A DNA stretch of 64,000 bases from Anaerolineales bacterium (GTDB taxonomy: Bacteria; Chloroflexota; Anaerolineae; Anaerolineales; UBA6663). This document shows, piece by piece, positions 1-64,000 of this stretch. Location of the stretch: NCBI GenBank assembly GCA_020845955.1, contig JADLEU010000013.1:1-64000 (forward strand), written 5' to 3'. A program made the position numbers and the translations under genes. Numbering within the stretch: the stretch's first letter is position 1; each line of letters starts with the position of its first letter. A model generated the notes under the pieces. The model had not been told where the DNA came from. It saw only the letters and a program-made list of their open reading frames with translations, and made no database searches.

Positions 1-94
1 CGAAAATGGCAGCGCAGGCGGCTTCGTCGCCTTGCCGGCCGCGCGCCAGCCAGTCGTTGAGCGCCTCCGGACTCAGTTCACTGCCCGCCATCAT
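1..94 (-). CDS. N-terminal fragment of a protein resembling an RNA polymerase sigma factor (partial, runs off window)
   Basis: Reverse complement from ATG at 94 reads MMAGSELSPEALNDWLARGRQGDEAACAAIF..., open to the window edge; 'LARGRQGDEAACAAIF' resembles the start of sigma-70 region 2 in ECF-type factors. Confidence 0.35.
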   Translation of the reverse strand, partial: MMAGSELSPEALNDWLARGRQGDEAACAAIF

Positions 95-189
95 GAACGC
101 CTATCATGTTACCCTTATACACCCTGTGGCCCACTTTGGCTGAGAATCGAGTTGATTCCACGATTTCAAGCGCGGCGGCGCTCGGTGCC

Positions 190-1512
190 TCAGCCCTTCA
201 GGATCGCCTCCGGCGCCGGGCCCTCGCCGCTGGGCTCGGGCAGGCTCAGAGGCGGCAGGTCGCTCAGCGAAGCCAGGCCAAAGTGCTGCATGAATTCGGG
301 CGTGGTGGAATAGAGCACCGGCCGCCCAGGTCCCTCGGCGCGCCCCGCTTCTTCGACCAGGCCTTTGCTGAGGAGATTCTTAAGCACGCTGTCCGAATTG
401 ACCCCGCGCACCGCGTCGATTTGGGGCCGCGTCACCGGTTGCTGGTAGGCGATAATGGCCAACGTCTCCAGCGAGGCCCGGCTGAGCGGCGAGGCGGCTG
501 CCAGCCCCAGAAACCGCTCCACCCGCTCGGCGGCGGCCGGCGCGGTTGTGAGCTGAACCCGGTCGCGGAAGCGCTGCAGGCTGAGCCCACGCTGCTGGTA
601 GCTCAGGCTCAGCGTCGTCAGCGCCGCCTCAATCTCGCGCGGGGAGACTTCCAGGGCCTCGGCCAGCCGAGCGACCGGCGCCGCGCCGTCCGCCACAAAC
701 AACAGGCTCTCGATCAAGGCCTCGAGACCCAGCTGGACCACCGGCTCCGCCAAACCCATCGGCCCGAATTCAGCGCTCGCGGCTGGCTCGCCCGCCCGCA
801 CGCTGGCGACGCCGGCCGAACCCACAGGCCGCGGCCCAGCAGTAACTTTGCCCTTCCGCGTCCGGCGCTGGCCAGTGCCCGGCGCGGGTGCTGGCCCCTC
901 ATCGCCCGCATCAATGGCTGCCTGGCCAGCCTCCGCCGGCTGTGCCGCTGCCGCCCTGATTTCGTCTGACCGGCCCGCGGCCAGCGCCGCAGGCTCCGAG
1001 ATGCCGCTCGCCTCTTCAGCCCCCAGCGCTTTCAGGGCCGCGGTGGGTTCGTCCGCCATCTGGCCCGCGCCGGGCTCAGAGGCGGCTGCGATGGTTTGAG
1101 CGCCCTCGGCCGTCCCAACCGCCGTGAGGCCCCGACCCACGGCTCCGCCAGCGTCAACGAACGCTTCGAGCGCCTGGGTCTCAGCCAGCACTTGCGCGAG
1201 TTCCAGTGAAGAGACGTGCGTGTCTTCCGGCCGGTCCAGTTCGGCAGCCACCGCGCCGGGCAAAGGCCGGCCGGCGGCGGATGCTGGCTGGCGCGCGGCG
1301 CCACCAGCCGGCGTCGATTCATCGCCACGCTCGGCGGCAGCAGTCTCCAAGGCATCCGGCAGGGCTTCCGCTGGCGCCTCGGCCTCGATTTCAGATCGAA
1401 CCGCGGAGGGCTGCTCGCCTGCTCCCGCCTCCGGCTCGTTCGCAGCCGGCTCGCGGGGCAGGTCGCCCTTCAACCAGGCGGGCATGCTTTCGTGAGCAGA
1501 CGAAGTGGACAT
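190..1512 (-). CDS. scpB: Segregation and condensation protein B with long low-complexity N-terminal extension
   Basis: C-terminal part 'ALIESLLFVADGAAPVARLAEAL...LETLAIIAYQQPVTRPQIDAVRGVNSDSVLKNLLSKGLVEEAGR..GRPVLYSTTPEFMQHFGL' is the ScpB winged-helix signature. Start taken at MSTSSAHES (1512) rather than the upstream ORF start. Confidence 0.9.
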   Translation of the reverse strand: MSTSSAHESMPAWLKGDLPREPAANEPEAGAGEQPSAVRSEIEAEAPAEALPDALETAAAERGDESTPAGGAARQPASAAGRPLPGAVAAELDRPEDTHVSSLELAQVLAETQALEAFVDAGGAVGRGLTAVGTAEGAQTIAAASEPGAGQMADEPTAALKALGAEEASGISEPAALAAGRSDEIRAAAAQPAEAGQAAIDAGDEGPAPAPGTGQRRTRKGKVTAGPRPVGSAGVASVRAGEPAASAEFGPMGLAEPVVQLGLEALIESLLFVADGAAPVARLAEALEVSPREIEAALTTLSLSYQQRGLSLQRFRDRVQLTTAPAAAERVERFLGLAAASPLSRASLETLAIIAYQQPVTRPQIDAVRGVNSDSVLKNLLSKGLVEEAGRAEGPGRPVLYSTTPEFMQHFGLASLSDLPPLSLPEPSGEGPAPEAILKG

Positions 1513-1630
1513 GTTATAATCTTCGTGTCGTCTAACCTTGTCAGTGCGTTTGTTGATGAGGCGCCTGCTTCCGTTGGGCGGATGAATGTCCTGGCCGCAG
1601 CGGCGCCCTGCTCCATGAGGAGGCAGTTGC

Positions 1631-2203
1631 ATGTATCCCGCAGCGCGCTACCGGCCGTTGTACCTGGTTCCAATCCTGCTCAGCCTGGCCGCTCTGGCCT
1701 GCAGCCTGGGCAAGACCCCCTCGCCGCCCGCCTCGCCGATTCCCGTTTCCACCGAAGCCGCCGGCGAGTTGGAAGACCTCTGGAAAAGCGCCATCGAGAA
1801 CGCCGAGAATGGCCAGGTAACGGTCGTCATGACCGAGGAGCAGGTCACGTCTTATGTCGCTCTTAAGCTCGCCGAAGAGCCCGACGCCCCCTTCCAAGAC
1901 GTGCAGGTCTTTCTGCGCGACGGCAAGATGACGCTGCAGGGCAACGCGACCATTCGCGGCCTCACCGCGCCGGCGCAAGTCGTGCTATCGGTCTCCACCA
2001 CGTCCGAGGGCCGGCTGCAGATCGACATTGACGAGGCCGATTTTGGTCCGCTGCCCGTGCCGCGGTCCATGCTCGAGAGCCTGTCAGATGGCCTAAACGA
2101 GCTAATCTCCGGCGAAATAGGCCCGCAAGCCACCGGGGTCAGGATTACGAGCGTGGCCATTGCTGATGGCCAGATGGCCATCAGCGGCACAGTCAGCCGC
2201 TAA
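1631..2203 (+). CDS. Putative lipoprotein, unknown function
   Basis: 190 aa ORF with signal peptide and lipobox-like LSLAALACS. Confidence 0.65.
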   Translation: MYPAARYRPLYLVPILLSLAALACSLGKTPSPPASPIPVSTEAAGELEDLWKSAIENAENGQVTVVMTEEQVTSYVALKLAEEPDAPFQDVQVFLRDGKMTLQGNATIRGLTAPAQVVLSVSTTSEGRLQIDIDEADFGPLPVPRSMLESLSDGLNELISGEIGPQATGVRITSVAIADGQMAISGTVSR

Positions 2204-2293
2204 TCGGGTGCGCAACATTATACCATCGGCCCTGGCGGCAGTTTTACGGTAACTACTCCCAAGCGCGCCCCCGCGCGCCGGACTTAGCCTGCC

Positions 2294-3988
2294 GTGGCAT
2301 CTTCTTTGCGTTGGATCCGCCGCTCGATCGCCACGTTTGCCTGGCCAGCCGGCGTGCGCCGTCTCGTCGCGTGCTTGGGCTTCGCCGCGCTGTTCGCCAG
2401 CGCCTGCCGCCCGCTGAGCGCCCCGCCGGCCGCCACCGCGGCGGCCGTGACGATCAGCATTCAAGTGGACGGCGACGTCGCCGCTTACGCGCTGCCTCCA
2501 GGCCTGACGGTCCGCGAGGCCGTGGCCCACGCCGGCATCACCCTGGGCGAGCTCGACCGGCTCACGCCACCGGCCTTCACCATCATCGCCGACGGCGCCG
2601 CCGTCGTGATTACGCGCATCACCGAGACGTTCGAGACCGAGCAAGTCGTCCTGCCGTACAGCTCCGAGATCGTGCACAACTCAAGCCAGCCCGGGGGCGA
2701 ACGCCGCCTGCTGCAGGTGGGCCAGACCGGCCTCGAAGAGCTGACCTATCGCACCGTCTTTGAAGACGGCATACAGGTCTCGCGCAGCATCGTCCGCCGC
2801 GTGATCGTCACCAACCCTGTGCCCGAGATCATCATGGTCGGCACTCAGGGTTCCTTTACGCTCGTGCCCATCAGCGGGACGCTAGCGTATATCAGCGGCC
2901 GCAACGCTTGGGTCATGCGCGAGAATACCGGCCAGCGCCTGCCGTTGACCACGGCCGGCGACCTCGACGGGCGCGTCTTCGACCTCTCGCCCGATGGGCA
3001 ATGGCTTCTCTTTACGCGCGAGGTTACCCAGGCCAGCTCGCAGAACTTCAACACGCTGTGGGCGGTTTCGACCCTGCCCATCACTGCCACGCGCACCACC
3101 CCCTTACCTTTCAGCCTGCCCATCAGCAACGTGCTGTATGCCGAGTGGTCGCCCCTTCAGCCGCGGACCTTTGTTTACTCCACGGCCGAGCGGATTCCGC
3201 GCGCGCCTGGCCGGCAGGCCAACAATGATCTGTGGCTGGTGCAGTGGAGCCAGAGCGCCAGCCGCCGGCTGACCATCACAACGACCCAGCTGCTCGACAC
3301 CTCGGCGGGCGGTCTGTATGGCTGGTGGGGGACCGGCTTCGCCTTTGCGCCCGATGGCCGCACGCTGGCCTATGCTCGCGCCGATTCGGTGGGCCTGCTC
3401 ACCTACCAGCTGGGCCGCCGGTCGATCACGGCCACGGTCACCATGACGGAAGTGGCGCAGTTCACGCCGTACAACACGCACGGCGATTGGGCCTGGTATC
3501 CGCCGCTGCGCTGGGCGCCGGGCGGCATTCTGTATACCATCGCCCACGGCCCGCCAATCGGTCTGGAGGCGCCCGAGGACTCGCCCGCCTTCGACCTGGC
3601 TGCCCTGACCATGCCCGGGGGCCTGCAGTTCAAACTCATTCCCCGAGCCGGCATGTTCGCCAATCCAATGCCGTCTCCGCCGATCATCACGGCCCGCGGC
3701 GAGACGAGCTACCGGGTGGCATTCCTGCAGGCCACTGACCCCAACAACTCTCCATTCAGCACCTATCGTCTGGGCCTGATGGACCGCGACGGCAGCAACG
3801 CCCACCACCTCTTTCCCCCTGAAGGTCAGGCGGGCCTGAGTGCCAACGAGGTCGTCGCCTGGTCGCCGGATGGCCAGCTGATTGCCGTGGTCTACCAGGG
3901 CAACCTCTGGCTGCTCGACCCAGACACCGGCCTGAACCAACAAATCACCGGCGATGGCCTCAGCGCCCAGCCTCGTTGGGCGCGCTGA
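2294..3988 (+). CDS. Lipoprotein with DUF348/G5-like N-terminus and WD40/TolB-like beta-propeller C-terminus
   Basis: 'ISIQVDGDVAAYALPPGLTVREAVAHAGITL' is DUF348-like; 'RRLLQVGQTGLEELTYRTVFEDGIQVSRSIV' is G5-like; repeated 'LSPDGQWLLFTRE', 'FAPDGRTLAYARAD', 'WSPDGQLIAVVYQG' blades. GTG start. Confidence 0.7.
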   Translation: MASSLRWIRRSIATFAWPAGVRRLVACLGFAALFASACRPLSAPPAATAAAVTISIQVDGDVAAYALPPGLTVREAVAHAGITLGELDRLTPPAFTIIADGAAVVITRITETFETEQVVLPYSSEIVHNSSQPGGERRLLQVGQTGLEELTYRTVFEDGIQVSRSIVRRVIVTNPVPEIIMVGTQGSFTLVPISGTLAYISGRNAWVMRENTGQRLPLTTAGDLDGRVFDLSPDGQWLLFTREVTQASSQNFNTLWAVSTLPITATRTTPLPFSLPISNVLYAEWSPLQPRTFVYSTAERIPRAPGRQANNDLWLVQWSQSASRRLTITTTQLLDTSAGGLYGWWGTGFAFAPDGRTLAYARADSVGLLTYQLGRRSITATVTMTEVAQFTPYNTHGDWAWYPPLRWAPGGILYTIAHGPPIGLEAPEDSPAFDLAALTMPGGLQFKLIPRAGMFANPMPSPPIITARGETSYRVAFLQATDPNNSPFSTYRLGLMDRDGSNAHHLFPPEGQAGLSANEVVAWSPDGQLIAVVYQGNLWLLDPDTGLNQQITGDGLSAQPRWAR

Positions 3989-4013
3989 GAGCGGGCCACG
4001 CGTGGCCAGGAAC

Positions 4014-7000
4014 ATGCAGCGCTTCTCCTTTGCGGTCTCTCTCTTGGCTCTCGCGGCGAGCCTGTCAGGCCTGCTCGCCGTCACCCACCAGCACGCCTCC
4101 CTGACGTTCGGAACCGTACAGGGCCTGCCCGACCCCGCCCTGGACCAGCGCCCCGCCGCCATTGTCGGTGTCAACGTGGCGCTTGAACAATACGCCGCTC
4201 CAGGCGCGGCACTGGAGCAGCTGGCCGGTATTCCCTGGCTGCGCCAGACTTTTCCATGGGACCTGATCGAGCCGCGGCCGGGAAGCTACGATTGGTCAAC
4301 CTGGGATCAGATCGTGGAGGCCGCTGTCAGCCGCCAGCATTCGTTGATCGCCGTTTTGAACTACGCGCCGGAGTGGGCGCGCGAGCCCGGCCGGCCGCAC
4401 AGCGCCCCGCCGGCCTCGGCCGCCGACTTCGGTCGCTTTGCCGGAGACTTCGCGCGCCGCTACGGCGAGCGGATCGATGTCTACCAGATTTGGGACGAGC
4501 CCAATCTGCTCTCGGGCTGGGGCCACCAGCCGCCGTCGGCCGCAGGCTATGCCGGGCTGCTGCAGAGCGCCTACGCCGCTATTCACGCCGCCGATGCAGC
4601 GGCCACGGTGCTGGCCGCCGCGCTGGCCCCGACCGTAGAAACTGGGCCCGATAATTGGAGCGACGCTGCCTATCTGCAGCAGCTGTATGACCTCGGCGCC
4701 GGCCGCTACTTCGATGCCGCTGCCGGAAAACCCTATGGCTTTTACACGGGCCCAGACGACCGCCAGGCCAACCCCGCGCTGCTCAACTTCTCCCGCCTGA
4801 CGCTGCTGCGGGCGGTCATGGTCCGCAACGGCGATGCTCACAAGCTGCTGTGGGGCGGCAACTTCGGCTGGAACCGGCTGGCCTCGCCCTGGGGCCAGAG
4901 CACGCCCGAACAGCAGGCGGCCTATACCCGGGCGGCCTACCAGCGCGCCGCGCGCGAATGGCCGTGGGCCGGCGTGCTGGCGCTGGAGACCTTCCAACCG
5001 GACGCGCCGTACGATGACCCGCGCTGGGGGTTCGCGCTGCTCGACCAGGCGGGCCAGCCCACCGCCCTGCGCGAGGCTCTCCAGGCCAGCCAGGTCGCGC
5101 CAGCCGCGGCGCCGCCCGGCAACTACGACGCCCTCGTTCCGGCGGCCCGCTACACGGGCAACTGGGAATTTTCCGAGTTGGGCGCCGACATCCCCGAGGA
5201 CTACGCCAACGCGGCCGTGACCTTCACCTTCGAGGGCACCGACTTGGGGTTGGCGGTGCGGCGCGGCGACTATCGCGGCTATCTCTACGTCTGGGTTGAC
5301 GGCCGGCCGGGGAATCGCCTGCCCACCGATGCGCGCGGCGCCTACATCGTTCTCACCGCGCCCGAGGAGGGCGCGCCGCGGGTGTCCACGATCCTGGCCG
5401 CCAGCGGCCTGGCGCCTGACGAGATCCATACGGCCGTCATCACGCCCGACCGCGGCTGGGATCAGTGGGCGCTGGCAGGCTTTTCGGTTGGGCGCGTCCA
5501 GCGCGATTGGACTTTCGAGGCGGCACGCCTGGCGCTAGCCATCGCGGCGCTGCTTGCTTTGGGCGGGGCCGTCCGCTTCGGCCGCGGACTGCCCTGGCCG
5601 GCCGCCGCCGGCCGGCTGCAGCGCGGCTGGCGGCGGCTGGGCCTCACGGGCCAGCTTGGGATCACGGCCGCGGCCAGCGCATTGCTCTACATCACCTCCT
5701 GGCTGGCCTGGGGCAGCGAAACCGCCAGCCTGTCGCGCCGCTTCGGCGACGCGCTGCCCATCACCCTGACCGCTTTCACCGCAGGGCTGTTCTATTACTC
5801 GCCATCGGTCGTGCTGGCCCTGGCCGCATTAGCGGCGCTGCTGGTGCTCTTCTACCTGCGGCTAGACCTGGGGCTGGCCTTCACTCTGCTCTTTGTCCCT
5901 TTTTATCTGCAGTACCGGCTGCTCTGGCAGCGCGGTTTCTCCATGGTGGAGGTCTGTATCGGGCTCACCCTGGCCGCCTGGCTGGGACACAACGCCCGCC
6001 CCTGGCTCGCCCGCCTGGCTGGCCGGGGGACCCAACCCCCGCCGGGCATCATCTGGCCTCGGCCTACGGCGCTCGATTGGGGTGTACTGGCTTACCTGGC
6101 CGTTGCCACGCTCAGCACGGCCGCGGCCGAGCTAAAGCCGGTTGCCATCCGCGAGTACCGCCTGGTGGTACTGGAACCCGTCCTCTTTTTCGTTCTGCTG
6201 CGCACGATTGCGCTCGACCGCCGGTCCCTGTGGCGCCTGGCCGACTTCTTCGTGCTGGGAGCAGTGCTGGTGGCCCTCATCGGCCTCTACCAGTACGTGA
6301 CGGCTACCAACCTCATCACCGCTGAAGAAGGCATCGCCCGCATTCGCAGCGTCTATGGCTCGCCCAACAACCTGGGCCTGTATCTCGAGCGCGCGCTGCC
6401 CATCACGGTGGCGGCCGTGCTCATCGGCCGCGACGGCGCGCGCCGTTGGGCCCACGCGCTGGCCGCTGCCATCCTGGCCGTCACCACGCTCCTCACCTAC
6501 TCCAAGGGCGCGCTCTTGCTGGGCGTGCCGGCCGGGCTGGCTGTGGTCCTCGTCAGTTGGTTGGGCCGGCGCGGCTGGCTGGTGCTCGCGGGGGGCGCGG
6601 CGGCCGGGGTGGCCGCCCTACCCCTGCTGGCGCGTACGCCGCGCTTTGCCGGCCTGCTGGACTTCACCGGCGGCACAACCTTCTTCCGCGTCAAGCTGTG
6701 GGTTTCGGCCTGGCGCATGTTCCGCGATCACCCCTGGTTAGGCGTGGGCCCTGACAACTTCCTCTATCAATACCGCGGCCGCTACATCCTGCCCGAGGCC
6801 TGGCAGGAACCCAATCTGTCTCACCCGCACAACCTGCTGCTCGACTTCCTCAGCCGCTTTGGCCTCCTGGGCCTAGCGTGCGGCCTGTGGCTGCTCGTTG
6901 GGTTCTGGCAGGCGGGCCTCGAGGTGTCCCGCCGCCTGGCCGGCCCCGCCGGCCCGTCCGAAGGCCTGGCGCAGCCCGAGCGACGATCGCTGTTGGCCCT

Positions 7001-7196
7001 GGCGGTCGGCCTGATGGGCCTCGTCGCGGCGATGCTGGCGCACGGACTGGTAGATCATGGGCTGTTTCTGGTCGATCTCTCTTATGCCTTCTTCCTGGCC
7101 TTGGGCGGCATCCAGCACCTGCGCAGCCTCGCCGTGGGCCGCCAGGATACGGCCCGGGCCGGCTTACGCGTCCTGGCCGCGCCCTCCGCCGATTGA
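4014..7196 (+). CDS. Fusion protein: N-terminal glycoside hydrolase-like (GH39/GH5-like TIM barrel) domain plus C-terminal O-antigen ligase (Wzy/WaaL-like) membrane domain
   Basis: 'NVALEQYAAPGAALEQLAGIPWLRQTFPWDLIEPRPGSYDWSTWDQIVEAA...IDVYQIWDEPNL' is a glycosidase-like barrel; 'YGSPNNLGLYLERALPITVAAVL...LLTYSKGALLLGVPAG...DHPWLGVGPDNFLYQYRGRY..SHPHNLLLDFLSRFGLLGL' is O-antigen ligase-like. Start chosen at MQRFSF. Confidence 0.75.
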   Translation: MQRFSFAVSLLALAASLSGLLAVTHQHASLTFGTVQGLPDPALDQRPAAIVGVNVALEQYAAPGAALEQLAGIPWLRQTFPWDLIEPRPGSYDWSTWDQIVEAAVSRQHSLIAVLNYAPEWAREPGRPHSAPPASAADFGRFAGDFARRYGERIDVYQIWDEPNLLSGWGHQPPSAAGYAGLLQSAYAAIHAADAAATVLAAALAPTVETGPDNWSDAAYLQQLYDLGAGRYFDAAAGKPYGFYTGPDDRQANPALLNFSRLTLLRAVMVRNGDAHKLLWGGNFGWNRLASPWGQSTPEQQAAYTRAAYQRAAREWPWAGVLALETFQPDAPYDDPRWGFALLDQAGQPTALREALQASQVAPAAAPPGNYDALVPAARYTGNWEFSELGADIPEDYANAAVTFTFEGTDLGLAVRRGDYRGYLYVWVDGRPGNRLPTDARGAYIVLTAPEEGAPRVSTILAASGLAPDEIHTAVITPDRGWDQWALAGFSVGRVQRDWTFEAARLALAIAALLALGGAVRFGRGLPWPAAAGRLQRGWRRLGLTGQLGITAAASALLYITSWLAWGSETASLSRRFGDALPITLTAFTAGLFYYSPSVVLALAALAALLVLFYLRLDLGLAFTLLFVPFYLQYRLLWQRGFSMVEVCIGLTLAAWLGHNARPWLARLAGRGTQPPPGIIWPRPTALDWGVLAYLAVATLSTAAAELKPVAIREYRLVVLEPVLFFVLLRTIALDRRSLWRLADFFVLGAVLVALIGLYQYVTATNLITAEEGIARIRSVYGSPNNLGLYLERALPITVAAVLIGRDGARRWAHALAAAILAVTTLLTYSKGALLLGVPAGLAVVLVSWLGRRGWLVLAGGAAAGVAALPLLARTPRFAGLLDFTGGTTFFRVKLWVSAWRMFRDHPWLGVGPDNFLYQYRGRYILPEAWQEPNLSHPHNLLLDFLSRFGLLGLACGLWLLVGFWQAGLEVSRRLAGPAGPSEGLAQPERRSLLALAVGLMGLVAAMLAHGLVDHGLFLVDLSYAFFLALGGIQHLRSLAVGRQDTARAGLRVLAAPSAD

Positions 7197-7236
7197 CGCG
7201 CGCCGCCGCCTGCGGACCGCTCAGCGCGCGTTGTGC

Positions 7237-7242
7237 TACAAT
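7237..7242 (+). promoter_or_regulatory. -10-like element TACAAT upstream of the UXS-like gene
   Basis: TTGTGCTACAATCCCGCC, about 50 nt before ATG 7290. Confidence 0.4.
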
Positions 7243-7289
7243 CCCGCCAGCCAACCCGGGCAACTCACACCCAAAGGACTCACCGCGAC

Positions 7290-8243
7290 ATGCGTATCCT
7301 GATCACCGGCGGGGCCGGTTTTATAGGCTCACACTTGTGTGACCGCCTGCTAGACGCCGGCCACAGCGTGATCGTTATGGACAACCTTATTACCGGCAGC
7401 ACGCGCAACATCCAGCATCTGGCGGGCCGTGGCGATTTTCATTTCATCAAGCACAACGTCTCCAACTACATCTTCGTCGACGGTCCACTCGGCGCGGTGC
7501 TGCACTTCGCCTCGCCTGCCAGCCCGTCACAGACGGCGGCCACCAGCTATCTGAAGTTGCCCATCCAGACGCTGAAAGTGGGCGCGCTGGGCACGCACAA
7601 CGCCCTGGGAGTGGCCAAAGCCAAGGGCGCGCGCTTCTTGCTGGCGTCGACCTCCGAGATTTACGGCGATCCGCTGGAGCATCCCCAGAAGGAGACCTAT
7701 TGGGGCCACGTCGATCCGGTCGGTCCGCGTTCGGTCTACGACGAGGCCAAGCGCTTTGCCGAAGCCATCACTATGGCCTACCACCGCGCGCACGGCGTCG
7801 ACACCCGCATCGTCCGCATCTTTAACACTTATGGGCCACGCATGCAGCTGGACGACGGCCGGGTCGTGCCGAATTTCGTCGGCCAGGCGCTGCGCGGCGA
7901 GCCTTTGACCGTCTACGGCGACGGGTCGCAGACGCGCAGCTTCTGCTACGTGGCCGACCTGGTCAGCGGCATCCTGGCGCTGCTGGCGTCCGACGAGCAC
8001 ATGCCCGTCAACCTCGGCAATCCGCGCGAGGTCACCATCCTCGAATTCGCCCAGGTCATCAACCGCATTACGGGCAACGCGGCCGGCATCGAGTTCGTGC
8101 CCGGCGGCCGCACCCAGGGCGATCCCCAGCGCCGCCGCCCGGACATCACCAAAGCCCAGGAGACCCTGGGCTGGGCGCCAGAAACGCCCCTCGAGGACGG
8201 CCTGGCCCAGGCCATCGCCTACTTCCGCCAGGTGATGCAATAG
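7290..8243 (+). CDS. NAD-dependent epimerase/dehydratase, UDP-glucuronate decarboxylase (UXS)-like
   Basis: [21 protein letters not shown] (Rossmann), '[36 protein letters not shown]' (YxxxK region), typical UXS spacing. Confidence 0.88.
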
Positions 8244-8264
8244 CAGCCGGATGACTGGCCGGCC

Positions 8265-9830
8265 TTGTCCATGATCCTCGCCCGTTCCGGCCCACGCTTG
8301 CCGCTGGCAGCTGCTGGCTGGCACCCGGCTGCCTGGACCGCGCTGAGCGTGTGCACCGGCTTGCTCCTGGCCAGGCTTTCGCCGCTTGCCGGCGTGGCCG
8401 TGCTGGGCGCGGTAGTTCTGGTCACTGCTGCCATCTGGGAACCACTCGCCGGCCTGGGCCTGGCCATGCTGCTTGGCCCTACGCGCGCCTATCTTTTCAT
8501 CTCGTTTCCCACGCTTCCAGTTGATCTGGGCCAGGCTTTTTTCGCCCTGGCCCTAGCAGGATGGCTCGCGCGCAGCCTGGCCCAGCGTCAAATCCGCCTG
8601 CCCCGGCTGCCGCTGCTGCTGCCGCTAACTGTCTACCTCGCCGTTGGCCTGGTATCGCTGCTCAGGGCCATTTCTCTGGAAGAAGGACTCCGCGAACTAA
8701 TCAAATGGGCCGAGATCGGCGTCACCCTCGTCATCCTAACCGCCGAGACACGGCGCGGCCGGGCGCGCGCGCTGCTGGCGTTCGTGCTCCTGGCTGGCCT
8801 GGCGCAGGCCGCGCTGGCGCTCTGGCAGTATCAGTTCCGGAGCACGGGTCCCGAGCACTTCCAGTTGGCCGGCGGCATCTTTCGCGCCTATGGCACCTTC
8901 GAGCAGCCCAATCCCCTGGGCGGCTTCCTAGGCCTGTTGTGGCCGGTGGCGGCCGGGTTGGCCTGGGCCGCGCTCACACCCGTGGTCGCTGCCGCGGCGC
9001 GCCGCCTGTTGACTGGCCTGGCCGCCGTCCGGGTGGCGCCGGCCGGCCTGGCTGCCTGGGTCAGCCGTGGCCAGACCCAACCGCGCCTTTGGCCAGGCTG
9101 GGCGGTTATAACCCTGCCCGGTTTTGCGGCTGCCGTCCTGCTGGCCGGGCTTTTCGTCACGTTCTCGCGCGGGGCGTGGCTGGGCGCGGCGGCGGCCGGC
9201 CTCATGCTGATGGTCGCCGCGCCCCGGCGCCCGTGGCAGGGGCTGGCGCTGGTGGCCGTGAGCGGTGCGCTGGTCGCGGCTCTGGCCTGGGCCGGACTGC
9301 TGCCAGCCAGCATCGCCGCCCGGCTCGGTGATCTCGGTGACGTCATCACGGTCACGGACGTACGCGGTGTCGAAATCGATGCCAGCAATTTCGCTATCGT
9401 CGAGCGCCTGGCCCACTGGCAGGCCGCCGCCGGAATGGTGCGTGATTTTCCCTGGCTCGGTGTCGGCCTGGGCAACTACGGTCCAGCCTATCCGCGCTAT
9501 GCCCTGCTCAACTGGCCCAACGCGTTGGGGCACGCGCACATGATCTATTTGAACGTGCTCGCCGAAACAGGCCTGGTAGGCCTGGCCGCGTACCTGGCTT
9601 TTTGGGCCAGCGTTGTTGCGCTCACCCTCCGCGTCATCCGTCGATCGGATGGATTGGCTCGAGGGTTAGCGATTGGCTTGCTGGGCGCCTGGGCTCACGT
9701 CAGCGTGCATCAATTGTTCGACAACCTATACGTCAACAATGTTCATTTCACCTTAGCTGGCTTGTTCAGCCTGTTGGTTTATCTTGCCCGTTCGCCGCAC
9801 GCCACGCCACCGGCCGGCGCCAGCCTGTAG
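8265..9830 (+). CDS. O-antigen ligase (Wzy/WaaL-like) family membrane protein
   Basis: Polytopic; 'GTFEQPNPLGGFLGLLWPVAAGLAW', 'FVTFSRGAWLGAAAAGLML', 'DFPWLGVGLGNYGPAYPRY...GHAHMIYLNVLAETGLVGL'. Confidence 0.85.
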   Translation: MSMILARSGPRLPLAAAGWHPAAWTALSVCTGLLLARLSPLAGVAVLGAVVLVTAAIWEPLAGLGLAMLLGPTRAYLFISFPTLPVDLGQAFFALALAGWLARSLAQRQIRLPRLPLLLPLTVYLAVGLVSLLRAISLEEGLRELIKWAEIGVTLVILTAETRRGRARALLAFVLLAGLAQAALALWQYQFRSTGPEHFQLAGGIFRAYGTFEQPNPLGGFLGLLWPVAAGLAWAALTPVVAAAARRLLTGLAAVRVAPAGLAAWVSRGQTQPRLWPGWAVITLPGFAAAVLLAGLFVTFSRGAWLGAAAAGLMLMVAAPRRPWQGLALVAVSGALVAALAWAGLLPASIAARLGDLGDVITVTDVRGVEIDASNFAIVERLAHWQAAAGMVRDFPWLGVGLGNYGPAYPRYALLNWPNALGHAHMIYLNVLAETGLVGLAAYLAFWASVVALTLRVIRRSDGLARGLAIGLLGAWAHVSVHQLFDNLYVNNVHFTLAGLFSLLVYLARSPHATPPAGASL

Positions 9831-9852
9831 AAAGCGGGTCTCTGCCCAGCCT

Positions 9853-10320
9853 ATGTCCAAAATGCTCAGTCTCACACACCAGGGCCGCAAAGAAGGCGAG
9901 CGCTTCCTCAAGTTCCTGGCCGTCGGCGGCATCGGCTTCATCGTAGACGCCGGCACGCTCTTCATTTTCACCAGCCTGTTGTTCTTCCACGATCTGATCG
10001 CCCAGGCGTTCTCCTTCACGGCGGCTATCGTCAGCAATTTCACCTGGAACCGCTACTGGACATATCCCGACAGCCGCACCAAGTCCATCCGCCGCCAGCT
10101 CGCGCAGTTCACTCTGGTCAACCTGGCAGGCTTGGGCATCCGCACCCTGGTCTTTGCCACGGTGCTAGAGCCTTACCGCCGGCTGGCCGCCCTCCAGCGC
10201 CTGATCAGCATCGATCCCATCTTGGTAGGGCGCTATCTGTCGCTGGCCACCGCCGTTACGGTCGTGCTATTGTGGAACTTCTTCGTCAACCGCTATTGGA
10301 CCTACAACGATGTCGGCTGA
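9853..10320 (+). CDS. GtrA-like membrane protein
   Basis: 'RFLKFLAVGGIGFIVDAGTLFIF...SFTAAIVSNFTWNRYWTYPDSR...LLWNFFVNRYWTYNDVG' is a GtrA signature. Confidence 0.9.
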   Translation: MSKMLSLTHQGRKEGERFLKFLAVGGIGFIVDAGTLFIFTSLLFFHDLIAQAFSFTAAIVSNFTWNRYWTYPDSRTKSIRRQLAQFTLVNLAGLGIRTLVFATVLEPYRRLAALQRLISIDPILVGRYLSLATAVTVVLLWNFFVNRYWTYNDVG

Positions 10321-10329
10321 GGCCGGTGA

Positions 10330-11472
10330 ATGCCCATCCGAATCGGCTTCGACGCGACCTCCGCGGTGCGCCAGGGCGCCGGCATCGGCCGCATCACGCG
10401 CGAGATGCTGGGGGCGCTGGCCACCGTCGACGCTGACAACCAGTATCGCCTGATCTACGCCTCGCCACCGCGCGCGCCGGCCCAGCCGCTGCCGCCGCTC
10501 GGCACCAATTTTCACGTCCACGCCCTGCCCTTCGACGACCGGTGGTTTGCCCGACTTTGGCACCGGGCCCGCCTACCACTGCCGGTCGATTGGCTGACCG
10601 GGCCGATCGATCTCTTTCACGCCCCCGATTTCACCCTGCCGCCCACGCTGCCGCGCACCCGCACCCTGCTCACGGTGCACGATCTGTCCTTCGTGCGTGA
10701 CCCGGAATCGGCCGTGCCAGTTCTGCGCGCCTATCTGAACAAAGTCGTGCCGCGCTCGGTCGTGCGCGCCGACCACGTCCTAGCCGATTCCGCCGCCACC
10801 CGCGACGACCTGGTGGCCATCTACGGCACCGCGCCCCAGAAGATTACGGTGCTCTACAGCGGCGTCAACCCGGTCTTTCAGCCGGTGCGCGATCCCGCCC
10901 GGTTGGCCGCGGCACGGTCGCGTTATCGCCTCGGCGCTGCTCCGTTTGTGCTGGCCGTGGGCACCCTCCAACCGCGCAAGAACTACGCTCGCCTGATCCA
11001 GGCGCTGGCACGGCAGCCCGAACAGGGCCTCAACCTCGTGATTGCCGGCGGCAAGGGCTGGCTGTACGACGCGATCTTCGCGGAGGTCGAGCGCAGCCGC
11101 CTTCAGGACCGGGTGATGTTCCCCGGCTTCGTCGCCGACGAGGACCTGCCAGCCCTCTACTCCGCGGCGCGCGTCTTCGCGTACCCCTCGACCTATGAAG
11201 GCTTTGGGCTGCCGCTGCTAGAAGCCTACGCCTGCGGCACGCCCGTGGTCACCTCGACGGCCTCTTGCCTGCCCGAAGTGGCCGGCGATGCGGCCCTGCT
11301 GGCGCCGCCTACCGACGTCGACGCCCTGGCGGCTGCCCTGCACCGGGCCGCCACTGACGAAGCGCTGCGGGCCCGGCTGGTAGCCCGGGGCTTTGAGCGC
11401 GTTAAAGGCTTCACCTGGGCCCGCTCGGCCCAGCAACTGCTGGCGGTCTACCAGGCGCTCGCCCGGCAGTAG
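10330..11472 (+). CDS. Glycosyltransferase family 4 (GT-B)
   Basis: 'GIGRITREMLGAL', 'FVLAVGTLQPRKNYARLIQAL', 'VMFPGFVADEDLPALYSAARVFAYPSTYEGFGLPLLEAYACGTPVVTS'. Confidence 0.92.
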   Translation: MPIRIGFDATSAVRQGAGIGRITREMLGALATVDADNQYRLIYASPPRAPAQPLPPLGTNFHVHALPFDDRWFARLWHRARLPLPVDWLTGPIDLFHAPDFTLPPTLPRTRTLLTVHDLSFVRDPESAVPVLRAYLNKVVPRSVVRADHVLADSAATRDDLVAIYGTAPQKITVLYSGVNPVFQPVRDPARLAAARSRYRLGAAPFVLAVGTLQPRKNYARLIQALARQPEQGLNLVIAGGKGWLYDAIFAEVERSRLQDRVMFPGFVADEDLPALYSAARVFAYPSTYEGFGLPLLEAYACGTPVVTSTASCLPEVAGDAALLAPPTDVDALAAALHRAATDEALRARLVARGFERVKGFTWARSAQQLLAVYQALARQ

Positions 11473-11511
11473 CCGGCCGCCGCGCGTGACGACCAATTCG
11501 CGTTTCTGGCC

Positions 11512-11517
11512 TATAAT
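11512..11517 (+). promoter_or_regulatory. -10-like element TATAAT upstream of the beta-flower gene
   Basis: CTGGCCTATAATCTC, 22 nt before ATG 11539. Confidence 0.4.
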
Positions 11518-11538
11518 CTCAGCCCAAGCAACAGGATT

Positions 11539-11907
11539 GTGACGATGACGGCGCAGTTTCCCATCTACACAAGCCGCGGCGATTGGGCCGCCATGCTGAT
11601 CGGCCGCTACCTCTACAACCCACAGGGGGAATGGATCGGCTGGATCGATCCCAAGGGCCTGGTCTTCTCCGTGCGCGGCGAGTACGTGGGCTGGCTGGCC
11701 CGAGACTTCCGCATCCTGCGCAAGCGCGGCGGCAGCGACGAACCGCGCCGCGCGCCGCCGCCGGCCCCGCCGCGCGTCCGCCTGCCCATGTCTGTGGCCC
11801 TGCCGCCGATGATGGCCGACCTGAGCTACGACACGCTCGACGTCTTGGAAGAGGCCGCCCACCGGCTTGACCCGTTGGACATGGATTCGGTCCAGGACAT
11901 CGACTGA
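11539..11907 (+). CDS. 4-fold beta flower domain-like small protein
   Basis: 'YNPQGEWIGWIDPKGLVFSVRGEYVGWLARDFRILRKRG' repeats characteristic of beta-flower proteins. Confidence 0.6.
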   Translation: MTMTAQFPIYTSRGDWAAMLIGRYLYNPQGEWIGWIDPKGLVFSVRGEYVGWLARDFRILRKRGGSDEPRRAPPPAPPRVRLPMSVALPPMMADLSYDTLDVLEEAAHRLDPLDMDSVQDID

Positions 11908-11908
11908 C

Positions 11909-12424
11909 GTGCGCCGCTTGCCGCCTGTGGATGCCCGGCCTGACCTGACCCCGCGCCGCGTGGCCGAGTCGCGGATCACGCTGGCCCAGTTGATGGGGCC
12001 GGTCCAAGCCAACGTGAACGGCAATGTCCACGGCGGCCACATCATGAAGCTGATGGACGAGGCGGGCGCGTCGGTCGCTATGCGCCATGCGCAGCGCGAG
12101 GTCGTCACCGTGGCCGTCGACCAGGTCTTGTTCCGCGAGCCGATCCACATTGGCGACCTGGTCAACTTGACCGCCGAGCTCACCTACGTCGGGCGCACTT
12201 CGATGGAGGTCCGCATCGAGGTCACCGCCCTGAACCTGCTGACAGGCGCCAACTCCCACACCAACACCGCCTACTTCGTCTACGTGGCGATCGATGCCGC
12301 CGGCCGCCCAGCCCCGGTGCCGCCGCTTCAACTCGAGAGCGACGAAGAGCGCCGCCAGTGGAAAGCGGCCCAGGCCCGGCAGGCCTACCGGCTGGCGCAG
12401 CGCGGCAGCCAGCGCGAGGCTTAG
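11909..12424 (+). CDS. Acyl-CoA thioesterase, hotdog fold (YciA-like)
   Basis: 'NVNGNVHGGHIMKLMDEAGASVAMRHAQREVVTVAVDQVLFREPIHIGDLVNLTAELTYVGRTSMEVRIEV'. Likely GTG start at 11909; the ATG at 11867 would overlap the upstream gene. Confidence 0.88.
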   Translation: MRRLPPVDARPDLTPRRVAESRITLAQLMGPVQANVNGNVHGGHIMKLMDEAGASVAMRHAQREVVTVAVDQVLFREPIHIGDLVNLTAELTYVGRTSMEVRIEVTALNLLTGANSHTNTAYFVYVAIDAAGRPAPVPPLQLESDEERRQWKAAQARQAYRLAQRGSQREA

Positions 12425-12427
12425 GTC

Positions 12428-13573
12428 ATGGCTGGCCCCGCCTCACTGAAGGAATTGATGGAACAGGCGTCGGGGCGGCGCTTCTTGCGCGCCGAATCAC
12501 CCGAACCGCGCAGCATCACCGAGCCCACGCCGTTTCCCTTCCTGGCGCTAGTCGCCCAGCGCGAAATGAAGCTGGCGCTGCTGCTGAGCCTGATCAACCC
12601 GAACCTGAGCGGCGTGCTGTTGGTTGGGCCGCGCGGCACCGGCAAGACAACGGCCGTGCGCAGCCTGTCGGACCTGCTGCCGTTGGTGAACCGCTCGGGT
12701 TGCCCCTATGGCTGCCTGCCGGAAGACGTCGAGACCGGCGGCATGGACGCGGTCTGCCCCGATTGCGCCAAGAAATATGGCGAGGGCCAGCCGCTGACCT
12801 ATCGCGACCCCGTGCGCCTGGTCGAGCTGCCGCTGCACGCCCGGCTGGAGGAGGTGGTCGGCGGGCTGGACGAGCGCGCCGCGCGGCACAACCGCATGCA
12901 GTTACAGCGCGGCATTCTGAGCCATGCCGATCAGAACCTCCTGTACATCGACGAGGTCAACCTGCTGCCTAACGAGGTGGCCGATGCGATCCTCGACGCG
13001 GCCGCGCAGGGCATCTACACCGTGCGCCGCGGCCCGCTGGCAGCCACCTATCGCTCGCGCTTTGCCTTGATCGGCTCGCTTAACCCGGAGGAAGGCCGGC
13101 TGCGCCCTCAGATCCTCGACCGGTTTGGGCTGCGGCTCATCGTCCACGGCCTGGCCGATCCGGCCGAGCGCCTGGAGGCCTATCGTCGCGTGCGTGCCTA
13201 CCTGGCCAATCCTCAAGCCACCATTGCCGCCTATGCCGACCAGACCCTGGCCGCGCGCCAAGAGATCCAGGCGGCTCGCCAGCGCCTGCCGGGCGTCGCG
13301 CTGGCGCCTGAGGCCGAACGGGCTGGCCTAGAACTGGTGCGCCGCCTGCTGATCGATTCCTTGCGCGCCGAGATAACGCTGTTCGAAGCCGCGCGTGCGG
13401 TAGCCGCCGCCGACGACCGGACCACGGCCACGCCGGCCGACATCCGCGAAGTGGCCCCAATGGCGCTGCGCCTGCGCCGGTCGCAATTCATGCTCGACTA
13501 CTTCACCGCCCAGCAGGCCGAAGAAGGCGAGATCGCGGCCCTGGTCGGCACCGTCCTGCCCCCGGACGCCTGA
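12428..13573 (+). CDS. Mg-chelatase subunit I-like AAA+ ATPase (BchI/ChlI family)
   Basis: Walker A 'GPRGTGKTTAV', 'LPLVNRSGCPYGCLPEDVE', 'LLYIDEVNLLPNEVADAILDAAAQGIYTVRRGPLAATYRSRFALIGSLNPEEGRLRPQILDRFGLRL'. Confidence 0.88.
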   Translation: MAGPASLKELMEQASGRRFLRAESPEPRSITEPTPFPFLALVAQREMKLALLLSLINPNLSGVLLVGPRGTGKTTAVRSLSDLLPLVNRSGCPYGCLPEDVETGGMDAVCPDCAKKYGEGQPLTYRDPVRLVELPLHARLEEVVGGLDERAARHNRMQLQRGILSHADQNLLYIDEVNLLPNEVADAILDAAAQGIYTVRRGPLAATYRSRFALIGSLNPEEGRLRPQILDRFGLRLIVHGLADPAERLEAYRRVRAYLANPQATIAAYADQTLAARQEIQAARQRLPGVALAPEAERAGLELVRRLLIDSLRAEITLFEAARAVAAADDRTTATPADIREVAPMALRLRRSQFMLDYFTAQQAEEGEIAALVGTVLPPDA

Positions 13574-14256
13574 TGCGCCGCTTCGCCGCCCTCGCCTTGG
13601 CCGTCGCCGGCTATTGGCTGCCCTGGCTCACCCATCCCGCTGCCGCCCTGCGTCTGAACGGCTACGAGCTGTCTGAATGGGTGACCTTTATGCCCGGCGC
13701 CCGCGACGGCAGCCTGCCCCTCAGCCGCCTGATCTTCCTGATCCCGCTGGCCTGCCTGGCCCTGTTGTGCGGTCTGGTGGCCGCCCGGCCGGCCTCTACT
13801 CTAGCCATACCGCCCCTCGGCGCCGTGTCTCGCCCGGCCCCGCGACCACCGCGGTCAGGCCTGCGCGCGATGCTGCCAGCCCTGGCAGAGCCTGGCGGTG
13901 TGCTGCTGCTGCTCCTGGGGCTGCTGCTGGCGTTCATAGTGGTCCCCCCCTATCCCTATCTGCTGAGCGCTTACGCCGATCCCGAATACCGGCTGCAATT
14001 GCTGGTCGCCGGCCTGACCCTGTTAGCCCTGGTCGTCGTAGTCTATCTGCCGCGCGACTTGAGTGCTTTGCTGCAGTCGGCGCTGGCCGGGCTGGGCGGC
14101 TCGGTGGGATTGTGGGCCGTGCTCGTGCTAAGGCCTGCGGCCAGCGAGGTGTTGAACGCGCCGTGGGCCCTGGGCCTGGGCTGGTATCTCATGCTGCTCG
14201 GTTTCGCCGGCCTAGTCCTGTCCGGGGTATCCCGCATCTTCGGCCCGCGCGCTTGA
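13573..14256 (+). CDS. Polytopic membrane protein of unknown function
   Basis: Start overlaps the upstream stop (TGATG); multiple hydrophobic segments. Confidence 0.6.
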   Translation: MRRFAALALAVAGYWLPWLTHPAAALRLNGYELSEWVTFMPGARDGSLPLSRLIFLIPLACLALLCGLVAARPASTLAIPPLGAVSRPAPRPPRSGLRAMLPALAEPGGVLLLLLGLLLAFIVVPPYPYLLSAYADPEYRLQLLVAGLTLLALVVVVYLPRDLSALLQSALAGLGGSVGLWAVLVLRPAASEVLNAPWALGLGWYLMLLGFAGLVLSGVSRIFGPRA

Positions 14257-14347
14257 CCCCCCGGTCAGCCGGCCCAGGAGGAAAGGCCCGGCGCCGATCG
14301 GGTCTGCTGCAACTTTGGCGGACCGAGGCCTGTATTCCTTTTGATCC

Positions 14348-14935
14348 ATGCTCACCCCGAGCCGCGATGGCCGCCCGCCTGCCGAAGATGAACCCAGCGA
14401 CCAGGCGCTGGTTGAGCGTCTCGGGCACGGCGACCCCGAGGCCTTTGGCCCACTGGTGCAGCGCTACCAGGCCTCGGTCTATAACGTTTGCTACCGCCTT
14501 TTGGGCGAGCGGGTGGCCGCCGAAGACCTGGCCCAGGAGACCTTTATCCGCGCCTATCAGCGCCTGCACCACTATGACCCCCAACGCCCATTTGGTCCCT
14601 GGATCAGGCGTATCGCGGCCAACCTGTGTCTCAACCACCTCGAGGCGCGCCGGCCGGCAACCCTGGCGCTCGACGACGAGCGCGACGCGCCGTTGGCCGC
14701 GCCGGCCACACATGATCCGGCCGCCGCGCAGGTGCGGGCCGAGGAGGCCGCCGCGGTGCGCGCTGCCATTCTCAGCCTGCCGCCCCACTACCGAGCGGTG
14801 ATCGAGCTGCGCCACTTTCAGGACTTGAGCTACGCCGAAATCGCCGCGACCCTGAACCTGCCCGTAAGCGATGTCAAGAGCCATCTGTTCCGCGCGCGCA
14901 AGCTCCTGGCCCGCTTGCTTGATCCGCCCGGCTGA
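14348..14935 (+). CDS. ECF RNA polymerase sigma factor
   Basis: 'DQALVERLGHGDPEAFGPLVQRYQASVYNVCYRLLGERVAAEDLAQETFIRAYQRL' (region 2) and 'LPPHYRAVIELRHFQDLSYAEIAATLNLPVSDVKSHLFRARKLL' (region 4). Confidence 0.94.
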   Translation: MLTPSRDGRPPAEDEPSDQALVERLGHGDPEAFGPLVQRYQASVYNVCYRLLGERVAAEDLAQETFIRAYQRLHHYDPQRPFGPWIRRIAANLCLNHLEARRPATLALDDERDAPLAAPATHDPAAAQVRAEEAAAVRAAILSLPPHYRAVIELRHFQDLSYAEIAATLNLPVSDVKSHLFRARKLLARLLDPPG

Positions 14936-14948
14936 CTCAAACTGATCG

Positions 14949-15596
14949 ATGGACACCCACCTCACCGACGAGACCCTGAACGAGTACCTGGATGGCGTGC
15001 TGGCCGCCAAGCAGCAGGCGGAGCTGACGGCGCACTTGGCGCGCTGCCCGGCCTGCGCTGCCCGCCTGGAGGCGCTGCGCGCGCTCTTCGCCCGCCTGGA
15101 AGCGCTGCCGGCGGCCAGCCTGAACCGCGACCTGGCGCCAGCGGTGCTGCAGGCTTTGTCGCCAACCCAACCGGGCGCACCGCCTGGTGTCCACCCTCCC
15201 CGGCGCTTGCTCCCGCGCCTTGTGTTGGGTGTCCAGCTTGTGGGCGCCATGCTCCTATCGATCCTAACGTGGCCCTTTATCGAGCCGCAGCTCAATCGAT
15301 GGGGGAACCTGCCTCTGCCGGCGCCGGGGCTGGGGGACCTGGCCGCACGCGCCCAGGCGGCCTGGGCTGCCTGGCTCGATCCGCTCCACACACTTGAGAT
15401 GGCCCTCACCACGGCGCTAGCTTGGCCCCGCGAGATCGTGCTGCCCTTCGATAGCCGCTGGCTGGACCTGGCCGGCTTGGCGCCTTCGCCGCGAGATGCT
15501 GCTTTGGCCCTGGCGGGCGCCGCGGCCCTGTGGCTTGCCGGCCATGCGCTGCTCTTGCGCCATCCCCTCGTTCGCTTGCTTCGGAGACGCCCATGA
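14949..15596 (+). CDS. Anti-sigma factor with zinc-finger N-terminus and TM segments
   Basis: 'HLTDETLNEYLDGVLAAKQQAELTAHLARCPACAARLEALRAL' (H-x3-C-x2-C) directly downstream of an ECF sigma gene. Confidence 0.85.
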   Translation: MDTHLTDETLNEYLDGVLAAKQQAELTAHLARCPACAARLEALRALFARLEALPAASLNRDLAPAVLQALSPTQPGAPPGVHPPRRLLPRLVLGVQLVGAMLLSILTWPFIEPQLNRWGNLPLPAPGLGDLAARAQAAWAAWLDPLHTLEMALTTALAWPREIVLPFDSRWLDLAGLAPSPRDAALALAGAAALWLAGHALLLRHPLVRLLRRRP

Positions 15597-16078
15597 CTGA
15601 CGTGATCCGCGTGCTTGGCCTGCTGCTGGTTGGCAGCCTGGTGTTGGCAGCCTTCTTCGCCGTGCTGGCCGCCCTGTTTCCCGACCGCCTGGCGCGGGCC
15701 CAATCCGTGGCCGAGCGGTCGCCAGGCCGCGCGCTCGTGGTTGGCTTGATCAACGGGATCTTTGTGGGCGCCATCATCACGGCCTTGCTGGCTTTGGCAG
15801 ATTGGACCGGCATCCAGCTTTTTGTGGTGCCGGCGCTTGTCCTGCTCGTGCTGCTCGCTATCGCCGCGACCCTGGGCCTGGGGGGCGTCGCGCAGTTGGT
15901 CGGCGGGCGCCTGGCGCCTGACGGCAGCCCCAGCCTGCGCCCGGCGCTCGGCGGCGTCGCCGTGGGGCTGGCCTGCGCCGCTCCCTTCGCGGGTTGGTTT
16001 GGTCTGCTACCCTACGTTGTCCTGCTGGGGCTGGGCGCCTGCTTGCTCTCGCTCTTTGAGCGCGGGGTGATGGGCTAG
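15593..16078 (+). CDS. Polytopic membrane protein, unknown function
   Basis: MTDVIRVLGLLLVGSLVLAAFFAVLAALFP...; ATGA overlap with the anti-sigma stop. Confidence 0.65.
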   Translation: MTDVIRVLGLLLVGSLVLAAFFAVLAALFPDRLARAQSVAERSPGRALVVGLINGIFVGAIITALLALADWTGIQLFVVPALVLLVLLAIAATLGLGGVAQLVGGRLAPDGSPSLRPALGGVAVGLACAAPFAGWFGLLPYVVLLGLGACLLSLFERGVMG

Positions 16079-16103
16079 CACGAACCTCAGGCGGCTTTTG
16101 TGC

Positions 16104-16109
16104 TATCAT
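16104..16109 (+). promoter_or_regulatory. -10-like element TATCAT upstream of the J-domain gene
   Basis: TTTTGTGCTATCATCGG, 20 nt before ATG 16129. Confidence 0.35.
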
Positions 16110-16128
16110 CGGCCAGGTTTCCCCGCCC

Positions 16129-16932
16129 ATGTTCTGGAAGCGCAAGCCCAAGCCGCCTCCCCCGCCGGCCGACCCCGAATTGGCCGCCGCGCAGGCCGCG
16201 TTGGCGCAACAGCGGGAGAAGGTCGCCGCTCTCGAGCTAGACCTTTTCAACTCGCGCCTGGAGCTGGCCCAGTTCAATGCTGAGCTTGAACGCCGTCTGG
16301 GCGCGCTGCAGCAGCGCCTGGAGGCGCTCGAGGTGGAGTTGGCCGAGGCGCGCCGCGTATCTGCCCGCCGGACCTTGTGGGGCGAGCGCGCGGCTTCGCC
16401 CGACCTGCCCGACGACGCGGTCGCGCAGCACAATAGCGCCTGGGGCCGCGGCGCTCAAACGCCCCCGGCCGCCCCGCCGCCCCCAACCGAGCCTGATCCA
16501 CAGCAGGAAGCCGAGCTCAAACAGCTCTATCGCACCCTCGCCAAGCGCTTCCACCCTGACCTGGCCGCGAACGCGGCCGACCGCGAGGGTCGCGCGGCGC
16601 GCATGGCCGAGGTCAACGCGGCCTACGCCGCGCAGGACTTGGCCCAGCTGCGTCGTCTGGCCCAGGCTCCCGATTATGCCGCCGCTGGACCGGCCACGCC
16701 CAAGACCCGGACCGAGCTCCTGGCCGAACTGCGCGCCGAAACTGGCCGCCTGGCCGCGCTGGCCGCCAGCCTCGAGGCCGAGCTCAACCACCTGGCCGGC
16801 ACGCCGGCCGTGCAACTCAAGCTCGAAGCCCTCTTTGCCCGCCGCGCGGGGCGCGACCTGATTGCGGAAATGGCGGCCGACCTGGCGACGGAGGTCCGCC
16901 GCGCCGAAGCCGAGCTGGCCGCCCTGCGCTAG
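16129..16932 (+). CDS. J-domain (DnaJ-like) protein with coiled coils
   Basis: 'EAELKQLYRTLAKRFHPDLAANAADREGRAARMAEVNAAYAAQDLAQLRRL' contains the HPD motif. Confidence 0.8.
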   Translation: MFWKRKPKPPPPPADPELAAAQAALAQQREKVAALELDLFNSRLELAQFNAELERRLGALQQRLEALEVELAEARRVSARRTLWGERAASPDLPDDAVAQHNSAWGRGAQTPPAAPPPPTEPDPQQEAELKQLYRTLAKRFHPDLAANAADREGRAARMAEVNAAYAAQDLAQLRRLAQAPDYAAAGPATPKTRTELLAELRAETGRLAALAASLEAELNHLAGTPAVQLKLEALFARRAGRDLIAEMAADLATEVRRAEAELAALR

Positions 16933-17051
16933 CCCCGCTGCAACATCCACCCCGCTCAGCCTGTAATCACAGATAGGACACAACCACGCGCCAGCCGCAA
17001 TGATGGCTGGCCAGCGCACGCCTGCGGGCGCGAAAGGAGCTCAGTCCAACG

Positions 17052-17585
17052 ATGGCAGACGTTTCCGCGATCTTTGGCATCCTGCTCACCCTTGGCATTC
17101 TCTTCCCCGGCATGCTGACCGCCTGGTGGCTGCTCTTTCCAGCGGTGATCGAGCGCGCTCGGCTGCGCCTCGAACGCACGCCCTGGCGCTGCTTCTGGCT
17201 CGGCGGCGTAACGGGCGCGGCCCTCGTCATCCCCATCGCCATCCTGCTCGCCCTGCCTTTCGGCCCAGCCAGGCTGGCAGGCTGGGGGCTGATCGTCGTG
17301 GTGCTGGCCTTCTCCAGCTTGGGCGCTGCCGGCCTGGCGGCCAAGATGGCGGGAGAGATACAGCGGCATGGCAGCGGCGCAACCCCGCTGGGCGCCTTCG
17401 CGCGCGCGGCGATTGCGCTCGAGCTGGCCGCTGCCTTTCCGATCGTGGGCTGGTTCGTGGTGATCCCATTGGCGAGCGTAACCGCACTGGGCGCCGCCCT
17501 CTTCACGCTGCTGCGCTGGAGTGCTGCCCCAACCGTTGAGCCGCCCCCTCCCCTGACGGCCCCAGCCGCCTCGCAGCCAGGCTAG
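17052..17585 (+). CDS. Membrane protein of unknown function
   Basis: 177 aa ORF, four hydrophobic segments. Confidence 0.55.
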   Translation: MADVSAIFGILLTLGILFPGMLTAWWLLFPAVIERARLRLERTPWRCFWLGGVTGAALVIPIAILLALPFGPARLAGWGLIVVVLAFSSLGAAGLAAKMAGEIQRHGSGATPLGAFARAAIALELAAAFPIVGWFVVIPLASVTALGAALFTLLRWSAAPTVEPPPPLTAPAASQPG

Positions 17586-17588
17586 GCC

Positions 17589-19082
17589 ATGCCGTCGCGC
17601 CTCAGCCGCCGTGAATTCCTGCGCCTGGCAGGCCTGGTGGGCACCAGTGCGGCCGCTGCCGCTTGCGCCCCCATCTATGCCCGCCTCGGCGGTCCGGCCG
17701 AGCCGGCCGTGGGCGAGGCGCCTGGCTTGCCGCCCGCCGATTGGCTGGCGCTGAGCCGGCTCACCTATGGACCGCGCATGGCCGAGCGCGCGCGCATGGC
17801 GGCGATCGGCGTGGAGGCCTGGGTAGACGAACAGCTCGCGCCCACGCTGATCGACGACGGACCCGCCGCCTGGCGCCTGCGGCGCTTTGAGACTCTGGGG
17901 TTGCCGGCGCAGGACCTCGCCGACCAAGGCGACAGGTTGTTTGACAATCTCGACACGCGCAGCGTGCCCGCCGAGCTGCGCCAAGCCACGCTGATCCGCC
18001 AGGTCTACAGCCGCCGCCAGCTCTACGAGGTCATAGTCGAGTTCTGGAGCGATCACTTCCACATCAGCGTCGACAAAGGGGACTGCTGGTTCCTCAAGAC
18101 GGTGGACGACCGCGAGGTGATCCGCGCTCATGCCCTGGGCAGCTTCCACGATTTGTTGTGGGCCTCGGCCCACTCACCGGCTATGCTGGTTTATCTGGAC
18201 AACCAGGCCAACACCGCCGGTGCGCCGAACGAGAACTACGCGCGCGAGCTGCTGGAGCTGCACACCCTGGGCTTGGCCGGAGGCTACACCCAGACCGACG
18301 TGATGGAGCTGGCGCGCGCCCTCACTGGTTGGACGGTCAAGCAGCGCTTTTGGCGAGGCCAGTTTGCCTTCGAGGCCGCCCGGCACGACCCGGCCGCCAA
18401 GGCCGTGCTCGGCCTGCGCCTGGAGCCGGCCGGGCAGCGCGAGGCCGAGCGCGTGCTCGAGCGGCTGGCCGTGCACCCCGCTACCGCCCACCACCTTGCC
18501 TTCAAGCTGTGCCGGCGACTGCTGGCCGACGAACCGCCGGCCGAGATCGTGGCCCGCGCGGCGGCGACCTACCTCGCCACGTCGGGCGACATCCGCTCCG
18601 TGCTGCGCGTCATTCTGCTTGACGGGCTGGCCGTCGTCCCCGGCCTCCCCATGGCCAAGTTCAAGCGCCCCGTCAACTTCGTCGTTTCGGCGCTGCGGCA
18701 GCTCAACGCCGAGACCGACGCCGGCTCTGCCCTGCACGATTATCTGCAGCGCATGGGCCAGGCTTACTTTGCGTGGCCCACCCCCGATGGCTACCCTGAT
18801 CAGGCGGCGCCCTGGGCTGGCAATCTCATGCCCCGCTGGCAATTCGCCCTGGCGCTGGCGCGGAACGAGATCGATGGCACGCGCATCGATTTGCCGGCCG
18901 GCGCGCTGCCGCCCACGGAGCTGGCCGGCGAATTGGCCCTGCTGCTCTTGGGTCGTCGCTTTTCCCTGGCAGAGCGCGACGCGCTTTTGTCCAGCCTAAA
19001 CGCGGCGGGCGCCGCCGAGGCTGAGCTGCCCGCCATCCTGGCCGCCGGGCTGCTGGCGTCACCCGCTTTCCAATGGCACTAA
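17589..19082 (+). CDS. DUF1800 family protein with Tat-like signal
   Basis: 'SRREFLRLAGLVGTSAAAAACAP', 'LYEVIVEFWSDHFHISVDKGDCWFLKTVDDREVIRAHALGSFHDLLWASAHSPAMLVYLDNQANTAGAPNENYARELLELHTLG' is diagnostic for DUF1800. Confidence 0.93.
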   Translation: MPSRLSRREFLRLAGLVGTSAAAAACAPIYARLGGPAEPAVGEAPGLPPADWLALSRLTYGPRMAERARMAAIGVEAWVDEQLAPTLIDDGPAAWRLRRFETLGLPAQDLADQGDRLFDNLDTRSVPAELRQATLIRQVYSRRQLYEVIVEFWSDHFHISVDKGDCWFLKTVDDREVIRAHALGSFHDLLWASAHSPAMLVYLDNQANTAGAPNENYARELLELHTLGLAGGYTQTDVMELARALTGWTVKQRFWRGQFAFEAARHDPAAKAVLGLRLEPAGQREAERVLERLAVHPATAHHLAFKLCRRLLADEPPAEIVARAAATYLATSGDIRSVLRVILLDGLAVVPGLPMAKFKRPVNFVVSALRQLNAETDAGSALHDYLQRMGQAYFAWPTPDGYPDQAAPWAGNLMPRWQFALALARNEIDGTRIDLPAGALPPTELAGELALLLLGRRFSLAERDALLSSLNAAGAAEAELPAILAAGLLASPAFQWH

Positions 19083-19119
19083 ACCCGGCCGCATCGAGGC
19101 CGGCCTGTGAGGAGGTCGC

Positions 19120-20379
19120 ATGTCTATGACGGACACCCGGCGCGGCGTCATCCAGGCAGCGGCTGTGTTGGCAAGCGCCGTTGCCTGGCCGGCTTGGATG
19201 CCGCGGCTGGCATTTGCGCCTGCCCAGACGGCTCCGCGCGGCGATACGCTCGTGGTCGTTTTTCTGCGCGGCGCGGCCGACGCCCTCAACCTGGTCGTGC
19301 CGCACGGCGAAGCCGCCTATTACAACCGCCGCCCGACCCTGGCCATCCCGCGTCCGGACGACCGGCGTGCCAGCGCGGCGGCCCGCGCCGTGGACCTGGA
19401 TGGCTTCTTTGGGTTGCACCCGGCCCTGCGCCCGCTGCTGCCCGTCTGGGAGGCCGGCCACCTGGCTCCCATCCACGCCTGCGGCGCGCCCGACGAATCG
19501 CGCAGCCATTTCCGTGCCATGGAGCTCATGGAGCGCGGTGTGGAGGACGAGCGTGGCCCCGCCTCGGGCTGGATTGGCCGCCACCTGGCAACGCTCAACA
19601 CCAGCAACCCCTCACCGCTGCGGGCCGTGGGCCTGGGCCAACTGCCCCAGCGCAGCCTGAGCGGCGCCGTGCCCGTCTCGGCGCTGCGCTCGATCGTCGA
19701 CTTCCACCTGGGCGGCGACGCGCGCGCCGTCAACCAGATGCAGGCCGCGCTTGCGTCCCTATATGCCGGCGGCGAACCGCTTAATCGCCTGGGCCAGGAA
19801 ACGCTCGGCATCCTCGAGACCCTCCAGGCGCTCGATCCTCTCGGCTATGTGCCGGCCGGCGGCGCGCGTTATCCCGAGAGCGAGTTCGGCCTGGGCCTGC
19901 GCCAGATCGCCATGTTGATTAAGGCTGAAGTGGGGCTAGAGGCGGCGGCGATCGACGCCGGCGGTTGGGACACCCACTTTGCGCAGGGCGGCAGCGAGGG
20001 CCTGATGGCCGCACTGTTGACCGATCTGGGCCAGGGCCTGGCTGCCTTTCATGCCGATTTGTTCGCCCATATGAACCGCCTGACGATCGTCACCTTATCT
20101 GAGTTCGGCCGGCGGGTGCCAGAGAACGCCAGCCTGGGCACGGACCATGGCCACGGCAGCCTGATGCTGCTGCTGGGCGGGCACGTGGCGGGCGGCCGCG
20201 TCCACGGCCAATGGCCGGGCCTGGCAGCTGAGCAGCTTGTTGGCCCGGGCGACCTGGCCGTCACGACCGACTACCGCGACGTACTGGCCGAGGTCTGCCT
20301 GCGGCGCCTCAACAACTCGGCCCTGGGCGAGATCTTCCCCGGCTTCACCCCCACGCTGCGGGGCTTCCTGACGGCTTGA
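19120..20379 (+). CDS. DUF1501 family protein
   Basis: 'LVVVFLRGAADALNLVVPHGEAAYYNRRPTLAIP', 'DAGGWDTHFAQG', 'IVTLSEFGRRVPENASLGTDHGHGSLMLLLGGHVAGGRVHGQWPGL' diagnostic for DUF1501; paired with DUF1800. Confidence 0.93.
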   Translation: MSMTDTRRGVIQAAAVLASAVAWPAWMPRLAFAPAQTAPRGDTLVVVFLRGAADALNLVVPHGEAAYYNRRPTLAIPRPDDRRASAAARAVDLDGFFGLHPALRPLLPVWEAGHLAPIHACGAPDESRSHFRAMELMERGVEDERGPASGWIGRHLATLNTSNPSPLRAVGLGQLPQRSLSGAVPVSALRSIVDFHLGGDARAVNQMQAALASLYAGGEPLNRLGQETLGILETLQALDPLGYVPAGGARYPESEFGLGLRQIAMLIKAEVGLEAAAIDAGGWDTHFAQGGSEGLMAALLTDLGQGLAAFHADLFAHMNRLTIVTLSEFGRRVPENASLGTDHGHGSLMLLLGGHVAGGRVHGQWPGLAAEQLVGPGDLAVTTDYRDVLAEVCLRRLNNSALGEIFPGFTPTLRGFLTA

Positions 20380-20396
20380 GGCACGCCGGCAGGAAA

Positions 20397-20425
20397 CAAA
20401 AAAGGGCGAGATCGAAATCTCGCCC
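20397..20425 (-). terminator. Rho-independent terminator downstream of acpP (minus strand)
   Basis: Minus strand: GGGCGAGAT-TTCG-ATCTCGCCC followed by TTTTTTG; perfect 9-bp stem at 20404-20425 with the U-tract at about 20397-20403. Confidence 0.9.
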
Positions 20426-20457
20426 ACCCTGTTCGCGCGCGGCGCCGCCAGCGAGGC

Positions 20458-20700
20458 TCAGACTTTCTTCAAGCGCGTATCGAGGTAGGAGACGGCTTCA
20501 CCCACGGTTGTGATCTTCTGGGCGTCCTCGTCGGAAATCTCGCCACCGAACTTCTCCTCGAACGCCATGATTAGCTCAACCAGGTCAAGCGAATCAGCTT
20601 CCAGGTCCTCGCGAAAGCGAGCTTCGGGCGTGACCTTCGTGGGATCGGCTCCCAGCAATTCGACGATAATGCCCTTCACTTCGTCAAGCGTATCAGCCAT
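20458..20700 (-). CDS. acpP: Acyl carrier protein
   Basis: [76 protein letters not shown] phosphopantetheine site. Confidence 0.96.
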
Positions 20701-20750
20701 ATGTGTCTCCTTCACAAGCGTGTTTTCTTGGGTGGGGTGAAGCTCGCCCC

Positions 20751-20778
20751 ATTGTATGTCACGGCTAACGGTTGTCAA
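20751..20778 (-). promoter_or_regulatory. Sigma-70-type promoter for acpP
   Basis: Minus strand TTGACA (20778-20773), 16-bp spacer, TACAAT (20756-20751), about 50 nt before the acpP start. Confidence 0.75.
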
Positions 20779-20794
20779 GGCAGCCTGGCCGAAT

Positions 20795-20811
20795 AATGAC
20801 TGCCAGTCATT
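20795..20811. promoter_or_regulatory. Palindromic operator-like site between acpP and fni
   Basis: AATGACT-GCC-AGTCATT perfect inverted repeat located between the two divergent promoters. Confidence 0.55.
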
Positions 20812-20814
20812 TTA

Positions 20815-20843
20815 TTGACAGGCATCAGGCCGGCTGGTAAGAT
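20815..20843 (+). promoter_or_regulatory. Sigma-70-type promoter for fni
   Basis: TTGACA (20815-20820), 17-bp spacer, TAAGAT (20838-20843), followed by ATG at 20876. Confidence 0.6.
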
Positions 20844-20875
20844 TACGACCGTCCACTCCCATATAACCCCGTCCA

Positions 20876-21928
20876 ATGACTGAAGTTACGGGCACGGCGG
20901 CTCGCAAGGCCGATCACATCCGCATCAACCTGGAAGAAGACGTGCAATCCGGGCTAACCACAGGCCTGGAGCGCTATCACTTTATTCACCAAGCGCTGCC
21001 CGAGCTGGACCTGGCCGCCGTCGACGCCAGCGTGTCCTGGTTTGGCAAGCGCCTGCGAGCGCCGCTGCTGATCTCCAGCATGACTGGCGGCACCGAGGAG
21101 GCGCGCCGCCTCAACCGCACCCTGGCCGCATCCGCCCAGGCCGCGGGCATCGCCATGGGCCTGGGTTCGCAGCGCGCGGCCGTCGAGGACGAAGCGCTGG
21201 CTCCCACCTTCCAGGTGCGCGCGGTCGCGCCGGACATTCTGCTGTTCGCTAACCTTGGCGCCGTCCAGCTCAACTATGGCTATGGACTGGATCAGTGCCG
21301 CCGGGCTGTTGACATGCTCGAGGCAGACGCGCTAGTGTTGCACCTGAACGCATTGCAGGAAGCCGTCCAGCCGGACGGCGATGCCAACTTCGCTGGCCTG
21401 CTTTCTAAGATCGAGGTCGTCTGCCGCGCCCTGCCCGTGCCCGTCATCGCCAAGGAGGTCGGGTGGGGCATCTCTGAGCAGGCGGCGCGCCAACTGGCCG
21501 GTGCGGGCGTGGCCGCCATCGACGTGGCGGGGGCCGGTGGAACATCCTGGTCACAGGTGGAGATGCATCGCGCCCGCACCGCGGCCCAGCGCCGCATTGC
21601 GGGCGCCTTTATCAATTGGGGCATCCCCACGGCCCAGGCCATCCTGAACGTCCGCCGCGCCGCTGCCGGCCTGCCCATCATTGCCTCCGGCGGCCTGCGC
21701 GGCGGCATCGACGCGGCCAAGTGCGTGGCGCTCGGCGCGCGCTTGTGCGGGCTGGCCAGCCCCTTCATCAAGGCGGCGGCCGTCTCGCTGGAGGCCGTCA
21801 CTGAAACCATCGACGAACTAAGCCGCGAGCTGCGCATCGCCATGTTCGCCGCGGGCGCGGCCAACCTGGAGGCGCTCCAGGCCATCCCGCTCGTGGAACG
21901 CCCCGACCTGACCGCGCCGCTCGCCTGA
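20876..21928 (+). CDS. fni: Type 2 isopentenyl-diphosphate delta-isomerase
   Basis: '[40 protein letters not shown]', '[38 protein letters not shown]', '[11 protein letters not shown]', '[22 protein letters not shown]'. Confidence 0.95.
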
Positions 21929-21933
21929 TCCGA

Positions 21934-22971
21934 ATGTCCCTGGCCGCGCTGACGTCGCTCTATCTGCCCGCGTTCGAAGCCGAGCTGCGCCAGGCAGTCG
22001 AAACGCCGCTTCGGCGCGCCGGGTCTCACCGTGACGGCGCGCCGGCCAGTGATCTGAGCGAGTACTTCGAGATGCTCGCCTACCATCTCGGCTGGACCGA
22101 TGGCGGCGCGGGCGGCAAGCGCATCCGGCCTCTGCTGTGCCTGCTGTCTTGCGCCGCGGCCGGCGGCGAATGGCAGCAAGCCTTGCCCCTGGCCGCCGCC
22201 GTCGAGCTCATCCACAACTTCTCCCTGATCCACGACGACATCCAGGACAACAGCCCACTGCGGCATGGCCGCCCAACGGTCTGGGCGCGCTGGGGCGCGG
22301 CCCAGGCCATTAACGCCGGCGATGCCATGTTCACGCTGGCGTATCTGGCGCCACACCGCCTGGCCGAGCGGGGCGTGCCGGCCGACGTGACCCTTGCCAC
22401 GCTGGCCGAGCTCAATCACACCTGTCTTGAGCTCACCCAGGGCCAGTATCTCGACATGGCCTACGAGCAGCGCCAGCGCGTGACGGTGGCCGAGTATCTG
22501 GCCATGATTGAAAAGAAGACAGCGGTCCTCATCGCCGCTGCTGCCTACCTGGGCGCCTGGGTGGCTGGTGCCCGCTCCGACCGCCTGGGCGACTACTATC
22601 AGTTTGGCTTGAACCTGGGACTGGCGTTTCAGCTGCAGGATGACCTGCTGGGGATCTGGGGCGATTCAGTCGTCACGGGTAAGTCGGCTCTCAGCGACCT
22701 CGAGGCGCGCAAGAAGAGCCTGCCCGTGGTCTACGGGCTGGAACACTCTCCAGAATTCGGGCGCGCCTACGCGCAGCGGCACGTACCGGGCGCCTCAGTC
22801 GCCGGCCTGGCCGCGATGCTGGCCGATTTGGGCGCTCGCGTCGAGACCGAGCGCCGCGCGCAGGCCGCCACCGTTTGCGCGGTTGAAGCCCTGGCTCGCT
22901 GCCGGGCAGCCGAACCGGCCGGCCAGGCGTTACGCGAGCTGACCAGCCAGCTTCTGCAGCGCGTCAAGTAG
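21934..22971 (+). CDS. Polyprenyl synthetase (trans-isoprenyl diphosphate synthase)
   Basis: 'GGKRIRPLLCLLSC', 'LIHNFSLIHDDIQDNSPLRHGRPTVW', 'FQLQDDLLGIWGDSVVTGKSALSDLEARKKSLPVV' (both Asp-rich motifs). Confidence 0.94.
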   Translation: MSLAALTSLYLPAFEAELRQAVETPLRRAGSHRDGAPASDLSEYFEMLAYHLGWTDGGAGGKRIRPLLCLLSCAAAGGEWQQALPLAAAVELIHNFSLIHDDIQDNSPLRHGRPTVWARWGAAQAINAGDAMFTLAYLAPHRLAERGVPADVTLATLAELNHTCLELTQGQYLDMAYEQRQRVTVAEYLAMIEKKTAVLIAAAAYLGAWVAGARSDRLGDYYQFGLNLGLAFQLQDDLLGIWGDSVVTGKSALSDLEARKKSLPVVYGLEHSPEFGRAYAQRHVPGASVAGLAAMLADLGARVETERRAQAATVCAVEALARCRAAEPAGQALRELTSQLLQRVK

Positions 22972-23210
22972 CCGGCCTTCGGCCTCTGGAGCACTGGCGC
23001 CATACGCCGGACCCATCACGGCGCGCGTTGGGCACCTGGCGTTGACCACCCGCTTGTCCTAGGCGGCAGCGATCAGCCTGGATAAGAACGCGCCGAGGAC
23101 GTTGGGCAGGCGTTCGCGCGACGGCGCTGGCATATTATGCTCGTGCTGCGCAACCGCGAACCGGGGCTGTTGGCCGCCGAATGCCATCCGCCGCGAAGCA
23201 GGAGCAAACC

Positions 23211-24300
23211 ATGTCCAACGGCAATCTGTCTCAGCAGCCGCGCCTCCTATTCTTCGGCAGCGTGATGGTGCTGTTTGTCGGCATGGGTCTGTTCCCGGTC
23301 CTGCCGCTTTACGCCGCGGAGTTGGGCGCATCGCGCATCACGATTGACCTGCTGTTCTCCCTGTGATGTACGCCGCCAACTCGGCCGGTCCCCTGGCGGT
23401 GGGCTGGCTCGGCCCGCGCCTGGGACACCCCCGGCTGTTTATTGCCACGGCCCTGCTCAGCCTGCCGGCGGCGCCGCTGGCAGGTCGGGTCACGGCGCTC
23501 TGGCAGCTCATGCTGCTGACCTCCATCCTCTGATTTTCGGGAGGCGTCCTGGTCACGCTGGCCAACGTGTGGACCGGGATGCTGGTCGCGCGCCAGCGGC
23601 GCGGGGCATCTTTCAGCCGTCTATCATTGGCCAGCCCGTTGGGGGCCGTGGTCGGCGGGTTTGCGGTCGGCCTGCTGCTCAAGTGGTCGGGCTACTCGGT
23701 GATGTTTGGGGTGCTGGCGTTCGTCTGGGCTGGCCTGCTCGTCATCGGCCTGCTCCTGCGGCCTCCCCCCGCCACCGCGCCCCCGAAAGCGATGGCCGCC
23801 TCACCAGCGCCGGCGCGCCTCGTCCGCCGCTTTGGCTGACTGCTTGGACTAACGCTGCTGTCCACGGTCGGCATCAGCGTGACGCAGCTTGGCCGTTCGA
23901 TGTCGATGCAGGCGCTTGAATTCTCGGCCAGCCTGGTCGCGAGCACCGCCACCGTGGACGGGCTGGCGGCGATTCCCGCCACCCTGCTCCTGGGCCGCCT
24001 GTCAGATCGCCTAGGGCGCGCCCGGCTGCTGGCGGGCGCCATGGCTCTGGCCGGGCTGGCCCCTACTCCTGGTGCATGCGGCGGAGGCCTGGCACTTCTG
24101 GCTGGCAGCCGCGCTGTCGTTCGCGGCCCAGAGCGCCAGCCGTGGGCTGAGCACGGCCCTGGCGTCTGACCTGCTGGCGCACGAAATCCTGGCGCGCGGC
24201 CTGCCGCTGGTGAACCTGGTCAATGCTGGCGGCGGCAGCCCTGGTGGGCGTCACTGTCGTAGAACCGCGGCGCCTGGTATGCCCGCCTCGTGTCCCCGCT
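23211..24300 (+). pseudogene. Decayed MFS transporter
   Basis: Contiguous MFS-like protein over ORF pieces 'MSNGNLSQQPRLLFFGSVMVLFVGMGLFPVLPLYAAELGASRITIDLLFSL', 'MYAANSAGPLAVGWLGPRLGHPRLFIATALLSLPAAPLAG..', 'VWTGMLVARQRRGASFSRLSLASPLGAVVGGFAVGLLL..', 'LLGRLSDRLGRARLLAGAMALAGLA'. Interrupted by a frame change near 23366, TGA at 23531 and 23837, and a second frame change near 24060. Confidence 0.8.
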
Positions 24301-24383
24301 AACCAGGCGAGCGGCCCAGCCGGTCCGAGCGTTCCCATCAGTTGCTGAGGCTTACGGCGCTGGCCCGCCGGCGGCCTTCGCCC

Positions 24384-25643
24384 TCACACGAATTCGCGGA
24401 AGACGCGATTGCCCAGCAGGCGCCCCGCCGGCGTCAGGCGCGCTCCCGCCTCATCCCACGCCAGCAGCCCCAGGCCCCGCAAGTGCCGCAGCCTGCGGCC
24501 ATAGGCCGCGGCCAACGTGGCGCCAAACCGCGCTTCGAAATCTGCGCCGCCGACCCCCTCCGCGGTCAGCCGCAGCCCCAGCAGCATGGTCTCACCCATC
24601 TCGTCGGCGCGCGTCTGCCGCGTGCGCTCGACCGCCGCCGGCGAAAACGGGAACTCGCCCACCACGCCATGCTCCAGCCGCGCGATGTACGCCCCGGGGG
24701 CCAGCACATTGGAATACCGCCAGCCCGCCGCGCACCCATGTGCCCCGGCCCCCAACCCCAGGTACGGGCGGTTGCGCCAGTACTGCAGATTGTGACGACA
24801 TTGATAGCGGCCGGGGGCGAGAAGTCGGAGGTCAGAAACCTGCGGGTCTGACCTCCGACTTCTGCCCTCTGCCTTCTCTGGCAGCGCCCAATTCGAGATC
24901 TCATACTGCCCGTACCCGTGGGCCGCCAGCAACTCCCCCGCCCAGCCATACATCTCGGCCGCCAGGTCCGCATCGGGCATTGGCAGCAGTCCGCGCTGCA
25001 CCCACGACCGCAGCGGCGTGCCGTGCTCTAGCGAGAGAGCATACAGCGATAGATGTTCGGGCTCCAACGCCAACACGCGCAGCAGGCTGGCCTGCCACAT
25101 CGCCAGTGTCTGGTGCGGCGTCCCAAAGATCAGATCCAGGTTGAGGCCGTGGCTGGCGCGGTCAAACCCGGCGGCCCTTGCCAGCGCCACCGCCTGCCGG
25201 ACGTCCTCAAAGCTGTGCAGCCGGTCCAGCAGCCTGAGCTCGGAGGCGTGCGTGGACTGAACCCCAAACGACAGCCGGCTCACGCCCAGCGCCCGCAGCC
25301 CCAGCAGATAGGCCGCATCCACCGTGCCGGGGTTCGCTTCCAGCGTGATCTCACAATCGGTCGTCAACGCAAACGCGCCGCGCAAGACCGCGAAGATGTC
25401 CTGGTACACCAGCAGCGGCAGCAGCGACGGCGTGCCGCCGCCGAAGAAGATCGTGTGCACCGGCCGGCCGGCCGCCGCCTCGCCCACTAGCCGGATCTCC
25501 CGCGCCAGCGCGCGGGCGTAGGGCGCCATCAAGTCGTCCAGCCCGGCAAAGGTGTTGAAATCGCAGTAGGCGCAGCGAACCTGGCAGAAAGGGATAGCAA
25601 TGTAGATACTGAGATTTTGTGGCTGACTTTCCGGCCTGCCCAT
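24384..25643 (-). CDS. hemW: HemW-like radical SAM protein (coproporphyrinogen III oxidase-like) containing a palindromic insert
   Basis: 'IPFCQVRCAYCDFNTFAG' (CxxxCxxC), 'HTIFFGGGTPSLL', 'ITLEANPGTVDAAYLLGLRALGVSRLSFGVQS', 'GLNLDLIFGTPHQT', 'QCRHNLQYWRNRPYLGLGAGAHG'. Confidence 0.92.
   Translation of the reverse strand: MGRPESQPQNLSIYIAIPFCQVRCAYCDFNTFAGLDDLMAPYARALAREIRLVGEAAAGRPVHTIFFGGGTPSLLPLLVYQDIFAVLRGAFALTTDCEITLEANPGTVDAAYLLGLRALGVSRLSFGVQSTHASELRLLDRLHSFEDVRQAVALARAAGFDRASHGLNLDLIFGTPHQTLAMWQASLLRVLALEPEHLSLYALSLEHGTPLRSWVQRGLLPMPDADLAAEMYGWAGELLAAHGYGQYEISNWALPEKAEGRSRRSDPQVSDLRLLAPGRYQCRHNLQYWRNRPYLGLGAGAHGCAAGWRYSNVLAPGAYIARLEHGVVGEFPFSPAAVERTRQTRADEMGETMLLGLRLTAEGVGGADFEARFGATLAAAYGRRLRHLRGLGLLAWDEAGARLTPAGRLLGNRVFREFV
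24820..24863. repeat. Perfect 17-bp inverted repeat inside hemW
   Basis: AGAAGTCGGAGGTCAGA - AACCTGCGGG - TCTGACCTCCGACTTCT; adjacent degenerate heptamers TTCTGCC/CTCTGCC/TTCTCTG at about 24860-24880. Confidence 0.92.
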
Positions 25644-25930
25644 ACCTTACCTGCTTCCTCGTGCATCTCCTGGACGCGCTCGACCTCCGGCCACTCGCCT
25701 TTCGGAAACCGACCCAGGAAGTAATACACCAGGGTCTCGGACCCGTCCGTCGACGCTCGGCCCCGGTCTTGCTCGATCTTCACTTCCGCAACGTCCGGCC
25801 GCTTGACGGCCGCCCGCAGCCCCAGCTGCCGTGCCCGGACCCGGACTGTACCCCGGCGCCGGCCTGGCTTGAGCGCCGCCAGGATTGTACGCGCACTCTT
25901 CTCATCCTTCCAGAGGGTGTGAAGGGCCAC
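25529..25930 (-). CDS. Possible small protein overlapping the hemW 5' end (uncertain; may be a gene remnant)
   Basis: Protein-like stretch 'LHTLWKDEKSARTILAALKPG...KRPDVAEVKIEQDRGRASTDGSETLVYYFLGRFPKGEWPEVERVQEMHEEAGKV' within the ORF 25529..26182. The real start is unknown, and the only stop lies about 115 nt inside hemW. Confidence 0.3.
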   Translation of the reverse strand: MALHTLWKDEKSARTILAALKPGRRRGTVRVRARQLGLRAAVKRPDVAEVKIEQDRGRASTDGSETLVYYFLGRFPKGEWPEVERVQEMHEEAGKVWAGRKVSHKISVSTLLSLSARFAAPTAISTPLPGWTT

Positions 25931-25970
25931 ACCGTGGCCAACACCGCCGGCACGGCCGGCAGGCGAGCGC

Positions 25971-26007
25971 ATAGCCGGCGAGGGCCTACGCCAACGCCGC
26001 CGGCTAT
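25971..26007. repeat. 10-bp inverted repeat (hairpin)
   Basis: ATAGCCGGCG (25971-25980) ... CGCCGGCTAT (25998-26007). Confidence 0.6.
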
Positions 26008-26066
26008 CCAGCGACGGCGTCTTGTGGCACAATGCCGCCATGCTTCGCCACGCCGCCGCGCCGCAT

Positions 26067-26089
26067 GAGCGGCCCTTCCAGGGCCGCTC
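26067..26089. repeat. 9-bp GC-rich hairpin
   Basis: GAGCGGCCC-TTCCA-GGGCCGCTC. Confidence 0.65.
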
Positions 26090-26290
26090 CGTCGTAGGCG
26101 ATATGTCGGCGCGGTGACAGGGAAGAACGTCAAGCAAGCGTCCGGCGGGATGCCTCCAAACGCGCGCCTCCGCTCCGGTCATGACGTCAGTGCGGCGACG
26201 GCTGCGGCCCTATCGGCGACGCCAGGGCGCGTTGGAGAGGCCGGAGTTGGATGGAGTGCCGAGTCGCACGATGGAAGGATCCCTTCGAAA

Positions 26291-26650
26291 ATGCCACTTC
26301 GGGACTCCCTGATTATGTTCGTGTTGATCGCGCTCTCAGGGTTTGCGGATTCGCTGGGATTTGTGTATGCGGCGCGAATCTGGCAGAAGGATGCCCTTTC
26401 GTGGGCGAACCTGGCTAAGTGCGCGTTGGGGTGGGGAGTGGGGATCGCGCTGTATGTTTTTGCGCTGAGGTTTATGGCTCGCCTGGGCATGACGTCAGCC
26501 GAGATTCAGACGGCCGTGTGGTTTGCCATGACGATCATTGGGGTCGTGATCTTTAGCGGGAGGTACTTTGGCTGGCCGCGTTTGGAGCAAATTGTCGCGG
26601 CCTTGGTGCTGGCCGGACTGGGGTGGTTGCTGGTTAGAACAGGAGGCTAG
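26291..26650 (+). CDS. Small multi-pass membrane protein
   Basis: MPLRDSLIMFVLIALSGFADSLGFVYAARIWQ...FGWPRLEQIVAALVLAGLGWLLVRTGG, about 4 hydrophobic helices. Start placed at the internal ATG 26291. Confidence 0.65.
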   Translation: MPLRDSLIMFVLIALSGFADSLGFVYAARIWQKDALSWANLAKCALGWGVGIALYVFALRFMARLGMTSAEIQTAVWFAMTIIGVVIFSGRYFGWPRLEQIVAALVLAGLGWLLVRTGG

Positions 26651-26765
26651 CGACGACGGGGCGTCTTCTCGACACCAGTGCGACTACTTGCGAAGAAGGA
26701 CACAGTTCGAGGCAACCCAACTCGTTCGCCGAGCACCTCGATGAAGCCGATTCAGCCAGCTCAAA

Positions 26766-26800
26766 GCCACTAGCCGCCTTCGGCGCAGGCGGCTAGTGGC
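26766..26800. terminator. Strong hairpin between convergent genes, candidate bidirectional terminator
   Basis: GCCACTAGCCGCC-TTCGGCGCA-GGCGGCTAGTGGC, perfect 13-bp stem followed by a modest T-rich stretch (CTCTCTTTAATT). Confidence 0.55.
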
Positions 26801-26950
26801 GACGCTCTCTTTAATTGAAGTTGAGCAGGCGAAGGCGGTTTGGGCGCGGTAGGCTCCTGGCGGCTGGCTTGCGCCAGGCCTCGCCGAGCCTTCCGGCAGC
26901 TACCCGCCTGTGATTGCCAATTTCAAGCGCAGCTCGAATCGGCTGCGAGC

Positions 26951-28177
26951 TCAATCCGCAAGCTGCCCGCGAAAGGCGCGCAGGTAGAGTTCGGTCAATT
27001 CCTCCGGGGACGGAACACGTGGACTAAACACCGTTGGACCGGCCTTCAGGGCGTATTCCTGGACGAGACTTACCGCTGCCTCGAATTCACGTGCCTCGAG
27101 CCCCAATTCTTGAAAACCCTGGGGAATGCCGATATCCCTTTCGAGTTGCACCAGGCTCCTGAGGAGCGCCGCGGCCAGAGCCGCTTCGCCCTCGCCCGGC
27201 AAGCCGAGGCGCCTGGCAATCTTCGCGTAACTTGCCTGGGACTGAGACGCGGAAAACTGCAGGGTGTACGGCAACAGCACAGCGCAGGTCAGGCCGTGGG
27301 GCAGGTCGAAATGCAGCCCAATCTTGTCCATCCCGTGAGCCAGACCCGTAATCGAGTTGTTGATGGCCATCCCCGCCAGCGTGGCGGCGTAATGCATCTT
27401 CTCCCGCGCCGCGCGGTCGCCGTCAACGGCAGCGCGCATGTTCTGGAAGATCAATTGCGCGGCTCTCAACGCCAGTGGCTCGGAGAAATCAGTTGACCAT
27501 GGGCTGATCACTGACTCGAGCGCGTGCGTGAGGGCGTCCATGCCCGTATGAGCGGCCAGGCGCGCGGGCATGGGCCAGGCGACGTCGGGGTCGCAAATCG
27601 CCAGCGTCGGGACCAGCTGCGAGGACAGCAGCACCCGCTTTAGGCGCGTGCCGGAATCGACCAGAATCGACACGCCGGAGGTCTCGCTGCCCGTCCCGCT
27701 GGTTGATGGAACGGCCACGAGCTGCGCCCGGCGGCCAAGCTGCGGGAGCGGATAAGGCTGCGAGACCTGGGTCTTATAAATCGCGCGGTGGTCCAGCTCG
27801 GGATGCTCGTAGAACGCCCACAGAGCCTTTGCGCTGTCGATGACCGAGCCGCCGCCCAGGGCAACGAGGGTATCCGGCTGAAGGGCGATGGCGGTCTCGA
27901 GGTGCGCCTCTACGTCTTCAATGGGCGGTTCGGGCCGGGGCATACGCGCGACTTCTACGTGAGCGCCTGCCGCTTCCAAATACGAGACCGTCTCAGCCAA
28001 CAGGCCCGACGCCTCCATGGCGTTCAGGCCGGTCAAGATGAGCGCTTTCCGGCTGCTTAACGTCTTGAGGTGCGCCAGCGCGCCGCGCCCATAAACAAGC
28101 GTGTTCGCATTGCGGAAAATACGAGTGCCCACTGGCTTACACCGCGCCCGCCTGAATTGGCTGTGCGGGTTCGCCAC
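26951..28177 (-). CDS. Iron-containing alcohol dehydrogenase family
   Basis: 'VALGGGSVIDSAKALW', 'LVAVPSTSGTGSETSGVSIL', 'AAHTGMDALTHALESVISPWS', 'GMAINNSITGLAHGMDKIGLHFDLPHGLTCAVLLPYTLQF'. Confidence 0.93.
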   Translation of the reverse strand: MANPHSQFRRARCKPVGTRIFRNANTLVYGRGALAHLKTLSSRKALILTGLNAMEASGLLAETVSYLEAAGAHVEVARMPRPEPPIEDVEAHLETAIALQPDTLVALGGGSVIDSAKALWAFYEHPELDHRAIYKTQVSQPYPLPQLGRRAQLVAVPSTSGTGSETSGVSILVDSGTRLKRVLLSSQLVPTLAICDPDVAWPMPARLAAHTGMDALTHALESVISPWSTDFSEPLALRAAQLIFQNMRAAVDGDRAAREKMHYAATLAGMAINNSITGLAHGMDKIGLHFDLPHGLTCAVLLPYTLQFSASQSQASYAKIARRLGLPGEGEAALAAALLRSLVQLERDIGIPQGFQELGLEAREFEAAVSLVQEYALKAGPTVFSPRVPSPEELTELYLRAFRGQLAD

Positions 28178-28985
28178 GCACCTGCTGCAGGTATCCGGAG
28201 GCAGCTTTGGCCAGGAAGTAGCCTACCCAGGTTTCGAACAACTGCACACCACGGTTCTTGTAGCGGAGCGCGCTCTGCGGATCCAGCTCGAACAGGCCGG
28301 CTGCTACCCCGCTCCCCTGCGCTGCCGCAATGACCGTTTCCACGATTTCTGAGATCAGCGGGTCCTGGCTCCGGCCGGGTATGCCGAACGCCTGGGAGAG
28401 GTCGAGGCGGCCGATGAGAATCGCGTCGATCCCCTCGACCGAGAGGATGTCGGAAATGTTCTCGACGGCCTCCCGGGTTTCGATCTGAATGACGACCATG
28501 GTCTCGCGGTTGGCCGCCTCAATGTACGGCACGAAGCCGCCCTTCATGCCCCAGGCTGAGGCGCGCGCGCCGCCCATCCCGCGCTGGCCGAGGGGATGGT
28601 ACTTGACGGCCTCGACCGCACTGCGGGCGTCAGCGGCGGTTCTCACCATCGGCACCTGGATCCCCAGCGCGCCGATGTCGAGATAGCGCAGGATCTCCTT
28701 GGGGTGGTTCTGAGGGACTCGGACGATGGGCGTCATCCCGGTCATGTCTGCCGCCCGCGCCAGATGCTCGCACGTGTCGGGCGCCAGCGGGCCGTGCTCG
28801 GCGTCGAGGATCACGAAGTCGAAGCCGATGTGTCCACAAATCTCGACGATAGTGGCGGAAGGGAAGGTCACGAATGTGCCGACCACCGCTTCGCCCCGCT
28901 TCAGTTTTTCTTTGGTGACGTTTTTTTGCATGCTCGTTTGGGCCTCGACCGGCGCGGTCTGGAAGGCCGCGCCCGTGGACGTCAA
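28137..28985 (-). CDS. HpcH/HpaI aldolase family protein
   Basis: 'GTFVTFPSATIVEICGHIGFDFVILDAEHGPLAPDTCEHLARAAD', 'PIVRVPQNHPKEILRYLDIGALGIQVPMV', 'VVIQIETREAVENI'. Alternative ATG at 28931. Confidence 0.93.
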   Translation of the reverse strand: MTSTGAAFQTAPVEAQTSMQKNVTKEKLKRGEAVVGTFVTFPSATIVEICGHIGFDFVILDAEHGPLAPDTCEHLARAADMTGMTPIVRVPQNHPKEILRYLDIGALGIQVPMVRTAADARSAVEAVKYHPLGQRGMGGARASAWGMKGGFVPYIEAANRETMVVIQIETREAVENISDILSVEGIDAILIGRLDLSQAFGIPGRSQDPLISEIVETVIAAAQGSGVAAGLFELDPQSALRYKNRGVQLFETWVGYFLAKAASGYLQQVRGEPAQPIQAGAV

Positions 28986-30070
28986 AGGTCGAATTCCACG
29001 CCTATGTCTCGCGCCAGCCCCATCAGGTTCGTAACGACCTGGTCGTGAAGCGGGATGCCGGCGCGCCGCCGTGCCGCCTCGGTCTCGAACTCTTTCTCGC
29101 CGTGAATATAGATGCGCTCGTGGCCGGGAGCCTTGGGAGCGTCCTTCAAGGCCCCAAGCAGTTCGTCCATGGATTGCCGAAACGCGGCCAGCGGGCGAAA
29201 CGCTTCGATCGCCAAGGCGCCAAAGAAGTGGCCGACATTGCCCGGCGCCGGGCGGCCGTCTTTTTGTGGATAGACGAAGGGGCCGAAGGCCGCGCCGGAA
29301 AGCACGCCGGAGAGAATGTCCACCACGAGAGTCAGACCGTACCCCTTGTGCCCGCCGAACTCTTCGCCCTCGCCGCCTAGCGGCAATAGGCCTCCGCCCG
29401 TGCGGCTGTACAGCATTTTGGTGACCTCCCCCGGGTCGTTCATGGCATGCGCCTCGCTGTCAATGGCCCAGCCGGCCGGGATACTCTTACCCAAATTCCG
29501 GAAGACCGCCATTCTGCCCGAGGGCACAATGCTCGTCGCCATGTCCAGCACGAAGGGATGTGACGCGCCAGTCGGCGCGGCGACGCTGATTGGATTTGTG
29601 CCGAGCATCGCCTTCCGGCCAAAGGTAGGCACCGTGATTGGCGTGGTGTTGGTCATGCTGATGCCGATCATGTCGTGTTCCAACGCCATCATCGTGTAAT
29701 AGCCGGCAATGCCATAATGATTGCTGTCGTGCACGGCGATGAAGCCGGCGCCTGCCGCTCTGGCCTTCTCAATGCACCAAGCCATCGCCTGCTTGCTCAC
29801 CGGCTCGCCCAGGCCGTTGTCGCCGTTCACCAATGCGGTCGCCGGCGTCTCGCGCTCGATCTTGATGCCAGCCTTGGGATTGATCAGGCCCTTTCGAATG
29901 TAATCGGCCTTGCGCGGCAGCATTTCGACGCCGTGCGAATCGACCCCGCGCAAGTCCGCGGCGACCGCGATCTCGGCCGCCGTCTGCGCGTGGTCCGCCG
30001 GCACGCCCAGCCGCTCGTACACGCGCGCGACGAAGGCTTGCAAGGTTTGGTAAGGCACAGATCTGCTCAT
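28982..30070 (-). CDS. Ldh family (malate/L-lactate/ureidoglycolate-type) oxidoreductase
   Basis: 'DLRGVDSHGVEMLPRKADYIRKGLINPKAGIKIERETPATALVNGDNGLGEPVSKQAMAWCIEKARAAGAGFIAVHDSNHYGIAGYYTMMALEHDMIGISMTNT'. Confidence 0.93.
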   Translation of the reverse strand: MSRSVPYQTLQAFVARVYERLGVPADHAQTAAEIAVAADLRGVDSHGVEMLPRKADYIRKGLINPKAGIKIERETPATALVNGDNGLGEPVSKQAMAWCIEKARAAGAGFIAVHDSNHYGIAGYYTMMALEHDMIGISMTNTTPITVPTFGRKAMLGTNPISVAAPTGASHPFVLDMATSIVPSGRMAVFRNLGKSIPAGWAIDSEAHAMNDPGEVTKMLYSRTGGGLLPLGGEGEEFGGHKGYGLTLVVDILSGVLSGAAFGPFVYPQKDGRPAPGNVGHFFGALAIEAFRPLAAFRQSMDELLGALKDAPKAPGHERIYIHGEKEFETEAARRRAGIPLHDQVVTNLMGLARDIGVEFDL

Positions 30071-30290
30071 CTTCAGTCCGTTTCTCGCCAGGGCGTATCT
30101 GCCCGAGCAGGCCCTTGCCAAGAGCGCCCAGTGGCGCGCGATGGCGCCGCTGGCGCGGCAGCCTTGGCTGAATTGTGAGGTGAGTTCTGACTTCGTTGGC
30201 CGGCACGCACCGGCGCTGTTCGCAATGGCAGCCGGGCGCTCCTCAGCCTCTTGGGCCGATCAATGGTGAAAAACCTGTCGCCCGGCGCCT

Positions 30291-30671
30291 TCACTTCTGT
30301 GAAGAAAGTCTTAACGTCTCCTCGGCACCGGACGGGCCAGCGAAGCAGGCAAACATGGTCACACCCTGGGCATGCGTAAGGTGCGGGCCATGCACGACTC
30401 CGGCCGGCCGATGGAAATACGTGCCAGGGCCATAGAGCTTTCCGTCGAGTTCAACCTCGCCCTCCAAGACGTAGGTGAATTCCGCCGAGGGATGGCTGTG
30501 GGCCGCATTGACGGAGTGGGGCTCCATCTTGAACAGGCCGCCCACCGCCCCGGTCACCGGGCTTCGCCCCAGCGGCTTCACCCAGCATCCCGGTTGATTC
30601 AAGCTGCGCCATTCCATCTTTTCGGCATCCTCGCCACCTATGTTGATGGCAGGATCGATTGGGGCCTCCAA
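30291..30671 (-). CDS. Cupin domain protein
   Basis: 'NAAHSHPSAEFTYVLEGEVELDGKLYGPGTYFHRPAGVVHGP' cupin motifs 1 and 2. Confidence 0.85.
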   Translation of the reverse strand: MEAPIDPAINIGGEDAEKMEWRSLNQPGCWVKPLGRSPVTGAVGGLFKMEPHSVNAAHSHPSAEFTYVLEGEVELDGKLYGPGTYFHRPAGVVHGPHLTHAQGVTMFACFAGPSGAEETLRLSSQK

Positions 30672-30792
30672 TGCGGTCCTCCTTGCCAGGCCAATGCAAT
30701 CAACAGGCCAGGACCAGTCGCCTTGCGGGCCTTGATCCTGGCCTGTCGCGCCCCGGCGTGGCGCATCTACGCGCGCCGCCAGATAGATGCGG

Positions 30793-31893
30793 CTACTGTC
30801 CGGCCGCCTCTACGAATTCGTTCGTGTAGAAATCGGCCACGTCGACCTTCTGGGTGATCATCCCCAGGTCGAACATGACGTCCTGGGTGTAGGTCCAGGT
30901 TTCGTCATCGTACGGACCGGGATTGGCCCAGTACTCCGACACGGCTTCGAGACCAGCTTGCGTGCCGGCGCGGTTATCGCCACCGGAAAACTGCACCGCA
31001 CTGATGACGGCCTCCAGCGCAAACTCGGGATCCTCGACTGTCGTTTTGATGCTGCGCAGCAGCGCGCTGACGAATTTCTGGACGACCTCGGGGTTCTGGG
31101 CGATGTACTCGTCGCTGGAGAACATGCCAATCGGCACCAGGCTGATGTAATCACTGGTCTTGATGACATTGACTTCCCTGCCCTGGCCGCGCAGCTGCAC
31201 CGGTTCGTTCACCGTGTAGCCTGCCGCGGCATCGACCTGGCCGCCTTCAATAGCAGCGACTTGAGTGAAGCCAATGAACTGGATGTTGATGCTGTCCGGG
31301 TCGATGTCTTGCTGCGCCAGCATCGCCTGCCAGGCCAGCCAGTTGGCGCCAAAGGGCCCCGGGATGCCGACCGTCTTGCCGACCAAGTCTTGCGGTGTCT
31401 TGATGTTCTTTTCGGCCAGCGAGAACACGCCGGTCGGCCAGCCGTTGTACCAGCGCATGACGTACTTCACGGGGATACCGTTGGTGCGGGCCAGCACGAT
31501 GCTGTCGCCGGAAGAGGTGCCGAACTGGACGTTGCCCGAAGCAACCTTCTTGACCGCATCCTCCTCAGTCCCGTAGTCCATGACGATCTGAAGGCCTTCC
31601 TCGGCGAAGTAGCCCTTCTCGATGCCCACGTAGAACGGAGCGTACTGGAAATTCGGAATGTAACCCATCGAAACTCGGACGACGGTGACCTCTGGGGCCG
31701 GCGCGGTCACCGGGACTTCGACGGTCTCTTCGACGGGCACGACGACCGTCTGCTGGACGGGGACCTCGACCGTCTGCTGGACGGGGACCTCGACCGTTTC
31801 GCGAATCACCTGCGGGGTCGGCGGCGCGGCGCAGGCCCCGAGCACGACAGCCACGAGCGCAAGCAAACTGAGCAGGCCGGTAATCCTCTTCAT
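30793..31893 (-). CDS. ABC transporter substrate-binding protein, NMT1/THI5-like
   Basis: Lipobox 'VVLGACAAP', 'VSMGYIPNFQYAPFYVGIEKGYFAEEGLQIVMDYGTEEDAVKKVASGNVQFGTSSGDSIVLART'. Confidence 0.93.
   Translation of the reverse strand: MKRITGLLSLLALVAVVLGACAAPPTPQVIRETVEVPVQQTVEVPVQQTVVVPVEETVEVPVTAPAPEVTVVRVSMGYIPNFQYAPFYVGIEKGYFAEEGLQIVMDYGTEEDAVKKVASGNVQFGTSSGDSIVLARTNGIPVKYVMRWYNGWPTGVFSLAEKNIKTPQDLVGKTVGIPGPFGANWLAWQAMLAQQDIDPDSINIQFIGFTQVAAIEGGQVDAAAGYTVNEPVQLRGQGREVNVIKTSDYISLVPIGMFSSDEYIAQNPEVVQKFVSALLRSIKTTVEDPEFALEAVISAVQFSGGDNRAGTQAGLEAVSEYWANPGPYDDETWTYTQDVMFDLGMITQKVDVADFYTNEFVEAAGQ
31711..31800 (-). repeat. Tandem about 24-bp coding repeats in the SBP linker
   Basis: Plus-strand units 'CTGCTGGACGGGGACCTCGACCGT' repeated, with degenerate flanking copies; encodes (V/T)EVPVQQTVEVPVQQTVVVPVEETVEVPV. 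Confidence 0.85.
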
Positions 31894-32517
31894 GGCGTTC
31901 CTCCTTGTTTGGTTGTGGGACGGCAGATGCCTTCGAGCTTTCGGGGCATAGCCCCGAGATCCTCAGGCAGTTCTTCATGATCGAAGCGCAGCCTGTTTCG
32001 GGCCGGCTTTTGCCAATTGGCGCCCGCCTTGGGCGTGGCCGTCTTCCAGTTGCCGCGGGGGATGCTGAGCGGCCATTGGCTAGAAAACCGGGGGGCGCCT
32101 ACCCAGGCGTTGCCGGCCAATGGCTCGCCGCTGGGCGCGGTCCGGCGCGCGCGTGCCACGCTGAAGTAGGGGGACTGGAAGAGCACGACGCTGCCGGCGC
32201 GCGTCCAAGCTCTGGTCAGCCGCAAAAACTGCTGGCAGCGTCGCAGGTTGGCGACGTGGCGGCCAGTGGCGGTGGATGGGGTTGGCTTCATGCGGCCGGC
32301 TTTGGCAACGAGGCGTGGCAAACGAAGTGAAGGCGGATAATGCCAATCATGCCCAACGAGCTTCTACGTAGATCACACAAGGCATATCGGCCAATAGTGT
32401 TAGGGCAATTGATTGCAGCGAGGTAAAGAAGGCGCCTTTTTTGCTTGGTGAAACGGCCCAAGCCACGCGTTTCCACGAACGCACGGCGTTCTGTTTGCAT
32501 GACCCAGGAAGTAAGTT

Positions 32518-32564
32518 ACATAAAACTTATGTCTATACAGTCGACTGTCGACAATCGACTGTAT
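32518..32564. promoter_or_regulatory. Cluster of nested palindromes in an AT-rich intergenic segment (operator-like)
   Basis: ACATAA-AAC-TTATGT (32518-32532) and ATACAGTCGA-CTGTCGACAA-TCGACTGTAT (32535-32564), the latter containing three 7-bp units TCGACTG/TCGACAA/TCGACTG. Confidence 0.6.
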
Positions 32565-32782
32565 CCAAATCGTATCATTATTCAAATCTGTTGTCAAGCC
32601 CCATCTCTGCCGGCGCTCACTCGGGGGCAAGCCACTCAAGAAGTTGGATGGCCACTTGGGGGCTTTGTCGGGACCCGGCCGCTTATGCGGTCTGCGGCAG
32701 GTTGGCCGACCTGGGGACGGCGCTGGACAAAAGGCACGACAGCGTCCAACCCGCCAAGAAGCGCAGGGCCGGTGCGCTATTC

Positions 32783-32829
32783 GCCGCTTCGTCAAGGCCA
32801 GCGCAGTGCGCTGGCCTTGACGAAGCGGC
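32783..32829. repeat. 47-nt near-perfect palindrome (23-bp stem, 1-nt centre)
   Basis: GCCGCTTCGTCAAGGCCAGCGCA-G-TGCGCTGGCCTTGACGAAGCGGC. Confidence 0.95.
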
Positions 32830-32908
32830 CATGTCTTGACCGAGCCGGCATCGCGACAGTAGGCCAAAGGCCTGGAACAACGCGGCGCGGCATGATCGAG
32901 GCGTTCCC

Positions 32909-34252
32909 TCAATTGCCAGGTGTGCCGGCGTGTTGACCTGTTGCGGCGGGATGAGGATTGGCCGCGGCCTGGGCATGCTTACGCGTGGCAAGTCCCTCGA
33001 AGAACGCGTCAATACGGTTCCTCAGCTGGGCCTCGGACACCACGCGCTTGTCCATCATGTCCGACTCGATGTAGAGGCTGGGCAGATCGGCGCGCTCCAT
33101 GACCCACCGCCGGCTGTCGGCCAGGCCGGTGGAGGTCGTGCGGCAGCTCTTTATCGCGTGAAAGACCAATCCGTCCACGTGGAACGGCTGCACCATGTCG
33201 ACCAGCATCTGTTCCTGAGAGAACATTGCGTCCATGGAGTGCCGCACGCTGATCAGCACGCCTTCGGCCAGACTCTCCAACGGCCGGCGCAAGTCATACT
33301 GGAAGCCCAGACTGGCGCCGCCGCCGGCAAACCACAGGTAAGTGGAGATCACGAAGTTTCCGCCCCACTGGCTGAACATCTCGCCGAAGCGGCGAAAGAT
33401 GGGATAACAGGGCACGCCCACCAAGAGCAGCCGGTAATCCTCGTTCTTCGTCGTGCCTAACCGGTGGGCAGACTTGTACTCCAGTTCCTCGACCAGGTCC
33501 TGGAAATAGGCGCTGCCCTCGGGCGTGCCGCGAAAGCAATTGTTCACTCCCAGGAAGACGGTGCCATCGGTCAGCGAATTGAACACGGCCGGCACGCTGC
33601 GATTCATTTCGAGCGCGCGCTGCAGCCCAGCCGACATGACGTTCGTGTGATGCATACTTTCGCGCAGCTTGTCAATGTCGAACTTCCTGCCGGTCACCTG
33701 CTCGCACAGCGTGATGAGCTCGCGAATCTGCTTTTCGACGTAGCGGCGATCGTCCTCAAAGTCCGCGTCGGGCGGCCAGGTCGGCCGCCCGGGCGTGCGC
33801 GTGCCCGGGACATCCAGCGTGAAAATGGGGACGTGATACATTCGCTCCCAGATCTCGGCCCACTTGATGTAGGTGTTACACCCATTGGTGAAGACGGCCA
33901 GCGTCGGCCGGGGAATGCGGCCCATCGGATGCTGGCCGCCCTTCAACTGCATCGCCACGTCGGCTTTCACGTAGCCGCAGATGTCCGGCGAGTAACCGTA
34001 GTCCTCGGCTTCCGCCAAGTACTCGTGCGCCACGCGCCGCACCGCCGTCTGCAGCGAGTTAACTTCGGGGAAGACGGTGTGAATCCCAAACGTGCGCAGC
34101 AGCTCGGACATACTGCCCATGACGAAGACATAGGCCGCTGGCTCGCCGCGCTCGCCCGCCTGGGTGAGCTCCTGAAACCAGTCTCGGAACAAGCGCGCGC
34201 CTTCGCGGGCGCCGCGGCCGACCAGGTCGTTCGACGAGGGTTGTTCACTCAT
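32909..34252 (-). CDS. 2-hydroxyacyl-CoA dehydratase D-component / benzoyl-CoA reductase BcrB/BcrC-like subunit
   Basis: 'FPEVNSLQTAVRRVAHEYLAEAEDYGYSPDICGYVKADVAM', 'TNGCNTYIKWAEIWERMYHVPIFTLDVPG', 'DDRRYVEKQIRELITLCEQVTGRKFDIDKLRES', 'QMLVDMVQPFHVDGLVFHAIKSCRTTSTGLADSRRW'. Confidence 0.88.
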   Translation of the reverse strand: MSEQPSSNDLVGRGAREGARLFRDWFQELTQAGERGEPAAYVFVMGSMSELLRTFGIHTVFPEVNSLQTAVRRVAHEYLAEAEDYGYSPDICGYVKADVAMQLKGGQHPMGRIPRPTLAVFTNGCNTYIKWAEIWERMYHVPIFTLDVPGTRTPGRPTWPPDADFEDDRRYVEKQIRELITLCEQVTGRKFDIDKLRESMHHTNVMSAGLQRALEMNRSVPAVFNSLTDGTVFLGVNNCFRGTPEGSAYFQDLVEELEYKSAHRLGTTKNEDYRLLLVGVPCYPIFRRFGEMFSQWGGNFVISTYLWFAGGGASLGFQYDLRRPLESLAEGVLISVRHSMDAMFSQEQMLVDMVQPFHVDGLVFHAIKSCRTTSTGLADSRRWVMERADLPSLYIESDMMDKRVVSEAQLRNRIDAFFEGLATRKHAQAAANPHPAATGQHAGTPGN

Positions 34253-35168
34253 TGCGCATCTCCTCTATTGATACAGGCGCAGACGGGGCGCTAGCCGGCC
34301 AGGGCGCGCCGCGCCTCTGCGCATCGTTTAAGAGTTTGTCAAGTGCCTGGCCGCGGCGAGCCTTCAGGCTCCCGCCGCCAGCAACACGCTGGATGGCCAG
34401 CACCTCCGCCAGGATGGACAGCGCCACTTCGGCCGGGGATTCGGCGCCAATATCCAGGCCCAGGGGCGTGTGGATGCGGCGCAGGGCCTCCGTGCCGAAG
34501 CCGCGCGCAATCAGGCGCTTAAAGAACTCGCGGGCTTTCGTGGGGCTGGCGACCAGGCCAATAAAGGCTGGATTGGCGCGCAGCGCCTGCTCCAGAGCCG
34601 GAAGGTCATAGCCCCAACTGGCGACGATCACGTACGTTGCCGGGGTCATGGCGACGGGGATCGGCCCGAGCGTCTCGGTACGCTCGTCGTAAGGTATCGT
34701 GAACCGTTCGGCCGCGGTCGGAAAGCGCTCGGCGCTGGCCCAATCGGACCGGTCGTCTACGACCACCACCCGCATGTTGACCAGGCCGGCCATGTGGGCC
34801 AACGGCTGCGCGATGTGCCCCGCGCCAATCAGCAACAGCGTCGGGTCCGGCCTCAAGACATCCACGTGCACGTCCACCACGCCGCCACACAGGCCGACTG
34901 AATCACTACCCCCGCGCGTGTCGAAGGTGTAGCTCTTGAACTCCGGCTGGCCGGCGTTCAGCGCCGTGCGCGCATCGCTGATCACCCGCTGCTCCAGCGT
35001 GCCGCCGCCGACCGTGCCGAAGGTCTGGCCTGACGGCCAGACCAGCATGCGCGCGCTGATGTGCCGAGGCGCCGAACCGCGCACACGCACGACGGTCGCC
35101 AGGCTGACCGTCTCCCCACGCGACAGCGCTTCGGCTGCCGTCCGGCTGATTTCGAGGAATTCGCTCAT
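34245..35168 (-). CDS. XdhC/CoxI family protein (molybdenum hydroxylase maturation)
   Basis: 'SLATVVRVRGSAPRHISARMLVWPSGQTFGTVGGGTLEQRVISDAR', 'LLLIGAGHIAQPLAHMAGLVNMRVVVVDDRSDWASAERFP', 'FIGLVASPTKAREFFKRL', 'IHTPLGLDIGAESPAEVALSILAE'. Confidence 0.94.
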   Translation of the reverse strand: MSEFLEISRTAAEALSRGETVSLATVVRVRGSAPRHISARMLVWPSGQTFGTVGGGTLEQRVISDARTALNAGQPEFKSYTFDTRGGSDSVGLCGGVVDVHVDVLRPDPTLLLIGAGHIAQPLAHMAGLVNMRVVVVDDRSDWASAERFPTAAERFTIPYDERTETLGPIPVAMTPATYVIVASWGYDLPALEQALRANPAFIGLVASPTKAREFFKRLIARGFGTEALRRIHTPLGLDIGAESPAEVALSILAEVLAIQRVAGGGSLKARRGQALDKLLNDAQRRGAPWPASAPSAPVSIEEMRNE

Positions 35169-35170
35169 AC

Positions 35171-37558
35171 TCAGTGGGTGCGCAGCCCTGCCTCGACCGA
35201 GCGGGCGTAGTCGCGCACCGCCTGCCACTGCGCGGGCCCGTGCAGACCGGCTTCCTCGAGCACCTTGTGCGCCTGCCCGCTGCCCAGGTAGTGGCCCTTG
35301 GAAAAGGCATGTAACGAGCGGCGACGGCCCTCCGGCGAGGCCACCCACTGGAACATCGTCGGCAGCGTGAAGCCGGTGATGCCCATGGCCTCGGCCGTCA
35401 GGCGGGCTGGGAAGATAGCTTCCTGTTCGTCGGCCGGCAGCCGGGCGAAGAGCTCGAGGCTGCTGACGTAGTAGACGTTCATGTTCAGGCCGGCCTCATC
35501 CAGCTGCGGCAGCACCTCGCAGACAAAGGTATTGGCGACATCGCTGCCCTGCAAGACGACCGTCCCATGATAGGCGCGCGCGCGTGGGTCGGCGCGGCGC
35601 AGAGCGTACAACCCTTTGCGCGCCTCAATCGCCGACGGCAGCTTCAACGCCGTCCGGTCGAGGATGGTTTCCTGCGGCCGGGTGACGAATGGCACCAGCA
35701 CCGCCGGCCGGTGCTGCAAGGCGGCCACGACCAGCGGCCAGAGCTCCTGCGCGTCCCAGGGGGTGAGTGTCATCGCGAGCCCGTCCGGGAAGTTAGATTG
35801 CATGAGCTGCAGCGCCTGCGGGTCGGCGTGCGTCGCGCCGTCTTCCCCGGTCTTGAGCCCGGCATGGGCGCACACGATGATCATCGTCTGATATGGCGTG
35901 CCATGCGCGGCCCGGCGCGCCTGTTGGCCGATAGCGTGCAGCCGCGCGGGCACATGCTGGAGCGCCGCAATGAAGGCGGCATACGATGAGCCCACGCCAA
36001 TGTGACCGCCATAGGACGACAGCCCCGCCATAAAAGCTCCCATGCAGTCCTCGCAGATCCCGCCCGTGGCAATCAGGCGCGCCTGCGGGTTTTGGACGGC
36101 GTTGAAAAAGCCTGGCGCGAACCCATCGCCTAGCTTCGACAGGCTGGTCGAATCGAGCAGATCGGCGGCTGCGCCAATGAAGGCCCCGCCGGTCAGGCGA
36201 TTGAGGTAGCCAAGCACATTACTGAGCGCCGCCCGAAGCGCTACCTTGCTGCCCGGGCGGTACTGCAGCTCGGCTGGCACGACCTCGGCCTGAGCCTGGC
36301 CGTCATATAAGGCTTGCAGCCGCGGCCCACGGACGCGGGCCGGGCGCTCCAGTTGGCGTAGGCGGGCGCCGCTGTCTGCCACCCAGCCGGCAACCCGGCG
36401 GCTGATCTCGCTGCTGCTTTCTAGGACTTGGCGCACGCCGAGCAAGGTCTCATAGAAGTGCGCCTCCACCCGCTCGGGTGTGGCCGCTCCTTGGAACACC
36501 GGGAAGCGCACGCCGAAGCGCTGCTCCATTGGCCGCAGCATGGCATAGTAATCCTCCGAACAGAACGCGTGTCCGGCGCCGTGCGACTTGCGGCCCTCGA
36601 CGCCGTACTGCCAGCCCTTGACCGTGCGGTAGACAATGGCCGTGGGTTGGTCGTTGAGGCGCTGTTTGGCCAGCGCCTGGGCGGCGAACACTGCACGGAG
36701 ATCGGTGCCGTCGGCAACCGAAATGACGTTCCAATCATGCAGGAAACACAATTCCGCCGGGTCCCACTGGACATAGTCGCCGGGCCGCCCGTTTTCTGCG
36801 CATACCCGGTTGGAGTCGATAGAAGCCTGGTTCCAATCGAGGTGCAGTTTGATCGTCCAAAGTTGGGCCGTGGCGGCGGTGGCCAGCGCCTCCGACACAC
36901 GCCCGGTTGTCATGCCGCCTTCGCCTTCCAGCACGTGAACCAGTGGGGCCGCCTCGCCATAGGTATCCAGGGCGCCAAGCGCGAGGCCGAAGCTGGCTGG
37001 CACGCCCACGCCCGAGGCGCCAGTGGCCAGCCAGGTGAAGGGCGTCTGCGGCGTGGGGTGCCCGTCCAGGGCCTTGGCCGCAAAGCGCGCGAACAGCGGC
37101 GTGCCTTGTGTTGGGTTCTTACGAAAGCCGAGCAAGTCTTCAAGGCGCAGCTGCCAGCGCTCCTGCGGCAGCAGGTCGGGGCGCGCGATGCGGACGCATT
37201 CATTGCGCAGGGCCCACAGCGCGTACAGGCCCATCGCCTTGTGCCCGGCCGCATAGGAGAGGATGTCGGCGTAGCGGCAGGCGGGGTCGGTGAAGTCGTA
37301 ATCGAGCGTGCGAAACACCAGCCCGGCGGCAATGCGGCCCGATGAGATGCTGCCCCCGGGATGACCGGAGAGCGGCGCGAAGTTGAACAGCATGCCGCAC
37401 AGGGTCCGATAGATTAAGTCGAAGTCTTCCAGCACCGCCAGCGTTGCGGCCGGCAGGTCCACCTGGTCGCGTTGCGCCGCCGCCTCCAGGTACACACCGC
37501 GCCGTGGCCGGAAGGCCAATTGCTTATCTGCCGCCAATGAAACCATTCGCCACCTCAA
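35171..37558 (-). CDS. Transketolase-like / homodimeric E1-like thiamine-diphosphate enzyme
   Basis: 'LSGHPGGSISSGRIAAGLVFRTLDYDF', 'SYAAGHKAMGLYALWALRNECV', 'HVLEGEGGMTTGRVSEALATAATAQLWTIKLHLDWNQASID' (ThDP motif), 'IVCAHAGLKTGEDGATHADPQALQLM'. Confidence 0.85.
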   Translation of the reverse strand: MRWRMVSLAADKQLAFRPRRGVYLEAAAQRDQVDLPAATLAVLEDFDLIYRTLCGMLFNFAPLSGHPGGSISSGRIAAGLVFRTLDYDFTDPACRYADILSYAAGHKAMGLYALWALRNECVRIARPDLLPQERWQLRLEDLLGFRKNPTQGTPLFARFAAKALDGHPTPQTPFTWLATGASGVGVPASFGLALGALDTYGEAAPLVHVLEGEGGMTTGRVSEALATAATAQLWTIKLHLDWNQASIDSNRVCAENGRPGDYVQWDPAELCFLHDWNVISVADGTDLRAVFAAQALAKQRLNDQPTAIVYRTVKGWQYGVEGRKSHGAGHAFCSEDYYAMLRPMEQRFGVRFPVFQGAATPERVEAHFYETLLGVRQVLESSSEISRRVAGWVADSGARLRQLERPARVRGPRLQALYDGQAQAEVVPAELQYRPGSKVALRAALSNVLGYLNRLTGGAFIGAAADLLDSTSLSKLGDGFAPGFFNAVQNPQARLIATGGICEDCMGAFMAGLSSYGGHIGVGSSYAAFIAALQHVPARLHAIGQQARRAAHGTPYQTMIIVCAHAGLKTGEDGATHADPQALQLMQSNFPDGLAMTLTPWDAQELWPLVVAALQHRPAVLVPFVTRPQETILDRTALKLPSAIEARKGLYALRRADPRARAYHGTVVLQGSDVANTFVCEVLPQLDEAGLNMNVYYVSSLELFARLPADEQEAIFPARLTAEAMGITGFTLPTMFQWVASPEGRRRSLHAFSKGHYLGSGQAHKVLEEAGLHGPAQWQAVRDYARSVEAGLRTH

Positions 37559-37580
37559 TCCGCCGCCCGCGCGGCCCAGC

Positions 37581-38432
37581 TCATGAATAGTCGTAGAAGC
37601 CGCCGCCCGACTTCCGCCCCAGGCGCCCGGCCGTCACCATACGCCGTAGCAGGGGCGGCGCTGCGTAGCGCGGGTCCTTGAACTCCTCATACATCGCATC
37701 GGAGACAAACAAAGTCGTGTCCAGACCCACGAAATCGGCCAGCGTCAGCGGTCCCATCGGATGGCCCAATCCTAGCCGAACGCCGGTGTCAATGTCTTCG
37801 CGCGTGGCTTTGCCGCTCTCAAAGGCGCGGATCGAGTCCAGCAAGAAGGGGACAAGCAGCAGGTTGACGATGAAGCCCGGCGTGTCCTTGGCCACGATGG
37901 TCGTCTTGCCGAGCGCAGCGCCGAACGCCTGGCTGACCGCCAGGGTCTCATCGCTGGTCAGCAGGGCCCGCACGATCTCAAGCAGCGGCATGACCGGCAC
38001 CGGGTTGAAGAAGTGCAGGCCGATCACCTGGGCCGGGCGGCGCGTCGCCGCCCCCATGGCCGTGACCGACAACGACGAGGTGTTACTGGCCAGAATCGTG
38101 TGCGGCGGGCACAGGCGGTCGAGTTGGCTGAAGATCTCCTGCTTCAACGCCATGTTCTCGGCAGCAGCCTCGATGACCAGGTCCGCGCCAGACAGGTCCT
38201 CCAGCCGCGTCGTGCCCGATATGCGGCCAGCGGTTGCGCTACGAGTGTCGGCGTCCAGCTTGCCGCGCTGGACGGCACGGTCAAGCGAGTTGTGCACCCG
38301 GGCCAGCCCGGCCGCGAGGATCGCATCGTCGAGCTCGCGCACGGTCACGCGGTAACCCGCCCGCGCGCAGGTCTCGACAATGCCAGCACCCATCAGGCCG
38401 CAGCCCACCACGCCAATCGTCTGAATGCCCAT
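37581..38432 (-). CDS. 3-hydroxyacyl-CoA (3-hydroxybutyryl-CoA) dehydrogenase
   Basis: 'IGVVGCGLMGAGIVETCARAGYRVTVREL', 'ADLVIEAAAENMALKQEIFSQLDRLCPPHTILASNTSSLSVT', 'IGLHFFNPVPVMPLLEIV', 'GFIVNLLLVPFLLDSIRAFE'. Confidence 0.95.
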   Translation of the reverse strand: MGIQTIGVVGCGLMGAGIVETCARAGYRVTVRELDDAILAAGLARVHNSLDRAVQRGKLDADTRSATAGRISGTTRLEDLSGADLVIEAAAENMALKQEIFSQLDRLCPPHTILASNTSSLSVTAMGAATRRPAQVIGLHFFNPVPVMPLLEIVRALLTSDETLAVSQAFGAALGKTTIVAKDTPGFIVNLLLVPFLLDSIRAFESGKATREDIDTGVRLGLGHPMGPLTLADFVGLDTTLFVSDAMYEEFKDPRYAAPPLLRRMVTAGRLGRKSGGGFYDYS

Positions 38433-39592
38433 TAGCGCCTTTCTCCACTGCCATTGCGCAGCAACTGTGCCGCAATGACCAGTCGTTGGATCTCGGACGT
38501 GCCTTCGTAGATCTCGGTAATGCGCTGGTCGCGGTAGTAGCGTTCCAGCGGGAACTCCTTCATATAGCCGTAGCCGCCGTGAATTTGAAGCGCCTTATCC
38601 ACCACGTGGTGAGCCATTTCGGAGGCGAACAGCTTGGCCTGCGCCGCCGCCAGCGTGAACGTCGTCGCGCCGGCATCGATGAGCGCCGCCACGCGGTAGA
38701 CCAGCAGGCGAGCCGCTTCGAGCTGGGTCGCCATATCTGCCAGCATGAAGGCAATCACCTGTTTCTCGGCCAGTGGGCTACCGAACACTGAGCGCTCACT
38801 GGCGTAGCGCAGCGCGGCATCGAACGCGGCCTGGGCGACGCCCACCGCCTCAGCGCCCACGCCAGGGCGAGTGTGGTCGAGGGTTCGCAGGGCCAGCTTA
38901 TAACCGCTGCCCTCAGCGCCTAGCCGGTTCTCCACTGGCACGCGGCATTCGTCAAACACCAGTTCGCGCGTCGCGCTGGCGCGAATCCCTAACTTATTCT
39001 CGGACTTTCCGAAGCTGAATCCCGGCGTGCCTTTTTCGACCATGAAGGCGCTGATGCCCCGCGTGCCCGCCTGCGGATCGGTCTTGGCAAAGACCGTGTA
39101 GAAATCGGCCGCGCCGCCGTTGGTGACGAAGCACTTGACGCCAGTGAGCACGTAGCTGTCGCCGTCGCGCCGGGCGCTGGTCCGCATAGCGCTCGCGTCC
39201 GAGCCCGCGCCGGCTTCGGTCAGGCCAAAGGCCGCCAGCCGCTCGCCGGCCGCCAGCGGGGGCAGGAAGCGCGCTTTCTGCTGCGGAGTGCCGGCCAGCA
39301 TCAAGGGCAGACTGCCCAAGTATTGGGCGGCCATGATGGTGCAGGTGCTCAGGCAGGCGCGAGCAATCTCCTCTTTCACCGCGACGTGCGACACGTGGTC
39401 GGCGCCCCCGCCACCGTACTCCTCAGGGAAGGCCATGCCCAGGAAGCCCGCCTCGCGCAGCAAGCGCACGTTGTCCCACGGGAACTCCGCCGAGGCGTCA
39501 ATTTCGGCGGCCCGCGGCGCAAAGCGATCTTGTGCCAGGCGGCGGGCGGCCTCCTTGGCCGCCAACTGCTCGTCGTTCAAGCCAAACTGCAT
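38432..39592 (-). CDS. Acyl-CoA dehydrogenase
   Basis: 'AAFGLTEAGAGSDASAMRTSARRDGDSYVLTGVKCFVTNGG', 'FVKTDP..', 'ALQIHGGYGYMKEFPLERYYRDQRITEIYEGTSEIQRLVIA'. Confidence 0.96.
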   Translation of the reverse strand: MQFGLNDEQLAAKEAARRLAQDRFAPRAAEIDASAEFPWDNVRLLREAGFLGMAFPEEYGGGGADHVSHVAVKEEIARACLSTCTIMAAQYLGSLPLMLAGTPQQKARFLPPLAAGERLAAFGLTEAGAGSDASAMRTSARRDGDSYVLTGVKCFVTNGGAADFYTVFAKTDPQAGTRGISAFMVEKGTPGFSFGKSENKLGIRASATRELVFDECRVPVENRLGAEGSGYKLALRTLDHTRPGVGAEAVGVAQAAFDAALRYASERSVFGSPLAEKQVIAFMLADMATQLEAARLLVYRVAALIDAGATTFTLAAAQAKLFASEMAHHVVDKALQIHGGYGYMKEFPLERYYRDQRITEIYEGTSEIQRLVIAAQLLRNGSGERR

Positions 39593-39619
39593 CCTGCCCG
39601 GTTCCTTTCGCCAGCGCGG

Positions 39620-40099
39620 CTACGCGCGGAGCTCAGCCTGGATGGCCGAGTTCCACTCCTGATGGTGCTCGTGGGTGCTGTTCGGCCAGCCGACCGGCAC
39701 ATCAGCGGTCACGAAATTGGCGGGGTACATGTTGTCGCGCACCGATTGGACATGCATCTCCACCAGGGTCTGGGGGAAGCGCACCCCCACGCAGCGGTCC
39801 TTGATCACGCGCGCCCGGCCCTTGATCTCGCAGGCCAGTCCTGGCCCGAGAATCTGAAGCGCCGTCGCTTCCCGCTCGCGGATATTGCGCACCGAACGGC
39901 GCTGCGAGCCAATCGCCACCCGGATTGTGTGGCCATCCAGCGCGGCCACCCACGACACCATTTCGGCGCACGGCGTGCCGTCGGGGTCGAGCGTGATGAT
40001 CACAAACGGGTGCTGCGTCTGCAGATAGGCGAACAGCTCGTCGGACAGGTGAGTGGCGGCCTCAGATTTCACGCGGCGCTCTGCACTGGCGTAGCCCAT
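39620..40099 (-). CDS. Pyridoxamine 5'-phosphate oxidase-like split-barrel protein (copy 1)
   Basis: 'PFVIITLDPDGTPCAEMVSWVAALDGHTIRVAIGSQRRSVRNIREREATALQILGPGLACEIKGRARVIKD'. Confidence 0.75.
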   Translation of the reverse strand: MGYASAERRVKSEAATHLSDELFAYLQTQHPFVIITLDPDGTPCAEMVSWVAALDGHTIRVAIGSQRRSVRNIREREATALQILGPGLACEIKGRARVIKDRCVGVRFPQTLVEMHVQSVRDNMYPANFVTADVPVGWPNSTHEHHQEWNSAIQAELRA

Positions 40100-40539
40100 A
40101 TCTCGTTGTACATCGCCTCATCGAGCTGCCGGTGCAGCTCCTCGGTGCCCGCATCGCGAGCATACGGGACCGGACCGACGAGGTGCGTGGCTGGAAACAT
40201 ATTGCCCCGCACTGCCTCTACCGCCAGGTCGTACATGGCCTCGGGGAAGCGGACCGACTCGCAGCTTTCCTTGACCAGCCGCGCCGTGCCGCGCACTTCG
40301 TAGGCCATGTCTCGATCCAGCAGCTGCAGCGTCGCGACACCGTTGGCGCGCAAGTTGTGCCCGCCGGGGGTGTGCGGGCTGATGACCAGCCGCACGGTGG
40401 TGGCGTCCATCGGCCACACCCACGACAACAGCTCGATGGCTTGCTTGCCATCCGGGCCCAGGGTGGACACGATCACGACGTTGGGGCAGCGCAGGTGTTC
40501 AATAGCGCCTGCCGGCAGTTCACTCAGGACCTTGCTCAT
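40069..40539 (-). CDS. Pyridoxamine 5'-phosphate oxidase-like split-barrel protein (copy 2)
   Basis: 'NVVIVSTLGPDGKQAIELLSWVWPMDATTVRLVISPHTPGGHNLRANGVATLQLLDRDMAYEVRGTARLVKESCESVRFPE', collinear with copy 1. Confidence 0.75.
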   Translation of the reverse strand: MSKVLSELPAGAIEHLRCPNVVIVSTLGPDGKQAIELLSWVWPMDATTVRLVISPHTPGGHNLRANGVATLQLLDRDMAYEVRGTARLVKESCESVRFPEAMYDLAVEAVRGNMFPATHLVGPVPYARDAGTEELHRQLDEAMYNEIWATPVQSAA

Positions 40540-40541
40540 GG

Positions 40542-43328
40542 TTATTCCTCCAGGGCATGCAGTGCATCAAGGACCTTCATCGGTGTCGCCGGAAGACTCC
40601 GGATGCGAGCACCAGTGGCTGCGTAGATAGCGTTGAGGATAGCCGGCGCGGTCGGGATCGCGGCCGCTTCGGCGATCCCCTTGGCCCCGAACGGGCCGCT
40701 CGGCTCTTCCTCCTCGACGATCACGGTCACAATCTCCGGCGTGCGCTTGAACGTCGGGACGTGGCACTTCTTCAAGTTGTCGGTCAATAGCCGGCCGTGG
40801 TCAAGCCGGAACTCCTCGGTGAGCGCGTAGCCCATGCCCATTAGGCAGCTGCCCTCGATCTGGGCCTCAATCCCCTGGGGGTTGATCGCCCGGCCGACAT
40901 CGTGAGCGGCGATGATCTTGACCACTTCCACCTGGCCGAGATGCGTGTCCACGTCCACCACCGCGACCTGGGTGGCATAGCTGTAGCTGAAGAAGAAGTC
41001 GCTGCCAATGGGCGCGTCTGGATCGGGTGGGCCGTGGTGCCACAGCTCGAATGTAGGCGGCGGCTCGTAGTGATGGCTGGCCGTGAAGGTGCGGCCTTCG
41101 GCGGCCGCGCGCTGTGTCACCTCGCGCAGCGCCAAGACCTTGCCACCGCCGTTCGAGAACTGGCCGTCGCGCAGCTGCACGTGTTCGGGCGCCACGCCCA
41201 GCCAGGCGGCGGCTGCTTCGTTGAGGGCCGCGCGCAGCTTGCGGCTGGCCTCGACCACCGCGTTGCCCGAAACGTAAGTGGTGCGCGACGCGCTGGTGAC
41301 ACCGCCCTCGGGTGTGTGGAACACGTCCACGGGCGCTACCCGCACCTGGCCAAACGGCACCCCGGTGGCCTGCGCAGCGATCTGGGCAATCGTGGTGTCG
41401 GACCCCTGTCCAAGATCTACACCGCCGATCCGCACAAGTAATGATCCCTCCGGGCTCAGCTCGAGCACCGCGCCGCCCGAATCCATGTGCAAGCCCATGC
41501 CCACGCCCACGTTCTTGTAGGAACATGCCACGCCCACACCGCGCACACGGCCGGCGGCGGGTGGGGGCACCTGGCCCAGCGCCTCCCGCGCCGCGGCGAT
41601 GGTGCGCTTCAGCGGGACGCTGGCCAGCAAGGTCTGCCCGGCGCAGGTCTGGCTGCCCACCTCCAGCGCGTTGTGCTCGCGCAGCACAAACGGGTCCAGG
41701 CCCAGCTGGCGAGCCAGGTCATCCATGGCCAGCTCGGTGGCAAAGGCCACCTCGGGGATGCCAAAGCCGCGCATGGCGCCGGCCGGGACGTTGTTGGTGT
41801 AGATGGTGGTGCCCGTAATGGACACGTTGGGGATCACGTACGGGCCACCGGTGAACAGCACCGCCTGGCTGAGCACGACCATGCCCTCGCTGGCGTAGGC
41901 GCCTGTGTCGGCCAGGATATCGGCCTCCAGCGCCGTGAGCGTGCCGTCGCGGGTAGCTCCGAGCTTCAGGTGGATCTCCATCGCATGGCGCTTTGGGTGC
42001 ATCCGCAGCGACTCGCCGCGCGTCAGGGTCATCCTAACGGCGCGGCCGGTCTTCAGCGCGGCCAGTCCCAGCAAGATGTGCAGGCTGATGTCGTTCTTGG
42101 CGCCGAACGCGCCGCCGGGCTGCACGTGCACCAGATTGATCTTCTCCACCGGGTAGCCCAGGCAGTCGGCCACGATTTGACGGTGCGCACCAACAAACTG
42201 GCTGGCCATGCGGATGGTGATGACGCCGTCGGCATCGATCGTGGCGATCCCCGCCTCCGGTTCCAGGTAGGCGTGCTCGACAAATGGGGTCGAGTAATCG
42301 GCTTCGACCACGACGTCGGCGCCCGAAAACCCCGCGGCCAGGTCGCCCTTGCGCACCTCCAGGCGAGCGTGCAGGTTGCCTTGTTCGTGCACTTTGGGCG
42401 CGCCAGCGGCCAGCGCTTCAGCCGGAGAGAAGACCCCCGGAAGCTCGACGTAATCAACGCGGACGAGGGCAGCGGCCCGCCTGGCCGCGAGGGCGGTCTC
42501 GGCGACCACCAGCGCGACAACGTCGCCCACATAGCGCACCTTTTCGCCGCAGAGCACGGGCTGATCGGGCTGCACCGTGCCATACACGTTGCGGCCTGGA
42601 ACGGATTGCGATGTCAGCACGGCCAGCACACCTTCGACCGCCTCGGCCTCGGCCGTGTGCACCGCGCGGACCTCAGCGTGGGGATACTCGCTCCAAACGA
42701 TCTGGGCGTAGGCCGCGCCCGGTTCCACGATGTCGTCGGCATACACAAACTGGCCACGGGCTTTGTCGGGCGCGTCCAGTTTTGGCACGCGGGCGCCGAT
42801 GACCTGTGATTGCGCGCGCCAGTCGCCGGCGGCCGGCAGCGCCTCGCCACGCAGCGCGGCCGCGGCGGTGTGAACGGCGGTCAATATTTTCGGATAAGCG
42901 CCGCAGCGGCACAGGTTGCGGTCGAGCGCCGCCCTGATTTGCGCATCGCTTGGGTCGGCGTTGCGGGCTAACAGGGCCTTTATCGACATGACCATGCCCG
43001 GCGTGCAGAAGCCGCACTGCACCGCTCCGTGGTTTACGAGGGCCTGCTGGATCGGATGCATAGCGCCGTCGGCAGCCACGCTCTCGATGGTCTCGACCCG
43101 CGCACCGTTGAGCCGGTCCATGCGGTAGGTGCAGGCCAGCTCAGCCTTGCCATTGACCAACACCGTGCACGTGCCGCAGTGGCCTTGTGTGCAGCCGTCT
43201 TTGGTGCCGAGCAGGTTGGCCTCTTGGCGCAGGTACTCCAGCAGAGTGTACTTGGGCCGCAGAGGGACAGTCTGTGTCTGCCCGTTGAGCTCAAACTGAA
43301 CCTGATTCGTTTCGGTTGCTTTGGCCAT
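40542..43328 (-). CDS. Xanthine dehydrogenase-family molybdenum hydroxylase: [2Fe-2S] subunit fused to molybdopterin-binding subunit
   Basis: N-terminus 'GTKDGCTQGHCGTCTVLVNG', 'CGFCTPGMVMSIKALL', 'LDRNLCRCGAYPKI' ([2Fe-2S]); then 'PDKARGQFVYADDI', 'GGAFGAKNDI', 'GAMRGFGIPEVAFATELAMDDLARQLGLDPFVLREHNAL', 'GPFGAKGIAEAAAIPTAPAILNAI'. Confidence 0.94.
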   Translation of the reverse strand: MAKATETNQVQFELNGQTQTVPLRPKYTLLEYLRQEANLLGTKDGCTQGHCGTCTVLVNGKAELACTYRMDRLNGARVETIESVAADGAMHPIQQALVNHGAVQCGFCTPGMVMSIKALLARNADPSDAQIRAALDRNLCRCGAYPKILTAVHTAAAALRGEALPAAGDWRAQSQVIGARVPKLDAPDKARGQFVYADDIVEPGAAYAQIVWSEYPHAEVRAVHTAEAEAVEGVLAVLTSQSVPGRNVYGTVQPDQPVLCGEKVRYVGDVVALVVAETALAARRAAALVRVDYVELPGVFSPAEALAAGAPKVHEQGNLHARLEVRKGDLAAGFSGADVVVEADYSTPFVEHAYLEPEAGIATIDADGVITIRMASQFVGAHRQIVADCLGYPVEKINLVHVQPGGAFGAKNDISLHILLGLAALKTGRAVRMTLTRGESLRMHPKRHAMEIHLKLGATRDGTLTALEADILADTGAYASEGMVVLSQAVLFTGGPYVIPNVSITGTTIYTNNVPAGAMRGFGIPEVAFATELAMDDLARQLGLDPFVLREHNALEVGSQTCAGQTLLASVPLKRTIAAAREALGQVPPPAAGRVRGVGVACSYKNVGVGMGLHMDSGGAVLELSPEGSLLVRIGGVDLGQGSDTTIAQIAAQATGVPFGQVRVAPVDVFHTPEGGVTSASRTTYVSGNAVVEASRKLRAALNEAAAAWLGVAPEHVQLRDGQFSNGGGKVLALREVTQRAAAEGRTFTASHHYEPPPTFELWHHGPPDPDAPIGSDFFFSYSYATQVAVVDVDTHLGQVEVVKIIAAHDVGRAINPQGIEAQIEGSCLMGMGYALTEEFRLDHGRLLTDNLKKCHVPTFKRTPEIVTVIVEEEEPSGPFGAKGIAEAAAIPTAPAILNAIYAATGARIRSLPATPMKVLDALHALEE

Positions 43329-43343
43329 TCATGTCCCTTCCAG

Positions 43344-44684
43344 TTATACCACTCCCGCGCGCTTCCATAGCGCCCAGGCCTGTTCCTGGCTCTTGCGCCG
43401 CGCTTCCTCTTCATCCATTGTGGTCAACTGGCGGTCGTCCACGACGACCCGGCCGTCCACGATAACGGTCTGAATATCGGCGCTGCTCAGGTCATGGACC
43501 GCGTACCACATCCACGTCCCCGCGTTCACTGGGGTCGGGCATTTGTCTTCCGTAATCAGGATGTCGGCTTTCTTGCCGACCTCCAGTGAGCCAATCTCAC
43601 GCTCCAGATTGAGCGCCTTGGCGCCGTTGATCGTCGCCATTTCAAGCGCCTGGAAGAAGATCATATTGGCTGGGTTGGGCGTTGGCGCCACTTTATGGAG
43701 CAGGTAGGCGGCGCGCATCACCTCCAGGATTTCCAGCGTGAAGAAGCAGTCGTGCCCCAGGCCGACCGTGATCCCCTTGGCCAGCATCTGCGGGATCTTG
43801 GCCACCCCGATCCCGCCAAGCATGTTGCTCATGGGGGTGTGGGCCACCTTCACATCGTGCTGGGCCCACAGGTCAATATCGGCGTCGGTCAGGTGGATGC
43901 AGTGGATGGTCAGCACGTCTGGCCCCAGGAAGCCGGCCTCTTCCAACACCTGCGGATCTGGCTTGCCCCAACGCTCGACGGTCAGGAAGGGCGGGAATTC
44001 TGCGACGTGAATGAACAGGCCGGCGTGGGTCTCGTCCGCGTAATGGCGCGCCGCGCGCAGCATCTCTGGCGGCGCGGTGTAGGCGGTATGGCAGGCGAAG
44101 CGGCCCGTGACGCGCGCCTCGGGCCGGTTCCGCTCGAGCACGAAACGCCGGTTCTCCTCCATGGCCAACTGTCCCAGGCGCTTGCTGGTGCGCTCGGTGG
44201 CCTCGAACGCCAGCACAGCGCGGATGCCGGCCTCGTCGCACGCCCGGGCCTGGTGGTCCAGCGCGCCCGGCAGAGCCGAGGGCGCCTCGAGCATATCGCC
44301 AATCGTCGTCGTGCCCGACTTAAGCATGCGCGCCGCGGCGAATTTCGTTGCCCAGTAGATGTCGTCGGCCAGGGTTTGGTCTTCCACCTGCGGCCACCAC
44401 CACATCTCCATCATGTCGGTGAACTTGGTGAATTTGGAGAAATCCACCGGCATGTTGTGGCTGAGCGTGGCTGCCATGTGGCCGTGGGTGCAGATGAAGC
44501 CGGGCAGCACCACCTTCCCGCTGGCGTCAATAGTGCGCGCTGCCTGATGCGCCGCCGTCACCTCGCTGGTCGGCCCGATCGCCACGATCCGATTGCCCTC
44601 GACCGCGATGGCTCCGTCTTCGATGAACCGGCGTTGGCCGTCCATTGTCCCGATCTTGCCGCGCGTAATGAGCAAATCTGCCAT
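43344..44684 (-). CDS. Amidohydrolase (SsnA/guanine deaminase/8-oxoguanine deaminase-like)
   Basis: 'LPGFICTHGHMAATLS', 'GTTTIGDML', 'HCIHLTDADIDLWAQHDVKVAHTPMSNMLGGIGVAKIPQMLAKGITVGLGHDCFF', 'GALNLEREIGSLEVGKKADILI'-type C-terminus. Confidence 0.9.
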   Translation of the reverse strand: MADLLITRGKIGTMDGQRRFIEDGAIAVEGNRIVAIGPTSEVTAAHQAARTIDASGKVVLPGFICTHGHMAATLSHNMPVDFSKFTKFTDMMEMWWWPQVEDQTLADDIYWATKFAAARMLKSGTTTIGDMLEAPSALPGALDHQARACDEAGIRAVLAFEATERTSKRLGQLAMEENRRFVLERNRPEARVTGRFACHTAYTAPPEMLRAARHYADETHAGLFIHVAEFPPFLTVERWGKPDPQVLEEAGFLGPDVLTIHCIHLTDADIDLWAQHDVKVAHTPMSNMLGGIGVAKIPQMLAKGITVGLGHDCFFTLEILEVMRAAYLLHKVAPTPNPANMIFFQALEMATINGAKALNLEREIGSLEVGKKADILITEDKCPTPVNAGTWMWYAVHDLSSADIQTVIVDGRVVVDDRQLTTMDEEEARRKSQEQAWALWKRAGVV

Positions 44685-44703
44685 GGATGTCTTCCTTCGG
44701 TTG

Positions 44704-45129
44704 TCAGGCGCCGCCGTCGGGCGGTGCAAACGGTTGCAGCAGCTCCCGCAGGGGCCGCGGCAAATCAACGGCTTTGAACTCCGCGATCGTCACGCTGGCA
44801 ATCACCACGTGGCCAATGGCGAGCGCTTCAGAGCCGCGGCTAACGTTGAACTCGTAGCGCACCGACTTGGCGGTCATGCGCGCGATTTTCAACGACACCT
44901 CCAGCTGGTCGCCAAACCGCGCCGGCTTAAGGTATTGGCAGGCGGCCTCCACGCGCGGCAAGCGGATGCCCAGTGACTCCTCGAGCTGCAGCAAGCCCGG
45001 CCCAAGCGATCGATAGAAGGCGGTTTCTGCCTCGCTGAAGTAGCGGAAGAAGTGCGGGAAGTACACCACACCGGCCAGGTCCACATCGGCCCACTGCACT
45101 CTTATCGTGGTCGCGAAGCGCTGGCTCAT
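44704..45129 (-). CDS. Acyl-CoA thioesterase, YbgC/4-hydroxybenzoyl-CoA thioesterase-like
   Basis: 'VQWADVDLAGVVYFPHFFRYFSEAETAFYRSLG', hotdog fold. Confidence 0.85.
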   Translation of the reverse strand: MSQRFATTIRVQWADVDLAGVVYFPHFFRYFSEAETAFYRSLGPGLLQLEESLGIRLPRVEAACQYLKPARFGDQLEVSLKIARMTAKSVRYEFNVSRGSEALAIGHVVIASVTIAEFKAVDLPRPLRELLQPFAPPDGGA

Positions 45130-46316
45130 GCCTGGTCAAAATACGGCTGCAGCATGGCGCCTGGCCGCCCGCAGACGTTGACGCACAACCCGCAGCCATA
45201 GCACTTCACCTCGTCGATCACGGCGCGCTTGTTCACCATCTCGATGGCGTCGAAGACACAGACCCGCGCGCACAGCGTGCAGCCGTTGCACAGGTCTGTA
45301 ATGGTCGGCGCGACCACCTTGGTAATCGCCATGCGCCCGTTGGCGCGCCGGGCGGCTAAGCGCTTCAAGGTCAGCCCCCGGATGTCCTCCAGGCTGGTGT
45401 AATTTCGGTCGGCCAGGTAGGCGCCAATGCCGTCGAGCACCTTCTTGTACGCGTCCATGCCGCGTAAGTGGCCGGCAGTGGCCATACCCACGGCGGTAGC
45501 GCCGGCCATGAAGTACTCGATGGCGTCCTTCCAGGTGGTAATGCCGCCGGTGCCGATGATGGGAATGTCGACCGTTTCGGCGACTTCCATCACCATGCGC
45601 AGCACGATCGGTTTGATCGCCGGGCCGGTCAGGCCGCCCACACCGCGCGGCCCACCCAGCCATGGTTCGCCATCCTCGATATTGATGGACAGCCCGGGCC
45701 CCAGCGAGTCGCAGCAGTCAATGGCCGCCGCGCCCGCATCCGCCGCGGCGCGCGCCCAGTCCCGGACGTTGTGCAGGAAGCCCCCGCTGAACTTGGCGAT
45801 TACGGGGATCTTGACCGTCCGCGTAACCGCCGCGAACATCTCGGCCCACGGCGCCGGATCAGTAAAGCCCGGCTGAGGCAACTCAAGGCCGGGGAACATG
45901 GCTTCCAAGATTTCCTTCATGTGCGGGCAGACGGTTGGCACCTCGATCATGTCGGCCCCGGCTGCTTCCGCCTGCGCCGCCAGGTCGGCGGCCTCCTCCG
46001 GCCAGCGGCCGGCCAGGTTGGCGATGATCACCATGTCATTGCCCTGCCGAGCGGCCGGCAGCTCCTGCTTCCACCATTGCTCCGCCGGAAAGATGGTGCT
46101 CAGCACCGTGTTGAGGAAGCCGCCGTTCACCTGCGCAAAGCAGGGCAGTATGTCGGGCACCGGCTGTGCCACGATGGTTTTCGTGATGGCCGCCGCCGGC
46201 CCGTAGCGCGCCACCTGCGCAATCGTCGCGCCATCGTGCGTATGGTTGCCAGCCGCGATAATCACCGGGTTTTTCAGCCGGATGCCGGCCAAATTGACGG
46301 ACAAATCAATGCTCAC
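45126..46316 (-). CDS. PreA/dihydroorotate dehydrogenase-like flavoprotein with C-terminal 4Fe-4S ferredoxin domain
   Basis: 'LSVNLAGIRLKNPVIIAAGNHTHDGATIAQV', 'IPVIAKFSGG', 'IPIIGTGGITTWKDAIEYFMAGATAVGMAT', 'CNGCTLCARVCVFDAIEM...CYGCGLCVNVCGRPGAM'. Confidence 0.9.
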   Translation of the reverse strand: MSIDLSVNLAGIRLKNPVIIAAGNHTHDGATIAQVARYGPAAAITKTIVAQPVPDILPCFAQVNGGFLNTVLSTIFPAEQWWKQELPAARQGNDMVIIANLAGRWPEEAADLAAQAEAAGADMIEVPTVCPHMKEILEAMFPGLELPQPGFTDPAPWAEMFAAVTRTVKIPVIAKFSGGFLHNVRDWARAAADAGAAAIDCCDSLGPGLSINIEDGEPWLGGPRGVGGLTGPAIKPIVLRMVMEVAETVDIPIIGTGGITTWKDAIEYFMAGATAVGMATAGHLRGMDAYKKVLDGIGAYLADRNYTSLEDIRGLTLKRLAARRANGRMAITKVVAPTITDLCNGCTLCARVCVFDAIEMVNKRAVIDEVKCYGCGLCVNVCGRPGAMLQPYFDQA

Positions 46317-46350
46317 CCTGCACGCTCCCTTCGGCAGACCAGCCGCGCGC

Positions 46351-47940
46351 TCACCACGCAGACCACCACTTACGCAGATTTAGATCATCGGCGATCGCCT
46401 CGGCCGCATTGTGGCCACAAGCCCCGCTCAGACCGCCTTCCGGATGGGTGCTCGGCCCGCACATATACAACCCGGCGAAGGGCGTTCGGTAGGGCGGGTA
46501 CCCATAAAACGGGCGAAAGATCGTGAGCTGATCCTGGGCCCGTTCACCGCCCATGAGTGACGCGCGCCACATCGAGATATTGCGGCGCTCGATATCCAGC
46601 GGCGAGTCCACGGCCATTTTCAGCACGTTGTCACGCGTCATGTTCGGCGCGAACTGCGTCACAAAGTCGTGGAGCTGCCAGGCGTACTCGTCTTTGATCT
46701 CGTCCCAATGCTCGGCCCCCTCGGCCAGCTCGTACACGGCTGGCTGCCAGAGCAGCATCGTGTGCTTACCGGGCGGCGCCTGTGTCGGGTCCACCAGGGT
46801 CGGAACAATCGCCATCGGCAAATAGGTGCTGGAAGCCTTGCGGGTGCGGATGTCGCCCCACAATTGCTGATAGGCGTCGTCGCCGTCGTTCGGCATAACG
46901 CCCACCGTCCAGGCCTGGAGCACATCCGGGTTGAAGTCGGCCGCCTTCCAGTGGGGCGCCGCGTTCAAGGCAAAGTGCGGCGTGAAGAGCGTGAACTCGT
47001 CGGGCCGAAAGCGCTTGACCTGGCGGACGAAGAACGGGTCGAGCTGATCTTCGCCGATCATGTTGAGGAAGGTCTGCTTGGGTTCGACGTTGGTGACCAC
47101 GGCCTTGCGGGCCGTGAATTGGGTGCCGTCGGCAAGCGCCACGCCCACGGCCCGCTGGCCATTCAGCAGGATGCGCGCCACATGACTATTGCGCAGCACC
47201 GTGCCCTTGTTGGCTTCCACCACTCGCGCCAGCGCCTCGGCCGTAACGGACGAGCCGCCGACGGCGCAGCCCACGCCAGCCGAGTGATGGATAATGGGCA
47301 GCAGCGGCGGCAAGAACGTGCCCGAACCGGGATAGTCGTCCGTGCCGGTCTGGTTCATAAACATCAGGATCCAGCCGCGCACCTCCGGCGACTCGAATAG
47401 GTCATACACCATGTTGCGCGTGCTGCTGAGCTGGGTCTTGACCAGCTCGGCGCCGTCCGGCGTTTCCATCATGGCCGACCAGCCCAGCCACGGCTCGTTG
47501 GGGGCCGAGTACAAGAAGGTCCGCGAGCCTTCGACCAAACCGCGATAGCCTTGGCAGAAATCGCGGTAGGTGCGGGCATCACGCTCCGAGAAGCGCGCGA
47601 TCTCCTTCAACGTCCGTTCCAGATCGTGGTACAAGACCAGGCAGCGCCCATCTGGGAAGACGGCGGCGTACTGCACCTCGGGAAACACATATTTGGAGCC
47701 GTACTTCTCCAGCTCCAAATCGGTGTAGACCGGACCAAGGTGGATCCAGATGTGCATACACGAGTGCGGGTTGTGCCGGAAGCCCGGCAGGGTCAGCTCC
47801 TCGGTGACGCAGCCGCCGCCGACGAACTCGCGGCGCTCAAGCACCAGCACCTTCTGACCGGCCTTGGCGAGATAAGCCGCACAGGTCAGGCCGTTGCTGC
47901 CACCGCCAATGATGATGATGTCATAAGCCGTATCGGCCAT
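46351..47940 (-). CDS. Phytoene-desaturase-like FAD-dependent oxidoreductase (CrtI/RetSat-type)
   Basis: 'YDIIIIGGGSNGLTCAAYLAKAGQKVLVLERREFVGGGCVTEELTLPGFRHNP', C-terminal 'PFAGLYMCGPSTHPEGGLSGACGHNAAEAI'. Confidence 0.9.
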   Translation of the reverse strand: MADTAYDIIIIGGGSNGLTCAAYLAKAGQKVLVLERREFVGGGCVTEELTLPGFRHNPHSCMHIWIHLGPVYTDLELEKYGSKYVFPEVQYAAVFPDGRCLVLYHDLERTLKEIARFSERDARTYRDFCQGYRGLVEGSRTFLYSAPNEPWLGWSAMMETPDGAELVKTQLSSTRNMVYDLFESPEVRGWILMFMNQTGTDDYPGSGTFLPPLLPIIHHSAGVGCAVGGSSVTAEALARVVEANKGTVLRNSHVARILLNGQRAVGVALADGTQFTARKAVVTNVEPKQTFLNMIGEDQLDPFFVRQVKRFRPDEFTLFTPHFALNAAPHWKAADFNPDVLQAWTVGVMPNDGDDAYQQLWGDIRTRKASSTYLPMAIVPTLVDPTQAPPGKHTMLLWQPAVYELAEGAEHWDEIKDEYAWQLHDFVTQFAPNMTRDNVLKMAVDSPLDIERRNISMWRASLMGGERAQDQLTIFRPFYGYPPYRTPFAGLYMCGPSTHPEGGLSGACGHNAAEAIADDLNLRKWWSAW

Positions 47941-47957
47941 AAGGCAATCGCCTCCGT

Positions 47958-49145
47958 TTAGCGCTGAGAGTTTTCGACGATGGCGGCGATCCCTTGCCCG
48001 CCGCCAATACACAGCGCGGCTACGCCATACCGGGCGCTACGCTCACGCAGTTCATACAACAGGGTCAGCAACAGGCGGGCGCCGCTGGCCGCCAGTGGAT
48101 GACCCAGAGCGATGGCGCCGCCATTGACGTTCGTTCGATCGCGGTCCAAGCCAAGGGTCTTCTCCACGGCCAGATATTGCGCTGCGAACGCTTCATTGAC
48201 CTCAAACAGGTCAATGTCGTCCAGCCGTAACCCGGCGCGCTCAAGCGCCTTGCGCGTGGCCGGTACGGGGCCGATGCCCATGTGGGCCGGGTCCACGCCG
48301 ACCGTGGCCCAGGACACCAAGCGGCCAAGCGGCGTCAGCCCCTGCTGCGCGGCCAGGCGCTCGGTGCAAATCACCACCGCGGCCCCGCCGTCGTTGATGC
48401 CGCTTGCGTTCCCCGCCGTGACCGTGCCATTCGATTTGAAACGGGCCGGCAGCGTGCCCAGTTTGTCCACGCTCGCGCCAGGCCGAATGTACTCGTCCTG
48501 TTCGACGACCGTGGCGCCCTTTTTGCCTGGGATTTCGACCGGCACAATCTCGCGCGCCAGGCGGCCCGAGGCGCGGGCGGCCGCAGCGCGCTGCTGGCTG
48601 CACACGGCGAACGCATCCTGCTCGGCTCGGCTAATGCCGTAACATTCGGCCAGGTTCTCGGCCGTCACGCCCATGGGCATGTTCGGGTACGAGTCGGTCA
48701 ACGCCTCCCATAAATAATCCTCCAACTTTCCTTGGCCGAGGCCCCAGCCTTCGCGGGCGCCGCGCAGCACGTACGGCGCCAGGCTCATGTTCTCGGCGCC
48801 GCCCGCCAGGACGCACTCGGTCTCCTCCGCCAGGATCGTCTTGGCACCTATGAGCACCGCATCGAGTCCCGAGCCGCATTGGCGGTTCAAGGTCAGCGCC
48901 GGCGTCTCAACAGGCAGGCCGGCTTTGAGGCCGACGTGGCGCGAAATGTACGCGGCGTCCGCCGAGCTCGGCAGGATGTTGCCAAAGACCACGTGGCCCA
49001 CCAGTGCCGGATCGATCCGCGAGCGCTCCAGGGCGCCGCGCGCCGCGACCGCCCCCAGATCGGTGGCGCTCACCGACCGCAGCGCGCCCATAAAGCTGCC
49101 GAATGGTGTGCGCGCCCCTTCCAGAATTACAAGGCCGTCTTTCAT
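47958..49145 (-). CDS. Thiolase (acetyl-CoA C-acyltransferase)
   Basis: 'LNRQCGSGLDAVLIGAKTI', 'AGGAENMSLAPYVLRGAREGWGLGQGKLEDYLWEALTD', 'NVNGGAIALGHPLAASGARLLLTLLYELRERSARYGVAALCIGGGQGIAAIVE'. Confidence 0.96.
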   Translation of the reverse strand: MKDGLVILEGARTPFGSFMGALRSVSATDLGAVAARGALERSRIDPALVGHVVFGNILPSSADAAYISRHVGLKAGLPVETPALTLNRQCGSGLDAVLIGAKTILAEETECVLAGGAENMSLAPYVLRGAREGWGLGQGKLEDYLWEALTDSYPNMPMGVTAENLAECYGISRAEQDAFAVCSQQRAAAARASGRLAREIVPVEIPGKKGATVVEQDEYIRPGASVDKLGTLPARFKSNGTVTAGNASGINDGGAAVVICTERLAAQQGLTPLGRLVSWATVGVDPAHMGIGPVPATRKALERAGLRLDDIDLFEVNEAFAAQYLAVEKTLGLDRDRTNVNGGAIALGHPLAASGARLLLTLLYELRERSARYGVAALCIGGGQGIAAIVENSQR

Positions 49146-49183
49146 ATCGCTCCTACAGTTCATGCCGGCCGGCTGGCCAGCCC

Positions 49184-49939
49184 TTAGTGAAACGAGGTCC
49201 CACCGTCCACGGTTAGGGTTTGCCCGGTGATGAACGAGCTGTCATCCGAGGCCAGGAAGAGCACGGCGCCGTTGAGATCCTCGGGCATCTCGCTGCGTTT
49301 GATACATTGCCGCGCGGCGATGGCGTCCGCCAGTTCTTGCCCTGCCAGCACGCGGCTGGCCTCGGAGAGCGTGAAACCGGGCGCGATGGCGTTGACGGTG
49401 ATGCCGGCCTCGCCCAATTCGCACGCCAAGGCGCGGGTAAAACCGACCACCGCCCCCTTGGAGGCGATGTAGTGCGCGATGCCTGGCACAGGCAAGTGAT
49501 AGGCGCCGGAAGCCACATTGATGATACGCCCGCAGCCCTGTGCGCGCATAAAGGGCACGACGGCGCGCGCGCAGTAGAACGGGCCGTCCACGTTGACCTC
49601 CATAATCCGCCGCCACTCCTCCAGCGACAGGGTGTCGAACGGTTTCATCTTCAGCCCGTAGTAGATGGCGGCGTTGTTGACCAGCCCGTCAATTCGCCCG
49701 TAGGTCTGGTGGGTGATGCGCGCCATTTCGTCGGCCTGAGCAGCGTCCGAGACATCAGTGCCGACGAACAACGCCTGTCGGCCGCGCGCCGTGATTTCCT
49801 GTGCTACCGCGCTGCCGCGGGCCTCGTTGATCTCCGCGACGACCACGGCCGCGCCTTCAGCCGCCAGGGCGAGCGCAAAAGAACGCCCCAGACCTTGCCC
49901 GCCACCCGTCACAATTATAACCTTGCCTTGAAGCCGCAT
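49184..49939 (-). CDS. SDR family oxidoreductase (FabG-like)
   Basis: 'VIIVTGGGQGLGRSFALALAAEGAAVVVAEI', 'GLVNNAAIYYGL', 'YIASKGAVVGFTRALACELGEAGITVNAIAPGF'. Confidence 0.95.
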   Translation of the reverse strand: MRLQGKVIIVTGGGQGLGRSFALALAAEGAAVVVAEINEARGSAVAQEITARGRQALFVGTDVSDAAQADEMARITHQTYGRIDGLVNNAAIYYGLKMKPFDTLSLEEWRRIMEVNVDGPFYCARAVVPFMRAQGCGRIINVASGAYHLPVPGIAHYIASKGAVVGFTRALACELGEAGITVNAIAPGFTLSEASRVLAGQELADAIAARQCIKRSEMPEDLNGAVLFLASDDSSFITGQTLTVDGGTSFH

Positions 49940-49957
49940 ACCCAGAGTCCTCCAGCG

Positions 49958-50671
49958 CTAGCGTGGCCAGCTTTGCAGGTACTTCATCAGGCCATCTACC
50001 TGGGCCGGCGACAGCGCCGCCCCGAAGCCCGGCATTTCTGACCCGCCATTCAGGATGCGCTGCCGGAGGTCGGCGTCGGTCTGCTGGCGCAGACGCTCCG
50101 GCGCGTTGGCCACAATTTGCTTCGTCCCGACTGGCACACCCCCGTCGTCGCCATGGCAGCCAGAGCACATCAGCAGGAACGTTTCCTGGCCGCCCTCAAC
50201 CGAATCGGCTAGCCGGCCCGACAGCGTGGTGAGCACCCCAACGGGGGTGTCCGGCCGTTCCCATGACCGCACAAAAGCGACCAAATGCCCGATCTGCTCG
50301 GCCGTCAGCGTTCCCCCGTAAGCCTGGCCCCAGGCCAACATCGCGGTGCCCGGCCGGCCTTGCGCAATCGTGGCGCGCAGCAGGTCATCGCTCACGCCGG
50401 CTAGAAAGCGTGGGTCATTCAGCCGTGGCGCCTGCGCGGTCCCCTCCCCACGGTCCCCGTGGCATACCGAGCAATACGTCGCGAACAGCCCGGCGCCTTG
50501 CCGGACCTGGTCGTTCTGCGCAGCCACTGCCACGGCGGCCAAACGGCCGCGCTGGCTGAGCAGGAAGATCAGCGCCAGGTTGCCCACGGCCAGCGCGAGG
50601 CATATAGCCCCGAACCGCGCCCACGGATGGCGACGCTCCACGACACCTGGCGCCGTTTCTGCCTTGGCCAC
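49958..50671 (-). CDS. Membrane-anchored diheme cytochrome c
   Basis: N-terminal TM 'FGAICLALAVGNLALIFLLSQ'; two heme motifs CSVCH and CSGCH each followed by a class I cytochrome c-like domain ('GTAMLAWGQAYGGTLTAEQIGHLVAFVRSW'). Confidence 0.93.
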   Translation of the reverse strand: MAKAETAPGVVERRHPWARFGAICLALAVGNLALIFLLSQRGRLAAVAVAAQNDQVRQGAGLFATYCSVCHGDRGEGTAQAPRLNDPRFLAGVSDDLLRATIAQGRPGTAMLAWGQAYGGTLTAEQIGHLVAFVRSWERPDTPVGVLTTLSGRLADSVEGGQETFLLMCSGCHGDDGGVPVGTKQIVANAPERLRQQTDADLRQRILNGGSEMPGFGAALSPAQVDGLMKYLQSWPR

Positions 50672-50831
50672 CGGCTATGCTTCGCAAACCGGCGTGCCCG
50701 GGACACCCCAGACAAACACGGCAACTACGACCGCCGGCCGGGACCGAGCGCGCCAGCGGCGCGGCGACGACCCTCGATCTGCGAACGTCAGGACGGACAA
50801 AGCGGCCACCGTTGTGCCTCACTCAACTCAT

Positions 50832-52682
50832 CTACGGCCCAGCGAGCGAGGCCGGTACCAGGTCGGTCTCGTTTCCATGGGCGATCTCGTCGTGACATTC
50901 CAGACACTCGACCTTGCGCGACAGGAAGGTCGTCTCGGCTACGATGTGCAGGTCGTGCATGGCCTCGGCTTCGCCCGCGCGCAGGTCCACCTGGCCGTGG
51001 CACGCCAGGCAGCGCTCTGGGCGCACGGCGCCATCGCCGGTAGTCACAGAGTCGTGGCAGCCTGCCGTGGTGCAGTCCTGGTCGCGGGTGGACGTCTGCA
51101 CCTCCAGGTGCGAATCATCGTTGGGCACGGCGTGGCAGGTCGTGCAGGTGCCGACAGCAGTGTTCTGGCCCGTGCGGCCCATGAAATGACACCAGTAGCA
51201 GGTGGACTCGCGGACTTGGAAGTGAAGCCCGTCAACGATGTGGGCGTGGCAGTTGTTGCAGCGCGGCGTGATGCCCAACCCCTTGCCCGGCTGCAGTTCG
51301 ATGTGATCGAACCGGATCTTAGCGCGGTATGGGGCAGAGACGCCAATGAGCGCCTCGGGCGCGTGGCAGGTGGAGCAGTTCGCATTATCGACCGTGCCAT
51401 GCGGCTTGGTGCCGTACGTGCCGGCGAGGTAATTCACGACTTCCGTCAGGCCAACCACCTTGCCCTGGACGAAGTTCTGGGCACCGGGCGGGTAATGGCA
51501 CGTATCACAGCTGATGTCACGATGTGTGCCGACGTCCCAGGCCAGATATTGCGGCCCCATGTTGTGACAGGCGCCGCAGAAACTTGGGTTGGCCGTGGCT
51601 TCAAAGGTGTAGCTGACCCCGGTGAGGAGGGCCAGGCCAAACACCGGCAACCCAACCAGCAGCACGCGCGGCCATCGTCCGGCGTTGAACCAGGCCTGCA
51701 GCGAGCCCTCCGCGCTGAACGCCCGGCGGATGAGCGGGTAGAAGAACAGCACGCCGACAATGACAAGACCCAGGAGGAACTGGTCGGTAAGACGCGGCGA
51801 GAAACGCCGGCCGGATATGCGCAGGAATTGAAAGCCGATCGCGCCGGCCGCCAGGATGATCAGATAGATGTATTCCTCGGCACGCGCGCTCGCATACAAG
51901 AAGCCATAGGTCAGGGCAATGACGATCAGGGCATGCAGCCCGGTCGTGTTTCCTGCCCACAGGGCGGCCAGCCCGGCGGCGCCGGCCACCGTCAGCGCGG
52001 CCAACTCCACTGGCTCGGCCAATGCGGGGCGCCGCATCACTCGCAGGCCCCAGCCGGCCAGCGCCAGAGCTGTGCTGGCCGCCGCAAACAAGGGGAGCAA
52101 CGAGGCGCTCGGCCCGCCGGGCGCGAAGCGCAACACGTACAAGTAGGCCAGGCTCAGGTAGAGCGCCGCGCCATACAGGAACCAGCGCTGGCGGTGAAGC
52201 CGGGCGAGCCCCAGGTCGAGCGCGACGAGCATGACCAAGGCCACCACCGCCAGCAGCGGCACCCGAAGCAGAGGGCCGTGGGCCCACAGATACACGGCCT
52301 GGTACAGCGCGGCGGCGTGGGCCGTGACTTCGAGCGGCGCGGCCCACTGCGTCAAGTTGCGCTGGCGAAACACCGCGGCGATGACCGAAAGCGCGAGCAC
52401 GAGCGGCAGCGCCCATAGCAGCAGCGCATCTCGTTGGCCGATCAGGCCGACGACCAACAGGTAGGCGGCTGCCAGGAACAAGCTGCCGGGCCAAAGGTGC
52501 ACGGCCTCGCTCGTGCGCCGCGCCAATATCACGTAGGCGGCGCCGAGGGCGGCTGTTACCGCAATCGCCGGACCGGTCGCGCGGGCGATCAACAGGGCCG
52601 CCACGGCCGCCACGGCCAGCGCGTGGCCGGCCAGTAGCACGAAATTCAGGGCGCCAAAGCGCCCCAGGCGCGTGCTAAGCAT
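50832..52682 (-). CDS. Polytopic membrane protein fused to a C-terminal multiheme (about 9 heme) cytochrome c domain
   Basis: About 300 aa of hydrophobic helices, then CGACH, CDTCH, CSTCH, CNNCH, CYWCH, CTTCH, CTTAGCH (CX4CH), CLACH, CLECH; NapC/NirT or cytochrome c3-like spacing. Confidence 0.9.
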   Translation of the reverse strand: MLSTRLGRFGALNFVLLAGHALAVAAVAALLIARATGPAIAVTAALGAAYVILARRTSEAVHLWPGSLFLAAAYLLVVGLIGQRDALLLWALPLVLALSVIAAVFRQRNLTQWAAPLEVTAHAAALYQAVYLWAHGPLLRVPLLAVVALVMLVALDLGLARLHRQRWFLYGAALYLSLAYLYVLRFAPGGPSASLLPLFAAASTALALAGWGLRVMRRPALAEPVELAALTVAGAAGLAALWAGNTTGLHALIVIALTYGFLYASARAEEYIYLIILAAGAIGFQFLRISGRRFSPRLTDQFLLGLVIVGVLFFYPLIRRAFSAEGSLQAWFNAGRWPRVLLVGLPVFGLALLTGVSYTFEATANPSFCGACHNMGPQYLAWDVGTHRDISCDTCHYPPGAQNFVQGKVVGLTEVVNYLAGTYGTKPHGTVDNANCSTCHAPEALIGVSAPYRAKIRFDHIELQPGKGLGITPRCNNCHAHIVDGLHFQVRESTCYWCHFMGRTGQNTAVGTCTTCHAVPNDDSHLEVQTSTRDQDCTTAGCHDSVTTGDGAVRPERCLACHGQVDLRAGEAEAMHDLHIVAETTFLSRKVECLECHDEIAHGNETDLVPASLAGP

Positions 52683-54591
52683 AGCCCTCGGCCTGCGTTC
52701 CCGGTTGAGGCTCGTCTTCTGGGCGGTGGATGAACGACGCCGCCAAGACGTAGACCGCCGCCCAGCCGGCGATGAGGTAGGTCAGCACATCGCGCTCGGG
52801 CGCGGCCTCCAGGACCGAGGCGGCGGAGAACACGAACCAGGCCACGAAGAGCGCGCGCGCCGGTCGGTCCCGGCGCTGGTCGAGCCGCAGCGCGCCCGCC
52901 ATCGCGGCCAGGCCCAACGGCACGAACGCCAGCCCACGCGCCGCGGGGCTCAGACCGGCTCCCAATAGGCCAGCGCCATAGATCTGGGCGATGGCCAGGG
53001 GCAGCGGATATAACAAGACCTCGTCGCGCCATTTCCAGGCGAGCAGGGCAAAGAGGGCAAGCCAGAGGCCTGCCACCACCGCGGCCGTCGGCGCCTGGAA
53101 CTCGCCGAGCAGCGAGGGCAGCGCCAGGCTGGCAGCCACGCTGACCAGGCTCGACTCGAAGACCGAGTCCGCCAGCGCATCCTTGCCCATTTTCTGCAAG
53201 CGCCGCCCGTACAGCAGCAGCGGCAGCAAGAGCGGCGGCACTAGCAACATGTCACGCTGCGTCCCCCCGAGGGGATCAAACACGCCCAACACCACGAAGA
53301 CGGTCAGGCCAAAGAAGGCGCCCGCAGCCCAAAAATACTGGTTGCGCGTCTGGAGCGTGGTCGTCTCGCGGCCCAGGCCCATGTTGCGATAAAAATGGGC
53401 GTACACCGGAGCGGCGATGAGGGCGGCCCAGTTGGCGCGGCCCACCGTCAGCATCAGCAGCGCGGCCAGGCCGGCAGCCAGGTTAGCCAGGGCAAACTCA
53501 GTCCACTGGAACGCTTTCTCGCCGGTGTTGTCGGCCGTCGACTTAATTCCCAGGCTGCGCGTGCCGCCGAAGAAGTGCACCGAGAACAGGGCCAGAGATA
53601 GCAAGAGGGCCGACAGATCGCGCCAAGCATAGGCGAAGGCGGCCAACGCGATCAGGATGCCAACGCTGTAGGCCGGCGCAACGTGGACCAGGCCATGCGT
53701 TTCGTGGTACCGGTCGGCGATCAAGACTATCGCCATGCTGAGCGCGATCAGCGGCAAGCCGTAATACGCGGCCGGGAGCGGTTCAATGCCGTACAGCCCG
53801 GCCAGGAAACCGGCCCCCAAGAAGAGCAACGCGATATATTGGTGACGGACCTGGCGCGTGTCGAGGTAGCGCACAAAGTGGAAGCCCGCGAACGCCAGCA
53901 GCGGCAGGCTGGCGCCCCAGGGGTCGTCCCGCAGGTAGGCTGGCGCATTAAGCGCGATGAAAACCGTGAAAATGATGACGACCGCATAGCCCGTGCGAAC
54001 CAGGGGGTTCGCGAGCTCTCCCGGGCGCAGGCCGCTCAGCGCCTTGCCGAGGATCAGCAAAGTCAGGACCACCGCCATGGCCACCAGCGGCAGGTCCTGA
54101 GTGACCACGCCTCGGCCTAGGGCGAGCAAGAACTCAGCCGCGGCCGCCAGCGGGGCCGCCAGGTACAAGAAGCCCGTCCGGCCGCTACCGGCTGTGACCG
54201 AAAGGAAGAGCAGGGCGAGCACACCCACTACGACCGCCGCCGAGAGGGGCTCAGCCAACATGAATGGGATGCCGCCCACCAGCAGCAAGGCCATAAACAA
54301 CACGGCGACGCCGTAGCCGACGCCGATTACGGCCGGCCGGATATCGCGCTGCCAGCGAAGCTGGTGAGCGATGTAGAAGAATGGGAAGAGAAGAACGTAG
54401 GTCAGCATACCGGGATGCAGCGACAGGCGCACTGTAGTCACTACGTCTTGCGGAGACAGAAAGACTTTGACGTTGTTCCAGTCGTCGGGCGGACCTTTCA
54501 TCAAGAGGCGGTCGTCATGCCGCTCGATGGTTCCCAGGTCCATCTCGGTTTTCATCAGGCGCGAGTCGATGCGCATTGCCAAACACCTCAC
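52675..54591 (-). CDS. Large polytopic membrane protein of unknown function
   Basis: 638 aa, many TM helices ('LLPFFYIAHQLRW', 'AVLFMALLLVGGIPFML', ...). Overlaps the start of the multiheme gene by 8 nt. Alternative ATG at 54576. Confidence 0.8.
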   Translation of the reverse strand: MRCLAMRIDSRLMKTEMDLGTIERHDDRLLMKGPPDDWNNVKVFLSPQDVVTTVRLSLHPGMLTYVLLFPFFYIAHQLRWQRDIRPAVIGVGYGVAVLFMALLLVGGIPFMLAEPLSAAVVVGVLALLFLSVTAGSGRTGFLYLAAPLAAAAEFLLALGRGVVTQDLPLVAMAVVLTLLILGKALSGLRPGELANPLVRTGYAVVIIFTVFIALNAPAYLRDDPWGASLPLLAFAGFHFVRYLDTRQVRHQYIALLFLGAGFLAGLYGIEPLPAAYYGLPLIALSMAIVLIADRYHETHGLVHVAPAYSVGILIALAAFAYAWRDLSALLLSLALFSVHFFGGTRSLGIKSTADNTGEKAFQWTEFALANLAAGLAALLMLTVGRANWAALIAAPVYAHFYRNMGLGRETTTLQTRNQYFWAAGAFFGLTVFVVLGVFDPLGGTQRDMLLVPPLLLPLLLYGRRLQKMGKDALADSVFESSLVSVAASLALPSLLGEFQAPTAAVVAGLWLALFALLAWKWRDEVLLYPLPLAIAQIYGAGLLGAGLSPAARGLAFVPLGLAAMAGALRLDQRRDRPARALFVAWFVFSAASVLEAAPERDVLTYLIAGWAAVYVLAASFIHRPEDEPQPGTQAEGYA

Positions 54592-54627
54592 CCGGTGACC
54601 GGCGCCCTTCCCACGGGCGTTGTGCGG

Positions 54628-55242
54628 CTAGCTGGGCTGGCGAACCGCCTGCACCAGTGCCGACGGACCATAGGGCGCCTGCAAGCTCGCCAGCCGAAAA
54701 CCGACGCGCTCAAGCAGGGCCCGCCATCCTTCTGGCGTATACACCCACATGCACCGTTGCTCGACCAGGTAGTAATAGAACGTGTGCAGCATGAGGCGGT
54801 ACAACGGGTTCGGCGTCTCATACAGGTCGTAGACCGTGAGCCGGGCCCCCGGTCGCGTCACACGGTGAACCTCCCGCAACACGTCTTCCAGGTCAGGAAA
54901 CTCGTGCGCAGCGAGTGTGAAATACACCTCCTCGAATTGCCCGCTCTGGAAAGGCAGTGTGCGGATGTTGCCATTCACCAGGTGCGAGCCTCTCCCCGTG
55001 CGGCGCTGCTTCTGCTGGTTCACACGCAGCATCGGCAGTGACAGGTCAATCCCCACCACACGCTGGGCCTGCACCGCGTTGCCAATGTAGCCAGTGCCAC
55101 AGCAGATGTCAAGCACCTCGCGCCCATCGCCATGGGTATTCAGAATGCGCCGCCGCACGGCGGCGTAGGTACCAAACATGTACAGGTGAGTCAGCGGATC
55201 GTAGTACCGCGCGATGCGGTTAAAGAAGGCCGGTGGAGTCAT
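54628..55242 (-). CDS. Class I SAM-dependent methyltransferase (UbiE/MenG-like)
   Basis: 'NRIARYYDPLTHLYMFG', 'EVLDICCGTGYIGNAVQAQRVVGIDLSLPMLRV', 'LPFQSGQFEEVYFTLAAHEFPDLEDVLREVHRVTRPGARLTVYD'. Confidence 0.88.
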   Translation of the reverse strand: MTPPAFFNRIARYYDPLTHLYMFGTYAAVRRRILNTHGDGREVLDICCGTGYIGNAVQAQRVVGIDLSLPMLRVNQQKQRRTGRGSHLVNGNIRTLPFQSGQFEEVYFTLAAHEFPDLEDVLREVHRVTRPGARLTVYDLYETPNPLYRLMLHTFYYYLVEQRCMWVYTPEGWRALLERVGFRLASLQAPYGPSALVQAVRQPS

Positions 55243-56201
55243 GCCAGGCTACCCAACCAGAAGCCGATGACAAATAGAGCCATGGTCGTGCTGTAGGTGA
55301 ACACCATGGCGCGGTTGGCGGGCGCCATTTGCCGGGGGCTCAGGTAATGGCGCCGCGCCACGCTCACCGCGTTCAGCGCCAGGGGCAGCGCGGCCAGCGC
55401 CAGCGCGGCCCCGATGGGAAACGCGCCGGCCGCGACCCCGCCCGCGACGCCGGCAAACACCAGGCTCAGGCTGACCGCGAACAGCCAGCTGGATCGCGCC
55501 GGGCCGAGGCGCACTGTCAGGTTACGTTTATCCGCGCGCAAATCCTCCCGATAATCGGGGATCTCGTTGACGAGGATCATTGCCACCATCAACATGCCCG
55601 GCACCAGCCCAGCCAGGCCGGCAATCAGGCTGAAGTGGCCAGTCTGCACATAGGCAGCGCCGAGGCTGATCGTCGGGCCGTAGCCGATGAACATGGCCAA
55701 CTCTCCCGCGCCACGGTAGGCCAGTTGGAGCGGCTTGACGGAATAGAAGACAGACAGGAAGAGCCCGATAACGGCCATCAGAAATACGCCAGCGCCAACT
55801 CGCAGTGTGAGGAAGGCGCCGATGACGGCGGCGAGTCCATAGAGCCCGGCGACGGTCGTAAGCACGGCGCGAGACTGCAGCAGGCCATCGGCGAGCACGC
55901 CGCTGCCGCCGGAATATGGGTTCTTGCTACCCGTCCCGCGGCGGTCGGTGCCATAGACGTAGTCCAGGGCATCGTTCAGCATGGTGAGCGCAACCTGGAC
56001 ACAGGCGGCGCCCACCAACGCGAGGGCAAAAAAGACAAGGTCGAAGCTGCGTTGCTCGAACCACGCCACGGCGCTGCCGAGCGCAACCGGCAGCACACCT
56101 TGCGGCATGAACTGCAGGCGGCAGGCCCTCAACCAGACCTGGGCCTGGCGGGCTATACCAGCCGGCGCAGTTTCTCGTAGGTCTGCTGGGCCAATCGCCA
56201 C
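55239..56201 (-). CDS. UbiA prenyltransferase family (MenA-like)
   Basis: 'LTMLNDALDYVYGTDRRGTGSKNPYSGGSGVLADGLL' (NDxxDxxxD-type motif), 'LVNEIPDYREDLRADKRNLTVRLG' second motif. Confidence 0.9.
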   Translation of the reverse strand: MAIGPADLRETAPAGIARQAQVWLRACRLQFMPQGVLPVALGSAVAWFEQRSFDLVFFALALVGAACVQVALTMLNDALDYVYGTDRRGTGSKNPYSGGSGVLADGLLQSRAVLTTVAGLYGLAAVIGAFLTLRVGAGVFLMAVIGLFLSVFYSVKPLQLAYRGAGELAMFIGYGPTISLGAAYVQTGHFSLIAGLAGLVPGMLMVAMILVNEIPDYREDLRADKRNLTVRLGPARSSWLFAVSLSLVFAGVAGGVAAGAFPIGAALALAALPLALNAVSVARRHYLSPRQMAPANRAMVFTYSTTMALFVIGFWLGSLA

Positions 56202-57016
56202 TCATCCACCTCCAGGTCGGTCGTGTTAAACTCGGCATTAATTAGCCCGTCGTACCCAACCCTTTCGAGGCCGTCAAACACGTCGGCAAAGTCCACGTCG
56301 CCATCGCCAATAGGCAAGTGCACGTGCTGTCGGCCCTTAATATCCTCCAGGTGCACGTTGACAATGTCGGCCGCACACTCGCTAATCACCTCGCTGACCG
56401 GGCGTGTGTCGGTGCACACCACGTGGCCGACATCCAGTGTCAGGCGCAGGGCATCGTGGCCAACTTCCGATTTGAGGCGGCGATAGTCATCCAGGTTGGC
56501 AACGAGCATGGCTGGGTGAAACTCAAACCCGATGACGACCCCACAGCGCGCTGCCAGCTGCGCCAGTTGGGCCGCCTCGGCAATCAACCAGGACCACGCC
56601 TGGCCGGCAGCGACGCCGGGCGGCAATGCTCCGGAGTGGAGCATGACGACCCGCGCGCTGACCTCCGCCGCTAAGCTGATCGCCTCGGCAGCAAAGTCGC
56701 AGAAGCGCTTGCGCTCAGCAGCTGTGGCACTGACCAGCGAAGGCTCGTGGGCCACCGGGCTGAGCACGAAACGCCCGCCAACGTTAATAACGATGTCCTG
56801 CCGGCAGTCGACCAAAGCACGTTTCAGGTCGCGCCGGTCATCTGGATCGGCAAAATGCGGGTGAAAATGGCGCCGATCCAGCGTCAACTCCACGCCAGCA
56901 TAGCCGATATTGTGGAGTTGTTGAATGATATCCGTCATATTATGTGTGCGGGCGAAGGCGCTGGTGTTGTAACCCAGCCGCAGCCTTCTGTTGGCGCCGT
57001 TCGAGCCCGTTTTCAT
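56153..57016 (-). CDS. Sugar phosphate isomerase/epimerase (AP endonuclease 2-type TIM barrel)
   Basis: 'LGYNTSAFARTHNMTDIIQQLHNIGYAGVELTLD', 'RLTLDVGHVVCTDTRPV', 'IVNVHLEDIKGRQHVHLPIGDGDVDFADVFDGLERVGYDGLINAEF'. Confidence 0.88.
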   Translation of the reverse strand: MKTGSNGANRRLRLGYNTSAFARTHNMTDIIQQLHNIGYAGVELTLDRRHFHPHFADPDDRRDLKRALVDCRQDIVINVGGRFVLSPVAHEPSLVSATAAERKRFCDFAAEAISLAAEVSARVVMLHSGALPPGVAAGQAWSWLIAEAAQLAQLAARCGVVIGFEFHPAMLVANLDDYRRLKSEVGHDALRLTLDVGHVVCTDTRPVSEVISECAADIVNVHLEDIKGRQHVHLPIGDGDVDFADVFDGLERVGYDGLINAEFNTTDLEVDEWRLAQQTYEKLRRLV

Positions 57017-58740
57017 GGCTCATCATTGAACACGCTGTCGAGCTCAGCGTCGCTTACGTCAAACACCACGTCGAATGGGGGCAGCGGCTCGGTGGCGAAG
57101 AATTCCGGCAGGCGGTCGTCGGCGGCGGTGAAACCCGCCGCGGTATTGAAGGCGCGCTCCATGCGCAGCACGGCCAGGCCGAGGCGGTTTACATAGGCGG
57201 CCGCCTGCTCGGCCCCGCGGCCATCCCTCCCGCCGTCCAGGGCGCGCAGCATTTGTTCCACCAGCTGCATCTGCGGAGCAATGGCCCCGGTGGTGAACGA
57301 GCACAGCCCAAGCGCGTCCCACGCCGCGGCTGTGATCTGCGCCTGCCGCGATAGGGCGACCTTGCCCTCGCGGCTGTGGTGATCCGTAGGGAAGTCGGCC
57401 GTGTGGCCGGCAGTGTGGTCGGCGCCCATCGGGGACGTGGCATAGGTAACGCCCAACCCCTTGATGGCGCGCGGATCGTAAGCGGCGATGCATTGTCCCT
57501 TGACGACCGGTATCCGCTGAGCGCCGAATGCGCGCCCGGCGGCGGCAGTGCCGTCGCCGATGACCATGCCCAACTCCGAGCCGCGCGCCACCTCGTCGAG
57601 CAGCCGATTGACACCGGCTACGTCCCCAAAAGGCAGTATCCCGGCGTCCATCGCCACGCCGATGGCGCCGCCAACATCCACCGTATCGACGCCCAGATCG
57701 TTGCAGCGATAGTTGAATTGCGCGACAGCATCTAGCGAGCCGATCTCCAAATTCGGGCCGAGCATCACCATGCTCTCGTACTCGATTGGGGAGACGATCG
57801 CGCGCCCCTGCGCATCGGGGATCACGTTCGAGCAGCGGATGACGCAGCCAGCCATGCAGGCGTGGGTAGTCTTGCCTTGTCCCCCACGCTGCAGGATGGT
57901 TGCGCGGATGGAATTGCCTTCCAGCTCTGTAACCTGCTCAAATTGCCCGTGGCGAAAGTTGCGCGTCGGCAGAGCGCCCAGCTTCTGCATAGGCGCCACC
58001 ATGTACGGCGTGCCGAGTTCGGGAAACACCGTGGAGGTATGGTAATCTTCGCGCAACTGGGCGGTGTAGCGCTGCACACCCTGCTTGAATGCCTGGACAT
58101 CGACCGGCGGGCTGGGCTTGGCGCGCGTCGCTTCTACCACGATCGCCTTAAGCCCCTTCGCGCCCATGAGGGCGCCCAAGCCGCCGCGCGCCGCAGACCG
58201 GCCAGGAATGCCGTCATTGTCGGTCAGGGCGATCCCGGCAGCCTTCCGGCGCGCCTCGCCCGCGGGGCCCAGCACCGCCAGACAACACCCGGGGCCGAAG
58301 CGTGCCCGCAGGGCGGCGGTCGCGGCATAGGTGCCCAGGCCGCGGTATTCCTCGGCCGGCACGAACTCCGCGCCGTCTTCCCCGATCCGCAGTATCCAAA
58401 GGCGCCCATCGGCGGGCGCATCTTCGACAATGACGACCGCCAGGCCCAGGCGGACCAGGGCGCTGGCCATGTTGCCGCCGGAATTGCTCTCTTTGATCCC
58501 GCCAGTGAGCGGGCTCTTGCCGCCGATGGAAAGGCGGCCGGCGCTGGAGATGCCCCGGGCGGCCAGCCGCCCTGGGGCGATCACCAGCTTGTTTTGGGGC
58601 CCCAGCGGATCGCAAGTGGGCGGTACCTCGGCCAGCAGGATGGCCGCCGAAAGGCCGCGCCCGCCGTAGACGGCATAGCGCTCCGGAAGCGGCTCCCGAC
58701 GCGCGCGCTGTTGGCTCACGTCCACGCGCAGCAGATCCAT
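57013..58740 (-). CDS. Aldehyde:ferredoxin oxidoreductase (tungsten AOR family)
   Basis: 'YGGRGLSAAILLAEVPPTCDPLGPQNKLVIAPGRL', 'GRLSIGGKSPLTGGIKESNSGG', 'RGGLGALMGAKGLKAIVV', 'HACMAGCVIRCSNV' (Cys cluster), 'WDALGLCSF'. Confidence 0.95.
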   Translation of the reverse strand: MDLLRVDVSQQRARREPLPERYAVYGGRGLSAAILLAEVPPTCDPLGPQNKLVIAPGRLAARGISSAGRLSIGGKSPLTGGIKESNSGGNMASALVRLGLAVVIVEDAPADGRLWILRIGEDGAEFVPAEEYRGLGTYAATAALRARFGPGCCLAVLGPAGEARRKAAGIALTDNDGIPGRSAARGGLGALMGAKGLKAIVVEATRAKPSPPVDVQAFKQGVQRYTAQLREDYHTSTVFPELGTPYMVAPMQKLGALPTRNFRHGQFEQVTELEGNSIRATILQRGGQGKTTHACMAGCVIRCSNVIPDAQGRAIVSPIEYESMVMLGPNLEIGSLDAVAQFNYRCNDLGVDTVDVGGAIGVAMDAGILPFGDVAGVNRLLDEVARGSELGMVIGDGTAAAGRAFGAQRIPVVKGQCIAAYDPRAIKGLGVTYATSPMGADHTAGHTADFPTDHHSREGKVALSRQAQITAAAWDALGLCSFTTGAIAPQMQLVEQMLRALDGGRDGRGAEQAAAYVNRLGLAVLRMERAFNTAAGFTAADDRLPEFFATEPLPPFDVVFDVSDAELDSVFNDEP

Positions 58741-58741
58741 C

Positions 58742-60805
58742 CTAGGCCTTTTCGAGGATCAGGTTGCCAAATACGTCAACGCTGCACTTCCAATCGGGGA
58801 TCAGCACGGTTGTGGTCGTAATGTCCTCGATGATCGCTGGTCCAACGAAGCACATGCCCGGCCGGAGCTGCGCGCCATCGTACACAGGCGTCTCGGCGAA
58901 GCCGTCGTTTTCCTCGAAGTACACTGGGCGGACTCCCTTGCGGGCCACACAGGCGTCCGCCCCATCGGCGCGCAAGCGGGAGAGTTCCGGCTTGGCGACC
59001 TCGCCAATGGCCATCAGCCGGACGTTGGCTGTCTCGATCTCCGCGTTCGGCTCGTGGTACATGAACAGCCGCTGGTGCGCCTCGTGAAAACGCCGGGCGA
59101 TCTCGGGCACATCGGCCGCCGTCAGGTGATGCGTTGGCACGGGCACCGTCACCTCGTGGTGCTGGCCCGCATAGCGCATGTCCATACTGCGCTCGATGCG
59201 GATCGCTTCGGGCGCGGTGCCCTCCGCCAGCAGCGCGGTGCGCCCCTCGGCCTCCAGGCGCTCAAACTCGGAATTCAGGCGCTGCAGGTCGATCTTGGAC
59301 AGGAAGTCCCAGAACGTATAAACGTAGTCGTGCTTGAGATCGGACTCGAGCATGCCCAGCGCGCAGAACACCGAAGCGGCCTTGGGCACAATGACACGCG
59401 GGAGATCAACGGACTGCGCCAGGCGGGCAGCATGGGCTGGCCCGGCGCCGCCGGCCGCAATCATCGCGAACGAGCGGGGGTCGTGGCCCTTCTGGATGCT
59501 CATCACGCGAATGGCATCGGCCATGTTGGCGTTGGTCAGCTTGTAGATGCCGTGCGCGGCCTCAACCACGTCCAGCTTCAGCGGGTCGGCGATGCGAGTC
59601 TTGACCGCCTGTGTGGCCGCTTCAAGATCGAGCTGGATCTGCCCACCCAGGAAGTAATCGGCGCTCAGATAGCCCAACAACAGGTTGGCATCCGTCACGG
59701 TGGGTTCCAGGCCGCCTTGGCCATAGCAGGCCGGGCCCGGCATGGCGCCTGCCGATTGCGGGCCCACGCGCAGCAGGCCGCCATCGTCCAGACTGGCGAT
59801 GCTGCCGCCGCCCGCCCCGATCGTGTGGATGTCAATCATTGGCAGCGCGACGCGGTAGCCGCCTACTTCGCCTTCGGTAGTCATCTCGTAGTGGCCCGCA
59901 TTGAGCAGCGTCACATCAAAGCTTGTGCCGCCCATGTCTACGACGATCAAGTTCGGCTCATCGAGGGTGCGCGCCCAGAAAAGACCACCAATTGCGCCGG
60001 CTGACGGACCCGAGAGCACGGCGTTTACGGCATGCTGCGAGGCGAATGCGATGGTCATCATGCCGCCATTCGACTGCATGACGAGGAACTCGTTGTTCAG
60101 CCCATCTGCCCCCAACCCCCTACGCAGGTCGGCCAGGTATCGTTTGACGGCCGGGCCGACATAGGCGTTCACCACGGTGGTCGAGGTGCGCTCGTATTCG
60201 CGCACCTGGCGCAGCACCTCCGAGGATACGGCGACGTAAACGTCGGGGAACTCCTCGGCAATCATCTCCTTCAGCCGCTGCTCGTGCGCGTCGTTGACGT
60301 AGGAGAACAGCAGGCAGATGGCGATGGACTCAACCCCACCGGCGCGCAGTTGGCGGATCACGCGCCGGGCATCGTCCTCGTCGAGCGGGGTCAGCACCTG
60401 GCCCTGGTAGTCCATGCGCTGCTGCACGCCCAGCCTGCGGTAGCGCGGCACGATCACCGGCGGGCGCTGCGGCGCCAGGTCCCAGATATCGGGCTTGAAG
60501 CCGCGGCGCAGCTCGAGCGAGTCACGGAAGCCGCTGGTGGTGATCAGGCCGGTCGCCGCGCCGCGATGCTGCAGCATGGTGTTGGTCGCTACGGTCGTGC
60601 CCAGCACCAGTAGTTCGGTCTGCCCCAGGAAGTCGCGCGGCGGCAGGCCATAGTGAGCAGCCGCCTTGCGCAGCACGTTGAAGACACCGCGCGACGGGTC
60701 CGAAGGCGTCGAGCGGTCCTTGAAAATGTCAATGGCGCCGCCCGGGCCGACAACTGCGCCGTCGGTGAAGGTGCCGCCGATGTCAATCCCAACACGATAG
60801 CCCAT
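58742..60805 (-). CDS. hyuA: Hydantoinase/oxoprolinase A subunit (HyuA)
   Basis: 'RVGIDIGGTFTDGAVV', 'LVLGTTVATNTMLQHRGAATGLITTSGFRDSLELRRG', 'VLSGPSAGAIGGLFWARTLDEPNLIVVDMGGTSFDVTLL', 'DIHTIGAGGGSIASLDDGGLLRVGPQSAGAMPGPACYGQGGLEPTVTDANLLLGYL'. Confidence 0.96.
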   Translation of the reverse strand: MGYRVGIDIGGTFTDGAVVGPGGAIDIFKDRSTPSDPSRGVFNVLRKAAAHYGLPPRDFLGQTELLVLGTTVATNTMLQHRGAATGLITTSGFRDSLELRRGFKPDIWDLAPQRPPVIVPRYRRLGVQQRMDYQGQVLTPLDEDDARRVIRQLRAGGVESIAICLLFSYVNDAHEQRLKEMIAEEFPDVYVAVSSEVLRQVREYERTSTTVVNAYVGPAVKRYLADLRRGLGADGLNNEFLVMQSNGGMMTIAFASQHAVNAVLSGPSAGAIGGLFWARTLDEPNLIVVDMGGTSFDVTLLNAGHYEMTTEGEVGGYRVALPMIDIHTIGAGGGSIASLDDGGLLRVGPQSAGAMPGPACYGQGGLEPTVTDANLLLGYLSADYFLGGQIQLDLEAATQAVKTRIADPLKLDVVEAAHGIYKLTNANMADAIRVMSIQKGHDPRSFAMIAAGGAGPAHAARLAQSVDLPRVIVPKAASVFCALGMLESDLKHDYVYTFWDFLSKIDLQRLNSEFERLEAEGRTALLAEGTAPEAIRIERSMDMRYAGQHHEVTVPVPTHHLTAADVPEIARRFHEAHQRLFMYHEPNAEIETANVRLMAIGEVAKPELSRLRADGADACVARKGVRPVYFEENDGFAETPVYDGAQLRPGMCFVGPAIIEDITTTTVLIPDWKCSVDVFGNLILEKA

Positions 60806-60809
60806 GCCC

Positions 60810-61808
60810 TTATCCCATTAACAAGGCCAGCAGGCCCTTCTGCACGTGCAGACGGTTCTCAGCTTGGTCCAAGATGATCGAGTGCGGCCCGTCGAGCACA
60901 CGGCTAGTGACTTCCTGGTCACGTGCCGCAGGCATGCAGTGCATCACGCTCACGTCGGGCCGCGCCCGCTTGAGCAGATCGTCGTTCACGATCCAACCGC
61001 GGTAGCGGTCGGGGTCCAGGATGTGCGGCGCCTTGCCCTGCGGCGCCTTCTCGTCAGTGCCCTTGAACTTGTCTTTGAACACCTGCGGCGAGGCCCAGCA
61101 GTAGACGTTGATAAAGTCGGCGTCCGTGGCGGCCGCCTGCATGTCGTGCACGATCTCGATTTGGCCTCCGGATAGCGACGCCTCGTATTGGGCCTTCTCC
61201 CACACCGCCGGCTCGGGCTCGTAGCCTTCGGGGCAGGCGAGGACGAAGTGCGCGCCCAGCCGCGAAGCGATGTACAGGCTCGAGTTGGGCAGGCCCATGG
61301 GCGGGCTGGCTGGCCGCCAGGCCCAGGTAAAGACGTACTTGCGCTGGCGCACATCGCCCTTCTTTTCTTGTGCGGTCATAAAATCGGCCAGCGCCTGGCA
61401 GGGGTGCTCCTCGGCCGTAGAAGCGTTGATGACCGGGATGTCGATCAGCGCCGCGGCCTGCTCCAGCTCTACCGAGCTGGCCACACGCCCGACCAGCCCG
61501 TCGGCGTAGCGGCCCAAAACGCCGATCGTGTCGGTCCACGACTCGCTGGCCTTGGCTGCCCAGATCCGGTCGGGGAACAGGTATTGCGCGTGGCCGCCGA
61601 GCTGGGTCATCGCCGCCTCGAACGAGACGCTGGTGCGCGTCGAGGGCATGTTAAAGACCATGGCCAGTGTCTTGTTTCGCAGCAGGTCAGGCCGCTGGCC
61701 GCGCTTGGTGAGCCGCTTGAGATCCCAGGCCGTCTCCCAGATCAGTGCCAGGTCCTCGCGCGTATACTCGCGAAGCGAAATCAGATCAGTATGGCGGAAT
61801 GTAGACAT
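60810..61808 (-). CDS. Aspartate/ornithine carbamoyltransferase superfamily enzyme, acyl-ornithine-transcarbamylase-like loop
   Basis: 'MPSTRTSVSFEAAMTQLGGHAQYL' (STRTS), 'NASTAEEHPCQALADFMT' (HPxQ), 'YVFTWAWRPASPPMGLPNSSLYIASRLG', 'VMHCMPAARDQEVTSRVLDGPHSIILDQAENRLHVQKGLLALLM' (HCxP). Confidence 0.92.
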   Translation of the reverse strand: MSTFRHTDLISLREYTREDLALIWETAWDLKRLTKRGQRPDLLRNKTLAMVFNMPSTRTSVSFEAAMTQLGGHAQYLFPDRIWAAKASESWTDTIGVLGRYADGLVGRVASSVELEQAAALIDIPVINASTAEEHPCQALADFMTAQEKKGDVRQRKYVFTWAWRPASPPMGLPNSSLYIASRLGAHFVLACPEGYEPEPAVWEKAQYEASLSGGQIEIVHDMQAAATDADFINVYCWASPQVFKDKFKGTDEKAPQGKAPHILDPDRYRGWIVNDDLLKRARPDVSVMHCMPAARDQEVTSRVLDGPHSIILDQAENRLHVQKGLLALLMG

Positions 61809-61825
61809 CCGGTTCCCACCTCCAG

Positions 61826-62890
61826 TTAGATGGTGTTGATACGGTTTTCAACAGCGATGCTGCTGGTGTAGCGGCGGCGGCATTCGGCGACGACGGGCAG
61901 CAGTTCGGCCGGGACGGACCCCAGCAGCGCCTCTTCCACCGGGCCCAGGTCAGGCCGGGCCAGCGCAAAGAGCGGCCAGCGCTGCCAGTCGAGCGGGAAG
62001 AACATGCTGGCCGTGACGGTATCGAGCGCGATCAGCGCCCGTCCGGCGAGGGCCACGCCCTGGTTGCACAAGATGTCGTAGCGGCCCCAATTCGTCTCGT
62101 GCGCGCCAATCGGGTCGTTGACCAGCAACTGAAACAGGCCCTCGTTGCAACCCACCAAATCGAACACGGCCGAGTAGATCTTGGTGATGTCCACCAGGCT
62201 CTGTGCCAGGCTCTGCCCCTGCCTCCCATGCCAGCGGAAACGGAATGGGTCCGGAACGAGGCCAAAGAGGTTCTTGATGGCCAGGCTAAAAATGGGCGAG
62301 TAAGGGCTGGGGTCAGCAGCCAGGGCGTTGGGTGAGCGCACCTTGATGCGGGCTAGGCTGATCAGCGTGGCGCCGCGCAGTTCCCAGAGCCGGGCCGGCA
62401 TGAAGTCATAAAGCTCGCGCAGCACGATGGGCGCAAAGCGCGCTTCCACGGCGGCCGCCACGGTCTCGGGCGGCACGGTGCGGCCGGCCCAGACTTCGTC
62501 GGTCACGTTGACGTAGCGGGCGTTATGGCGCTCGAGCACGTCTGCCAGGCCGGTTGAGCGCTGGAACCAGGCATCCTGCTCGCGCAGCCAGTCCCAGTTC
62601 GCCCGCACGGCGTCCAGGTCGCGCCAGTCCAAAGTACGCGAGCCGTCGTTGCGGCCATAAGCGTGGCCCTCGACAACGAACTTCTCCCCGGCAGGCAGGG
62701 CGCGCAGCACGAAGTCCAGGGTCTGGGCATCGGTGAAGTAGCCGTATTCTGGGCCAAACCAGTTCACCTTGATGATTGTGGGGCCAGGGCGCACACCGGC
62801 CGCCGCCAGCAGTCCGGCCAGGTCATCCACCGACCGCACGTGGGCGGCATGGATAGGATGCCTGCTTTGTGGTCCCCGAAAAGTCTGCAT
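61826..62890 (-). CDS. DUF362 domain protein
   Basis: 'IIKVNWFGPEYGYFTDAQTLDFVLRALPAGEKFVVEGHAYGRN', 'ISLARIKVRSPNA..SLAIKNLFGLVPDPFRFRWHGRQGQSLAQSLVDI' is DUF362-like; no ferredoxin tail. Confidence 0.75.
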   Translation of the reverse strand: MQTFRGPQSRHPIHAAHVRSVDDLAGLLAAAGVRPGPTIIKVNWFGPEYGYFTDAQTLDFVLRALPAGEKFVVEGHAYGRNDGSRTLDWRDLDAVRANWDWLREQDAWFQRSTGLADVLERHNARYVNVTDEVWAGRTVPPETVAAAVEARFAPIVLRELYDFMPARLWELRGATLISLARIKVRSPNALAADPSPYSPIFSLAIKNLFGLVPDPFRFRWHGRQGQSLAQSLVDITKIYSAVFDLVGCNEGLFQLLVNDPIGAHETNWGRYDILCNQGVALAGRALIALDTVTASMFFPLDWQRWPLFALARPDLGPVEEALLGSVPAELLPVVAECRRRYTSSIAVENRINTI

Positions 62891-62926
62891 GGTCGGTGTC
62901 TTCTAACCTGTCGTCGGTATCGCCGG

Positions 62927-63895
62927 CTACTTTCCGAGCGCTGTCGTATGGACGTGATCGGCGATGTTGACTTCGGACGTGAGCATGCCGTACTGTTCCA
63001 TGAGCGCGGCGGTGTCATCAAGCGACTTCACGTTCACGGTGGCGCTAAAGCCAGGCAGCAAGATCGCATCAGCCATGGCCGGGTCGAGCTGGGCAAACTC
63101 GGCGATCAGCTTGCGCGCCTCGCCCTCGTTGTCCTGGATCCACTGGATGGTGCGGGCAACGACCTCGGTGAATTTCTGTGTCGCCACGGGGTGTTGCTCG
63201 ACCCAGTCGGCCTTGGCCACGAACTGCGCCACATCCCAGCCGGGATGGACCTCGACGTCGGGGTAAGCGAGGGCGGTCACCTGGCCCGAGTTGAGCAGGC
63301 CGGTGCGGAATGGCTCAATCTCAAAGATGGCATCCACCTGCTTGTTCATCAGGGCGTCGGGCATGAGGTGGAACCCCAGCTCGGTGAAGTTCACCTGCGC
63401 GGGATCAACACCGTTCTTCTCTAGCCAGGCGTTGGCCACCAGTGAGCTCGAGCTTTCAAAGGCATAGATAGCCATGGTCTTGCCGACCAGGTCCTTGGGC
63501 GATTGAATGCCGGAGTCTGTGAGCACCAGGATGGTGGAGGACTCGGGCGCCTGGGCGCGGCCAACGGTCATTCCGGAGACAATGGCGAGATCGAACCCCT
63601 GGGCGAGGGCCTGGATCGTCCCGATGCTTTCCGAGGCGTTAATATCCATGTCACCCGATTCCAGCACGGGGATGCCCTGGGCCCCAAACTGGGGCACGTA
63701 TTCTATGGTCAGCCCGACCTCTTTGAAGTAGCCGAGCTTGTCACCCAGGTACACGGGCGCCAGGTCGACAATGGGGAAACTGCCCACGCGCAGGGTGGAC
63801 ACCTCCGCCACGGCCGGCTTGGGCGCGCAGCCGGCCAGCACCAGCGGCAGCGCGATGGACAGGATGGCTCCGGCACTGAACAGCCTCTTGAACAT
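62927..63895 (-). CDS. ABC transporter substrate-binding protein, NMT1/THI5-like (second copy)
   Basis: Lipoprotein 'MFKRLFSAGAILSIALPLVLAGCAPK', 'LRVGSFPIVDLAPVYLGDKLGYFKEVGLTIEYVPQFGAQGIPVLESGDMDINASESIGTIQALAQGFDLAIVSG'. Confidence 0.92.
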   Translation of the reverse strand: MFKRLFSAGAILSIALPLVLAGCAPKPAVAEVSTLRVGSFPIVDLAPVYLGDKLGYFKEVGLTIEYVPQFGAQGIPVLESGDMDINASESIGTIQALAQGFDLAIVSGMTVGRAQAPESSTILVLTDSGIQSPKDLVGKTMAIYAFESSSSLVANAWLEKNGVDPAQVNFTELGFHLMPDALMNKQVDAIFEIEPFRTGLLNSGQVTALAYPDVEVHPGWDVAQFVAKADWVEQHPVATQKFTEVVARTIQWIQDNEGEARKLIAEFAQLDPAMADAILLPGFSATVNVKSLDDTAALMEQYGMLTSEVNIADHVHTTALGK

Positions 63896-64000
63896 CAGAT
63901 CCCTCCCAATCAGCGGTTGCCAGGCATGCGTAGACACGATCGGCAAGCGGCTGCGCCTGCTTGCCACCGGCCAGCAGCGGCTAGCGCGTTTCCATGGTGG

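Follow-up and report, generated by a model that had tools for sequence, protein, structure and literature searches.

A heptamer-repeat palindrome in frame in hemW of an Anaerolineales bacterium, at a linker that unrelated repeat families occupy in many relatives

The hemW gene of the window, as we call the whole 64,000-nucleotide stretch of Anaerolineales DNA analysed here, contains a 69-nt in-frame insert that is built as a palindrome of degenerate heptamers, and the linker in which it lies is a hotspot struck by unrelated heptamer families in many lineages. It is very likely that a heptamer-repeat palindrome entered hemW in frame, in the manner of the Rickettsia palindromic elements (RPEs), and is tolerated there in a permissive disordered loop of about 23 residues. 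The original prediction, according to which a repeat had jumped into the gene and was tolerated, named the object correctly and was largely sound in its reasoning, the jump being the part that we infer; the recurrence at a single loop is what is added here. The features concerned are the following:

24384..25643, (-) strand: hemW, 419 aa, an ORF with no internal stop and a reading frame that is intact through the insert
24777..24794, (-) strand: HNLQYW, the HNxxYW heme-binding motif of HemW, residues 284-289, 8 residues past the insert
24816..24884, (-) strand: in-frame 69-nt insert (23 codons) separating NWA from PGRYQ, from alignment with 32 relatives; absent from L075/G001
24819..24866, (-) strand: codons of residues 260-275, the sole internal segment predicted to be disordered (pLDDT < 50, AlphaFold model)
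24820..24836, (+) strand: left arm of the perfect 17-bp inverted repeat, AGAAGTCGGAGGTCAGA
24847..24863, (+) strand: right arm of the perfect 17-bp inverted repeat, TCTGACCTCCGACTTCT
24864..24884, (+) strand: more degenerate heptamers beyond the stem, GCCCTCTGCCTTCTCTGGCAG, read from the sequence

The protein was identified as HemW both by an equivalog-level score against the NCBIfam HemW profile TIGR00539 (253.7, cut-off 205.4) and by the presence of HNxxYW, the heme-binding motif in HemW (PMC10320005, PMC11834973). Radical_SAM and HemN_C domains were found by domain search, and structure comparison gave HemN (1olt, TM 0.78) as the best solved fold. AlphaFold, whose model has a mean pLDDT of 91.8, places the disordered segment between a strand ending at residue 253 and the helix 283-289 that bears HNLQYW, and predicts that the insert forms the only internal disordered loop of the protein, directly ahead of the HNxxYW motif. 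Adjoining hemW, at 23200-24290 of the window, is a transporter-like (MFS-like) coding stretch that runs across several frames with stops, and which is either a decayed gene or the result of sequencing errors in the assembly.

With its bounds set against the common HemW linker NWA-[KR]PGxx-CxHN, the insert codes for 23 residues, LPEKAEGRSRRSDPQVSDLRLLA, relative to the usual K-P-G-x-x linker, or for a net gain of only 17 residues if measured against the 11-residue linker of the nearest relative. An insertion of about 21 residues had been predicted; the insertion itself was borne out, and its size is corrected to 23, the following P (PGRYQ) having been omitted. The insert consists of two facing arrays of degenerate heptamers (GGAGGTC/AGAAGTC), in which the predicted 17-bp inverted repeat with a 10-nt loop is indeed perfect (arms complementary at 17/17 positions) and the predicted heptamers TTCTGCC, CTCTGCC and TTCTCTG are all present, with TCTGCCC and TCTGCCT lying outside the stem. 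DNA folding of the palindrome gives z = -6.6, which no dinucleotide shuffle equals, RNA folding of the linker also gives z = -6.6, and the 16-mer core of the palindrome occurs 3 times in the window vs 0.3 expected. Both arms hold the same two units in mirror order, which is weak evidence for fold-back copying, a process that would give such an order. Elsewhere in the window, the sequence at 32783-32829, GCCGCTTCGTCAAGGCCAGCGCA, is a perfect palindrome of 23 nt around a 1-nt centre.

A search for copies of the element in the rest of the genome and in relatives had been proposed, and copies of its family were found in both. A 21-mer of GGAGGTC units, with 3 mismatches or fewer, has 8 matches in G000, the genome of the window, 74 in its sister G001 and 67 in G007. 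Pattern searches, the only means by which copies in G000 were found, located one family copy in frame in a helicase-like ORF (C336, SDLRPPTSNPEPPASDLRPPTS) and one between transporter-like and Lrp-type genes (C144), as well as a different heptamer family in frame in a MalT-like ATPase (LQPSSFSLHPSR), all of these genes being named from their translations. About 30 loci of the window's family are present in the sister genome, in which a palindrome of the same build as the hemW element was found at C14:78563 (TTGGAGGTCAGAAGTCGGAG / CTCCGACCTCTGACCTCCAA, loop 15). No other convincing heptamer array was found in the 64-kb window, even at a relaxed threshold, and the wider idea of an intergenic repeat therefore rests on other contigs.

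Alignment of orthologues makes the insert lineage-specific, since the closest HemW found, that of G001 (= L075; 73% identical), shows no repeats in its 11-residue linker, while the next nearest (G002) has a different array at the linker. An element unique to hemW and present as a conserved protein loop in all orthologues is ruled out by the copies elsewhere and by the short linkers of the sister and of most relatives. Among 116 Anaerolineales HemW, the linker ranges from 4 to 40 residues and holds heptamer arrays in 41, from at least six repeat families, which by labels assigned by eye are GGATGAA (A, 11), GTCGAAA (B, 7), GACCGTA (C, 6), CAGTGAT (D, 2), GGAGGTC (E, 2) and others (13). On a quick HemW tree, built without the linker residues and mostly from MAGs, array presence requires 19 changes vs 27-39 in shuffles, pointing to some phylogenetic signal for arrays as a class, whereas family identity among the array-bearing rows requires 24 changes, about as many as shuffles need on average (23.8), and so carries no such signal. 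At least 23 separate array-bearing clades were counted, weak branches included, on the assumption that a linker of up to 7 residues is the ancestral state and cannot be regained.

Close pairs of loci give the same picture in DNA: L119 and L137 are ~93% identical over several kb, yet one has a 75-nt array where the other has 15 nt (a 60-nt difference); L087 and L167, 92% identical ahead of the site, have 90 vs 15 nt; and L100 and L115, ~88% identical, have array B vs array A at the same site. A second hemW loop, ~60 codons past the first site, also holds heptamer arrays, usually of another family than that at site 1, and L085 has a third array near the hemW start (569-606). The second-loop arrays are:

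L085, 1371-1405
L103, 3968-4007
L122, 1418-1458
L139, 3918-3961
L125, 3965-3996

Arrays are far denser in hemW than around it. Across 80 hemW loci, 38 lag-7 arrays were found in 97 kb of hemW vs 15 in 418 kb of flanks, a 10.9-fold higher density (p = 1e-16) with the flanks of the same loci, rather than equally flexible loops of other proteins, as background; at lag 6 there was 1 array in hemW and 3 in the flanks. The lag-7 arrays of hemW concentrate at the linker and the second loop. Further in-frame copies, for which a check had been suggested, were found in hemW of relatives and in numerous genes besides. An 800-kb stretch of G077 holds 62 lag-7 arrays; predicted coding DNA covers 90% of it and contains 25 of these, so arrays avoid genes. 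In-frame arrays were present in ~20 protein genes of this stretch, including those for an FGGY kinase, MoeA, a methyltransferase, a Cas6 protein, HemW and MutL (right ahead of its C-terminal domain), and a fused glycyl-tRNA synthetase alpha/beta gene with four such arrays (C3:572354-575458, L317:12354-15458). Near position 1500 of L185 and L194, GGATGAA-type arrays adjoin terminator-like GC stems that have T runs, and those of L185 form inverted pairs around such a stem, which suggests that arrays gather at gene ends.

A perfect GGATGAA array would have TGA at every third unit in any given frame. Of the 11 family-A hemW inserts, at least 10 have a sense codon (GGA, AGA, GAA, AAA) at the would-be TGA, which is evidence, drawn from codons, that these inserts are translated. 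Units of genomic family-A stretches vary at the TGA positions too, with an open frame in 16/44, so that some of the codon changes may predate insertion. Frames are open in all HemW read except that of L112 (~3740-3860, MAG fen_1038), where a linker array of ATCGTAA units puts TAA in frame, meaning either a broken hemW or an assembly error.

The number of family copies in a genome is linked to the family found in its hemW, with medians of 64 vs 6 copies in genomes with and without hemW family A (p = 1e-4), 15 vs 1 for family B (p = 0.007) and 46 vs 1 for family C (p = 4e-4), counts that include the hemW copy itself and p values that ignore relatedness. When pairs are corrected for relatedness too few remain to establish the link; those for A and C agree and those for B do not. 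The uncorrected pattern is consistent with a source of arrays in the cell's own repeats. The window element belongs to a class of short degenerate 7-nt arrays spread through Anaerolineales genomes; such arrays are probably copied or captured from repeats that the cell already has, perhaps by a fold-back or template-switch mechanism, and probably survive only as stop-free insertions of a multiple of three in exposed loops. In HemW the element would be translated as a disordered loop that lies after the radical SAM barrel and before the HNxxYW helix, at a place that appears to be unusually permissive, with the insert close to neutral and selection on the frame keeping it open. That different repeats lie at the same hemW spot is apparently owed to the protein's tolerance of a floppy loop.

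Tolerance by itself would not lead one to expect that family-A arrays are palindromic in 9/11 cases in hemW vs 9/44 in genomes at large (p = 3e-4), an imperfect comparison, as the genomic set came from a pattern search. The excess may reflect inverted pairs entering as a unit, hairpins made on site by fold-back, or a useful stem. The loop could be a true target, to whose codon position heptamer palindromes are directed or at which they are regenerated time and again, with an mRNA stem, or a disordered loop next to the heme-binding motif, favoured whatever its sequence, and this we regard as rather unlikely. It is less likely still that the palindrome is kept for an mRNA hairpin acting in hemW, for example by slowing ribosomes after the barrel and before the heme-binding part, with the sequence free as long as it folds. 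Such a hairpin would fit the palindrome excess and the strong stems, several other linkers having z < -5; selection for it is weakened by the many arrays at the same site (families C and "other") that barely pair, and most HemW have no array and a linker of 4-10 residues, left-arm sense-codon changes of family-A inserts are often unmirrored in the right arm, and the second-loop arrays seen were read as direct arrays.

One old inherited array, whose units were later rewritten or exchanged (as other arrays recombined with it or hemW alleles were transferred) and which was lost in places, would explain the common frame and right-hand end of family-A inserts from scattered lineages and the phylogenetic signal of arrays as a class. 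We find it hard to credit, since the short KPGxx/KPNxx linkers that represent the usual state occur here and there among lineages with arrays and split these into the clades counted above, a return to such linkers by exact loss is unlikely, and L119 and L137 differ despite their near-identical DNA. An ordinary variable low-complexity protein loop, with DNA that only seems repetitive, would account for the range of linker lengths, and has almost no chance of being correct: it is already contradicted by a period of 7 nt rather than 3 (54 arrays at lag 7 vs 4 at lag 6 in 515 kb) and by the occurrence of these heptamers between genes in the same genomes, and the perfect inverted repeat of the window also speaks against it. 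Insertion and tolerance of a heptamer-repeat palindrome remains the reading that we prefer.

RPEs are short stem-loop repeats of 105-146 bp that occur both between genes and in frame in conserved protein genes, the product of which tolerates them (PMC2229807). The same pattern is seen here, with the hemW insert and C336 in frame and C144 intergenic, but the hemW insert is only 69 nt long, the hosts are free-living Chloroflexota (Anaerolineales) and not Rickettsia, and heptamer arrays of many unrelated families share one site, whereas RPEs are one conserved family. Perfect inverted repeats are also known within translated genes of nematomorph mitochondria (PMC6649704), where, in contrast to the added loop of HemW, both arms code for conserved protein.

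Short palindromes dispersed between genes are reminiscent of REP/REPIN sequences, from which the hemW element differs by its heptamer build and by a genome without a Y1 transposase domain match. Mobilisation of the REP/RAYT type was rejected, since PF01797 (Y1 transposase, RAYT) has 0 matches in G000 and few in some array-rich genomes (1 in G001, 1 in array-rich G034). MITEs are marked by terminal inverted repeats and a target-site duplication; the hemW element has an inverted repeat, no duplication was evident in empty/filled pairs read by eye, and neither a mobilising enzyme nor fixed element ends were found for the hemW arrays.

Repeats with 7-nt units also occur in cyanobacteria as STRR heptamers. 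TAACTGA repeats of Beggiatoaceae, cyanobacteria and Bacteroidetes are found at many loci per genome, mostly intergenic and sometimes within ORFs, as direct repeats with one dominant heptamer and with in-ORF copies mostly at protein ends (PMC4679880). The Anaerolineales arrays are likewise degenerate tandem 7-nt units at many, mainly intergenic loci per genome, and the CAGTTAT/CAGTGAT family at hemW linkers is close to the complement of TAACTGA units; however, the unit in the window is GGAGGTC/AGAAGTC, and the arrays often lie in internal loops as inverted pairs, a single genome having several families. The hemW element resembles RPEs in the way it works and heptamer arrays of the TAACTGA kind in its build, and by sequence belongs to neither. 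No literature on heptamer arrays in Chloroflexi was found in a search that took in few subscription journals.

The hemW linker offers a natural experiment on repeats that add residues to a conserved protein, with one loop, dozens of lineages, several unrelated families and empty sites in close relatives, and it carries what was seen in Rickettsia over to free-living bacteria and heptamer arrays. The findings suggest that in-frame repeat insertion is common across Anaerolineales genomes. "Insertions" in Chloroflexota protein alignments can be repeat-encoded, which makes them poor markers of descent.
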